Source of the DNA: Branchiostoma floridae
Taxonomy: Eukaryota; Chordata; Leptocardii; Amphioxiformes; Branchiostomatidae
Length of the DNA stretch: 64,000 nt
Direction of reading: 5' to 3'
Assembly: GCF_000003815.2 (NCBI RefSeq)
Contig: NC_049980.1
Coordinates: 12,669,075 to 12,733,074 of the forward strand
The notes beneath the pieces were generated by a model that was given only the letters and a program-made list of their open reading frames with translations, searched no databases and had not been told where the DNA came from. Below are positions 1-64,000 of the stretch, piece by piece; the first letter of the stretch is position 1, and every line of letters begins with the position of its first letter. A program made the position numbers and the translations under genes.

Positions 1-501
1 ATCACCAACCAATACAGTACTGACCCTCACAACCGTAACCTAGAATCACGAATCAGATATATTGCCTTGACAATGTCCTTCAAATTTCTGTGAAAAGTTG
101 ATATTCACCAGATTGGTACAATAAAGGTTAAATCAGCTCTTCTGGGTTACAGGGTACACAAAGTGTCACTTTTTTTAAAGGTATCACAGCATTTAGAATT
201 TTTACTTTGCATTTCAAAAAGCCCAGCACCAGGTTGAAGCTACAAACATGCACAATCATTATAACATTTCTCCGTATCATTTGTGGCATTTTCTCTATGG
301 ATATCCCAGTCCATGTTCAAGATTAACGTACTTTGTTATAGCATTTTTTGTACATCACTTTGCACATGCAGCACTTTTTTTAGACCAGTTCAACTACAGC
401 ACTATAGGATTTGTGAATCTGGCAAACTTTAGATTCATATTTTGTAGGGTGCTTGTACCAGCTGGGTGCCAGCAAAATTTCTTGTCGTCGTCCCTACTGC
501 C

Positions 502-558
502 TCAGCCAGATGTAGCAAACTCCTTTTTGTTCCTGCGAACCTCCTCTGCATGCTTTTC
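502..558 (-). CDS. STMN: Stathmin coding exon 5 (stop)
   Basis: Starts after TTGCAG and encodes EKHAEEVRRNKKEFATSG followed by TGA. It matches the C-terminal stathmin segment EKDKHIEEVRKNKE. Phase 0 entry. The 3' UTR runs towards base 1; I saw no clear polyadenylation signal there. Confidence 0.9.
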   Translation of the reverse strand, partial: EKHAEEVRRNKKEFATSG

Positions 559-3500
559 CTGCAATTGAAAGAAGTAAAAATTGTGGTGTCAAAATCAAAC
601 TACTGGCAATGTTAATTGTTGCCAGTAGTCTTCCTTCCCTCATCTACTAAGAAGTAACCTTACTCCAGGAATGATGATCATTAAGTGCTGTCTTTCTTCA
701 GACAGAATCGTTAAATCTAAATATAATAGTGATTAGGTACATTAGTGTGTATGAGCAATGTTAGTAACCCTTGGACTTATGACATTAAATCTTCAAGTAG
801 TCCCATTATCTCATCCTCTGCAAAACTACCCACAGTACTGATGGCCAAGTTACAGTGTAGCATTGAACATTCATTATTTCATTTTCAGCAGGCTTTAACA
901 GATTTTTCTTTCTCAGCTACATTATCACAACTTTACAACCTTTCTGAGTGTTCACTCTTTCCTGTTATTGTAGCAGTTTGTCTTTTTTTTCAAAATGGAA
1001 CATTTTCAATATCTATTGAAATGATAACGACTTGTAATTCTACATGTCTAACATTTCTTTGTCTAACATTTCAAATAAATGTTACTGGTAATTCATAGAA
1101 TGGCCTGACTAATTGCTACTATGTAGTGGACTCACTATCAAGGTAAGAAGTTTAAAATTCTTGTATCATTTGAGAACTAAATTTTTTGAAAATGTGGGTC
1201 TACTGATAGATGAAAACATCTTTGGGGAAATTCAAGTTGGGCTTTATGTTTCNNNNNNNNNNNNNNNNNNNNNNNNNNNNNNNNNNNNNNNNNNNNNNNN
1301 NNNNNNNNNNNNNNNNNNNNNNNNNNNNNNNNNNNNNNNNNNNNNNNNNNNNCTGTGGAAATCACACCTACAAAATCTATCTTTCCATATTGATTGTAAC
1401 AAGTTTCACTGAACAAATTAAAAACATGTACAGAGATTCCCTTCAAGAACTGCCGCAGCTGTAATGATTTCATAATCTGGCATCTAAAACCCAAGCACCC
1501 CCTGGTGAATATATGTCCAGGATGACTAACACTAATGGGCTATTTTTCACTTACCTGGTGCGATCAGTGCATAATTCTTCTTCACAAACCCGGACATTAA
1601 CAGAACAGTTACTAGTCTCCAGGGATACATGTACATCTACATGTATATTAGGAATGATCTGATACAACTGCATGTACCAGGCAAAATGTAATGATCTTGG
1701 ACAATGTCTTTTACCAGCCACTTTTGGTCTTAACAAATTATGGCTAAAATCTTAATTCGCTTATTAGTTTTTCTCCTGTTTTATATCATGATGCAAGTCC
1801 TAAGAAATGCACTGTGAACATTTCTACACAATGAGCCAGAAGACCACTTGTTTCACTTTGACATACATTTATGCCAAGGAAAAATTTATTATGGTATCCG
1901 TTATTTTGCAGACAAACATGTTTGGCTGTCCTTGTACATCATAACTTACCATCTCCTTGAGACGTTCAATCTTGGCCTGCCTCTGAGCTTGTTGGTTCTG
2001 CTCATAAAGCTGGAGAAACACATAGGGTTGGGAAATGTATCTTTGACATAGGACAGGTAAAAATGTACTGAAAAACAAGCATGTATAGCCATTGGTTCTT
2101 CTTTAGAAATGCTTGTACATACATGTACGTGTGCCCATTTGACTAAAGGAAACATAACACAAGTGTAGCTTATCACCTGTGCAGAATAGTATTTGAATTA
2201 CGTTTAAGGATCAATTTTAGGATACTGCATTTAAATATCTTGACTAAACAAATTGGTTTCTAAAAAAAAAAACTCAAACTTTCTATCTAGAATAAAAAAA
2301 ATCAATTGCGTACAATTAGTATCATCATCCAAAATACTTATGGCTGAAAACAATGTCTTTCTTACTTTGATGTGCAAAATGTCATATGTTCCATGTAATA
2401 GATTCAATTTCCCTTTTAGCACATATGTGGACATCATCCATAGGGGTTGAACCATGTCTGCCATACAGGGATGGATGAATGATCCCATGAAATTGCCTTA
2501 GTGAAGGATGAGCAACAGTGCATAAAGCTGAAAATGCAGGAATCAACTGGCCCTAACTGATGAAACATGATTGCGGCACCTGTCAATTCATCACTGTCAG
2601 TTTGGCTGTAGTACCCTATTCTAATCAACAAACCAAGAGGAAGCAATATCCGTGTGATTGTGAATCAGGACCTGCACACAATCCCCCTTGTAAATGTTAA
2701 AATTTTTAAAAGAAAAACTATTTGAAGTAAATAGTTAACAACAATCACAGCACCTATGTGGAATTGGGTTGTTAGGTAAATGTAATTTGCATTTCGAAGT
2801 CAATTGGCAACAATGCAAGATACAAACCTCCTGCTTCTTCTTGAGTTCCTCTTGCGCCTTCTTGGCAAAGGCTGCTTCAACCTCCGCTGCCTTGCTCAGC
2901 ACCTCTGTCTGATGCTCACGCTCCTTGGCCAACTTTTTGAGTGTCTCTGCCTCCATGGACTGTAACAAAAAAGACAATTTTGTCATTTCAAGTTTATTAG
3001 GTACCATGACCTTCCACTATAAGGAGCTACAGACAGAGCTTTGGATAAAAAGGGCCATAGACTCAACTACCCTTCTCAAAAAAAAAAAAAAAAACATAAT
3101 TGCAAGAATTTGTCTTGTAAAACTTGAAGTTGACACTCAAAGAAGAAAAATGTAATTTTACACAAACTGTTCCTTGTCAAATTTTTTTTAAAAATTGGCT
3201 CAAGAACATTCTATTGCCTAATGAACGTTAAAGATGAAGTGCCCTGTTGATTTACTTTCTATCTGAAAACAATTTTCTGACATACACGTGATGCATTACA
3301 AATGCATAGATCAGAAATACACCTTTATTTATTACTTCACTATGTATAACAAATTTTGGAAATGGTATCTAGGTAAATGAACAATTTGTTACAAAATCAA
3401 TTTCACATGCAGAAGGCATCCTAAATGTCATCTACCAAACCATCAAGTGAGAAGATTGAGGATTTTATAACATGACCTCTGACATCTATTGACCTTTTGC

Positions 3501-5167
3501 CAGCTTGTGATGTGACAGTTGGACTCGACCAGAATACAATTTCCTGAATTTGAACTGTAGTGAGCAAGTCTGCTCAATAATAATATACCACAATACAGAA
3601 ACCATGGCAATCTCTACCTTTAACTAAGTTAGTAAAATATCAAATGGATGAGCCGACCTCTTTCAGCCATGTGTGGAAGCCTATTTTGGATTATGAGAGG
3701 TTTGGATAAACCAGTATTTAGAATAGGTGCAAACCACTATAGGAAGATATAAATGTCCTACGGTATAATGACACTGCTCAGTTTGAAGAAGAGGCACAAC
3801 TGAAGGTACATCACACCTTTCGTCTCTCTTCTGCCTTCTCAAGTTTCTCCTGGATGGTCTTGGCATCCAAACAGGTTGGGCTCCTGGGTGGAGACGATAG
3901 TTTGACTTCACTGGCATCTTTTGATGGTGGCTTGATGACCACTTCGAATGCCTTGCCACTTTTGTCCAGCTGCTTCACCTGCATGTCTGCTCATAAAGGA
4001 AAGTCTTTCTCAACTACATTGTAGCTTTAGTGATCATATATACAATGTAACCTAGATGCCATTTTAAGGAATTATTTAAAACAACTTAGAGGTATACTTA
4101 AATCCTACCTCTACCTCAACATTGACATACAGTATCTTTAGCTACAACATGTATGTACCCATCTTTACAAGCATGAAATGTGCATGTGCAATCATGGTCA
4201 TTCAGAGCTTGCCCACATACATGTATACATAATTCCAGTGCATTTAGATATGGTACTGAGCAAAAGAAAAGAAAAAAAAGTGCTCATCAGGCCATGCCTT
4301 CTCATTTACTGGATTTGCCAGATTTCACTACCTCAAATTGTACAAAGAAAGATAATAGATCAAGTACATGGGTGAACAAAGGTACTTTTGCTAGATCTAC
4401 CCTTCTGGCTCAGAAAATAGAGAGAGATCCAGACCCCTTCATGATCTGAATCCTGGTAACCACAACATCCCATATTCTCTACATGTTCCTACTCAATTCT
4501 ATAAATGAAAGATTCCTGCTGCGAATCTTTCAAACCAGATTTTCTTGTGGCACTGTCAGGAATTTGCTCAGCTGACCAGGATGTATTTGCATCTACCTGA
4601 GCAATCTACATGTACATTTACTAATTGCTGCCCTCATGGAGGCAGGAGGTTTACAAATTCCATCACATTCCTCTTGATTTACAGAGGAAATAGGTGAGAG
4701 ACAATCTGTCACATCTGCTATAGCATACAGGTTGAACAGAATCTGTTTTTGAAGCTGTTAACTTTCAACATGAGTAGTGTAATTGTCCTGTACTACCAAG
4801 AATTTAGTCAAGTTTTCAATTTTGAAGCCTGTGTTTGTGTTATGAATGCAACCTGAGCCATTAACATTATGAAAAAAGTATGATTGCTGTGAATGTTTAC
4901 TATCTAAAAAATATGAATCTCAAAGTGATAGCCTGATGCAGTGTACATGCATAATGATACAAATGATTATGGTAAGGTGTGCAATGGGTACCAAAGCTTT
5001 GCCAGAAAAGTATTTAGAGGTACAAGGTACTGCAGACTTTGTGTGTTTGCAGGTCTGTAAAAAAAAAAGTTAAGCAAGCTCTAGTAAACAGGGTAAGACA
5101 ACACAGTCATGCAGCAATCACAACATGCACCACATCACGGAGGACAAGGTGACTTACTGACCGCCAT
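502..5167 (-). CDS. STMN: Stathmin, complete coding region (5 coding exons, 142 aa)
   Basis: Stathmin binds tubulin dimers and promotes microtubule disassembly in the cytosol. The coding exons on the minus strand are 5167-5158, 3986-3817, 2959-2828, 2009-1950 and 558-502. All have GT-AG borders and join to 143 codons including TGA; human STMN1 is 149 aa. The N-terminal region begins MAVNMQVKQLDKSGKAFEV, matching the family's IQVKELEKRASGQAFEL. S35 and S39 are followed by proline, as expected of proline-directed kinase sites. RRKS at residues 58-61 matches the family's protein kinase A site. Residues from about 45 to 135 form the charged tubulin-binding coiled helix. The N-terminus is short and lacks the palmitoylated cysteine extension of vertebrate STMN2-4, so a soluble protein is inferred. 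The gene diverges from RTEL1. Domain assignment is very secure; the 10-nt first coding exon is less so. Confidence 0.9.
559..1949. other. Stathmin intron 4
   Basis: Apart from the N gap I see no conserved coding sequence. A minus-strand open segment ends in a good donor-like CAG|GTAAGT near 1555, but its translation resembles nothing in stathmin. Confidence 0.6.
1253..1352. other. Assembly gap (100 N)
   Basis: Exactly 100 N, the usual placeholder for a gap of unknown size. It lies in the last stathmin intron, so the real intron length is unknown. Confidence 0.99.
1950..2009 (-). CDS. STMN: Stathmin coding exon 4
   Basis: Sixty bases bordered by CTCCAG and ATG|GTAAGT, phase 0 at both ends. 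Encodes LYEQNQQAQRQAKIERLKEM, matching the family's NREAQMAAKLERLREK. Confidence 0.92.
2828..2959 (-). CDS. STMN: Stathmin coding exon 3
   Basis: 132 bases, phase 0 at both ends, bordered by GTTACAG and GAG|GTTTGT. Begins SMEAETLKKLAKEREHQTEV and encodes the central charged helix. The first residue S61 is the conserved phosphoserine of RRKS, which is split across the exon junction. Confidence 0.95.
3817..3986 (-). CDS. STMN: Stathmin coding exon 2
   Basis: 170 bases bordered by GAGCAG and AAG|GTGTGA. Encodes MQVKQLDKSGKAFEVVIKPP onward, then SSPPRSP, and ends EKLEKAEERRK. It enters with two bases of a split codon, which requires an upstream coding exon ending in one base. Confidence 0.93.
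3987..5157. other. Stathmin intron 1
   Basis: AT-rich intron with no recognised gene or repeat. The introns at 2010-2827 and 2960-3816 are likewise plain, apart from short A-runs. Confidence 0.6.
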
Positions 5168-5251
5168 ATTTTATGACCTCATCTTTATCGTTGTGCATAC
5201 AGGAACAGAGTAGCGATATAAGGGATAGCTCTGTGAATTTCTCTTTGAGAG
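5158..5251 (-). CDS. STMN: Stathmin first coding exon (10 coding nt) with 5' UTR part
   Basis: The coding part is only ATGGCGGTCA (5167-5158), followed by a strong donor GTAAGT. Joined to exon 2 it gives MAVN-MQVKQ in the needed phase. The ATG has A at -3 and G at +4. An in-frame TAA lies two codons upstream, so the frame cannot extend further. A pyrimidine-rich tract and AAG at 5252-5253 give a plausible acceptor for the UTR part. A weak out-of-frame ATG lies upstream in this exon. The splice is inferred, not proven. Confidence 0.65.
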
Positions 5252-8200
5252 CTTGGATGGAAAGAGAAAGAGAAAAAAACATGAATATTTGAGTGTTACA
5301 ACATGTATTTCTAGCTAGCATATGTAATGTAGTCAACAGCTGTGTTGAAATCATGAATGATCGATGACATCCAACTGTTGTTGCTTTTCTGAAACAGGGA
5401 AAAATGGCAATACATATGTAATGTCAAGAGACTCCATGAGACCATGAGTTTAATTGGCGGTGAGATCAACAGTAAAAAAAAAAGCAGCAATGAGTTAGTC
5501 CTTTTACATTTTTTTTCAGTGGAACAGCACATGCGCACATCAATACTCAAGACATCTACCACACCATCACACCTAACTACTGCAAAGCTCCATCATGCAG
5601 TTTCATGAGGCTAAGCAGCGTTGAACTATTGTGTACACTTGCTACATGTGTACCTTTATGAGACATTTGTTAGAGGCTATATTTTCAGTAGCATTTGTCT
5701 GTCTGTCACAGTACAAGCTAACTGAAGAGGGGCTGCATACATTGGTTTGAAACATCCGGTTCTAATGACTTAGTCTTGATTATTGGGTGATAGATAGCTC
5801 TTGTGCTGAGACAGGGTTGTAGCCTGCGTCTGTTTTTCCGCCAATGGACATGACTTTGCTGCATGTGACAGAAAAAATCTTAAAACCAATCCGCCAACCA
5901 TGACAGACAAAAATCGTGGGTATAGATTCTAAAAAACAACAACACCAAGTTTGAAATTGAATAAACCAGTCAATTTGAATAAAACAGTCTTTGAAATCTC
6001 ATACAGGAAAATGAGGTCAACTTGTCAATACATGACGAAGCTCCTCACTGTGAAGATCATGATTTGTTACTTCTTTACCTGCAATAGGATTTTCAATGGT
6101 TCCAACATGTCTGTTCTTTAAAAGCTATCATTCCCTGGAGACAATTTACAGACTGTTGGCAGGGCAGATGCTGCTAGTTGCTAGGGTTACAGTCATAATC
6201 TTGTGCAATACTGATGGCAGGATGCAGGTTTGGCTGGTCCTGTGGGTTTAACCAGGAAGGGAGGCTGGGATCTACCAGCGCCGTGCCATACTGATACCGA
6301 TGAGTCTAGACAGCGAATGAGCATGTCTGCCAGTAATGTCTTAATATCGAATAGGGTGGGGTTCTTTGTCACTATGCATCAATTACCATGAATGCATTCC
6401 ATCACAAATTGGTGCAAGATGGAAAGAATAGCGTGGCCTTTCCTGGAGTTTCCAGAACCTGTCATTAGAGCCTAAATGATGCTTACTGTCCTGTCTCTTC
6501 AGTGGACCAGACGAACAGGCTTAACTATATGTCTGCATCCTAATAAAAATAACTCACAAGATTTGGAGGTGTAGGTCACATAAAGCTAAGTACAATGTCT
6601 TTTCTGCAGAGTAGCAAAGATTTGAGTCATCTCGTCTTAATATCATGCACTCTATGTCAGTTGTCCATTCAGTGAGACATAGCTCTAATTACACATGTAA
6701 TATGGTATCTGGTTTGCAGGGTAAGCTACTGGCAAAATGAAAAATCAATAAACAAAAAATATAGGTCAAGCCTTTCAGTAAGAAAATGAACCAAATGGGT
6801 GCACCTGTCGACACCAATCCTTGGGGAATGGAAGCAATATCTTCCTTTCAGCTGAATGCTGCATAACTTCAATTCACTAAATGTACACATGATGGAAACA
6901 TGACAGTAATAGAACAATTGTACATGCCATGGAAAAGATGGTCACCTCCGCAATATGCAGCATATACATCATAATACTGTGATGTATATTTTGAAAGTCT
7001 CATTGAGAGAGATGATTGACATTGCCAGTATTCAAACAGATCTTGCAAAACATTGGGTACATCTTAACACTTTACCTGCACCATTTTGTGGACTCATTTC
7101 AGCTTTTTCCCATTACACAAAGTTTGACTCTTATGATGTATAATTGCTGGCTCAATTTTCATTTTGAAATCTAATTTTCGGCAGAAATCCACCATGGACC
7201 AGGGTCCTGAAGGGACAATTAGTTCTAATTTGGGTGCAAGGCAGATGCTGGGGAGATTGGTTGCATCCTAGGGGATCCTCTTTTGACCCTTCCAATTGAA
7301 CCATCTCCAGCTGAATCTGACATTCAGATGCCCAGTGGTGCAGACATTCAAGCATTAGTATGCCAGGCCAGTAGATCGTCAAACACCTCTGTGCCGCATC
7401 CCCAGATCTTATGCTAGAAGCTGGAACTGGAATGGTGGCTTGAATGATAATTTGTTACTTATCAGTGAATGGCTTGCAGACATGATATCTATACCTGATA
7501 TATAGTGAAACAAGATTTTTTGCCACAGTTGTCTACAAAATTAACTATATGCAAATGTTAATGTGACTTGTTGGGTGACATATATCTTAAAATGCAGAAG
7601 GTTACGTATGAATCAAATATGGATAATTTCATTGCAATATGGTTTCATTAAGATACATGTATCACAAAAAATGTACAAAGGTAATTTGAATCTAGAGTGA
7701 GGTATTTGTTTGCAGCCATGGCATGCACTTATTTCTATCTTTCCATACATGAGATGGACGATATATTGAAGTCAGGATAGCCCCAACATGTTATATAGCC
7801 GGTACACTTTAATGATTTTCTAAGGGTGGTGCTAAATCTGTAATATTGAGACACTAATAATGGTCGTTCCTACACCGGTGATTCATGATAAGGATTGAAC
7901 GATATCCCAAGTGTACCATTCGTGACTATAACTCTGAACAGCATCAAACTATAATGCACCTGTACCAAAATGAATTGAAGGATTGTAATAAACAACATTT
8001 TAAAAGGCACGGTGGACTGCCTTTGCTGTGGGTTTTTACAACAGCCTACAGTTTAGTACAAATGAGCAGTAAGATAATTACTTAACAATGCCAAAATTCT
8101 GAGGAGTTTGGAACATCAAAATGCATTGAACTATATTTTTATACAAATTGATCCGGACGTACATTATTCTTGTAGAACATAAAATTAAGAGATGCACAGA

Positions 8201-11200
8201 TTTGTACATTATAATGCAGAAATCACAGTTTCTTGAGATGGCAGCATTCTTGGCTATCAGCCTTAGGCCCCTCTTCTTGCATAAGTATCCATACACGTGC
8301 ATACCCTCAAACAGAATTGAAGAAGGTTGACTAACATGTAGGTATAACTTTTCTTCAGACAGTTTATGTACAATGTACATTGTACCACATACATGTATAA
8401 TTGCACTTTATATGCATGCTTCGCAATAATAATTTGCCTTCCAGTGAATCTTAAGAAATGGCAATATTTGGTAAGAAGAAATGACTCTTAAGGTTGATAT
8501 AACTAGCCTGCCAGGATAGCTACATAGTTTAAAATTAAAGATATAATATATTGAGTCATAAATAACACCAATGCTAGGATTCTAATAAGCATAGCATTAT
8601 GTACATTACAGCAACTTGCTTCTGGATGCTAAGAGCTTTTTGGAAGGAGGCAAACTCCATCATTGATTAACTGCCAGCTTGGATCACAGTCTGAAACTAC
8701 ATTAATCCCTATGGTAATCTTGTCAGCTGGCCAAATGGAATTATTGAGTTGTATGAATGGGCACAGCTCATTTTTGGAAGCAAGGAGGCATGGAAAATGG
8801 AAACAAGCAAGACCTATGTTCCATTACACTTTCCTGGATTAAATTGACCATAGTGAAAAAGCCTTGTCCAGACAAGATGGATCTGTAATGTTATATACAT
8901 GCATGGCCATGATTCAACCTGGCTTACAGACTTACTATTACTAAGTAAGCAGAACATGTCTGCTAACTAGGCTGATACTACTGTATACAGCTGCATGCAG
9001 AATATACATTTGATATTTCAATTCACAGGATTTCCACATCCGTCTTCGTTGTAGATTTAATTCTAAGCAAGCAGCAAAAATGTATTATAGTTCTTTGGTT
9101 ATGAAAATTGACCCACAAGTGACAGTCCCACAAGTGACAGACATGTTGTTATGTCTGCAGCCAGGAATAGTTGCTTTAACTGTAATGTGTAAATTACACA
9201 TGGGGAAGCTTTAAATTTTAAAATCAAAAGATCCATAAATTTTGCAAATGATTTGCTATACTGGCACTGTTGCCATGCAAACACAACTTCTTGTACCTTG
9301 CATTTCTGCAGCTGAGGTCAAAAAGAAAATCTGTGCCACCACATTTATGGTCAGTGCATGTTCATCATCTAGATCTCATCAAGCCCTTTTCCAAATATCA
9401 ATACATACGTATCAAAACTTCTCACTTTAAGAGAAGAATACAATCTATGTAGGGACTCAAACACACTCAATATGAATAAATGCCAAAAGAATGAAAATCC
9501 AACAGCAAATGAGCTGCCCTGGGCTGGGTTAAAAGATGACTTGTCCGACACATGAATTTTATGACTCATTCTGGGCCCAGTACGCATGCATTTTAAATTG
9601 CAGCAGTGGTCGGTCCATGTGGCAGGGCTCCCTGAATTCTAAATCATCTTCCTTCAATGATGTCTTGCATTAGATTGGGAAATAATCTATCAGTGGTAAC
9701 TGTATGTTGGCTTGGCAAGACTGGGACATTGACTAAGAGACAATTATATGACAAGTCCACTAATCATCATATTTTACCTATTGCAAAATTATCACCACAT
9801 TTGCAAAATCTTTTTCCTCACCTTAACACAAACACATTTCTCTGAGTTCCTCATCTTTCCAACAATTTATGTAGACATACATTGACTTAGGCTATTTGAA
9901 CTGCAAATTGTTAATAAAAGGTACATGCATACATAAATAGCACACTCCAAATATGGGGTCAAGCAGACAGTGAGCTAAGCTGAAATGGGAAAGCATGATT
10001 ATTTGTGTGTCTGAGCGCTTGATGGCACGACAGATGTGGGTATACTGTCCAAGTTGTCTGAAAAAGGAATCTTATCCATGACTTAAGTTTAGTTTCAGTA
10101 AGGTCAATCCACAAAAAATACACGGTAAGACACATTGCTTCTAACATTAAAAATTCCAAAAGCTTTGCGTCAATTTCATAGAGACATGGGCGTGTCAAAA
10201 CTACCGATATGATCAAGTAATACTAATCAAATTGTTTCCTCATCTGCACATCCCCTTAACCAACATTCAAAATGCAGAAAATGGAAAATCCAAGAGCCAA
10301 TGTTGCCCAGAGAGATGCCACGTACAAATTTCACCTACATCCTTGTTGCACGTCGTTAGAACTGGGCAAAGGAAATCGCTTTTTCCTTCGACTTCACTGA
10401 CCACTGAAATTACCAAATGAACCGATACGACTGCACAATTTTTCCAACTAAAAAACAGTCTCTGAACCATGAAAAATACACACTAATTTTAACAAAAAGT
10501 GAACCAACCTGTGGAAGAGATCGTAGACATGATGATGCTATGTTGTCTGTCCAGTGGCGAGAAGAAAATAAGGCACTGAGTCAGCTTACTTCTGGCAGGG
10601 CTGGGCACCTGAAATGAGAGGGAAGCATGGGCAGAATATTGATGTCTAGAAAATAAATGTTGTATGCTGTCTTCCCCGATAATGAACGCTCCCCTGCCGA
10701 GTCCTGATTGGCTGAACCGGCGTCGTTGATGGAAGAGAGATTGGGGGACGCAGACCCTCGGGATGAACTATGTACGAAAATGGGGGAAACCTTAAGGTTG
10801 ACAAAATCTTGAAACAAATTGTTGGTGATAATACAAATGCATGTATGACGCCAGGAAGGAAAATTTCATTCTATAAGTGTCTATTTAAGTCTACATATGG
10901 ACCTTAATGCATAATTTTTACAGGACAGTTTGGGATGAACACCCTCCCTTGTGAAATGAAAGGAGCAACCTAATACTAATAGCCCATGGTATATATCACT
11001 TGCGAGAAGGGCAACATGGGAAACTTGTCTACATGTGGAAATATGATTAGAAACTGACTGGCAAATGAATTTTAATTGGAAATGTGATGGGCCCGTAATA
11101 TATTTCAAAACATTACCTATTGTTGACAAATACAAGGCTACCATTAATCAATAAGACACACATACACTAATGATTGCTCTCGCTCATCGTAATCATTCAG

Positions 11201-14200
11201 AGCCCATGGCAAAAATCCTGGGTGGATTTTCTTTGATTCCACTATTCAATCTAACGAAAATAGTATCCACACTTCTTGGAAGGCAAGAGGATACAAACTT
11301 AAACCACATCTACATGCAAGCATCCATCAAATTGATCATTTATTACTTCATCAAATTTTTATTCAAAATGAGTAATCTTACTAAACAGAAAACGTAGCCA
11401 TAGCCCATGACCACTGACCTTTCAGTTTTACCATAAATATATTCGTATGCATGTTTCTGATTTCTAATGATACTGAATTGGATAATAATATCAGTGATAA
11501 AATAGGTACATGTAGCTTTCTTTGCAATAGACAAGCATAAATATGTAATGCCTTCCTGTTCACACCGGCGACATCTAAATTGTTTTAGTCAGGAAAAGCT
11601 TATCTAATATTCTGTCTGTCTACTCCAAAGACAACAGCTCTTTTCTGTCGGGAATAGATGCTGGAGCCATGAAATCCTGTATCATACCATCCCTCAGGTA
11701 TTGACATTTATAGCGTCATTAATGGCATTATTTCTCAGCCATACCATGTTTGGGAGGTGGGCGGGCCTGCTATACTGTAATATGGCATAATTGTGAAGGC
11801 TGCACAGACTTAGCCATTTGTAAGTTAAGAATATTGATTTTAAGTAGGCTGGGGAAAATGTTTAATGTTTCTTGGTATGAAGTGATGTGGTACCATTACT
11901 TCATTGCTACATATTTCATACATTTGAGACATTTGTAGCTGTCAGCCTGATAATTGCTCAGGCCTGGGAAAAAAATACTGCGTATCCTGTTTCTAGACCT
12001 ACCCTAGAAAAACCTACAAACCACAGCTTTTCTTTGGGGATGGGTAGTGTACTGTGTAGTCACTGAGTCCAGTTAGAATTTTTTGTTCTGACAGCCTGCT
12101 TCCTATTCAAGTAAAAATCTGCTTGTCCTATATCTAACAAAGGATAAATATTTCCCCATATTTGTGACCATTATACACTAAATTTGACAATGTCGCAGGT
12201 AGAAAATAAAACACTGTGTGATGGGTTATTATTTTCAGCTTGTAGTTGTAGATGCTAGTTTTGATTTTGGGGAAACTGTGCTGAACTCTTCAAAGATGCA
12301 AGTTCCATTATATATTATCAAGAGTAATGTTACTTGCTGATATGCTATGGATCTATCACTGATCAGAATGCCCCTGTCCAGACACTCACCAAATGAAATA
12401 AATTGTAAGCCAAGTAATTATTGGGGGATCTCACGTTGACAATAGATTTATTGACATAAAGGAAAAAGCCCGCTTGGAATTGGTATTCAAGTGGATTGTC
12501 TCCTTTGTTCAGTTTTATTGGGGAGAAGATGTCTGCGTTTCATGTCACGAACTCAATAAGAAGCTTGATTGCCTATGGGCTTTCCATTTATCTGCTATCT
12601 AGAAAAGTCGACCACTGAGAGTTGTTTCACTTCTGACGATAGTCCCATGGGCTAATTGGGTAGGTTATAACATGCCTAATTCTCCCATATATAGGCTAAT
12701 CAGTTTGACTTTCATCTTTACTTGGATGCATGGCAACCATAATGAAAATTCTCAGTAAATCATTGATGAATGTAGCACATCATGAGACCATGGCCATTCA
12801 GCAAAACTGAGCAATGATGTCCCTGTCCATTTGAACTTTCCTTGCATCATAGCATTATCCTATCCCTGAATGTATGAGTTCATACAAACACAGGAACTGT
12901 TCCGAACATGTTTGTATTTGTTGAGCCTCTTGTTAATATTCATGCCTCATAAGGCTCGTTTTTGTTCAGCAGGGGGAGGCATTCTGATGAGTTTTATTAC
13001 ATGTAAATGTAAGAAAATTGATAGAGAACAAAAAATACACTACAGATTGCATTCAACCCTTGCAAAACAGGAAACAATAGGGAGGCTGATTTCAAAAGCT
13101 AAGCAAATAATATACTACAAATTACAATTAGTTTTCAATGCTCAAAGTATGTGAAAATGTTATTACAACTTGACTAAAATTAACACATGCTCAACTCGAA
13201 GTAAAAAAAAACAAAAAAAACTGTAGCATAAAAGTTATACAAACGACAATAGACCACATAAAAAGCTACAATATTTAGTGTTTCTGATGGCTAAGTTAAG
13301 TACCAAAGCCACACAAAGGTATCAGGCAGAACATAAATATTTGTCTTGTAAACAGGGTGACCATTACATGTATAAAAGCCACACACATGAACAAAGAGAA
13401 AACACTGTAGTCCTTATACTGAATCAGAGAACAATGTTTTTTCACACTTAATTGGCACAAGGAAAGACAACGCACCATCTGCTTGAAGTTGAACATAACA
13501 AAGAGGTACAAAACATCAAGTAATAAGAAGTTATGAGGTTGCTTAGTATGGGACAGACTAGGTTTCTTATGTTTAGACTCAAAACCATCCTTACTGTAAA
13601 TAGCTAAATAAAACTGCACTGAACACATGTTTTTATGATAAAAAGCGAAGACAGGCACACACAATAAAAACATATAAATAAACAACTGTTACAGTTGGCC
13701 TGAACGTCAGTGGCTAATATTTTTTGTCAACATTTCGTTCCTACTCGGCCAAGTTCGTAAAAGGCATTTCCCTGCCATTTTCTATTATACATAGTCAAAA
13801 TCCTCACAAGAAATACAATGAAGCGAGGTAAATACCATGGGAATAAAATACCATGGGGATAGAACCACAGGAAAATGTCCAGTGTCCATACAGCCTGAGG
13901 TTTTCCTGAGGTTGTACTTAAATAAACATAATTTTTGCTCGTTTTTAGATCGATTGTGGCGTATAAGTTAAGTTAACTGTAATCTTTGGAGATAACTTGA
14001 CTTGTTGCCTCATGAAGTTAGCAACAAAGTACATTATCTACGGTACAGGTTTGACCAGGGCAAGCTCATAATTTGGTCTGGACTGGCCATACGATACTTG
14101 ATTTTCCAAGAAATTTGCACGTGGGCTGGTGCTCGCGCCCTGCCTCAAATACCTTAAAATTGGAGCAAAACATGCGACGATGGTACTTGGAAAATACTTT

Positions 14201-14503
14201 CTTTTACTTAAGTCACCTAAAAGGGCCACAGTGTAGGCATTTTCCACACAGATTTGTCCAGACTCGCCCGAGGGGCGCGCCAATAAACCAACGGTCGGAG
14301 AAAAGATGGCCTGTTTATGTCAGAATAGATAACAGATACATGGCGTATGGAAAGTTCAAGAATAATCGACCTAGACATCGTGACAAGAAAAAAGTTTGTT
14401 GAGACTTCGTTCATTACGCTATGATAGTTACATTCTGACGAAATATATCGAAGAAATGAGCTAAATTCCCCTACAAAACAACAAAGGCTGAACTCTGTCT
14501 CAC
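5252..14503. other. Long 5' intron of stathmin (inferred)
   Basis: About 9 kb with no open frame that I can tie to a protein family. Small features only: a perfect 18-bp palindrome at 8368-8385, a 15-bp tandem duplication (CCCACAAGTGACAG twice, 9112-9140), and a slightly GC-richer patch with an inverted CCAAT box near 10700. It is called an intron only because a good minus-strand donor sits at 14504 and the stathmin UTR exon at 5251 needs an upstream exon. Confidence 0.4.
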
Positions 14504-14660
14504 CTTCTGCGTTTGGCGGACACCTCCCGAATGCGTGAAATCGGCAAATCGTCTGTACAAAAAGCGCGGGAATGGCCTAAAGGCGTGCCATCACGTGATC
14601 AGTATAGGCCATATGATTGGTCTACTATTACAAGGGAGGAAAATAAGGTCTCTCATTGGT
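14504..14660 (-). promoter_or_regulatory. STMN: Probable stathmin first (non-coding) exon and promoter
   Basis: On the minus strand CGCAGAAG|GTGAGA at 14504 is a strong splice donor. Just upstream in that direction lie an E2F-like GCGCGGGAA (14564-14572), CACGTG (14592-14597) and two CCAAT boxes (ATTGG at 14616-14620 and 14655-14659). TTTGGCGG at 14512-14519 is also E2F-like. These suggest a proliferation-linked promoter, but the start site is not located and no transcript evidence is available. Confidence 0.45.
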
Positions 14661-15059
14661 CGATTATTTGCGAGGCATGTACAAACGTGTTATGCCCAGA
14701 GGGGAGGTTTATACTTTATATCAAATATTCAAAGCTTCAAGATCCCTGCTTCAAGATGTAGGTTTAAACTTAAAAACAATAATCACCAGTTAAGGATCTT
14801 TAGCTGAGAAAGAAGGAAGTTTTGCATCAAAGAAGAAACTTCCACTTTATAGATAGGGGTTGATGTTTCAATTAATTTATTGTTGAGAGTAGAGTAGAGT
14901 TAAATATCAGAATTGAATGATGAAGGGCACTTTAGCGGCAAATAAACTAAGATATTATGTTATCTTGAATATCTATGTTTGTGCTTAGTTGCCTTTTGGC
15001 GGTTATGAAAATATTACTTCTACCCTTTCAACAAGCAAGATGGACTTGCCTTCTCCTCA

Positions 15060-15276
15060 GCTGATCCAACATGGCGGCAAAATGAAAATGTTGGGGTGCG
15101 ACATAGAATCTTGTTGAGTTGTATGACACACCGGCCTGCCCTACAGACTCTGCTCGGTTTGCTGAGTTTGCTAGATCACTAAGGCACAACACAGTTCTCG
15201 GTAATTCTGTAGTTTTGCAACGCTATTGCCAGAGGAAGAAGAGAGGAAGAGAGAAAAAGACTGGAGAAGCAAAACC
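15060..15276 (+). promoter_or_regulatory. RTEL1: RTEL1 promoter/5' UTR
   Basis: AACATGGCGGC at 15069-15079 matches the YY1 consensus often found just after start sites. The coding ATG at 15277 follows about 200 bases later. Short upstream ATG frames occur (15071, and near 15122), so some translational control by uORFs is possible. The start site itself is inferred. Confidence 0.45.
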
Positions 15277-15378
15277 ATGGTGTTCTTGAAGGTCCGTGGT
15301 GTGGACGTGGAGTTCCCCTTCGAGCCCTACGCTTGCCAGCGGTCGTACATGGAGAAAGTCATCCAGTGTCTGCAGGAG
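15277..15378 (+). CDS. RTEL1: RTEL1 exon 1
   Basis: Encodes [20 protein letters not shown] onward to CLQE; matches the human start VDFPFQPYKCQ. Donor GAG|GTAAAC, phase 0. Confidence 0.95.
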
Positions 15379-18300
15379 GTAAACAATTTGATTTTGAGCA
15401 TGATCTCTACGTCAGTGGTAGAAATGTATAACGTTACGTAGTGTCGCCGACACAACAACAACAAGTGACAAAGAACAGTATCAGGGAACACATGATTTTC
15501 TTTCATATAACGTTTTAGCAAGGACGTTACGTCCTTGGTTTTAGGGACTCCGTTGGTTATTTTTGTTATGAACTCAACTTAACTAAAACTCGAGAATTCG
15601 CATTTTGAAAGAAGTTGCTTTCTTTATCACAAAATGACTTCCAAATGAATATTTAATTCAAAAGTCTTTATTGCTTAGTTGTCTAGGTTAGGTTTTGCTG
15701 TCACTTTGTTATTGTCTTTTTACTGTCACTTTGTTATTTTCACACACAATATGTTTACACACATTGCCAAGTTTTCAAATAATATTCAATCTCTACAAGT
15801 ACAACTGGATAAAAACAGATTTACTTCCGGACTTTTCAGGTGACATCCATCACTCTTCAGCTATCATCACTAGAACTAGATGAATGTCACTGGAAATATC
15901 CGGAATTAAATCTCCACTAGAACAGTGATAGATGTCACTCGAAACGTCCAGAAGTAAATCTCTAATTTCATCCAGTTGTAGAGATGTTTAACCTTCATAA
16001 CGTATTGCCAAGTTTTGAACTTGAAGGCTCCTTAAGCAGGCTTATTGCTTCAGTTCCTATTGTATAACTACTACTTAGTAGTATATATTATTATTATTTG
16101 AGGGGAGGGGAGTGAATAGAAAATATGGATTCGGGGTGGTACATGAGTAAAAATTAAATAACGTTAATATTGATATTACAATTTACATATAGCTTCTAGA
16201 AGTAGAGAACGGTTCAGGGTTCTCCCCAGAATTTTTTAGTATAGTGGAGGGGATGGCATAAATTACCCGAACCAACGCGCTGCACTTTCATGGAAATAAG
16301 TTCATTTTGCAATGACAGAGGGTGTCAAATACTACAAGTATAATATATCATAGTGATTCCTTTGTTGTGAAGTGGCAAAACGACTATTGTTTTGGTCATC
16401 GCCCATTCAGAAGTTTTTTCGCAGACAAAAACATTGCCAACTGGAAGAGTGATGCCCCTTGGCACAAAAATCTGTGAATTTTCATTAAGCAAAACTAACC
16501 AAGAAAATAGGGAAGAAACACACTAAATTTCAAAAGTAGTGTAGTAGAGCTGGGCTAGGAGTATAGTGGAGGGCCTCCCTTATTCCATACTCTGGGGAGG
16601 ACTCTGCCGGTTACACCCAGAGTTCCCTGTGCTGAAGTGCAAGGAAACTCAGTTCACTCTCATTCTATTACAAAACTCTCACAGACTTTCAGCCATTGCA
16701 TTACAAAATTGTATTTGTAGGATTTTCTTGTGTGGTGATAGCATATACTTTGTATCACTCAGTTTTGACTGCAGGCTCTCTTTCTAAATCCAGTGGTAGA
16801 ATAATATGATATAATCTTTCCAAATGCCAGACCAAATCTCTCAGTCCCACAGTATACATGACTGTGCTGTTGGTTATAACTTTTTGTTACTGTCTATGAA
16901 GCCTGGCAGTACTGTTGTTCATTAGTTGTTGCCATACAAATGTACTGTGTGTGATTGTAAAGCATTTATTATAGATATTCCATGTAACGTTATATATACA
17001 TGTACTTCCACTTTTTTTGAAATTTGAACCTCCACTTTGTTTCTCAATTCTAAAATTAATTCAATTCTAAAATTTCATTTTCTTTTTGGGTTGAACTTGA
17101 ATAATCAATTGATAAGAGAATATGAAATAATTACGGACACACAAGGACACAAACAGACAGACACATGGAAAACAAAACATCCTTCCAGAGAGGAAAACTT
17201 GAGCCCTAAACCCATGGCAAAAAATAGACATTCAGCTCCTGGTTCAAGGCTAGAATATTTCAATACACAAACTGCCAGTGCTGCCTTCAGGGAAATCTGA
17301 CAAAGCTGGGGACGTGGAGGGAATATCACTGGGTAAAGCCTTATTGATTGTACTTGTGGGCCAGACAGGTTATTAACCTGTCGTAAGGTTTCCTTTGGAT
17401 CATGTGATTGAAGTTTGACGCTTGGGGAATTTGAAATTAGTATCATACTTCTAAGAAAATATGTAGTCTTGTCAAGTTTTTGATTAAGGACCATAGGTAA
17501 ATTACTTTGCTTCAAAACTCTTTGCAAGCAACTACATATATATGTGACATGTATGAGTGCTTATTTACAAGTCCTTTAATTATCAAACTGGTCTTTTCAT
17601 CTTTTGTAATGAGAGCCTTTTCTATGCTTGGAAAAGAACACATATTTTTATACATATTTAATGTCGCAGAAGAGATTGGGATCCAGGAGAATTCAGAAAT
17701 CTCCTAGGAGAGATTGAAATTCTACAAAAATGCTGAAGCCTGTGCTGTATTACTTGTTTGAAGCCATAGACTTTTTAGTAAAGTACTGTTATACACTACA
17801 TCTACATGTTAAAGTATCAGAAAAAAATGATAAAGACTTCTGTTGTATTAGTAGATTATTTTGTTTTACTTGATAGAAATTTGAAGTTAAGTATCTACTA
17901 CTAGTAAGGTACAGCTGGTGATTACATTTAAGTGTTAGAAAAAGGATAAATCCTTTGAAAATTTATTGTATTGTTTGAAACATTAAATTTGTTTGATTTG
18001 AGATTTAGCTTATAGTCATACTAGTAGACTAAAGTACTGTTGTACAGTGAATAACATACAATGCATGAAGTATTTTAAATTTAAAAAGAAATCAATTTTA
18101 GTCTCTCCTAGGGGAAATTGGGATTCCAATCTCTCCCAGGAGATTTCCGAATTCTCTTTGATTCCAATCTCCACTTTGACATATATCTTAAACTTAGTTA
18201 AAGTTACAGATTATGTAGAGAATAGTGAAGTGAAATTACCAAAGACTCTGAATTTAAAGACTAGAACTCTGAAGAAAATGGTTTATACCCAGTCTTCCAT

Positions 18301-21300
18301 GTATTATTTTCCCAGGGCACCAATGGAGTTTTGGAGAGTCCCACAGGAACGGGCAAGACCCTGTGCCTCCTCTGTGCTACCCTTGCCTGGCGTTCAGCAT
18401 ATGTGGCCAAAATGCAGTTTGAAGGACTGAAGCAACAATTTACAAAAGATGAGGATGGACAGTCTACATATGGGGAACTGCTGGCCAACCAGTTAGGAGG
18501 GGCAGCTGGCTGGGGAAACACTGAGCAAGCTGGTAGGAAAATTCATTTTCATCTTTGACATAATGCACATACCCTAGTGTAAATGCTTGGTTCAAATTCT
18601 CTTCACCTTAAGTCAGGAATCCTTAAAGAAATGGATGTTCTATTACTGTATATAGTCAAAGCCACATGTAGTAAGCTAGCACCCAACAAATGAATATGAT
18701 TCAACTAGAGAAAGGACCTGATTCAGATTTATTTGGTATCACAACTTCTGAACATTATAAATTTACATAAGACTTGTATGTCACATGACCTAGTTTTGTG
18801 TACACATGCCTGTACAATACTGTACATCTCTTTGTAGTATGAATTATAGTACAATGGGTTCATACATCATGCTCTTTAGATTAGACTACAAGCTTTGCCA
18901 GTACATGTAATTGCAAATTTACAATACTGTAAGTGCATTTAAGTTCGGGGGGATTTAATTTTGCGGTAGCAGGAAAAAGAACTTTTCACGGTGGTTTTAA
19001 GTTTGCGGTAGCGACATGCACTGTAGTTTCTTACTGCTATGGAATAATGTTCGCGGTTTATTTAAATTTGCGGTGAAGCAACCACCGCGAAAACCGTGAA
19101 CATTAATCCACCGCGAAAGTTTCTGCATTTACAGTACTATTCTGAACACTGTTCACATCTACCTAGCTTATAGTGGAATTTTCTTTTTCAAGAACATGGT
19201 AAGTATGCATCCTGAAAAACTGCAAGGCCTAGCTGTGTCAAACATTGAATGAATCCCTGCCATGGTGAGAAAATGATGTAGCCATTACCTGGCTTCTGAC
19301 CGCAGGATTCGCGGCGATATGTGCATAATCCCCTATCAATATTGCTGGTAAGGAGTGCAGTGCACTGTACATGGAGGTGATATATGGGAGTGTCTAGACC
19401 CTGGTCTATTTACAATGTTGGCCGCTGACCCAGCGTGCATGCTGTAATTTGGCAGTAACGTTAGGGATATGAATCACAAGTCAATAATGGCTCTACACAA
19501 CATATCTGGATACCCGAGATCAACTTTAATCAGCTGCGCATGGACCGAGGAAGATTGCTCCTCAAAGATTAGGGCAATTGTCTTGAAGGGTGCTATCTTT
19601 CTAGGTAGGAGGATAGATGTTGAAGTGGAGTGGAATTTTCAAATGTGTCCTTATCAGAAGTCTTCAAACATTTTAGCTGAGAGTCAAGATTTACACAGGA
19701 TATGAATCGTATGATATAATATGATGGATAGTAGATATATATCAGATACACACACTGTACACGCAGTGACAGGATCATTTTTTTTTCAACCTATTATTGG
19801 TATTAACAATCCGGATAGTGAGTGTGTGGGTGATTTCTGCTTGAGCAATGTCAGCTTAAATGTGCTGGGTGACTCAGTCATGTGTAAATGGCTATTGAAA
19901 GTTACCCAGCTACAATTTGGAAAAGCTGTTCAAATTTAGTGTTGAAGGCAATAATTCTAGTTGTTTTTCTTCACACTGCCTGCTTTCTGATTTCTACTCT
20001 AAGACTTTCATTTGAAATAGCCATTACTCATTTGAAGTAATCATTGCACATTTTCCTCTTGTCTTGTTTATACATGTAGCTGGTCCCTTTATGGAGATAC
20101 CAAAGATAATCTATGCCTCCCGCACCCACTCTCAACTGTCACAGGCAGTGGCTGAACTGAAGAATACTTCCTACAGGTGGGCATTATATCCATTGTTATA
20201 ATGTACCTAAATTTGGTACATGTAATACGAAAAAAGAGGGCAGTTATTTTTTTCATGCTTTTCAGAATCTATTCTTCCTTGCAAGTATACATGACACTGC
20301 CAAGACTGTGTTACATGTAAGTCTTGTATTTTCCTCAGCAACCTGAAAGTTTGCATTCTTGGGTCCAGAGAGCAACTGTGTATACATCCTGAGGTACAGG
20401 AACAGACTAACAACTCCACAAAGGTTAGTACGTATACTAGGAGAAGGAGCAAAACTTACATACATGTTATACAGTAAATGTTCAACATTTTGAAGTTCAA
20501 ATAATTTCAGGGTCAATCCATGAAGAAAAGCAGGTTTATGATAAGAGTTTTTGGTAAGTATCTCATGTTGTGCACTCTTTTGTTCTCTGCACCTAAATTC
20601 GTGGATTTAGTAGTCTAGCTGTAATATTGCTTTACTGCACTGTTCACAGTGAAGTTGCAGTCTCTAATTTTACAACAATTATTTTTTGTAAAAATGGCTT
20701 ATTTCAGACATTGAATACTGCATTTTAAAGATATCAAGTGGTATCTAACTAGTAAAACTGTTAATGAGCATTGTGAAATCATATAGAATGATCACATTCT
20801 TTACAGTCATAGTTGCATGCAAATGAGACATGATTATTATTGCACACACTGTACATGTACAACTTATCATTCACATGTTGAGTGCTGATCAGGCCTCCAA
20901 TACAAATGTAGACCTACTGGAATGAAGAGTGCAATGTGTCAAACGTTAGGTTGATTTATTGATCATGTAGTAACTTTTGATGACATTTTAAATTTTTTGC
21001 TGAAAAGTGATGTTTCCAAATAATGGTAAGGATTACAACATCATTTTGGAAAGAATGCAAAAATCAATTGATCATCACAATATTTTAAAGGCTAGCTCCA
21101 CAACTGGATACAATACTGCGATTATGTCCAGATGTTTCAGTGACATCTATCACTCTTTTGTCAGTGTCACTATAGACTAAACGGTTTGATGCTGAAATAG
21201 ATCATGCACTCTCAGTATAATCCAGTAGTATAGGGATTGAACATTCTCTTAAGTATTCAGCTAAATTTCTAACCTTCATTCAGAATCTTTTAATCTTAAA

Positions 21301-24300
21301 AGTTGTTCGTCCTTAGTTGGATTTTGGAGAATTTTGAAAATTTATGGCCACCTCAGTCTATTAAACATGAATGCGACACACGGTTTGGTCAACTGGTCAT
21401 GTAACAGGTCAGAAGAGCCATTTATATCGTCTCCACCTTATTCTGTTCCACATTGGTCTCCTTATCACTGTTACACAGGCACCATTCTGAAGGGAAATTT
21501 ATAGTTCCTGCACAATTCAGTTGGCAGTTAAAATGTCACTGGCAGCAGGAAATGACGAAATACGGGTACTGCATATACCAGTTGTTCAAAAAGGAGTAAA
21601 TCGAAATGTCATTTAACATGTAAAGTAGATTTATTTTTCAATCATTGTAGCATAATTTGATAACTACAGCCTTTATGCATTGAGTGACTGAATGTCCTCT
21701 TTTCTAGAAACTAAGATCCATTGTGTTTGTTACTATAAAGATTCATTAAGACATCTCACATACAGAACATCAAGGAAAAAAGGCAACACAAGAGATGTTG
21801 ACATAGAATAATGTTGTTCACTGAAGATTTGTTGACTGTTGCCCACCCACAAATTTTGCATTTAAATCTTCATGGTTTGAAGACTGTTTCCTTGGTGATT
21901 ATGACTGCCTCCAATAAATCCCTGTCATGCTTTGAATTCTAAAGCATGTTCCTGACTGTGAGAGGATCAACATTATGGATTTCATGGATGGATACGTGTG
22001 CTGTAAGCAATGGAACCATAATTGGATGAAAATTCATGGTGGATGTAGAATATTATGCTCTATGTACCTGCACATGTATACATTTAAACATTTCTATTAC
22101 TGTATGTGTAATAGAAATGTTTTGTGCTATTATTATGATTTTAATAGTGTGTGGTACATTATGCCATGACATTCAGTACATTATAACTTCAAAAATTTAC
22201 ATACTGTGGGCCATTTTTCTGTCTTGCAAATTAAACAGCACACTGTCTATGATACTGAACACACTATCCTTGGTACTACTGTACTTGCTACCCATTATAC
22301 AGAATGCGTTGTCTATGGCCGTGCTGAATGTATATTCAGTTCTTGGTCCTGAACACACAGTCTTTGGTACTCAACACACAGTCTATGTTCCTGAACACAC
22401 TGTCCTTGGTTCTGAACTCACAGTCTATGGTCATGAACCTACAGTCTATGGTCCTGAACACACAGTCTATGGTCCTGAACACACTGCCCTTGGTACTGAA
22501 GCCCTGAACACACAGTCTATGGTCCTGAACCAACAGTCTAAAGGTTATGAACACACAGTCTATGGTCCTGAACCTACAGTCTAAAGGTTATGAACACACA
22601 GTCTATGGCCCTGAACACACAGGCTATGGTCCTTAACACACTGTCCTTGGTACTGAACACACTGTCCTTGAAACTGAACACACTGTCCTTGGTACTAAAC
22701 ACACTGTCCTTGGTACTGAACACACAGTCTATGGTTCTGAACACACTGTCCTTGGTACTGAACACTCAGTCTATGGTTTTGAACACACTGTCCTTGGTAC
22801 TGAACACACAGTCTATGGTTCTGAACACACTGTCCTTGGTACTGAACACACAGTCTATGGTTCTGAACACACTGTCCTTGGTACTAAACACACTGTCCTT
22901 GGTACTGAACACACAGTCTATGGTTTTGAAAACACTGTCCATGGTACTGAACACACAGTCTATGGTTCTGAACACACTGTCCTTGGTACTGAACACACAG
23001 TCTATGGTTTTGAACACACTATCCTTGGTACTGAACACACAGTCTATGGTTCTGAACACACTGTCCTTGGTACTGAACACACAGTCTATGGTTCTGAACA
23101 CACTGTCCTTGGTACTGAACACACAGTCTATGGTTCTGAACACTCTGTCCTTGGTACTGAACACACAGTCTATGGTTTTGAACACACTGTCCTTGGTACT
23201 GAACACACAGTCTATGGCTTGAATACACAGGCTTTGGTACTTAACAAACTGTTCATGGTACTGAACACACAGTCTATGGTCCTGAAAACACTGTCCTTGG
23301 TACTGAACATACAGTCTATGGTCCTGAAAACACTGTCCTTGGTACTGAACACACAGTCTATGGTCCTGAACACACTGTCCTTGGTACTGTCTGAACACAC
23401 ACTGTCCTGGGTACTGTGCACACTGTCTTTGGTATTGAACACACTGTTCTCGGTAGTGAGGTATATTGTTTGCAACAAACATAATTTCCAACTTCATTTT
23501 CCTAGCTGTCCTTCTGTGTTGAGACAGAAAAGGGCAGCAAGGAAAACATGATAAATTTGCTTTCCCATAATCTGCTTGGAGATTAAAGCATACACTTACA
23601 CCCCTACTATACAGTACATACAACTTTTCTCTCTCCATTCCACAGGTTCACATGTGCAAGGCAAAGACGTCTTCTCGACTCTGTACCTTTTACAACAACT
23701 TGGATGGCAAGTTTGCTTAATTTTTTTGGCATTGCATTTTATTTAAGATTCTTAGACATTTTACTCTTCAGAGAGCAAACAGCATGAGCAGTTTATTTGA
23801 TGATAATGATTTCTATTTGCAATCACATGCCCAAAGTTTAATTGCAAAAAAAACACAATGTATACAATAATATAGAAAGGTAAATATCTAGTCAACATTA
23901 ACTGTTCTACATTGAATGATGTTTCTATATAAATACATGTACAGCATTGAGAGGGTGACTTCTTTTGTTGAGACAGTGTAATGAATAGTCACACGACTTC
24001 AATGATATGTGGGTTTTGCTATGTAAGTAGAAATGTATTTTTTTTTTTTAGGTTGTTTAGATGGTGAAAACTCGACAAGGCTGTGGTATACATTGTACAT
24101 ATCTATTTCAAAGAGCCTATCAGTATTTCTGTCAGTCTCATCATCAGAACATTGACAAATGACACATGATTACTTGGTTTGATTTTGGAAGAAATTGGGA
24201 TTTTTTTTTACTTTTATCTTGATGTCTTGACCTTCCTTCTCCAGAAAAGAAAAGTGAGAAAGAGTTCACAGAGGCTCCTCTGGACATTGAAGACCTGGTC

Positions 24301-27300
24301 AAAGTAGGCAAAAAACACAAGTGAGTGAACTTTTCTTGAACGCAATATATTGAAATAATAACTCGTGACTTTTAAAACTTTTAAAATCCTTTCTATGTAT
24401 TGGGGCTATTTTCTGTCAAATCCATGAGGTGAAAATATGATGATGCATGTATTATGTAGATAAGATTAAAAAGGCTAATAAATGGATTTTTCACTTTATC
24501 GGCTTAGTTCTCTGGACTAAAAGCTTGCGGGCCCATAGCAATTAGACTCTAATAAATTGCCCTCACACCAGAGGCAATCTGTTATGAATTCGTGAGCCTA
24601 TGCTGTCTTTGCATTCTTAATCTAACATGATTATTGTGGCTGTCTCTGTAGTGTTTGTATAAAGAAATGTCTGCTCTCTTTTATCTGAAATCCAGCTGAG
24701 TCAGATTTGATACATCCCCAGAGTAATGAATCACAATTTTCTCTGACTTTGTCATCCTTGATTCAGCACTTTTTTTGGGCATTATTAGAATATTGACTGA
24801 TGAGAGATGGGGTATGATTAGTCTTCTTCATTTTCTGTGAGTTATTGCAAAGGATATGAATGTATGTGCCATGTATGTGCAATGTGTAGCATTCATCATT
24901 GAAGAATTGCATTTTTGTAATGTGTATCCAAAAATTATATAAATATCGTTAGGGATCAAGAAATGTTTCTATATGCAATATCCTTTGATTCCATATGAAT
25001 TCATCAAGCTATTGCTCTAGCTGTTCTTGTGCTTCCTAATGGAAGTAACACTTGTCTTCTATAATGCCATATCATTAAATCCTAAAATATTAGATGGCAG
25101 TAGTTTAATACTTTGTAAAAGGAGAAGCAGAAAGATTGATTAGTTCTGGCCTGTATGGTTTGGCTTTTGGGTGCCTGTGGGAATATTAGACTCAAGCCTA
25201 TTATTGGTGACATAATGGTTCAAAGGAACGATAACTCCTCATCTCAATAGGGTTATCTAGTTTGACATGCAAGCATTCAGGTATTGACCAAAGCAAAACC
25301 AATGTAATTGTTTAGGGGGGTTTTGAATAATGACAAATTGATGATCAAATTTTCCTGTAGCAGAGGTAAGGAATAAAGTACTTTTCTGCCTTTTCTTTCA
25401 GCTGCTGCAAGTTCTCTTACAAAAAATACATTTAAGATTCCTAATGTAGGCTGAAGAATCACCAACTTCCCCTTTACATAATGCTTAGCAATTTGAAAAT
25501 TATTAGTATTACTATTAGTTAATAGTACTTTTACCTGGTTTCATCTGGACTAAAATACATTATGTTTATGTTACATGCAGGGTCTGCCCCTATTTCATGG
25601 CGCGGGAGCTGAAGTCATCTGCTGACATCATATTCATGCCTTACAACTACCTACTGGACCCAAAGGTGCTCTTGTTTTTAATCACCTGATCATGAGTGAT
25701 TAGTGAAAAAAACAATTGAACATCAAATCAGCTCACACTTAAAGGCAGTGACCAAACATTTGATATATTGCAAAATGAATTTTAAAGATGTATTTTTATA
25801 TGTTTTGTTATCTTTTAAATCATACTTATTTTGCATCATACTCCAATTATAACATCAAGGGACACGCATATCAAATTTTCAAGGTACGCTGTCTAGTGCC
25901 AGTAGTGGAAAGGGGGCTTACAAATAGTAATATGGACCAACCCCATAGTGCAGCATTTTGAGACAAGCCCTGCTTCCTCCAGACAGATTAGTTTGCAGGC
26001 AAGGGAGCGCAGATTGACATCATCGGATCAATACCCAGGCCCCATTTATCAGATGACAGTAAGACTGCAGATGAATCTATCATTCTTGGCACATATCTGC
26101 CCTTTTGGACCGGGGCATACAATTTTTACATGTTCATTTAAAAAATATATGCCTTTTCTCAATACTCACAGCCTTTATTACTCACTTTGTATGCAAGGTG
26201 TGGTCCTTAGTGAAAGTGCTTGGCTGCAATCCTGTACTTTTAGAATCTCTCTGTGAAAACCAACCTATTTTATGGGTAATCTGCGCACATTTAGTACAGT
26301 GCTTGCCCTATATGAGGTACATTTTCGTAGTCATTAGCTATATCGTATGTAAGGCACCGTATTCTCAGCTTGCATTACATGTAGGTAATGAATGTGCAGT
26401 CTGGCTTTCTATAGCCCTGTACTGCTGGGCTGAAAAATTACCACATGTGCAGACTTTGAAATTAAAAAGGCATGAACAGTTTAATCTGAGGAAATTTCTT
26501 TTACCTTCTGAGGAGAATCTTAATACACCCAAGCAATAGGTCGAGCTTGCAAATAGTGTTTTACATCCAATTTGGTATGTTATTTACTCAAAGTGGACCA
26601 AGGCTTTTTAGGTGACGTTTACAATGCATTTTAGTGGCCATTCTGCTTAGGCATGCTGCATGAGGCATCACCCTATATGTCCAGAGCCTATCCCTATGCT
26701 CTCTGGCGTGCAGTAACTGAGAGCAGAAGACCCATCAATGGATGGGATAGTAATCCACCGCAGTTTAACCCTGAGTATAGGACAACCGGTACCCAATTCC
26801 AACAGCACCCAGTAAACTGGGATAACCATGTGTATGATATGTAAATCAAGGATGGAATTGCAAGCGCTTCACTGATATGTCTGTCTTCTTGTTCCATAAA
26901 GTAAAATCCAATGGCTGTTCTGCATACATGTAAATTGCCGATGCTTTCCAGTTAGTCACGTATGTCCTGCACACCATTACCGGCGGATTCAGCTATTGCA
27001 TACACCATTAGGGAGGAGAGTATGTTGGCCAGACGGGGATAATGTTCCTCACCGTCTGGTGGTTTGTGATGGCAAAGTGCACTGTACAAGAAATAATGAC
27101 ACGCACATACAATGTGGTACATAATGCAGAACAAATGGACATCTTTAGACATATGGCTCTCATGGGTAACTGAAGTTTTGTCCTCATTGCAGTCACGGAA
27201 GGCACACAGCGTGGATCTTAAGAGTCACATTGTAGTGTTTGATGAGGCCCACAACTTGGTAAGTTGTTCCAATCTCTCAAACTTCTTAGGATCAAACATA

Positions 27301-30300
27301 CATGTAAAATGTTCATGCAACACAAAAATTGTGTGTCACATAATTGGAACAATTGGAGTTTTTGTCCCCAAACTAAGTGGTAAGTCCCAAACTTCTACAA
27401 GTTCTAGGATCAAACATAGCAACACTAAATGCCTTTGCCACATGTGTTATGTCACACGATTTTTTTGGGGTGGATACCAAATTCATAGTTACTGTGAATA
27501 TTGTCATGTTTTGCAGTCTTAGGTAAGGTTTGCGGTCTGTGGTACGTTTTGTTTCGGTAGTTTTCACAGTGTATCTTCAACGGAAAATGTTGACACTGCA
27601 AATGTACAATGTACATACATGTATGTAACAGACAAACTTGAAACACTGCTCAAAGGTCCTTTCTACACCATGAAATGATTTTTGTGCAAAAATACAATTT
27701 ATAATCTTCTAAAAGTCAGAGAATCTCCCAAGTGTTAAAGCAATCCCTACATTTCCCGTCACTAATAATGTTTCACAGGAGAAAATGTGTGAGGAGTCAT
27801 CCTCTTTCGACCTGACATCATATGACCTGGCATCCTGTGTGGAGGAGCTGGACAACCTCCACAAGTCTGTGGCTGAGATCGAAGTGCTGAACGAAAAGTT
27901 TCACACAGAATCCTCAACACGTGAGTTTTTAGAAAAGTGTACAAATCAGTTATTTCATAACTGACAAACATACACAATATACACACTTGACTCAAGAGTT
28001 CAGAAACAGTTTCCAAGTTTTTTTTGTTGAGTGTATTTGACTAAATGAAAATGTAAGGTCACTGCAGAGTTAAAGTTAATGTTTTAGATAAAAATGAAAT
28101 TTTTATTAGACACAATAATCTAAACATGTATCTCTCATTTTCCCACCCCCATATGAGTGATGTAGAACTCCATATAATTTGCATTGGAGAAGTACAGTAG
28201 ACTAGTTGTTAATGATCAAATATGATAATCATGCAAATTTACCTTACTTAACAAGCTGTCATCCTAATGACATTGTAATGTGAGACACATTGCTAAAAAT
28301 TTATATCATCACCAAAATTAAGGTAAAAATGATTATGACTTATTTGTGCATTTTGGTACAGTACAAAGATAGATGGTTTAATCTGTTCTTTTCACAGCAC
28401 CTGACTTCAGTGCTACTGAGCTGATCAAGTTGAAGAGTGAGTCAAATTGTATAGTCATAAGATACATATTAGACATTACTGAGTGAAATAACTGTAACAG
28501 TTGTAGCTAATGTTATGTATGAAAGGAATTGAAATTTTGATATTACTATTAAGCTTAATGTTGCTGTATTCATCCTTTGAAAAATGCAAAATTTAACTGG
28601 ATGGATGTATGGATGAATAGATGAATGGATGAATACATTGTAGATTGATGGATGGATTGATGGACAGACAGATGAGACATGACTGTCAATATTATTTTCC
28701 AACAATTTCAACTAAGATGGCTTAGTATGTTTGTATGACTTCTATTTTTTATTGAATGTTTCTTTCCTGGTAGGTATGCTGCTAGAATTGGAAAAGAAAA
28801 TTGACTCTCTTCCATTACCAGCCAATGGAACAGGGCTAACCAGACCAGGAAGGTAGAGCACCTCATGCTTCTGTCATTTATTTTGTTTATATACATGTAT
28901 GAAGTGACTTCTTGACTTTTTTAAAGGTAGTCAAAATTGGACCAAGAATACATTTGGTTTTAAGCCCTGCAATGTTATGGGTAAAAACCAGTTGTAACAG
29001 TAACTATACTTGGCATATTTGAATTATGTTGGGTATAACAGTCTATATTTACTTTACTTACCTCAAATATGACCATTAAGAGCAAGCTTTCGACTTAGCA
29101 ATTTTTGTGTGCTATGTAAAACTGAAATGTACCTAAAGTCTTAAGCTCATTAATTTGTTGCTCAACATTCACAAAATGGCTACCTTTTGTAGGCCTCTGA
29201 TAGATTGGGATTTTAGGCCAGTCTGCATATGAAGGTCAAGGTATTTTGAGCACTGATCATACAGAGTTGTTGTCATAATTTGTACATATTGTTCTTTATT
29301 TTTATTTAGTTTCATCTATGAGCTGTTTGCTGAACTCCAGATCACCTTTGACACAGCACCCATCTTGCTAGAAGTTCTTGACAAAGTAGTTGCCTATGCC
29401 ACCACCAACACCGGCACCAGTGTAGTGTTTGGAAACAAAGCTGCTGGAGTTTCCAAGTTGGGCGATGTGCTCAAGGTATGTTTAACAAGAGATGCAATGT
29501 TTAACTGCTAGTTGTACACATTTTGTTCAGCTATTGTTGACTTTCAATTTAAGTCAAGAATCACTTGAAGCACTAATGAAAGATATGAAATATGATGGTC
29601 TAATCAGAAATATTACAACATTGTGTTAATGTATTTTGTTTTGACAGATTGCTTTCAGTCATGATTCCTCAGCCTCTCAAAAGGGGAGCAATCTAGCCAA
29701 CCTGATGGCCAAGTATTACAAGGTAAGCAAACAAAACAGCAGATTTGTCATGAAGTGGAATCATTATATTCTGAATTCTAACATTATTCAACCTAATCAT
29801 TCCATAGAAGACTGAAGAGTCACACAGTGATAATAATTGATATAATGCTTAACATGAATGTACATTTGTAACATACTCGAGCTACTGCCTTTTTGTTGTC
29901 AAGTAGCGACAATTTGCAGAGAAGCGCAAAGTTTGCAAAAAAATAATGTTTGCAAATCTGCAATCTGCAACAGGTTTACGTAAAGACAGAGGAAGGTTTC
30001 CAGAAAAAGTCCAAGGCTAATGCTGACCCCTGGGCAACAACATCCTCCTCCAAGCCCAAGAAGCAGGGCCGCACACTGAGCTACTGGTGCTTCAGCCCAG
30101 GCCATGCCATGCAGGACCTGGCCAACCATGGTGTTCGCTCAATCATCCTCACCAGTGGAACCCTGTCTCCTCTAGAATCCTTCACAGCAGAGATGCACAT
30201 GTGAGTACCTAATGTGCTCTGACTTGTAAGCCATTGATGTACATTGTGACATTTATGGTACTGTCAATTGTGAAATTTTTGTGGTGGTTTTATGTTTGTG

Positions 30301-33300
30301 GTTTTGCCATAACCTCTTCATTGCAAACTTAGAACCACTGCAAAGACTTCTGCTTGTCCAATCCTTAAGCATTGCAAACTGAAATCCTTACAAACTTACA
30401 AGTGATTTAAAGTGTCCAAGGAATGTGTGTGAACTGTGCTTGTGTATCTATGCTACTGTATTTTGGGTTACAACACAAATACAAATTCGAGTCTGCAGTA
30501 ATTGAGGCATAACTGTAGAATATACATTTACATATTGATCTGGTGGCTTAGGTTGGTGGCGCTCAACGTGAGATGAAATGGAAAGATTGCTGAGCTACAT
30601 CACTTTAGCCACTCAAAACTTCACCTTCAATTTTCAATTTGGCTGGACCATTGTCCACAACAGTACTTTGAATCTTGACACATAACACTCTTCAAAATCT
30701 AGGGGTTTTGTTCCTCTACACAGCAGTAAACTCTGTGTACTGTAAATCTTGAAATACTTTCAGTGGTTTTACAGTTTTTGTAGTGACCACGTACCATAAG
30801 GTCATGACGCTGCATATACATGTCATGTATTTCTACTGTGTAGTACAATATTGCTTCAACCATGAATGTCAAGCGAAAATCCCCTTTTCTCTTCTTCAAT
30901 CAATGTGCAAAATTGAGTCCCGCTAAAATGGCTACTTTTGACTGTCCGATTGTCAAATACCACAATCCACAATCAAAGCGTCCCACCCCCCAAAACATTT
31001 ACAGATAACCTACATGAAATAAGCTCCATTGCAAATGTTCCAAAACCTTTATTTCTATCTGGTACAATTATGTACAGTATGTAGATTGACAGGTACATCC
31101 CTTATACTCTTCTCAACAATCATATTGTTTCCATCCCAACTACATGTAATTCCATCCACATGTAGTATTGCCTGTCAGTGTGACAAAGTAGCCATCTTGA
31201 TTGCAGAGGCCAGAGGTCATTCCTGCTTAGTTACTGGATAATGACTGAGTACCTAATCTACTTGGACCATAAAATTGCTTCAACCAGCCAGCAGGTGTCC
31301 TAATTGAGTTTGCCGAAGTTTCAGTCTTACCTCCTCGTATATTCCACGCTCTAGTTACCTTTAAATTATGCAATAGCGAAGACAATTGCTTCCCAAACTT
31401 ATTACCCTTGTTGGAATATTATGCGTTTGTTGAATTTATCTGTGAGTGTGAACATAATACATGATAACGCTACAATTTCTTAATGGATTTTCTTTATATT
31501 TGCTATATGTTTATGTCTTGGTTGATGGTTTGACTGATTCAAATACAAGACTGGTTGATATGATTTGCACATTTTGAGCTAACATTACCACAGTCTCTGT
31601 ACTTATCACCCAACCACAATGGAGAAAGAAACAGCATGTGGAAATGATTTACAATAAGACCTTAATGCAAGCCGTGGAGTCCCTGCAGGGTGATCATAAA
31701 TGTCATGTGCACCAATGTTTATATTGCAATACTAAATCAAAGCTGCTGTGACCTACAGACTTATCATTATGGAACCGTACCAAGTGTGGTTGTCGTCATA
31801 CTTGTCTTGGATGTGTTCCAACTAACATGCAGGAAGTCTTCAGCACATCAGTTATACTCATGGACTGGTTTACCAATCGCAAGACGGATGATAAAGGATG
31901 AAGTGCAAGTTCATGTGCACTAGGGATCAAACTTCAATTTTGGGATTAGATGCACAAAAGTCTAGGTGCACAGAAAATATTTAGGTGCAGAATATAGAAT
32001 AAAGTAGAATGTCAGCAAAACCCTGCAGATGCAAGTCACTCCTCTGGATCTTGAATCTGAAACTCTAGTGCTACATTCAAATTCTAAAAAAATATCATTC
32101 CTTTTCTTAAATGTCAAGAATATGCAGCATGGTGCACAATTAGATATCGCTACTGTCCAAATATTGGATGCACAGATTCAAGTTTTGGTGCACAAAAATG
32201 CACATGCCCCCAGCATTTTAAGCCTTGATGTACTAACAGATAGCATATTAAAGAATATGCCACTTACAGCAGTTTGCAGAACTCCTAATAAATGTAATAT
32301 AATATTATATCTCTCAGTAAACTGGTGTCAAACACATAAAATTAAACTGGCAGAAGCTGAATGCTAAAAAGAGCAAAATCATATCACAGTTATTGATACA
32401 CATACATATAACTATCATACCTGCGGATATGAAGAATGGATTGCATGCTACAAGATTCCAACATGATGTAACATTATTGTACCTGTTGTAGAAAATTATA
32501 TGTGCCTGCCTTTGTATTTGTCAGTGAAATATTGTGCTTCTCTTTGTATGCCACTATGTTAGTCATTTTTGGCATCATTAGCATGCCACTCACACAGTGG
32601 AAGCCTCTCCCTACTCAAATATCATTAGTGCGCCATTCACGGACCATGGATTCAGTAATTACTGTGTCATGCCCTCAGACAGTGAGCAGGCAATCAGTGC
32701 TAAATCTTAATTTTCCAGCCGAATGGAAGAACACCAACCACAGAATTTGAGCTGTAACAGGTTGGTAGCCTGCATAAACTGAAGTAAACCACCAATTTCT
32801 CTATATTTTGGCACAGGCTGGGCAATATATTCATCTTTCATGAATATTGACCATGAACATGACAAGAATGAAACAGTGAACAGAGAGGCACAGCTAATAT
32901 TCCTAGCGTGGGTGCCACCTTACATAGTTTACAGGGCCTTCCACACTAACTCCCTCACAAAATGAGTTTGGGAGCTGTTACAGTAGTAAAACTGCCAGTA
33001 AATAGGATGGCACCCAGGCTAAGTATTCCAACAGTCCAAATGGGAGCAGTGATGCCACAAATGTGACATCATGCACATCATGCAAAGGGAAGAAGCCAAA
33101 ATGTCTTTCCTTTGGTACTGAACTTTATGATACTAAAAATGATTTTGTTATTATACCATTCATCTCCACATTGCACAATCTCCATGCCCCTAGAATGATA
33201 TATCAATGTTTTATGGAAGTGCATAGCTTGCAAAGAAAGGTCAGGTTGGAAGAATTTACATCTGTGTAAATTTGGCACAGTGCTATGGTCTCCAAGGCTC

Positions 33301-36300
33301 ATATTAATGGCTTTGTCGCTAACTTTGCTGAATACCATTCAGTCATTTTATATGTCAACCCTTTACTGTACACTCATGCCACCAACTGCAGTAGATGAGG
33401 CTGAAAAACATTTCAATAGTAATGTCCCTGTCACACACTTAGGACCTTCCCATGACTTTTTCTCTGTATCATTCCCCAAGCAAAGTCTGCACTGGGATTG
33501 GAACAACCTGCAATCGATCCTAATTCTAGCTCCTGTTCCCTCCTCCCAGTCTGATCCCATCCAAGCAGAATATGATTTTCCTGATGTAAATTTCCAAAAT
33601 ATATTGTTGCTGGTTTACATTATTTTAATAACTCTTTGGCAACCATCCCCAGACCATGACGACCTCCTAGCCATGATTTGGAGATGATTAAAAAGCAGTG
33701 CTCAGCTATATCTGAAAGGTGCCTAACTGCTCTGTCCATGGTGCTGAACCTGTCCTTGGTGCTGAATGTTATATAATTATTTTCCAGCAGTTTCCTTGTT
33801 TGTTTGTTTGCTAAAGAATAGTGATATGACTTGTCTTTCCTTCCTGAACTTAGATTACTCTGTTAGATACTGTTCATTTTATACTGCCAGGACAATGCAT
33901 AACACTGACATGCATGTAAGGTCAATAGGTTGACAATTGCAGTTCCAAACCAAAAGTTTGCCCTCAAGCTTTTGAAACCAACATGAATCTTTTTTGTAAA
34001 ACTTCTGCATACAAGTCAGGCTATATTCTATTAACTCAAGAAAACTTCCTCATGAGAATCCCAAAAGTCCAGCTGTTTCACTAAATTGAAACACAAAGTA
34101 TAGTAATGAATAAAAATTTACTAGACTCCCTGTGCATTCCTAAATTACTCAATGTAAAAGCCTCATTTATTAGTAAACTTAGTTATTCATTTCCTTTTGA
34201 CCTAACAGGGCTCGAAATTCATTTTTGGGATTAGTTGCACTGGTGCACCCAGCTTAAAAAATTGGGTGCACCAAAAACATTTTGGGTGCACCACTTAAAT
34301 TTAAGTAATAACCTAATAATAAAACTTAGTTACAAGCTATCAAATTCTTAAACAACAGACATTTTTATTATCTTTCTAACACTTATATGTCAAGAATATG
34401 ATGTACATGTATACTAAGTATACTTTGGTATCTTTACATACATAAACCTAAGAAAATATCTGGGTGCACCCTGTGCACCCAGAGAAAATAATTGGGTGCA
34501 CAGCTCCAATTTTGGGTGCACCTGGGTGCACATGCACCCAGTATTTCGAGCCCTGCCTAACAATATACTGTAATTCCTGATTTTTTCAATGTACTGTTAT
34601 GTTCACGGTTTTCACAGAGACGACTGTAACATGAACTTATCATTACTGATAACAAATAATTCACAGACCTTTTGTATGTGCACTTGCTGCGATAGTGAAC
34701 ATTTAGTTCCGAGAACAAGTTAAATTTTCTCAGACCGTGAAAGTTTGGTACCGTGAAGACAAAGTGAATTACAGTACACATATACCCTGTGACACATCCC
34801 CAAACCACACTAGGCTCGTAAAGGGGCCCACAACTGCAGTTTATCAAAACAGCTACTTGATCTGGTGTACACGGAACACTGCAGCCACTTCTTTTTGCAT
34901 GCATTTTAAGTGTGAGTGTTGCTTATCATTCAGCACAGGTTAGTCTCTACTGTATGTGTGGAGACCATAATGATATCTAATTATACCTTTTTTATCTCTG
35001 TGTAACCTCAGTGACTTCCCGGTACATCTGGAAAATCCTCATGTTATCGAGCGTCACCAGGTGTGGCTCGGCATGGTTACCAAAGGTCCAGATGGTGTCA
35101 GGCTCAACTCTTCCTATGAAAACAGGTGCGTAGTCCCGACAGGTACCATACATCNNNNNNNNNNNNNNNNNNNNNNNNNNNNNNNNNNNNNNNNNNNNNN
35201 NNNNNNNNNNNNNNNNNNNNNNNNNNNNNNNNNNNNNNNNNNNNNNNNNNNNNNCATTGCCATTGATCCTAGAGGCTCTCATGGAGAATATTCTGAAGGA
35301 AATAATGCCTGGAATATCATATGAAATACCATGCTGCAATCCTCTTAGTGGAACCTACAAGAATTATTGTTAAATGGACTTTGGTTGACTACAAAACATG
35401 TCTTCTTGTACAAACTCTCTCATTTGTATTCTCCAGATTCTGAAGCTTGTTCAAGTTTGCAAGTGGAGATGCATTGTGCATGTAGGCAATGTCTCCCTGG
35501 GGGGTTCTTAATGGGTTGTGGAAGTGGGAGGGGTGGAGTGTTGGGTTCAAGAAAAGTATGGGAGGAAGGTACACCACAAGATTATGAGAACAGATGATAG
35601 CATGTGCCTGCCCTTGCTTACTGTAAATATCAAAATGTTTGTGGAATTTTTTATTCTTGTACTAACAGCACAAAACGATGAACGTTCAAATTTTTTTGTA
35701 CAGACTTGTTTTGATCTACTTAAAATCTACGAAAAACCTCCTTTTTGCTCATAGTGAAATGCAAAATTAATTCTCAGAAAAATAAATGCACTTACAGTAG
35801 AATGATAAGAATGGAGCTTTGCAAATCTGTGCCAAATTTGCTGTAACATGTTTACATGTGTCATTTTTTCTTAAGTTACACTATCCTTTTGTGGTATTTC
35901 CTCATCCACAATTACTAGTCCAACTACTTACTCTTCATGTATTTAACTGCAAATAACTGCATATCAAGAGTGTCCTGACAGAGAATTTGACATTTAATTG
36001 GTAGTTAAAACTTCAGCCTGCTAAGGTTGGCATCAAGCTGGGGGTAGGCAGCATGGAAGTTTATCCACACCCTGTCTGTATAAGCTCAACCCTATACAAA
36101 CAGAGAAATGAAATGCACCAGCCCTCCATGCCCTAGAAAGGTTTTACCTCCCAGCCAATAAATCTACACCTGAAATCTCTGCTATAATCTTTTTATTTCC
36201 CCCACTACAGGAATTCTACTGATTACATCAACTCCTTGGGCAATGCAATAGGTAAGCTTTGAATGTATTTCCACACACTGTTCTTTAGGGGCAATTTCAC

Positions 36301-39300
36301 AAGTTCTCATACAATATTTCAAAGTAAGTTATTTCACAGTTGCTGACCACTAATCCCATGCTACTTTGCATGTGGAAAAATGGATGTTGGGATCATTACC
36401 ACAAGAGGCTTTTTCTGGCGGGCAACCAAACATTTGAACTGATAATAGATAAAGAACACTTTTCACAGTTTTTGTATATTGTTGGGTTTAGGTCATACTT
36501 GTACACCTTGCATCACATTCTGATTGTTAAAATGGGCCCCACAAATCCAATTTTGGTCACTGTATGGTCGATCAGTGATTGCCATCTAGTGGAAAGAGGC
36601 CCCAAGCAGCACCATACTGAAAGTGTCAGTCATACAACAACCTGTGATGTCTGAGAGAACCTACAGGAGTATTGGTGGCTAGACCAACAAACCAACAATT
36701 TACAATTGAAAATCCTGAATTCCCCATTCTTGATGTACATGTACATGCATGTATGCTGATCCACAAAAAAAGAACACTGCTCGATTTCCGAAGAAACTTA
36801 TTTTGTAGGACAAGCATGTGCAAACTATTCAAACCGGTCCGTAAGATACCATCTTGAATGTCAGCCATGAACAAGTTTTAGGCTCATGCATGGCTTTAAC
36901 TGTCACTGTTTACTTGTGATGCTAAAAGTGTGGGTCACGGGGTGCCAATCTGTGACTGCCTGGAAGCAATATATGTTGACACCATGATTTGCTTGGTCAG
37001 GCGTGTGGAAGGGTGTCAGAAAAGGGCATGAAATTTCAAAGCATCTGAACTGTGTGAGAGCTCATACATGTACCAAGGTTTTGAAAGCATTTTAAACTGG
37101 AATGCTGATCGAGGCTTTGCCAAAATTCTTGTATTGATAGCATCATGGTAACCATTTCAAAGATATAATGATGAAGGATATAGACATCTTGGTATAATAT
37201 ACAGGGTACATGTTACACAAGACGTCCCAATGAATGTAGTTGAAAACAGCTAAAAAATCTTGTTTGCCATGTAAATCCATGTCTGGAGCAAAAAAAAGAT
37301 ACAGCAATGTTATTCGTCTTTTTATGTTGCAAATTCGCAAATGAAATCAGAAGCAATGACTAACACATTGATGGCCATGCTAAATATAATGTATTTGGTT
37401 ATTTTGGTATGAATCAATCCCTCTGTATATTTAATGTTCTTCCTCAAATTGAGATGCTCAGTGTTTTCAGCATCAGCCATGTTCTATTTTTCATCTAGAC
37501 AAGCCTTTGACAAGAGACACTATTTTGTAGAACTAAAAGAAAAACAAGTCGTAATCTTTTGTAAGTTCAATGCTATAATGTTTCTGGAACTGTTAGATCG
37601 TCATAGGTCCGTTAGTGTTATGTATATGTAGTGTACTATAGACCGTTAGTGTTATGTAAATTGTTACAGGTCGAAGAAATAACCATGAGCAGTGAATGGA
37701 TTGTCCGAGTCAGAGATGCATAACAAGCACTAGTTTAAGCCTCAGGCTCTCCATACAAAGTTGAACCCTCTCCATCCATGCTGGAACAAGTATAAATTTG
37801 AGCATGGATCAGCCCCAAGTGGGAAAAGATCAAAGTCTTGTCCCCTGTGCCTGTGAATAGTAGTCCCTTGTTTTATGACAGCTATGCTTTTGCTGGCAGG
37901 CAATACATATAGATTTTGAACATCTTTTTGAAGTTGACATCTTTGCCAGATACTTTTTTAAGGAGAAACTGCAACAAATTTATGTTGAGGTAAAATTTCT
38001 CCTGTAACTGGAATCCCTTTTTGCCCCTTTAATATTTCATCTCATATGATATGCCTTTGGTCACTGAGAAGTTGAGTTAAACACATTTTGATCCTTAAAT
38101 GGATCATAAACTTTACCCAGGACCTACATGACATGTGTTTTGCACTTTCTGCCGACATGTATAATTCATTTCACCACCACCCCCGTGTCGTTGAACTCTT
38201 ATCACCGAAACTGCCTGTATTTCCCTCACTTCCCTTCCATCAATAAAACATAGGACTTATTAAGTTACATGAACTACATGCATGTACAGCTCGCAAAGAG
38301 GTTGATAGATCCAGAAATTTCAGGATGTAACTGGCACGGGTAGCATGTTTATCTGTAAGAGGCAAGGCCACATCTATAAATTTTGTTAGAATGAGGAGTT
38401 GTTTTCAACACGGGGAACATCACAGGACTTAGAGAGCTAAGAGAAATGAAAAACAGGATTTATCACTATGCTACATGCAATGTATCATTAATGCACAAAA
38501 ATGTTAAAGTCATTGGCAGATTTATTAACACAGCTTGCTATAACAAATTGTTTAATACCTATGAGGTCCTCATTATATGTCGCTTCACAGTTGGAGTTGT
38601 GACATTTTTACTTCCTTATTCATGATTGTTGTATTTCATATCATTATTCTTTAATCAGGATGATAATGATTAATGATCAGTTTTGTATTCAGCTCTACCA
38701 ATTGCATTTAGTGTATGGTAAAATATTATTGTATTTTTATGTTGAAATTCAGAAATACTGCTGTGCACATTACACTATACATGGGTTTTGTGTCAAGTCA
38801 CATTTAATCACAAATATTGTAGAAGCACAGTTAAGGAACATCCATCGGAAAGAGAACTCATTAAAGATAGAAAATAATCCTTCATCGTTTTCATGGGAGC
38901 CATTCTTCACACTCGTACAGCAAGTAGAGTCAAGATAATGAGAGGATGTGCATTGACTGCAACTATATCTTTGGGGCCACTTAGGGTTGTATGCTATTGG
39001 GTACATAGATGTAGGTCCTTTAGAAATATTTTTTGTACCCTATATTCTACATTTGTGTATGGCTTGCATGCCATGTGTTCCCATAAATACACAATTGTTT
39101 GTTTCTCTACAGTGAACTTTGCCAGGATTGTACCCAACGGTTTGCTGGTATTTTTCCCATCTTACCCTGTGATGAACAAATGTCTGGAGGTCTGGCAGGT
39201 GTGTGGTCAATATGGTTCTGGGCAAGAATTCATCAGTTATTGGGAACTGAATCTTTGTACAATAAATAATGTCATTTTGTCGATCATTTATGGTTTGAAA

Positions 39301-42300
39301 AAGGGCTGGTACATTTTTTTTCTCCTGCAGCCATTTATGTAACTTCTGGTGGCAAGATTTATCACTTATGAAGCATCATTTGACAAGGACCTGAAAAATA
39401 ATAATTTCAGAAGAATGAGGATATCCTGTACATTATATGGCTGCCTCATACAATGTACTCTGTCTTTTATGATTGCTTAATGTTGCTGATAAGTAAAATA
39501 AACTGAAATAGATTACAAAAATTAACTGAAATAGAATGCAAAAAATGGCCATGTCCTATGTAAATTGTATGTTCATGATAGAGACAAGTACACAGTTACC
39601 TATTATAACAAACAAGGAAGGAAGGAATATAACAACACCTCTATTTCTTACAAAGAACTGTGGGTCAGGTGAATCAACAGAATTATGTTAAAATGACAGT
39701 AAACCTGTTTGCATTTAGAAAATCAAAGCCAGCCATAACAAATATTGTGTTGTCTTACAAAGAGTCCACCATCTATTTCTCTGCAGGATTCAGGGGTATC
39801 TAATAGAATCAGCCAGTACAAGACAATGGTGGTGGAGCCCAGGGGGAAGACACAGTTTGTAGAGGTATGTTGATAATGCATGTGTTGATATAATCTGAAC
39901 TCAGAAGTAAATTTCTAACATAAGAATTGAACATAACCAAATTTTTGACTGACTAAACTCCAGCTTTGTCAAGAAATGAGCAGTCTACCGATTCTGTGAT
40001 GTCATGTTATGCAGATGTCACGTTATACAGATAACTTATCTTGCAAAAAGTTTGGTTTTCTGTCCAATATTATTACAAAGTCTAATTAATCAAAATAAGT
40101 GACAGTTGAAAATATCCTAGAAACCTTGACAAAAATCTTTTTTTGTGTGTTGGAAATTATAGAGCATAGGAAAATTATGTCTTCAGAATGATTTTTACCA
40201 CATGAACTTTCCACCCTCCCACACAGGGTTGACTCTCGTGGCAATGCCTCATGATATAAACTGGGCCTGACAAATCAGACAAGCTCATTAAAATTTATAA
40301 GCCATGTGCCCCTAATACTGCTCTCTGAGGCTGGAAAGGCTGGGCTGAAATGGTAAGGCATTGCCACAAGAGTCAATCCTGTGTGGGACTCTAGGGTGGA
40401 ACTTTTAATCTTAACTATCTACATCATCATGTAATGCTACTGTAGATGGTACAGAATAGATTATCTATATAAGATAAGCAAGCATGCAAGTAAGTTGTTT
40501 TATGGTTGGTTGGTAGCTTACTATCAAGTTTCAGCCAAAGTAAGTCATCCTTTGTCCTCCATATCAGTGATTATGGAAGAAAGAACAATAATTATTGTGG
40601 ACTCTGAACTACACATTGTGCAATGCACTATCAATGTGTAATGCAAAACATACTGTGTGGAATGCTCACATGGTAAGCCTGAGGTTTCTAATCTGTTCCC
40701 ACCAAACACATTGTATCTTCCCAGGCAATGGAGCAGTTCTATGAGAAGATCAATGATCCCACCTTAAATGGAGCAGCTTTCTTTGCTGTGTGTAGGGGCA
40801 AGGTAAGTACATTACAACTGAACACAACAGTACTGTGGAACTTTCTGTGATATTGTCAAATTCACTTCTACTGAGTTCTAGGTAGAAGACTGCCTTTAGT
40901 GCTTGATACTTAATTGTAGAAAATTTTTCTGAGGCATTCTGTTGTAGCCTAAAGTAACTACATTTCAGTTTCAACATACAAGCATTTGTTGATATATCTT
41001 TGTGGCATATAAGATAAACATTGCATGAGTCACATAGTTACTCGAAAAAAATGGTTAGCAACTTTCAAACTTTGTTCTTTGGCTTATTGATCGGGAAAAT
41101 ATGTATCAGATTTTTATTTGATTTACCAGTGGAGGCCACTACAACTGTAATGGAAACCTTGATCTTTGAAATCAACCTATCCATTTATCCAGCCTTTGAT
41201 GTTTCAGTGCTGTAATTTACTACGTTAAGGTTGCAGATAAGTAAGCTAGTTTTCCATTGCCAGATTACACAGCCCATCTACAATACAATCTCATCCTTGC
41301 CTCCTCTTATATATGTTTTCTCACATGTCCATGTAACCACATGCCTCTTCTTCTGATTGATCGTCCTTTTTAGTTCCAGACTGATATTCCCTGAATTTGG
41401 CATTTTATGGATTTTTAGATCAATGAAATGCTGAAACTGTGCCAGACAGCCCTCCCTCCTAGATGGCGAGCTCCCAGGAGTAATTGTGGTCATTTTTGTT
41501 ATAGGTGAGTGAGGGGCTGGACTTTGCAGACATCAATGGCCGTGCAGTGGTCATCACAGGACTGCCCTTCCCGCCCAGGATGGACCCCAAGGTCATGCTC
41601 AAGATGAGCTTCCTGGACGAAGGGAAGACCGCCTCCAAGGTCAGACATGATAGCCATGGGCAAAGGTTGACACTGCATCTGACTGATATCAATTCTAGGT
41701 CATAACACATTTGAACTTGCAAGTTTTTTTGTAGGTACTGTATACTACTGATATTCATGCCAAGCATTCTCCTCTTTCATCCCTTTTTTAATCATTTAAT
41801 GAGTGATTTTAAATGTAGAGTAGACTGCTGGCACATGAACGCTGTAATACATGCACATGAGTACCTATATTCTCAGTGTGGAAAGGTCTGCTTTTTGCTG
41901 ATTTATTTAATCCATGCAGGGCTTGACAGGTCGTCAGTGGTACAGACAGCAGGCCTCCAGGGCTGTGAATCAGGCCATCGGCAGAGTCATCAGACACAGG
42001 CAGGACTATGGTGCCATCCTCCTGTGTGACCATCGGTAAGGCCTCACCATGTTTGGCTCATAATGCTTGATTGTCTGTTTTACATATCCGATAAACCGCA
42101 TCATGGCATGACGCATGTTTTCACTGAAGATTACAAACTACATGTAAAAAGCTCTGCAGCCATCAGAATGGAATCCTGTCGCAATTAGAAAGTTACTTCT
42201 ATATACTTTGATGATAACAGGTGCCAGAATTTCAGAGTTATGATTATGATTGTTTACTGTGTTGGATTTGGTTCCTTCCATCATCTAAGGTTTGGCTGGT

Positions 42301-45300
42301 GAAATAGTCAGACAACGTGTGTGTTTTTATTGCTGAAGTTCTTCAGCATGTTATAACATTCAGGAAATTATGGCATAATATCTAGATAAGTTGTGTATCT
42401 TACAGTTGATAATTTTCTCTTCCTAGATTCACCTATGCAGATGCCCGAGCTCAACTGCCTTCTTGGGTTCGTCCCTATGCCACCACTTACAACACCTTTG
42501 GTCAGGCAATCAAGGACCTCATCAGTTTCTTCAAAACTGCAGACAGAACAGTAAGTGCCATCTAGTGATTTTCAACAGCACTGCAGACTTTACAAAACCA
42601 TCAGAAACTGGCATTGAGCACAGTACAATTGCAAAATGAGATTGTCATTCAGGAATGATACATAAAGGTTAGTGCAGGTGAAATATGCTCCCTGATTAGT
42701 GATAGCAATGTCAAAATCTATTAATCACAGACTGGAGACTAGAAAAGCGCTGTATGAATAACATTCAGCACCAAGGACAGGGATATTAATCTGTCTATCT
42801 CAACCGTCAGAGAAATTATGTCCATAGTGATTGCATCTCAATTATCTCAGAGATGCAACATATGTAACATAACTGATTCAAAGGTCACTCAGCACCAGGG
42901 ATATTGTTCGATTGAAATATTGTTCTGTTATAGGGGCAAGGATAGCAGTTAATCCATTTTACCAAGGGTACAATGTATTGTCTATTTTTGACATCCATTC
43001 ACCCACAGGGAGGACCTCAGTTATCGAAGATAGACACATAACAGTTTTGTCAGTGGTTGATATTCTGTATTCTAGGCAAAGTACCATTGTTGTAATTGTG
43101 AAAGTTGTTCAGTACTAGGAGCAAAGGTGTTTTTATAGATGGTATCTTACAGCAGAAACAGAAACATACATGTAGCAGTTAATGTCATTCAGCACCAGGT
43201 ACAGGGATGTTGATCTGTGCGATGATGTCTATAGCAGAAACATAGCAGTGCTAGTGTGAATGTCATTCAGCACCAGGGACAAGCATGTCTACATGTTTGT
43301 ATATAGATGGCATATATAGTGTAAATGTCGTTCAGAACCAGGGACAGCAATATCTGTATAGATGGTTTCCTATAGCAGAATGTGGCAGTACTAGAGTGAA
43401 TGTTATTTAGCACCACACGGTATAGATAGTTTCATATACAGAAACATAGCAGTGCTAGTGTGAATGCCATTCAGCACTAGGGATAGGGATATCTGTATAG
43501 ATGGTGTGTTAAAGCAGAAATGTAGCATTGGTTGTGTGAATGTCATTCAGCACCAAGGGCAGGGATGATCTGTACATCTGGTTTCCTATAGCAGACTGTA
43601 CATTAGACTGTCGCAGTTCATAAAATGAATCATGTTTGACGTTACACTTTCCCGTGTCAGCTACCTCAACCTGTAGCCAAGAACAAGACCAGTGTTCCAG
43701 TCATGACTGCCAGCTTCCAGCCCAGCCGCAGCCACGTCATGACAGGTGCTGCAGGCTCCAGCTGCAGGAACAGCTGTCAGGAGGCTCGCAGGATCGACTC
43801 ACATGTGCCCAGTCTGAGGCGTAGCCCAGGTCAGCTGGATGCTAGATTAAACTATATGAGAAAGTTCTTGCTGTTGCAAAACATATTCCATGCATTGAAG
43901 CAAGAATTTTATACAGTCTACATCTTGAAAAACTACATTGGAGTATAGTTTGCGACTTCATCTGTAGAGTGATAAGGGAGCCCTATCCATTGACAACGGT
44001 TGAGCAACTAATGTTGGATTTGTCTAACCTTTGATTTCATAATTGGAATATGAAACTGGATATAAATGTATGAGATACAAAATGTTAAAGGATTGTTTCT
44101 TTAACTATGTAATTTGTTAAGTTACCTGTGAAATTGTTGCTCAGCGGTTACAGCCTCTAGTGGAAAGGTAATGTGATGTTCATAGGATGATCCAAGAAAA
44201 GCTGAGTAGTCATAGTTCAGTAGATAAAGTGGGATTTGGTGATGACTGCTTAATCATGATTCTGTTGATTCTTTTCCTAGAACCAAAGTCCTTTGCCCAT
44301 CTGAAAGTTGGATATGAAACATATGGACCAGTTAAACAAGCCCAGAGACCTGTGTCCAGCACAGGACTGTTTGATGCACTACAGGAAGTGGAGGTCAGGC
44401 AATGCCAAATGTTCATGATAAATATGCTGAATTTGTGACATATCTCAATTTTTTGTCATTGTTTTGTTTATCTAGGTACATGTATATTGTTATACATTGT
44501 CAAGTGCTTTGTAAATTGCTTGGGCAACACACGTGACATGTGAACATAGATAGAAACTTATAACTTTCCTCTTTCAACAGGACAGGAAAGAAGAAGATGG
44601 TGAAGATGAGGCGTGGACAGACTTTCTCACCAGTCAGGTACGGAAGAGAGGCTTTTATTGTCTTTAAGTAGTTGCATGACTGTATAAACAATGCAAAATT
44701 CTATTGACATAACTTAAGTTAGTCCATAGCAATTAGATTTCTATTAATTTTGTCCTGATCTTAAAAAAACAAGGAAAGTCTTGAAAATACTTGCAGAAGT
44801 GACTCTAGTGTGGTAGCCTGAAGTGTGCATTGTCGCTGTAGAAGTGACACCAGAATGGTAGCCTTGAATGTAGTGGGTATCGCTAATAGTATACCACACT
44901 AGTTTCACTTTCTGCTCTTCTTAAATACAGGAATAAAAGACTTCTTGGCTGTGATACCATGTTTTATCACTGAAAATTTAGACATTGACATTTTATAACA
45001 GTTTATTTTGCCCATCTTGTCTTGTTTGCGCTGTTGTGGTGTCTACATATTTAGGAATGTCATCTGTAAAATTTACTTCTTGTTGCCTCACAGGCTAATG
45101 GTGATTTTTAGCTTTATTCTATGGTATAGATTGATTACATTGCTAACAATTTCATTTATTAGTCTTCTTGATGGTATTATAAAACAGGACTCTAGTTCAT
45201 CAGGACGACCTGTGGCCAAGCCGGTGATGAGGAAAAGAATTAAGATTGTAAAGGTAAGAGAATGTTGATGAAATACTTAAGGTGGCTATCATCCTTTCGA

Positions 45301-48300
45301 TCTCATGTTTGTCTCGGATAATGTAGTAGTCAATGGTTTACGTACAAAATGTAGGTGTGGTTGGAATTTTTTAATTGCCACTTCTTTTCTTTTTGATTCT
45401 TCCAGTGGGAGGACAGAGGCAAACATAATATAGAGGTAGGTGTTCAGCATTATGTAGCTTTTACATTTACATAACAAGTGTTAGGGTTAGGGTGATTTTC
45501 AATATCCATGAATGTATTAAAAAAAAGGAACATGTAATTAAAAAAAAAACATTCTGTATAATTTTGCTCCCTGTGAAGAATGTAACTATTGAACATTGGA
45601 GTCTGTTAAAATTTTCTGTTCACAAGAATGTTTGCTTAACTAATTGCTTGAGTAACCTTGTTACATATGTGTTAGAAACCATCTAGCATCCAGATCAGAG
45701 TCTCAGTGTTGGTAGAGACTCCAGTCAGGATCTCTACTGACATATCTAGCATTTCTGACATACTGTGATCTCTACCCTGACATGTTCCATAGCCACAGAA
45801 GGCACAGCCAAGTGACAAACCAGTCAAGAAACCCATGCTGATGTCTGCTGAGAAGTACCTGGCTGAGGTAGGTCTGCAGGGCACCTGGATTTACATTTAC
45901 CTTGTTCCTAACAATTATTATGTGTATAGTCAGTAGTAGTGGTGCGTACCTAAAGCCCGTGTTTAGGTCCAAGTAAAAAAAAAACTAAATGTCCGGAGCC
46001 ATGTCCGGACTTGCAAAAAGCAATCTGTCACGGAATTCCCTTTTTTTGTTCTAAACCATCTAAAACCTTCCATAGACAGTGAAATTTGCACTGGAAAAAA
46101 ACAAAAAACAGTTCGTGTTTACACTGGCTGTCTATCATTTTCATGTATTTTTCAAATTGGATTTCAATTCATGCTAACATGCAATTTTATATGCACCCCC
46201 CTCCCCCCCTACCCCTCAAAAAATGCACATAATATGCAATGATGGGTTCAGGTCCGGACTTTAAGTCCGGACCTGAGCCTGGACTGCTGGACCTGAATCC
46301 GGATCTGAACCTGAAATTGAGTTTAGGTACGCACCACTAGTCAGTAGGTGTATGTACATGTAGCTTTAAGTTTAAGATCCAAATTTTGTAATGCATATCC
46401 TGCTCATATATCTGCTTGCATAGGCCAATTCACTTACAACTTACATGGGTATGACGTAACATGACGTGACTTGGGTTGTGGTCTGGCTGGTACCTTAGGT
46501 GATACAGGGTCCATTGTGTTATATTCTCTCTCTATATGACTGGATTCAGATATACTTGAAGGGTATTGACAAACAGTTGATTCTTCACTGAGATCCATCA
46601 GTACAGTTACTGTAGTGTATCTGCAATTACATATTAGGAGAAAATCATTTACTTATCATTTACTATACCTTCTATACTTTGATAGATATCTGACACTTCA
46701 AGTTCTAATTTCATTTCCAGGTTCGACGTGTTCTCAGTATAGAGAAGTTCAAGCTCTTCCAAAAGATGTTAGGAGACTACAAAAAGGTATAAAATTCTAA
46801 GCTTCCTTTATACATGCTTACTTTTCTGAGTTACCACAGACTGGTAAAATGTGAAATGAAGAGCTGGTAAAATGCAAGAAATTCGCATTGCTAAACTGTA
46901 CTTTCAATTTTATGATGTGTTAGACAAGGTAACCTGCAAACATGCTTTTGAATTTTTGCTGTCCTTTCAAAGTGGGGATGAATTTAATAAAACAGCAAGA
47001 TGAATTGGATTCTACATTTGTCATAAACCAGAAAATTCTAGCTTTAATTTGACAGTGAACTGATTGTACTCCCCCTATGTGAGGAGGGCTGTATCTAGTG
47101 CAATCCTGTCTTGTGTTGTGGCAAGTTAGGGCATCCCTTGTTATATTGTTACCTAATGGAAAAAATGGGAAGTGTGTCACAGTGGCCCATATTACATATA
47201 AGAAGACATACTGTTATGATTACAGCTAGTCAGCTCCTTATTATTTTTCTTTCCAGACAGATGATTTCAATGCCATGGTGACTAATCTGGCTGACCTTCT
47301 GACAGAAGATGATTCTACAATCCATCTCTTCAGGGGTGAGGACCTTCTGTTGGACACATGGATTATATAAGACATATGATATTGCTTTGACCATTTTTAT
47401 GGCCTGCAGAGAAGTAATGTAAAAAAGCTTTAAGAAAACAGCCCTTCATTTGCATACAATCATACATTGTTTTCATACAAACAACTCCAGTGCAATGCTC
47501 AAGTCGCTCAACATGTATGTCATCTGACCAGCAGTAATTTGAAATCTTATGCCTGTATGCCTGCCTTATTATTTGTACTTATCTAAACGTGCAATGAAGT
47601 GTCACCTTACTCAAGTATGCCCACCCTCTGCAGAATTCTACAAGTTTGTGCGACCACATCACAAGAAACAGTTTGATCAGACCTGTAAGGACATAACTGG
47701 ACAAGGTTAGTGACATGTTTGGGAAGAGTCAGAATTGTACAAGGATTGACAAGACACTGTTTGCAGGGCACTGCCTCAGGATTAAGGAGGAAACTGTTGC
47801 TGACCTGGTGCTCTGGATGCCCAGACATCTGAAAACAGATACTACACTCACACTCACTCACTCTCCGGTTTAACGTCTGTTGTTCCCCATCCTGTGGGGG
47901 TTAGACGTGCTTGCACATAGATGAGGGGGCCTGATGGCAGCTCGCCAGTGTCTTCTGTCACTAGGGTTGACACTGTGTAGGTTGAGAAAGTCGATGTCTT
48001 CCTTTATGTTGTCCAACCATCTCTTTCGTGGTCGACCACGAGGGTTCTTTCCCTCTATGCTGAATTCCATGATCTTCCTGGGCCACTTCTCCTCATCCAT
48101 TCTAATGCCATAGAATGCAAAGTAAAGTCCAAAGTAAAGATAAAAAGAAAAAAAAAACTCTATTGTTTGGTGTACTATACTCTGTGTGTTTAGTCACTTG
48201 TCCAATCTTCCTGACCAATTAGATTTCATGATGAAGGCAACTTTTTTTGGCCAAATTGTTTTTCTATTTGCACCTGTCATATTGGGTACATGTCATCTAT

Positions 48301-49481
48301 ATAATCAAATCAACATGGCCTTTGTAACTTTGATGAAAGCCAACATGATTGATGGGATGTAAATGATTTAAACTAGCACTTGTTGATCCATGTTTCCCAG
48401 GCTGTGGTTACAAACCTGAGCACAGTGTGTCCAGGAAGTGTCTACAAGAACACAAGGACTCGGCACATGTCACCAAGAAGAGAAGGTTGAACACAGGAGG
48501 TGCAGAGAGCAGCACTGCAGGCATGTCTGCTTCTGGTGGGACATCTCAACTGGACAGCACTACTCATCTCAATAAAGGTGCTCCAGGTTATGTTGTCACA
48601 TTCATGTACAAACTGTTTGGTTTCAGTGTCTTTTTGTTTGCTTGTGTGTGTCGTGACCATGTTTGCACATGTTACATGTACGTAGGTACATTGTACATCT
48701 GACACTGACAGGAAGTTGGTTTATAGGTCCCAAAAAGATCTGGACGATAAGTAATCTCATTTCCTGTATTTACATGTAATTCTTAGTGCTATATGAATGT
48801 ATGTTGGAAAATACACTTCACAAAATAATTAAAAAAGAGTCACAATAGATAAAACAAGAATTCCCTAATGCTAAAATTATTTCATGGAGTTATGAAATCT
48901 GCCATTTTTTGGGTCCAATTTGATAATGTTAGAATTAAGGTACCTTTACATTTGTAAGAATTGAAGTGATTTTGTTCTGTTAAATCAATGGATTGTAATG
49001 TCAATCAGAAGAATGCTAGAAAATAATTGTGATTGTCATAGATGGCAGATACTTACAGATAGTCTTTGTAACGTACATTTCATGTAGAGTTACAAAGTCA
49101 GTATTTTCTATGTTGATCAAAGGTGGCAAGCATCTTGGAAGCAGCTCTGCCCAAAGTGCACCAACTTCTCTGTCCAGTTGGCTACAAGGTGGAAATACTA
49201 GCAAAACCTCAGCATCAGCACCCAGTGGGACTCAGGAAAACAGTGCAATATCTCAGTCTGGAGGAGCTTCAGCTGCTGTGTCCTCCGCGACTTGTAGAAA
49301 AGAAGTTTCCAATGAAAAGCAGAGAAACTTTGACCTGACAGGGAGCTACAATGACTTACGGAATGGTCTACAAGTCACAGACTCGGGACTGTCCAATAGT
49401 GCCAGTAGTGAGATGGGAGGATTGTTGGATGAGGAGGAGAGGAGGATGAATGCTCTGTTTGATGAGGAGGATGCAGAATGA
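15277..49481 (+). CDS. RTEL1: Regulator of telomere elongation helicase 1, complete (33 coding exons, 1183 aa)
   Basis: RTEL1 is a nuclear ATP-dependent 5'-3' DNA helicase of the XPD/FANCJ superfamily 2 Fe-S group. It dismantles T-loops, G-quadruplexes and D-loops. I traced 33 exons whose lengths sum to 3552 nt (1183 aa plus TGA), with every junction in phase. Landmarks: Walker [10 protein letters not shown] 41-49; motif Ia ASRTHSQL; Fe-S cysteines C153, C171, C180, C215; DEAH 258-261; motif V SEGLDF from 640; motif [14 protein letters not shown] 701-712; NLS-like RKRIKIVK in exon 26 and KKRR in exon 32; one harmonin-homology domain about 924-1004 ending [20 protein letters not shown]; then the GCGYKPEHS tail. 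Start ATG has the context ACCATGG. The human canonical protein is 1219 aa with a second harmonin domain and a PIP box; a longer isoform adds a RING. Here the protein ends in an acidic tail without them. Confidence 0.96.
15790..15985. repeat. Foldback element, RTEL1 intron 1
   Basis: Imperfect inverted arms of about 60 bp (15790-15852 and 15925-15985) sharing ACAACTGGAT, AGATTTACTTC and GTGACATC-ATCAC. A single related arm recurs in intron 4 near 21100-21160. Confidence 0.7.
17660..18175. repeat. Inverted-repeat element, RTEL1 intron 1
   Basis: Left arm at 17665-17720 (AGAGATTGGGATC...AATCTCCTAGGAGAGATTG) and an imperfect inverted copy at 18100-18172. The element ends about 140 bp before exon 2. 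Intron 1 otherwise shows nothing recognised. Confidence 0.55.
18316..18532 (+). CDS. RTEL1: RTEL1 exon 2 (Walker A)
   Basis: Begins [20 protein letters not shown], the ATP-binding motif I. Its second half, a family-variable stretch before motif Ia, has no close human match. Leaves one base; donor G|GTAGGA. Confidence 0.95.
18925..19136. mobile_element. TACTGTAA-ended MITE, copy 1 (intron 2)
   Basis: 212 bp. The ends TACTGTAAGTGCA and TGCATTTACAGTA are inverted repeats with one mismatch in 13. The interior repeats TTTGCGGT and CACCGCGAA in inverted orientation. Confidence 0.7.
20080..20176 (+). CDS. RTEL1: RTEL1 exon 3 (motif Ia)
   Basis: Encodes [20 protein letters not shown] then NTSYR. 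Donor AG|GTGGGC. Confidence 0.95.
20339..20423 (+). CDS. RTEL1: RTEL1 exon 4 (first Fe-S cysteine)
   Basis: Encodes [19 protein letters not shown]; the second cysteine (C153) matches human C145, a cluster ligand. Ends phase 0 at AAG|GTTAGT. Confidence 0.95.
20424..22339. other. RTEL1 intron 4, unique part
   Basis: No coding sequence recognised; one arm of the intron-1 foldback family at about 21100-21160. Confidence 0.5.
22340..23457. repeat. Minisatellite, 21-bp unit / 42-bp higher order (RTEL1 intron 4)
   Basis: About 53 units of 21 bp. Two versions, one with CACAGTCTATGG and one with CACTGTCCTTGG, alternate regularly from about 22730 to 23215, making a 42-bp period. Decayed units extend left to about 22235. 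As 21 is a multiple of 3 and the units lack stops, long open frames appear on both strands; on plus they read [14 protein letters not shown]. This is not a gene. Confidence 0.97.
23646..23706 (+). CDS. RTEL1: RTEL1 exon 5 (Fe-S cysteines 2 and 3; GC donor)
   Basis: Encodes [21 protein letters not shown]171 and C180 are Fe-S ligands. The exon ends GATG and the intron begins GCAAGT, a GC-AG intron. The only nearby GT donor would give a stop in the next exon. Confidence 0.93.
24245..24320 (+). CDS. RTEL1: RTEL1 exon 6
   Basis: Encodes [20 protein letters not shown]; human has [13 protein letters not shown]. Donor AA|GTGAGT. Confidence 0.95.
24321..27192. other. RTEL1 introns 6 and 7 around exon 7
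   Basis: Apart from exon 7 (25581-25665) I see no conserved protein. A 31-bp hairpin with 8-bp stem (CCAGACGG/CCGTCTGG) lies at 27029-27059. Confidence 0.5.
25581..25665 (+). CDS. RTEL1: RTEL1 exon 7 (fourth Fe-S cysteine)
   Basis: Encodes [20 protein letters not shown] then YNYLLDPK. C215 completes the Fe-S ligands. Confidence 0.95.
27193..27258 (+). CDS. RTEL1: RTEL1 exon 8 (DEAH box)
   Basis: Encodes [20 protein letters not shown] plus NL: Walker B/motif II, residues 258-261. Phase 0 at both ends. Confidence 0.96.
27779..27920 (+). CDS. RTEL1: RTEL1 exon 9
   Basis: Begins [20 protein letters not shown]; human has [20 protein letters not shown]. Donor C|GTGAGT. Confidence 0.95.
28398..28436 (+). 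CDS. RTEL1: RTEL1 exon 10 (39 nt)
   Basis: Small exon encoding [13 protein letters not shown]. Acceptor TTTCACAG, donor A|GTGAGT; phases fit both neighbours. Confidence 0.88.
28595..28670. repeat. Degenerate GGAT/GATG tetranucleotide repeat (intron 10)
   Basis: Interrupted run of TGGATGGATG-type units, ending close to exon 11. Confidence 0.8.
28774..28852 (+). CDS. RTEL1: RTEL1 exon 11
   Basis: Encodes [20 protein letters not shown] then LTRPG, in line with the human VTKPGSYIFELF junction. Donor AG|GTAGAG. Confidence 0.92.
29310..29475 (+). CDS. RTEL1: RTEL1 exon 12
   Basis: Begins [20 protein letters not shown]; human has [20 protein letters not shown]. Donor AAG|GTATGT. Confidence 0.95.
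29648..29722 (+). CDS. RTEL1: RTEL1 exon 13
   Basis: Encodes [20 protein letters not shown] then AKYYK, aligned to the human IVFSVDPSEG...LQSYK segment. Phase 0 at both ends. Confidence 0.92.
29974..30200 (+). CDS. RTEL1: RTEL1 exon 14 (motifs III-IV region)
   Basis: Contains [16 protein letters not shown] and [18 protein letters not shown], nearly identical to human. The acceptor is CTGCAACAG behind a weak pyrimidine tract. Confidence 0.95.
31922..32229. mobile_element. Decayed hAT-like MITE (intron 14)
   Basis: Degenerate copy of the element at 34206-34555: starts AGGGATCAAACTTCAATTTTG, has several GGTGCAC motifs, and ends CATTTTAAGCCTTG, a mutated form of ATTTCGAGCCCTG. Confidence 0.5.
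32899..33029. repeat. Short foldback (intron 14)
   Basis: ATTCCTAGCGTGGGTGCCA at 32899-32917 faces TGGCACCCAGGCTAAGTAT at 33008-33026 in imperfect inverted orientation. Confidence 0.5.
34206..34555. mobile_element. hAT-like MITE, 350 bp (intron 14)
   Basis: Perfect 13-bp terminal inverted repeats CAGGGCTCGAAAT/ATTTCGAGCCCTG, an end sequence typical of hAT elements. Flanked on both sides by CCTAA (34201-34205, 34556-34560); only 5 bp match, not the usual 8. Interior carries repeated GGGTGCACC and no transposase. Confidence 0.8.
34566..34776. mobile_element. TACTGTAA-ended MITE, copy 2 (intron 14)
   Basis: 211 bp with perfect 11-bp ends TACTGTAATTC/GAATTACAGTA, the same size and end type as copy 1. 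It lies 10 bp from the hAT-like MITE. Confidence 0.7.
35012..35125 (+). CDS. RTEL1: RTEL1 exon 15
   Basis: Encodes [20 protein letters not shown] then [17 protein letters not shown]. Donor AG|GTGCGT lies 29 bases before an N gap. Confidence 0.95.
35155..35254. other. Assembly gap (100 N)
   Basis: Exactly 100 N in RTEL1 intron 15. Coding phase across it is intact, so no exon seems lost. Confidence 0.99.
36211..36251 (+). CDS. RTEL1: RTEL1 exon 16 (41 nt)
   Basis: Encodes [13 protein letters not shown] after a good acceptor (CCCCCACTACAG); parallels human CLSSLGKALGNIA. Confidence 0.88.
36252..39112. other. RTEL1 intron 16
   Basis: 2.9 kb of AT-rich sequence; no gene, clear repeat or conserved element recognised. 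Confidence 0.5.
39113..39198 (+). CDS. RTEL1: RTEL1 exon 17
   Basis: Encodes [20 protein letters not shown] then NKCLEVWQ; human has [20 protein letters not shown]. Confidence 0.96.
39787..39864 (+). CDS. RTEL1: RTEL1 exon 18
   Basis: Encodes [20 protein letters not shown] then TQFVE; human LKPLFVEPRSKGSF. Phase 0 at both ends. Confidence 0.94.
40208..40401. repeat. Foldback element (RTEL1 intron 18)
   Basis: Arms of about 40 bp: TTCCACCC...GGTTGACTCTCGTGGCAATGCCT faces AGGCATTGCCACAAGAGTCAATC...GGGTGGAA. Confidence 0.75.
40725..40802 (+). CDS. RTEL1: RTEL1 exon 19
   Basis: Encodes [20 protein letters not shown] then AVCRGK, preceding motif V. Confidence 0.95.
41505..41639 (+). CDS. RTEL1: RTEL1 exon 20 (motif V)
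   Basis: Encodes [20 protein letters not shown] then [19 protein letters not shown]. The donor AAG|GTCAGA is weak, but only it keeps phase with exon 21. Confidence 0.94.
41920..42035 (+). CDS. RTEL1: RTEL1 exon 21 (motif VI)
   Basis: Encodes [20 protein letters not shown] then [15 protein letters not shown], containing the arginine-finger motif. Confidence 0.97.
42427..42550 (+). CDS. RTEL1: RTEL1 exon 22
   Basis: Encodes [20 protein letters not shown] onward, the end of the helicase core. Phase 0 exit, ACA|GTAAGT. Confidence 0.96.
42755..43600. repeat. Degenerate tandem repeat, about 65-77 bp period (intron 22)
   Basis: Repeated TCATTCAGCACCAGGGACAGG-like cores near 42763, 42888, 43185, 43262, 43327, 43403, 43467 and 43542, with CTGTATAGATGGT and TATAGCAGAAACATAGCAGT in between. 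The core resembles the minus-strand reading of the intron 4 minisatellite (TTCAGTACCAAGGACAG). Confidence 0.75.
43661..43829 (+). CDS. RTEL1: RTEL1 exon 23
   Basis: Less conserved linker: [20 protein letters not shown], ending [12 protein letters not shown], which matches human LDLHVPSLKQRSSG. Confidence 0.9.
44281..44393 (+). CDS. RTEL1: RTEL1 exon 24
   Basis: Encodes [20 protein letters not shown] then LFDALQEVE; human [22 protein letters not shown]. Confidence 0.9.
44581..44637 (+). CDS. RTEL1: RTEL1 exon 25
   Basis: Acidic linker [19 protein letters not shown], phase 0 at both ends. Confidence 0.85.
45188..45253 (+). CDS. RTEL1: RTEL1 exon 26 (NLS-like)
   Basis: Encodes [20 protein letters not shown] then K; MRKRIKIV parallels human RKKIRLV and is a likely nuclear signal. 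Confidence 0.88.
45406..45435 (+). CDS. RTEL1: RTEL1 exon 27 (30-nt microexon)
   Basis: Encodes [10 protein letters not shown]. The acceptor TTCTTCCAG and donor GAG|GTAGGT are good, but phase 0 on both sides means skipping would also stay in frame. May be alternative. Confidence 0.6.
45793..45867 (+). CDS. RTEL1: RTEL1 exon 28
   Basis: Encodes [20 protein letters not shown] then KYLAE, entering the harmonin-homology domain. Confidence 0.9.
45937..46339. mobile_element. hAT-like MITE, 403 bp, with 8-bp target duplication (intron 28)
   Basis: Perfect 18-bp terminal inverted repeats, TAGTGGTGCGTACCTAAA at 45937-45954 and its complement at 46322-46339. Flanked by GTCAGTAG at 45929-45936 and 46340-46347, the 8-bp duplication expected of hAT transposition. 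The interior has the palindrome GGTCCGGACTTTAAGTCCGGACC (about 46251-46273) and no open frame. Confidence 0.9.
46721..46786 (+). CDS. RTEL1: RTEL1 exon 29 (harmonin domain)
   Basis: Encodes [20 protein letters not shown] plus K; human ELSQANFATFTQALQDYKG. Confidence 0.93.
47257..47335 (+). CDS. RTEL1: RTEL1 exon 30 (harmonin domain)
   Basis: Encodes [20 protein letters not shown] then TIHLFR; human SDDFAALAACLGPLFAEDP. Confidence 0.94.
47634..47705 (+). CDS. RTEL1: RTEL1 exon 31 (harmonin domain end)
   Basis: Encodes [20 protein letters not shown] then TGQ; human [22 protein letters not shown]. Confidence 0.96.
47846..48100 (-). mobile_element. 5'-truncated non-LTR retrotransposon, 3' end (intron 31, antisense)
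   Basis: The minus-strand frame includes [20 protein letters not shown] and [11 protein letters not shown], the basic GRPRKRW tail seen after the reverse transcriptase of many animal non-LTR elements. It is followed by a GAGTGAGTGTGAGTG-type tail (47846-47867 on plus), a typical simple-repeat 3' end. Upstream domains are absent. Family not assigned. Confidence 0.75.
48401..48577 (+). CDS. RTEL1: RTEL1 exon 32
   Basis: Begins [20 protein letters not shown], includes VTKKRRLN, and ends [10 protein letters not shown], which matches the human linker QLDPQEHLNQ that precedes harmonin domain 2. Donor G|GTGCTC. Confidence 0.93.
49123..49481 (+). CDS. RTEL1: RTEL1 exon 33 (terminal)
   Basis: Encodes [20 protein letters not shown] (to residue 1085), a Ser-rich stretch and the acidic end [16 protein letters not shown], then [11 protein letters not shown] resembles the human PIP box QSKISSFL but lacks the glutamine. 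The acceptor GATCAAAG has a weak pyrimidine tract but fits the phase. Confidence 0.88.
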
Positions 49482-50160
49482 GAAGTCCCTTAAAGTTTGC
49501 ATCTGTCTGTCTCGCAAATGGTCATTGCTGACATTGATGCCATATCTAAACGAGTGTATCACACCTTTTTAGATGGGCTGACAAGAGGCAAACATGCATA
49601 GATATTAAAGCAACCAAAAATGGCTAATCCTAGTCCTAATCCTCTATAGTCTATACCATGCAACACCATGGCAATAGCATGTTTAGCAATATGGCATTGA
49701 CTGTTTCAAATGGCGTTATGACCATTTGCTAGACAGAAATTTGCACTCCCTCTATGTCTATGTGCTACGAGATATTCAGGATTAAAGACACAGACACTTT
49801 TTATATATTTGCTATAGTCGATATAGATCTTGTCATTCCTACTATGCAAGCTATTGTCTGGGATACATAGATACACCAATTATACTTTTACATTAACATT
49901 TACAAGACAAAAACAGGCCTCATCTAGACATTTACATAGAAAGTTATTAATATTCTGATATATCTATATTTTGCTTTAGATTTATTAGAATTATATCACA
50001 TTGTTGAGATGAAAAGAAATAGGTAACATTTACACCTTTCTGAGGTCATAATTTGCAGCCCTTATGCCTTCCCAAACTAGATTCTACTTGACATTAACTA
50101 ATGAAGTGTAATGCAATGATTTTTTCTGAAAATAAATAAACTTTCATATTTATGTATTAA
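49482..50160 (+). terminator. RTEL1: RTEL1 3' UTR and polyadenylation signals
   Basis: After TGA, AATAAA occurs twice in overlap at 50131-50136 and 50135-50140, followed by T-rich sequence. Cleavage near 50155 is inferred. The convergent HINT3-like gene stops at 50299, so the two 3' ends almost touch or overlap. Confidence 0.7.
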
Positions 50161-50298
50161 TATAGTTATTGGTATTCTTTGCTTGCAAGGCATTAACTAA
50201 GGCGCTACATGTAGAATGCTCTGTTTATACTATGGACACTCCTTTGCCTAGATCCTAGATTCATCTTGTCCCTGTAATACTGATGAAGATGGCGGGGC

Positions 50299-50346
50299 CT
50301 ACTGATCTGCGGGCATGGCCTCGAGTTTCTCCAGTAGCTTCTCTAC
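50299..50346 (-). CDS. HINT3: HINT3-like A, exon 5
   Basis: Encodes VEKLLEKLEAMPADQ and TAG after TTTTACAG; matches the C-terminal helix LIEKLRT of human HINT3. Confidence 0.85.
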   Translation of the reverse strand, partial: VEKLLEKLEAMPADQ

Positions 50347-53300
50347 CTGTAAAATGTGATCATATAAGACAACATTTACATCACAAGTACTACAACTAGA
50401 ACTTGTCAATCAAGTCTGAACTATTTGGATCAACCTCATATTATCAAAACATTCTTGATAGGGTTTGACTTCTGTATTACCTGAAAACCCTGTCATTTAC
50501 ATTGATCAGAAATCTGCAGTCATCTCATCTGATATATAAATCGAGCGATACGAAAGGAATAGGTATAAATGAGTTAAATCTTGGGCAAATGTTTTTTGAA
50601 AGGCTAAAGAACAAGTGTGCGTGCCATTGATAGCAGAACATCTCTAAAAAAAAACGTAAGGATAATTGTGGTCAAAAAGGTGTACAATTTCTCATTAAAC
50701 TAGAAAGGCCGACATTTGCTTGGGTGCAAATACAGCATATTTCAGCCATACCCATTCCCACGCAACATTGGACTGTTCCAAGTCACCCCTGCGCAAAAGT
50801 GCAATATTTAAACTGTAAGTTATCCCCAAAAGAGAACTAATATTGTGAATTGATTCCAGGTCAAAACAGAGCTTGCCCAATATGAACCGGGCCCATATGG
50901 AAGAATATATATAATCTTCCACAGGAGCGCCTATGCATAACTGATTGGCTTTTAGAATTGCGGCAGCTCCTATTTTTCCGAGAGTAAAAAAAAACGCATC
51001 TTCCATTCAGAAGATTTTCATCATGAAATTACATGACGCCATTCAACAATTTCCAATTCGACAACTAGGTCTAAGTACCGTCATAATCTCTTTGTGATGT
51101 GGGTACATTTATTATTGCATTGAACTTTTTTTTTAATCAAGTAGGGCATACGTTTTAATAATTGTCAAGCAGGTGCAAGTGTTGTGTAGTAGGAGTGTGT
51201 TGTTGTTGTTGTTTTTTTCAAGCTAAAAACTTCAATCTTCTTGTTTTGTATGAGCATAAACGGAGACGTCTCGAATGTTACAAGAATTTTACCACCCTGT
51301 CGCTTCATTTCTTTTCTGAAAAATCCCAGGACCAACAAGTTAACTTGATTTGGCTTTATCTATATATTTCATTTTCCTTCGAATTCTTTGTTAAGTATAT
51401 GCCCTGCATACCACTGTTAAAGTGTTTTACTTTGTATGCAATCAGCCATCGGACGTAATCTTGTCTGAATGTTGTAATTTCCTGCTCGTAGCGTGCGAGA
51501 CCTAGAGGATAGGAGTTTCTACCTTGTTCGGGGGTTTCTTTTCGGAGGTCAGTGGTGATACTCTGGTACTAAGAGTTTTTTATTGGGCTCAAACTCTGGC
51601 AGTTTAAAGTTACTTACAATTTGAATGTACAAAGATTACGTCAAAAAAGAACAACAACAACACTAACGTTAGAAGTACCTACATTTGTTTGGGAAAAAAT
51701 ACATGCATTCTCGCCACTGTCAAACTTACGTATCAAAACTAAACGCAAACTGTCCAATTTTCCCGCGTTTTCTGCCAAGTAACATTTTCTCGATTGTCTC
51801 AACTAACCCCCAAAGTCAAATCTGCCAAAAATGATTGATAGTGCCATGCGGAATGTTGGTAAATTCATCGACACAGACTTGTATTCTGACGTTCAATGCA
51901 CGCGTACCGTCCGCTACCGCTCAAATGACCCTGTCTGAGCTCCAAATCCTCGCAAACTACAATTTCAAACCGGGCACAGGGTAACATATAGCCACTGTAA
52001 GGCTGTAATATGCATCTGTTTGTGTATAAACGGGATTGCAAGGCCCCGCTTATGAATATTAACTAGCATTCGCCTTTCTCGTCGCTGATTGGCTGGCGCC
52101 CATAAAGTAATTAACTCTCGCTCTCCCCAGACCGATGGCACCTGGCACCTGTGGGCTCTGGGGTCACGGGAGTTCACGGGAGAAGGCCGAAAGAAAACCA
52201 ATTTCCTCTCAGAAAAGTGCAGAAATTAATAATTTGAAATTGGTTCATGCCAAAAATTTTACTTGGATCATTTTACCAACTATCTAATGCCTATCTACAC
52301 CAAATTTAAGGTCATTCCATTGTAATTCAATGGTACAGGGGGTCAAAATATACCGTTGTGGTCAAAACGTGACCTTTAAACTTCAATAAAATCATTTTAG
52401 AGGCAGATATGAAAAAAATGAGAAAAAAGCACCTCGGTATTGACCCACTCTACTCTTGTGCCAAATTTCAGGTCATTCGGTCCCGGAACGACGGAGATGA
52501 TTCGATTTGAAGATTTGACAGGAGAAAGAAAGAAAGAAAGAAAGAAAGAAACATTACGAATACAATATATTTCACCATACCATATATGGTATGGCTGAAA
52601 TATAATAAAAAAATACAGCCTTATAAATGATTGATTAAAGAGTTGCATTAATAGGTTGACAACAAAGTGTCAGAACAAAATGAAGCTTAAAGTAAAGACA
52701 GAACAAACGGACCTACCGTCATAAACCAGAAGGTGGTACTGTATATAGTACTGGACAGGAGGCTCATCTGGCTGGTCGGGGACAGGACATGCAGACACAG
52801 GTGGTCAACAGTGTTGAATGGAGGCCAGTGGAAGCCCAGTCTGGAACACAAGAACATGACACTAGATATTTACATGTAGAACAGCGACTATCTACACATT
52901 GATTGCACAGCCCATGCAAAAAAATCTATGATCAGCTTTATTATATGTACAAGTACATGTAGTGGTTGCAAGAAATTTCAGTCATTAGAGCCAGATCTGA
53001 CCTTTTGTCCTCCATGTTCCCTCCCTGCTCCTGTAGAACCTTGTTCCCAACCTCAGCCAGGGACTCAACTGGTGAAGAACAATAAAGAGATAACAATAAA
53101 GAGATAACCTGCTTCATGTGGCTGAGAGGTCTGAACTTTGACAATTTAAAACATGAGGAAAGTGGTGTGGGATAAAGAGATAAAGCATATTTTGGTTGCA
53201 CATAATCACAACTTCAAAGAACATAGCCTTTTACTAATTGATCTGTAAAAGGAGTATATGACATTGCACTTAAATGTAGTAGAGAAACATTTATTGTAGT

Positions 53301-55008
53301 GGTAGCACAGCCAGAATGTGAGAGGATGTCTCTGTCTATAGATCTTGCCTCCTGATCAAGTCCCACTAACTATTATATATATTCTTGCGTTTGGAGAATT
53401 TTGCAGGTACAAAACTTACACTTTACACAATAACTGCAAAATCCCTGACTAGAGGCTGAAGCTCACAGCGCATCATAATGATAAGCACCTTCGCTGGATC
53501 CTCAATTACCTCCATAAAACTTTTTGGTGTATTGTCGGTGTGTCTGTCCTTGTCGGTGCATTATATGCATAGTAACGCTAGTCACGTTAAAATAAGAGTG
53601 GTAGGAAGTAAAGGTCAGAGTGACAGGATAGGAGTAACACATCAACTTTGTGTGGCAACTGATGAACATTACAGGTCATGAAAATATCTACAGGGAGATA
53701 TTGGTTTCTGTCTGATTGTGTTTTTGTAGTTGTGTATTTTCTATGCATGCTTGTCACGTTTACCGTAGACTCACGGGAAGTGATAGATGGACATATGTAA
53801 TGTTGATCTAACCCTTATTTGCATAATTCATGAATAACAATTAAACCACACATACGAGAAACTTTAGATACTTCATTGAGGTATGAGATATAGGGACACT
53901 TTTAGTCTCGGGAACCCACCTAATGGAATGTCTTTATTGGTCAGTGTTGAAGGGTTTCCAACGTGCATCTTGGGGACGACCAGATAGTGATGGGGAGCGC
54001 CAGGCCGCTGGTCGCGGAAGGACACAAATTTCTCATCCTGAAGAGAGATAAGGATTGTAGTTACTCACACAAGTGCAATTCCAAATTTGCCAAAACTGGG
54101 GAAAGGCCAACGACCTTGCACTCGCAAATTATCCCCTTGCTAGTCTCAGCCGACCCCCAGTGAGGATGAAAATATTTGATAGCAGTAATTTTCCAAATGA
54201 GGTGAATGCTTGGAGTTTGCCAGATGAATTTCCTGGTCAGGGAGAGATAACCCCCGCCCACATTACCCTTCCCAGCCCCAGCTAACTTATTTGGCTGTTA
54301 TTCGCCTTATTTGGTCATGACAAATATGTACCTTTTTCAGCCCCTATAGGAGCCTCAGACCGATAGAGATCGAATTACAGCCATGTACATGTTCACGTTC
54401 AAAGCAACGTCACGTCATCTGTCTGAAATGAACGGCGTTGCGCTATGAAAATACGCCTGATCGGGAATTAATGTTAATTTAAGAACATTAGGCATCATGA
54501 TAACGATTAATTTCCTCTGCCCTTTTGTTGTTGGTCCACATTGAAATGAAAACATGACAGCCAAGGTCAGGAAACATATTCCCCATCATTTGTTAATACT
54601 GAACCATAGTGACGTATGTTATATGATAGCCATATCGCTATTCATCTTCAAAACACGTGCCTAATTAATGACCAGGTTTTACAGCGGTTTGAGATGGCTT
54701 ATCAAAAAAGCTGGGGGTTTTCTGGCATTCCGTGTCGGCTACTGATACCAGAAATCCGTGAAATACACCATGAAGGTTCCAGAATATAAGCTGCAATCAT
54801 ATGACATAGTCATGCCATCGCACATAGTCCGTTCATGCCCCTACCGGAAATATTATATCGTCATAAGCACCACTTCGGGAAATGTCCTAGGCAGCTCGCT
54901 CTTCCATCAAACGTTACGGTATTAGAATAAGATGTCACAAACCTCATACAGGATAGTTGTCATCGGTTCCTCTCCACGGGCGATGTTGCAAAATATGCAC
55001 CCCGCCAT
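50299..55008 (-). CDS. HINT3: HINT3-like HIT protein, catalytic His replaced by Cys (5 exons, 140 aa)
   Basis: HINT3 enzymes are HIT-fold hydrolases of nucleoside phosphoramidates and acyl-adenylates. Exons on minus: 55008-54943, 54037-53920, 53068-53002, 52840-52717, 50346-50299; 423 nt, all GT-AG and in phase. It begins MAGCIFCNIARGEEP (CxxC as in HINT3), has PHHYLVVPKMHVGN, MGFH-like [10 protein letters not shown], and ends VEKLLEKLEAMPADQ. The HIT motif, normally His-x-His-x-His, reads H97-L-C99-L-H101-V, so the residue that takes the nucleotide covalently is cysteine (codon TGT). The following SSTIYST also departs from the family's SRLVYR. Frame and splice sites are intact, so it looks expressed but may be inactive or altered. 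Tandem partner of the gene at 57722-60138. Confidence 0.9.
50347..52716. other. HINT3-like A intron 4
   Basis: Contains a GC-richer, CpG-containing patch at about 51740-52200 with two ATTGG boxes, possibly an internal promoter, and a (GAAA)n run at 52526-52551. No conserved protein seen. Confidence 0.45.
52526..52551. repeat. (GAAA)n microsatellite
   Basis: About six perfect tandem AAAG units. Confidence 0.95.
52717..52840 (-). CDS. HINT3: HINT3-like A, exon 4 (altered HIT motif)
   Basis: Encodes [20 protein letters not shown] onward to FWFMT. Acceptor TGTTCCAG, donor ACG|GTAGGT. Contains the His-to-Cys change. Confidence 0.93.
53002..53068 (-). CDS. HINT3: HINT3-like A, exon 3
   Basis: Encodes [20 protein letters not shown]. 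65 of 67 bases match exon 3 of the downstream paralog. Confidence 0.93.
53069..53919. other. HINT3-like A intron 2 (and intron 1 at 54038-54942)
   Basis: No recognised gene or repeat in either intron. Confidence 0.5.
53920..54037 (-). CDS. HINT3: HINT3-like A, exon 2
   Basis: Begins DEKFVSFRDQRPGAPHHYLV; acceptor CTCTTCAG, donor G|GTGGGT. Confidence 0.93.
54943..55008 (-). CDS. HINT3: HINT3-like A, exon 1
   Basis: Encodes MAGCIFCNIARGEEPMTTIL then YE; donor GAG|GTTTGT. The ATG context is GTCATGG. Confidence 0.92.
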
Positions 55009-57721
55009 GACGCAAGAACGTACGGAGCGGCTACCGTTAGACTCCGTAATGTAGAGCGATGACGAATATATTCATGATCATTCCCTCGGCCCTGCTGCAG
55101 TTCATTACCTTTCGGACGAGGAGGTTATTATAGAATGTGAGGCCGCACTGATTTCATAGTGTGTAGTCCCAGGCAGAAGGTTTGGTATGAGTTTAAGGAT
55201 GTGCAATTATATTTTTGGGGGAGAGGAATTGTGCCCATACACAGAAAGATATAGTGTTAAATACAAACGAATAAATTTCGGCATGTTTTCGGCACAACTT
55301 CCTCAGTGACACGTAAGCAGGCCTAGCGGAGTTTAAAATCATAATGAATTGGGTGCCATAGGAAAGGAAATTTCTTTCTAAAGATATGTATGATACATTG
55401 CAATTGATGCAGAAACTACGGAAGTATGATCAACAGAAGTTTCCAAACATTTTGTGCTGACTTAAGTTAGGGAATCCGCTGTTTATGTACTGCCCAAGGA
55501 CAGGTGTGTTTATTTTTGGGTATCGTTTATGAGGGTATTGTGTTCAGCACCAAGGACAGGTATATTTGCCTTATGTAGACAATGCATGTATGTAGGGATC
55601 ACTTAGAACACCTACCGTGACGACTGTATGCATGCAAGAAAAACATGCAACAGTCAATATTACTATTTACCATATACGCAAGATTTGACGTTGCCCTCCT
55701 CCCTCCCTAACTAGCGTATTGATTCGATTCTAGCTCCGTATTCGGCAGAAGCGATCAGAGGAGCAAATCAGGGCTAGAAGAGAAAGGATGCAGCGATATT
55801 CACCAACTGTGCCACTTGAGCAACAGCCTCAGGAAGCTTAAAACAAAGAAATGTCTAGTTAAATTGCTCACGGTCTCACAGCGACTCCTAGTGATCAGAA
55901 AGTAAAGTGCAGATCTTTGTTTACTTTGGGCAGAGAAAACTTGAATTTGATTGGCTAACGCATGATGTTGTTAAAATCATTAGACAAAGCTAACCAATAG
56001 CTGACGGATGGATTTGATAGACAGAGGCATGACGCTACATTTGTCAACATGGTACGTCTGTACCAATGAGAATGCTTAAGGCATTATTAAATCGACCAAT
56101 CACAGATAAACTAAAATATTTCCGCTTGAAATAATGGTAATAATTTTGTTCGCAAGGAGACGCTTCAGTATCAGAGTGCCAATGTACTGTACAGCTATTA
56201 TTGTCATTTGAGCTAATTTTACTGATGACAGCAAAATTGCTTTTCACCGCACTTTGAAAAATGAACTGTCATTATGGGCTCTAAATTTCAAAGAGCACTT
56301 GTCTTGTTTTTTTGCCCACCTTGTTTTTTTGTAAGCTTGCATTAATTTGAAGTGTGCCGAGGCTGTCATCCATACATTACCATTCACTTGCTGTGGCCTT
56401 CTTGCTATAACTGTTAGGCCAGACCGTGCAAGAAAATAATTCTGCATGTGGTTGCCAATATTACCATCCTAATTTCATCAGCGTATTTATGTAATAAAAA
56501 AAAGTAGCATTTAGACAATTTTTGTACATTTGCCTCATTTATGGACGTACATGTATGAGGAATACAAACTCTTTCACATTTGAAAGACAAAGACACTGCC
56601 ACAGAAATATGTATTAAACTCCTTGATATTTCATGCACCTTTCTCACGCGGCGGCCATGATAGATCGAAGAAGAGGTCAATGAGGCAAACAGACAAAACT
56701 TATTTCTAAAATCAGGTCCCATTTAGTTTTCCCCCAAACCACACAAATTTTCATGATATAAGATAGAATAATAAATATTACAAGAAGTGTTATGCACCGA
56801 AAGATGTAGCAATTTAAAGTAGTGTAGACTGACCCCATAGTCCATTAAGAGATGCAAAATAAAAACATAATAATGCAAATTTTTAACGAATTTGCAGCCA
56901 TTCACTTATTGCTCGATTTCCTAATTGGCAGGCTACCATTGGTCGAACTGCTAATTATGATGGACAGCCTTTTGTTTGCCACATTGAACTCGTTTTAGAT
57001 CTATCATGGCCGCCGCGTGAGAAAGGTGTATTGGCAATATCTTATTATACATGACATATTTAAAATGTACAATCTACATGTATCAGTACTTAGTTTGATA
57101 TGCAACTTTTTTTTTAAATAATGAGTTGTCCACACAAGCCCTCTGAGCCTTATCCGTTGTTAACTCTAGTTGACATTGACTTTACATACAAGAAGACTTA
57201 TTAAGTAATAACATACCCCCAATTGTGTTGTTGTTTTGCTTTTAAGACCTGTTGATAACTATATGATACTGTTCATAATACAATTATGTACTTTTGAATT
57301 CTTAATCACACTGCATTTGTCTTCATATCAGGTCTTTCTTTAGCCCCTGTCACTCATTCAAAACCTTCCCACAACTTTGTATGCTCCCCAAAGTAACGAA
57401 TAACACATTGGAGATTTCAATCGCAAGATCTACAGAACATATGCCTTTTACCTGTGCCAAATTTCAACTCATTCGATTAAGCATGAGGCTGTTGTAAAAC
57501 CACTTGCACTTCACAATCTCATAGCTCTAGTTCATTCCTCTGATTGCATCCAAACAGACTTTCCGAACATTGATTTGTCAACATCTTCAGTAGGTTGGAA
57601 CAGATCTTTCAACAAATCTTTCAACTGCCAACCACGTACACACAGATAACCTCAGTTACCACTAACTCACAACCACGGTACAAATTGTATGCGTGACAGG
57701 GACTTAAGAGAGAAATCTCCC
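55009..57721. other. Intergenic between the two HINT3-like genes
   Basis: Contains a minisatellite-like core TTCAGCACCAAGGACAGGTA at 55542-55561 and the long inverted repeat at 56636-57028. No coding sequence recognised. Confidence 0.6.
56636..57028. repeat. Inverted repeat with perfect 30-bp GC-rich arms
   Basis: Arms at 56636-56665 and 56999-57028 are exact complements and contain CACGCGGCGGCCATGAT. Similarity continues inward for about 30 more bases (GTCAATG-GGCAAACA). The 333-bp centre is AT-rich. Confidence 0.8.
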
Positions 57722-57835
57722 CTATGACTGCTCTCCTTCAGCTTTAGTCTCAGACTGTTGCTGGGATGTGGAGGAAGGTGGTGAGGGCTGCTGATCTCCA
57801 GGCACGGCCTGCAGTCTCTCTAGTAGCTTGTCTAT
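57722..57835 (-). CDS. HINT3: HINT3-like B, exon 5
   Basis: Encodes [15 protein letters not shown], then a polar [14 protein letters not shown] tail and TAG. Confidence 0.9.
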   Translation of the reverse strand: MDKLLERLQAVPGDQQPSPPSSTSQQQSETKAEGEQS

Positions 57836-60138
57836 CTGTAAACAAGATGATTACATGTAATGAACATCTTAACCTGATTCATATTGTTAATTGGTTGGTG
57901 TCATGTTCTGTTGGGACATCCTGACTTAGTGGTGTTACCACTGCTTTACTTTAGATTTGTTTGTGTTGAGTTTACAATTTCTTCTGTTAGTTTAATCAAT
58001 CTTTGAAAGGACTTGATTTGGGGCTTCTGATGGGGAAAGGATGTTTTTGTGATTAAAATAATTTTATGGTACAATAGAGATACATTGAAAATGCATATTT
58101 TCTGTGTTATAATTTCTGCCTTTACCTTAACTGGCTGTAAGAATAAAACCATCACCAAGATTTCAAGATTCACTGTTTGCTGTTGACAAGGGTTGACTCC
58201 ATGGCAAAACTGAAACATATATGTACAGAACTGACATACCGTTACAAACCAGAAGGCAGGGCGGTACACCAGTCTTGAGAGAAAGCCCATCTGACTGTCT
58301 GGAGACAACACATGCAGGTGGAGGTGGTCAATGCTGTTGAAGGGAGGCCAGTGAAAGCCCAGTCTAGATAGGTACACAAGGAGTTAACATCATTCAAGAT
58401 GTCCTTAATAAGATACAAACAAATGGATGAAAACAACAAGTTAGGAATACAATGAAAGTTCACTAGTACCACTTCATTTTTAGTGCAAATTCAAGATTTG
58501 AGCTAAAGATAATGATGTCAAAATAATGTTTCAGCATCATTGTTTTTTGTATCATATCCACTGTATACATGCACAAATTGAAATACTAGCACAAGACAGC
58601 CAAATCTGACCTCTTATCCTCCATGTTCCCTCCCTGCTCCTGTAGAACCTTGTTCCCAACCTCAGCCAGGGACTCAACTGGAGTTGAACAATAGTAAAAC
58701 AGTAAATTAGAAACTCATGGCATAATCACTTCTGTGAATTAAGGTACTCGTATTGGTTTTGGACTGTCTTTGTTAACTTGTATATGTGAGCTGCTTCACC
58801 AAAACCTGCTATCTGACCAAATATCCATCGAATAGTGATGATGTTTACTTACTTTAAAGAGTTATTGTATATCATTTTGAAAAAATCAAACTCGATAGGC
58901 TAATTACTAGATTTGACACTAAGAATTACATTTTTCACAAATTTATCAAACTCAACGGTTCTTTGTAGCTCGAATGTAGCTTTGTGCACCCACCTAAGGG
59001 TATATCTTTATTAGTTAGTGTAGCTGGGTTCCCCATGTGTTCCTTGGGGATGATCAGGTAATGGTGTGCAGCTGCAGGGCTTCGGTCTCGGAATGCCACA
59101 AATCTCTCATCCTGAAAAGTGAAGAAGAGTTAGCCTGGCTGACAGACTGTTTCCAGGGCCTACACAAGCCAGCTCCTTGGCTCTGGGGCCAACATACCCC
59201 AGGGAATTTTCCCACTCTGACAGGACAGTACGTTAGGGTCAAATTTCCGAACCGGGCCCGGTCAAGGTATATGTGAAGCGTTTTTCTGTCATTTGTATAA
59301 TACATTGTACTTTTCATTCCTGCAAACAGCCCATTGAGGCCCTGATTTGGAACTGTGACCCTATAGCACCTTAAATTTTCCTTGGTTGCATTTTGGTCCG
59401 AGAGCCAAGGACCCGGCCTGTGTAGGCCCTGGAAACAGCCTGGCATCCAGGTTAAGAAGGGTCGGCATGTCATAGGGTCTGTGGAAGCAATCTTTTTCTA
59501 TAAGATCTAAAAGTAAGGTTGCTTCTTTCATCTTTTCTTTGTTTTATCTTGTTAAAGCCTTAGCCTATTGGCCAGGCGGGGTTTGTTGTATGAATGCTTA
59601 TTCGTATAAGCCTTCTCACATTATTTAGGATGCATGTGCGGCGACAGGAATTCTAGGTAATATGTCAAACGGTAATGCACACATAAAGTAAACAAGACCC
59701 GTCTGGACGTTGTTATAATGCAAATCGAAACAATGGTCAAGACAAGGACTGTTTACTTTTTGTGTGCCTAATAATAATACCCTTTGACATATTACCTAGA
59801 ATTCCTGTCGCCGAACATGGGTCCTTACTAATGTGAGAAGGCTTAAACTTGAATTGAGGCAACTGTCACAGTTGAAAATCCCGGAAACCGTACCATAAAA
59901 TTTCAATAACATACGACATGACACAGTATTTATGGGTAACGCCCCCCTCCCCCTTCAATCAGAGGTCAGTCGACAAAATAATATATCGTCATATGCAGTG
60001 TGCAAGTAACATCGAGTACATGTTTTACGCTATTGCTGATATGGGATGCTCTATATTGTCATGATGTACCTCATGAAGCAGCGTTGTCTTGGGCTCTTCT
60101 CCACGGGCAATGGTGCAAAAGATGCACCGTCTGGCCAT
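57722..60138 (-). CDS. HINT3: HINT3-like HIT protein, intact (5 exons, 163 aa)
   Basis: Exons on minus: 60138-60070, 59111-58994, 58677-58611, 58363-58240, 57835-57722; 492 nt, all GT-AG, with the same phases as the upstream paralog. Begins [20 protein letters not shown], then [24 protein letters not shown] and LGFHWPPFN. The HIT motif is complete: H98-L-H100-L-H102-V, with H100 the expected nucleophile, followed by [19 protein letters not shown] as in HINT3. The C-terminus adds about 25 residues rich in Gln, Ser and Pro after [15 protein letters not shown]; human HINT3 (182 aa) has its extra length at the N-terminus instead. Likely a working phosphoramidase; cellular location cannot be read from the sequence. 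Confidence 0.95.
58240..58363 (-). CDS. HINT3: HINT3-like B, exon 4 (HIT motif)
   Basis: Encodes [20 protein letters not shown] onward; donor ACG|GTATGT. Confidence 0.96.
58611..58677 (-). CDS. HINT3: HINT3-like B, exon 3
   Basis: Encodes [20 protein letters not shown]; differs from paralog A at two synonymous sites only. Confidence 0.95.
58994..59111 (-). CDS. HINT3: HINT3-like B, exon 2
   Basis: Begins [20 protein letters not shown]; acceptor CTTTTCAG, donor G|GTGGGT. Confidence 0.95.
59131..59457. repeat. Foldback element 1 (HINT3-like B intron 1)
   Basis: Arms of about 60 bp share CTGTTTCCAGGGCCTACACA and CCTTGGCTCT in inverted orientation. Flanks AAGAAGAG and AAGAAGGG may be an imperfect target duplication. 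Confidence 0.75.
59609..59843. repeat. Foldback element 2 (HINT3-like B intron 1)
   Basis: Long arms (about 90 bp) share AGCCTTCTCACATTA and GACAGGAATTCTAGGTAATA in inverted orientation, with a centre of under 60 bp. Confidence 0.8.
60070..60138 (-). CDS. HINT3: HINT3-like B, exon 1
   Basis: Encodes [20 protein letters not shown] then LHE; donor GAG|GTACAT. ATG context ACAATGG-like (ACATGG). Confidence 0.94.
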
Positions 60139-60404
60139 GTTGTTACATGCAGTCTGGAATATTGCATGTTCAGATAAAACCGCAAGAGGGCGCTCATGTA
60201 CTGAGCGGCAACGTTGCTTGGTTGGCGTCAATGGATGGCTCTGGTGCAGAGCGAGGCATACAGGTTTAGTATTTAGGCGTTCACAGATAGGAGGGTTTCT
60301 CGATAAAACCTCATTGATTGCACATAGGTTCTATGACGAACAATAAGACGTTGCAAACTGTACTTCCGATTACATTACGTTACATTTTCTTATTTTGTTG
60401 GTGC

Positions 60405-60593
60405 AGTAAAACTACTAAAAGCCAGTTATTAAAATTGCACAACGGATAACCACAGACCTCTGTTAATTGCACGGAATCCAAAACTTTTAAACCAGCTCGT
60501 CCAGCTGGATAACATTAATGCACCATCTGGATAATTGCACGAAATACGCTGGCAAATGGAGCGGCGTGCAATTAAACGTCTTCTACTGTACTA
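60405..60593. mobile_element. Possible pogo/Tigger-like MITE
   Basis: Weak inverted ends (GCAGTAAAACTAC and CTTCTACTGTAC) and inward AATTGCAC motifs in both orientations, as in CAGTAGA-ended mariner/pogo MITEs. Assignment is tentative. Confidence 0.4.
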
Positions 60594-61934
60594 TATTTCC
60601 AGCCGTTATTTTGACCCATTTTCTCTTTATCTATACAATAACACACAAGTCTTAATCAGGAAAACGCGTCACACAGTATTCTCTAGATAGCGCTTGACAT
60701 TGTGTTCTATATTTGCAAATTTTATGTTTGGTCGTGATACATAGAAAAAATGATGAACGAATGATGAAAACAATTTCCACCCCATCTTTGTTGCATCTCT
60801 AGGTCATCAACCTCTTAAAATGTCAGAACAACTGTAGATATTATCATTAATATTTCAACATACGTTTCATTCAAAAAAGTGTAATTATTCTAGATTAAAT
60901 GTAGCCTTTTTTTGCACGATGATTTATTCATCCGTGCCATTGCAAAATAGCACTACAACGTTAACGTTATTCTTTGTGGCATTAGAATTCTCTTGGAATT
61001 CATATATGTATGACATAGTTCAGGGGGAAGCTCTAAGCTTTAACCCACTTTTATTTGGTTCTGCCTGAAAAATACGATCATTAAGTTGTAGCAATAGGCC
61101 ACAGCAAGTAAATATTATGGATAACAACAACGCGCTCTGTCTTCGTCTGATTTCAGAATAGTTAATCTATAATAATGCAATCAAATACAATCGAGTGAAC
61201 CTTATAATACTGTAAGCCTTGAAATGTTCGCGGTGGTTTTATTTTCGCGCGGCTTTTAATGGTACCTCTCCACCACGAAATTATGACATCGTGAATATGA
61301 ATATGAACTACTGTACAGTTTTGTTTCGAAAGCGAAATTAGAACACATACATACATACAGCGAAAAACTTCATTTACTCTCCTACCGCAAAAATGAATAA
61401 ATTACCGGTATTTCAGGTGCCCGGTGTTTCCTTCAGGCGGCCTTTGTAATTGTAACACCCATATAGCTTACATCTTGGCTGACAGACGAAGTAAAGTAAA
61501 TTTGTTCTGTTGGGTTTGTTTTCAGTACAGGATCTTCCAAGAATTGCTTGTTTTTTCACGGGCCCCTTTCCCTTCCTAATCAGTTATTTATTTTACTTCT
61601 TAACATAAATTATTTCCATCTATGCAGTCCCCCGTTAATGCGTCAAATAACCTATTGCCAAGCATACACAAATCTTTCATACCCGCCTAATACTAGTACT
61701 ACAGTATATCAGTTCGCCCGTTAAGCTCTCCACTGATCTTGACGAAAACAACTAGACGGTGTTCAGGTGTGGCCTACTCCTTGGTACCGCCACATCCGAT
61801 CGCTGTCACTGTCCGTACGTGGACACGTGAAGATGCTACACGTCAAACACCTAATGTGACAAGCTGAACATTGTCCTTGTATTCAGCGTTTCCATAATGC
61901 CCACTCTATCCTTTGCGTGCTGTTTATTCAGGCC
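60594..61934. other. Intergenic upstream of HINT3-like B
   Basis: Besides the MITE copy at 61208-61317, no coding sequence or other element recognised. Confidence 0.5.
61208..61317. mobile_element. Partial TACTGTAA-family MITE, copy 3
   Basis: TACTGTAAGCC followed by TTCGCGGTGGTTTTATTTTCG and an inverted CCACCACGAAATTATGACATCGTGAA, the arrangement of copy 1, ending near ACTGTACAG. Confidence 0.5.
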
Positions 61935-62979
61935 TTAAGTCCCCGTGACGTATTGTTTCTTTGTCTCTACCTGGTGCAGTCTGTGTAGTATCAATGGCCG
62001 GTCTGTGCCCCGTACCAGCTCGATCACGTTCCAATAGGCTGATAGCCCCAATGTGAAACACAGGTGATACGGGCTGAACAAATTCAGCACCAGGTTCGCG
62101 TCACAAATGCGGGAAATATAACTGTTGTGCAAATGTTCATATCATTCTAATTAGTATACAATCATATCTAAGGGTGAAAAGCCACATTGAATTCCAGTCA
62201 AAATGTTGATTTAAGTAAATTCATGTTGTGTCCTACAAGGGATAAGCATATACTGTACATTTTGTGCATCAATACAAGAAAATGTGCTTTGATAAAATAT
62301 TTTTCTTTTTCTTTTGCTTGTGATCAACATGGACCGTACAATCAATGATTTCCACACTCCAGACACAGTGTGTGAAATCGGGTTATGAAATCATTTAACA
62401 GCAATCGTTCTCTAGATGAGAAATATATACATATTTATGGTCTATGGCTACAAAACAAACGATTCATTTTACCGCGCCCGGTGTCATTTGGGTCGGTGTA
62501 GAATATCGTATTTCTCGGTACCTGGTTTCCTTTGCCGCAAACATGGCGGAGATTTAACTTCAACCCACGCTACCGGGGAGGAACGCCAGCCTTGCCGTGA
62601 AGTTGAGAGGTAAGAAATACCATACATCTACGCATAGACGTCACTGTGTTGAAGAAAACGCGGAAAATCCCAGGTATGCCGTCGCTATATTACACGGAAG
62701 GTGTGCAGTGTACGTAGCGTCACGCTACGTGTGATTGGACCAAGCAGCGATCTGCGTACCTTAGAAAATTTCCTTCCTTGTTTCGGGTTTGACATTACAT
62801 GTTCCACCTTGGACGTCACACGAGCGGAAAATTTGTTATAGACATATAGTTGTATTGAATACCTTCTTGTGTCTGCACCTCATCAAGTAGAGCTATTTTA
62901 TGGGTTATAATTTGTATGCATGTTACCTTGGAAACTGATTTCGAAAGCGCACTAAAAATGGCGGGCTCCAAGCTTCCAT
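61935..62979 (-). CDS. Possible small two-exon gene, 79 aa, one membrane segment
   Basis: Exon 1 (62979-62927) encodes MEAWSPPFLVRFRNQFP and ends AG|GTAACA; exon 2 starts after CACAACAG at 62121 and completes the split codon. The join runs PSYISRICDANLVLNLFSPY, then HLCFTLGLSAYWNVIELV, a hydrophobic stretch at about 28-54, then RGTDRPLILHRLHQ and VETKKQYVTGT before the stop at 61935. AATAAA lies at 61928-61923, seven bases past the stop. Alternatively CAG|GTAGAG at 61970 is a donor and more exons follow. I do not recognise the protein. The ATG lacks a purine at -3. Confidence 0.4.
62460..62760. promoter_or_regulatory. CpG-containing promoter-like patch
   Basis: Contains AACATGGCGGAG (YY1-like, about 62534), a plus-strand donor GAG|GTAAGA at 62610, a CCAAT box (ATTGG about 62734) and the 19-bp palindrome at 62712-62730. 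May be the first exon of a plus-strand gene lying outside the window. Confidence 0.3.
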
Positions 62980-64000
62980 AAGCAACTGGTGTGATGTGTG
63001 ACATTCACCTGGCGGTTTTACTCACAGGCAGACTAAGTCAATTTCACGATCTATAAAAAGAAATGGTTGAGGAAATAGATTGTGTATGGTGCCTCCTAGA
63101 AGCCGGGTTTTCTTCGGGGAGGGGATGAGGGTAGATTACAATGCGTAGCTTGTAGAAGGAAGAGAATATGGGTGACTTTATGACGCAGTCTTAGCAACAG
63201 GCTTACCATATGGTTACAGACTGTGCACACGCACTAAGCCTGGTAAGACTACACTATAGGACCATAACTGCCTCAGGGCAGAGATGAACTTTCCTCCCCC
63301 CATGCCGCAACACATGTTAAAACAAAATTAAACTGCTCTTTTCCCCACCTTGGCAGTAACAGATTTTCACTAAGTAAAAGAGGCTGAAAACTGCCATGTT
63401 CATAATCTTTAGGATCTAGAATCAGCCATAGGAACCAGCGTGTTCCTTTCTACCCCCGGTATGTTGATCAACATGTATAAGCGGAAAGTCGCTTCCCGTT
63501 TCTAAAATCGTGATGTTTACAGTCAAGTGTGCTTGAACTCACCTGAGCATGTCCTGAAATGCAAGGTGGGCTTCTCTTTCATGTTTTCAACTGTCCACGC
63601 TATAAACTTTATTCCCTTGACTTGGTAGACAACACACAGCTAGGCATGAATATCAAAAGTAACTTGAATGAGAAAAGACTACATAAACACAAGGACGTTA
63701 TCTCATATAATGTCCTTGATAAACACCGTTGCAGTTGTGTTTCTTGTATTCATGATCACTCATCGTTTCTTGTTTGTTTGCCATGGTATTACTGATGTAA
63801 GAATTTTCATAATGTTGGTTACAGAACTACATCATTTAGTCAAAGTGTAAAAAAAACAAGGGCAATAAAAGAGACAAAGTAAGGTGGTACCAATATTTGA
63901 CGTGCTCTGTTCCAAACGATAGTTGTACAAAACGCGTAAGCAGCCGTAAATTAATTTTAATCAGTTAATACGGAACTATTATCGAAATGAAAGAAAACAC
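62980..64000. other. Right end of window
   Basis: No gene or repeat recognised. Confidence 0.5.

Follow-up and report, generated by a model that had tools for sequence, protein, structure and literature searches.

In one of two tandem HINT3-like genes of the lancelet Branchiostoma floridae, the codon at the position of the catalytic histidine of the HIT motif specifies a cysteine, in a gene that otherwise appears whole. This gene (A) and its sister (B), which keeps the histidine, lie in a window of 64,000 nucleotides (C2:12669075-12733074, from an assembly of 513431437 bases in 431 contigs), the whole stretch of DNA that was analysed. The reading that we favour, with a probability of about 0.5, is that A would encode a nucleotide-binding pseudoenzyme. 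It is the best fit because the nucleophile is lost, the nucleotide-binding half and the outer histidines of the triad are kept, and the pairwise dN/dS is low.

Both genes run on the minus strand and have five exons each, whose bounds were set by hand from similarity and splice signals (Table 1). Read exon by exon, A is complete and encodes a HINT3-like protein of 140 amino acids; the product of B has 163, and the coding end of B lies 2.7 kb upstream of the start codon of A. A GT donor and an AG acceptor are present in all eight introns of the pair (four of them in A), there is no internal stop in the frame of either gene, and none of the pseudogene signs that we looked for (stops, frameshifts, broken splice sites) was found in A.

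Table 1. Coding exons and active-site codons of genes A and B (positions within the window), and other HIT genes read in the assembly (by contig).
Feature	Position	Strand	Remark
Gene A exon 1	54943..55008	-	Start codon, CIFC motif
Gene A exon 2	53920..54037	-	HHYLVVPKMH, nucleotide-binding half
Gene A exon 3	53002..53068	-	97% base identity to exon 3 of B; probable gene conversion
Gene A exon 4	52717..52840	-	HLCLHV at 52786-52803
TGT codon, Cys99 of A, catalytic-His position	52795..52797	-	
Gene A exon 5	50299..50346	-	Stop included
Gene B exon 1	60070..60138	-	
Gene B exon 2	58994..59111	-	
Gene B exon 3	58611..58677	-	
Gene B exon 4	58240..58363	-	HLHLHV at 58309-58326, central His codon CAC at 58318-58320
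Gene B exon 5	57722..57835	-	22-residue tail absent from A, then stop
Two tandem HINT1-like genes	C3		Central His kept
Further HINT-like gene	C19		Central His kept
Aprataxin-like gene	C12		Central His kept
DcpS-like gene	C8		Central His kept

Against the Pfam models DcpS_C (PF11969; cut-off 24 bits) and HIT (PF01230; cut-off 21.5 bits), protein A scored 103.5 and 39.9 bits, respectively. The scores of protein B (114.1 and 43.0 bits) were likewise over both cut-offs, and the similarity of the two proteins to both models was full-length. Since its bit scores are well above the cut-offs, the HIT identity of A is not a matter of chance. The label HINT3 is our assumption, by presumed likeness to the human protein, as no HINT3 was among the solved structures listed. 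Descent of A and B from a HINT3-like gene by tandem duplication is part of what we consider the best explanation of these sequences.

The stretch at 52717-52840 on the minus strand, singled out in the initial annotation as holding a HLCLHV motif with Cys for the middle His, is exactly exon 4 of A, and the motif was confirmed there. The corresponding motif of B is HLHLHV; both outer histidines are kept in A. The H-x-H-x-H triad with a nucleophilic central His is present in B and absent from A, which has H-L-C-L-H instead. Alignment with human HINT1 chains of known structure places Cys99 of A on residue 112, and likewise the central His of B. A passage of PMC12375108 describes His112 of HINT1 as an active-site nucleophilic histidine, and for the three human HINT proteins a passage of PMC6648240 writes the triad as HI(L)HL(I)HVL(I). 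A shows one mark of a pseudoenzyme, in that a residue needed for catalysis is gone from a gene that is intact in other respects; its open frame and sound splice sites had also been recognized correctly in the initial annotation. The count there of two base changes from CAC to TGT was in error: the codons of B (CAC) and A (TGT) differ at three bases, and two replacement steps, via Arg or Tyr, suffice only from an ancestral CAT. The substitution does not stand by itself in exon 4, where 13 of 41 residues differ between A and B; A is also without the Asp that directly follows the triad in B and without two Arg further along. In this stretch, human HINT3 is presumably closer to B than to A, which we take as a lead.

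The evidence for the Cys codon comes from a single assembly, and the codon might be an assembly error or a rare allele, or might be bypassed by another exon 4. We find this scarcely credible, given that three bases differ within one codon, in an exon with so many other residue differences. A six-frame motif scan of the window listed nine sites and no alternative exon 4 with His; the seven sites besides A and B (four on the plus strand, three on the minus) were all without HINT3 context. We also searched the whole 513-Mb assembly with PF01230, PF11969 and protein B, and scored the best candidates. Among the matches listed (18 for PF11969, 11 for protein B), HINT3-like exons, exon 4 included, occurred only at A and B; there was no third HINT3-like copy among them, nor a second allele of A on another contig of this assembly.

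The central His is kept in all five other HIT genes that were read, the names of which were assigned by motif. Together with B that makes six of seven with this residue, A being the sole exception, in a count of the HIT genes read that does not take in the weaker hits of PF11969 (C205, C7 and two on C11) or a weak protein-B match at C12:10576551. No FHIT, GalT or CWF19 gene was identified among the HIT matches read.

A and B have 75% of their residues in common. Over 140 aligned codons, dN/dS between them was 0.140/0.851 (NG86), 0.151/0.738 (YN00) or 0.145/0.679 (LWL85). The base identity of 73-80% in the other exons is far below that of exon 3, the peptide of which is identical in A and B. 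When the exons were joined, the longest identical run measured 65 bases (61 in exon 3 and 4 at the end of exon 2), a length reached in 0 of 20000 shuffles of all sites; the third-position run was reached in 22 of 20000. Because the likeness is in excess and takes in some of the flanking intron, spanning 96 bp at 94% (52989-53084 against 58598-58693), it points to a probable recent gene conversion of exon 3, selection on this exon being a possible alternative. The active-site exon 4, to judge from its divergence, was spared by conversion.

Constraint on A was assessed by a crude simulation at codon level (kappa 2, 400 runs per setting, constraint 0.05 outside the neutral phases), in which the divergence was taken from 37 fourfold sites, B was taken as the ancestor and exon 3 was left out. 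The value to be matched was the 35 amino-acid differences observed between A and B in 117 codons. With A neutral for the whole branch the simulated mean was 71.6 differences, and with A neutral for three quarters of it 61.7; the probability of a simulated number as low as the observed one was 0.000 in both cases. Neutrality over half of the branch gave a mean of 49.4 and P = 0.003. By comparison, P was 0.16 with neutrality over the last 35% and 0.68 over the last 25%, the chance of no stop mutation being 0.128 and 0.265, respectively. The fit was equally good with dN/dS held at 0.15-0.2 along both branches. When exon 4 was taken by itself, a neutral phase of three quarters of the branch was rejected (P = 0.003), and one of half the branch, with P = 0.14, was not. 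As neutrality was rejected for at least half of the branch and not for about its last third, the model indicates that A has been constrained for most of its history and leaves room for drift in about the final third.

These results bear on the possibility that A is a duplicate recently fallen out of use, an early and still unbroken pseudogene in which the Cys would be one tolerated change. The 13 residue differences in the 41 codons of the active-site exon are consistent with such a history, as are the outcomes simulated for neutrality over the last 35% or 25% of the branch and the appreciable chances of meeting no stop in that time. The open frame, the eight intact splice sites of A and the rejection of neutrality over half of the branch or more (P at most 0.003) argue against it, and we regard it as somewhat unlikely, though a serious contender. 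The earlier description of A as unlike a decaying pseudogene agrees with the intact gene and with the rejection of prolonged neutrality, but was too strong with respect to the last third or so of the branch, for which neutrality was not rejected.

As a nucleotide-binding pseudoenzyme, A would differ from its sister as follows. B, in which the catalytic triad is kept, is presumably an active hydrolase. In A the nucleophilic His has given way to Cys99 and several neighbouring positions of exon 4 have changed too, but the half that binds nucleotides and the outer two histidines were retained, in a gene that is still intact. Once the nucleophile is gone, no covalent nucleotidyl-enzyme intermediate of the usual kind can form. 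A would then hold AMP or adenylated ligands without turnover and act by binding; we infer the loss of hydrolysis, the retention of binding and any biological role of A from the sequence.

Laboratory mutants in which the same catalytic residue is replaced bind without hydrolysing. In HINT1, H112N is stated to raise the affinity for AMP 150-fold, from 59 µM to 385 nM (in a passage of PMC12375108 that cites earlier work). The H96N mutant of FHIT is described, in passages of PMC5745650 and PMC4074825, as binding without hydrolysis and as near wild type in tumour suppression. According to a section of PMC6648240, HINT1 H112N still promotes p53-mediated apoptosis, its isopeptidase and adenylate hydrolase activities being lost and its SUMO binding partly lost. 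Unlike A, these mutants carry Asn rather than Cys, in an active site that is otherwise unchanged. The gain in affinity of H112N may accordingly not carry over to a protein with Cys at this position, and the other exon-4 changes in A could weaken binding.

A pseudoenzyme, a binding protein and an enzyme with different chemistry had all been proposed in the initial annotation; the first two fit best, and the third found no positive support. In such an enzyme Cys99 would act as the nucleophile, or Cys and His would bind a metal, and the two kept histidines that flank the Cys are in keeping with either arrangement. Nevertheless, the neighbours have changed too (the Asp after the triad and the two Arg further on), and the titles and abstract starts of the literature searched showed no member of the family that works by Cys chemistry. 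Cys, moreover, fills the position in 2 of 60 domains of the archaeal clade described below, where most of the other fillers are unreactive. We consider an active Cys enzyme very doubtful.

By full-length Pfam similarity, A and B are both like other members of the HINT3-like family (DcpS_C and HIT), and B has a complete triad. A departs from that family in the Cys at the nucleophile site, in its further exon-4 changes and in the lack of a C-terminal tail of the B type. A HINT duplicate from which the triad has gone naturally is already known in HINTW, an avian, W-linked protein (as described in part of PMC12026566), which resembles A as a HINT duplicate with catalysis lost, presumably so in A. 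In HINTW, however, which comes from HINT1/HINTZ, the whole motif is gone; A is a copy of HINT3 type in which one residue of the motif was lost. The literature searched, outside which most subscription journals lay, showed no HINT3 copy with Cys as its nucleophile residue: no natural Cys HIT protein was found in titles and abstract starts, and no item combined HINT3 with amphioxus.

HIT proteins without the central His are found in archaea as well. A narrow scan for the Cys pattern in prokaryote genome contigs (84,980 species) gave 29 stretches, one of which (L022, from an archaeon MAG) was a HIT protein by eye; this is a lower bound with no denominator, as the pattern misses the usual archaeal form, which has Ala instead of Val. 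Pfam confirmed L022, the other 28 stretches were judged by eye, and the automatic signature flag marked none of the 29. The genome of L022 has four HIT matches, and two of the other three keep the central His. PF01230 matched each of 60 genomes from the phylum (that of L022 included), often as neighbouring pairs. From 46 of them we examined the triads of 93 distinct HIT domains, 33 with the central His and 60 without, a proportion that is biased by the choice of regions and not representative of the phylum. The 30 best-scoring PF01230 loci all have the central His. A further 40 regions were picked because they held long frames or tandem pairs; of their 61 domains, L022 included, 60 are without it. 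At least one such domain was present in 39 genomes.

The His-less archaeal proteins are about 170-270 amino acids long (L022/L061 and L092-L131; for example L095, L104, L107 and L119). The position of the nucleophile is filled by Met (27 of the 60 domains), Ser (9), Ile (8), Leu (7), Ala (4), Val (2), Cys (2) or Gly (1), and of the outer histidines, 58 domains have the first and 49 the third. A maximum-likelihood tree places all 60 together beyond a branch supported at 100/98, recovered in 99% of 200 bootstraps; to call them a clade assumes that the root lies among the His proteins. Within the 60, a group of 21 (99/99) and a weak group of 31 (91/58), with 8 domains outside both, match broadly the two tandem genes, and in one genome both domains occupy a single 361-aa frame, as a fusion. 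The archaeal pair, two paralogues that mostly stand in tandem, is possibly a dedicated HIT pseudoenzyme heterodimer. In the literature searched, nothing brought the histidine triad together with archaeal pseudoenzymes or with DPANN.

This group indicates that HIT proteins can endure over long times without the nucleophile; since Cys is just one of many fillers there, loss of catalysis is favoured over Cys chemistry. The archaeal proteins resemble A in being natural, without the nucleophile and with the outer histidines mostly kept; they differ in forming a whole clade, in having mostly Met at the position, in their tandem or fused pairs and in their separate origin. That the change in A was a separate event follows from the His still present in its sister B. 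In viral contigs, 190 stretches matched the pattern and no relative was found among them; a tblastn search of phages returned 16 records, with the best places all below 60% identity and in unannotated human-faecal contigs.

The archaeal pairs, tandem and in one genome fused, also lend some plausibility to the idea that A, itself without catalysis, pairs with B in a heterodimer and tunes or blocks it. A proposal of this kind exists for HINTW of birds, with HINTZ as its partner. The role of HINTW is itself disputed, however, to judge from the title of a 2009 paper. A and B adjoin each other, and their overall likeness and identical exon-3 peptide would suit a joint dimer; HIT proteins such as HINT1 are dimers, according to a part of PMC6648240. 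We regard this role for A as quite unlikely.

PF01230 matched all 14 control genomes, and HIT proteins are very widespread nucleotide hydrolases. For FHIT and HINT1, passages in PMC5745650, PMC4074825 and PMC6648240 describe some biological effects as independent of hydrolysis. A natural nucleophile-less paralogue beside an intact sister would separate a binding role from catalysis without engineering, and the archaeal clade suggests that such proteins can be stable solutions rather than debris. A wider and tentative proposal, on balance unlikely, is that loss of the central His is a recurrent route from HIT hydrolases to nucleotide readers, taken by the lancelet HINT3 copy and by the archaeal tandem or fused pairs; A would then be a natural, AMP-binding counterpart of H112N and a cellular reader of AMP or AMP-modified proteins.

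Adjoining A, the window holds a probable RTEL1-like helicase gene on the plus strand (about 18265-49480, a guessed extent). An open frame at 29947-30201 on that strand matches the Pfam model ARCH_RTEL1 (E = 7.5e-11), and a frame at 18265-18555, inside the guessed extent, has no Pfam match. A minisatellite at 22344-23444, with a unit of 21/42 bases and about 25 copies of 42, is not a gene and leaves long open frames on both strands.
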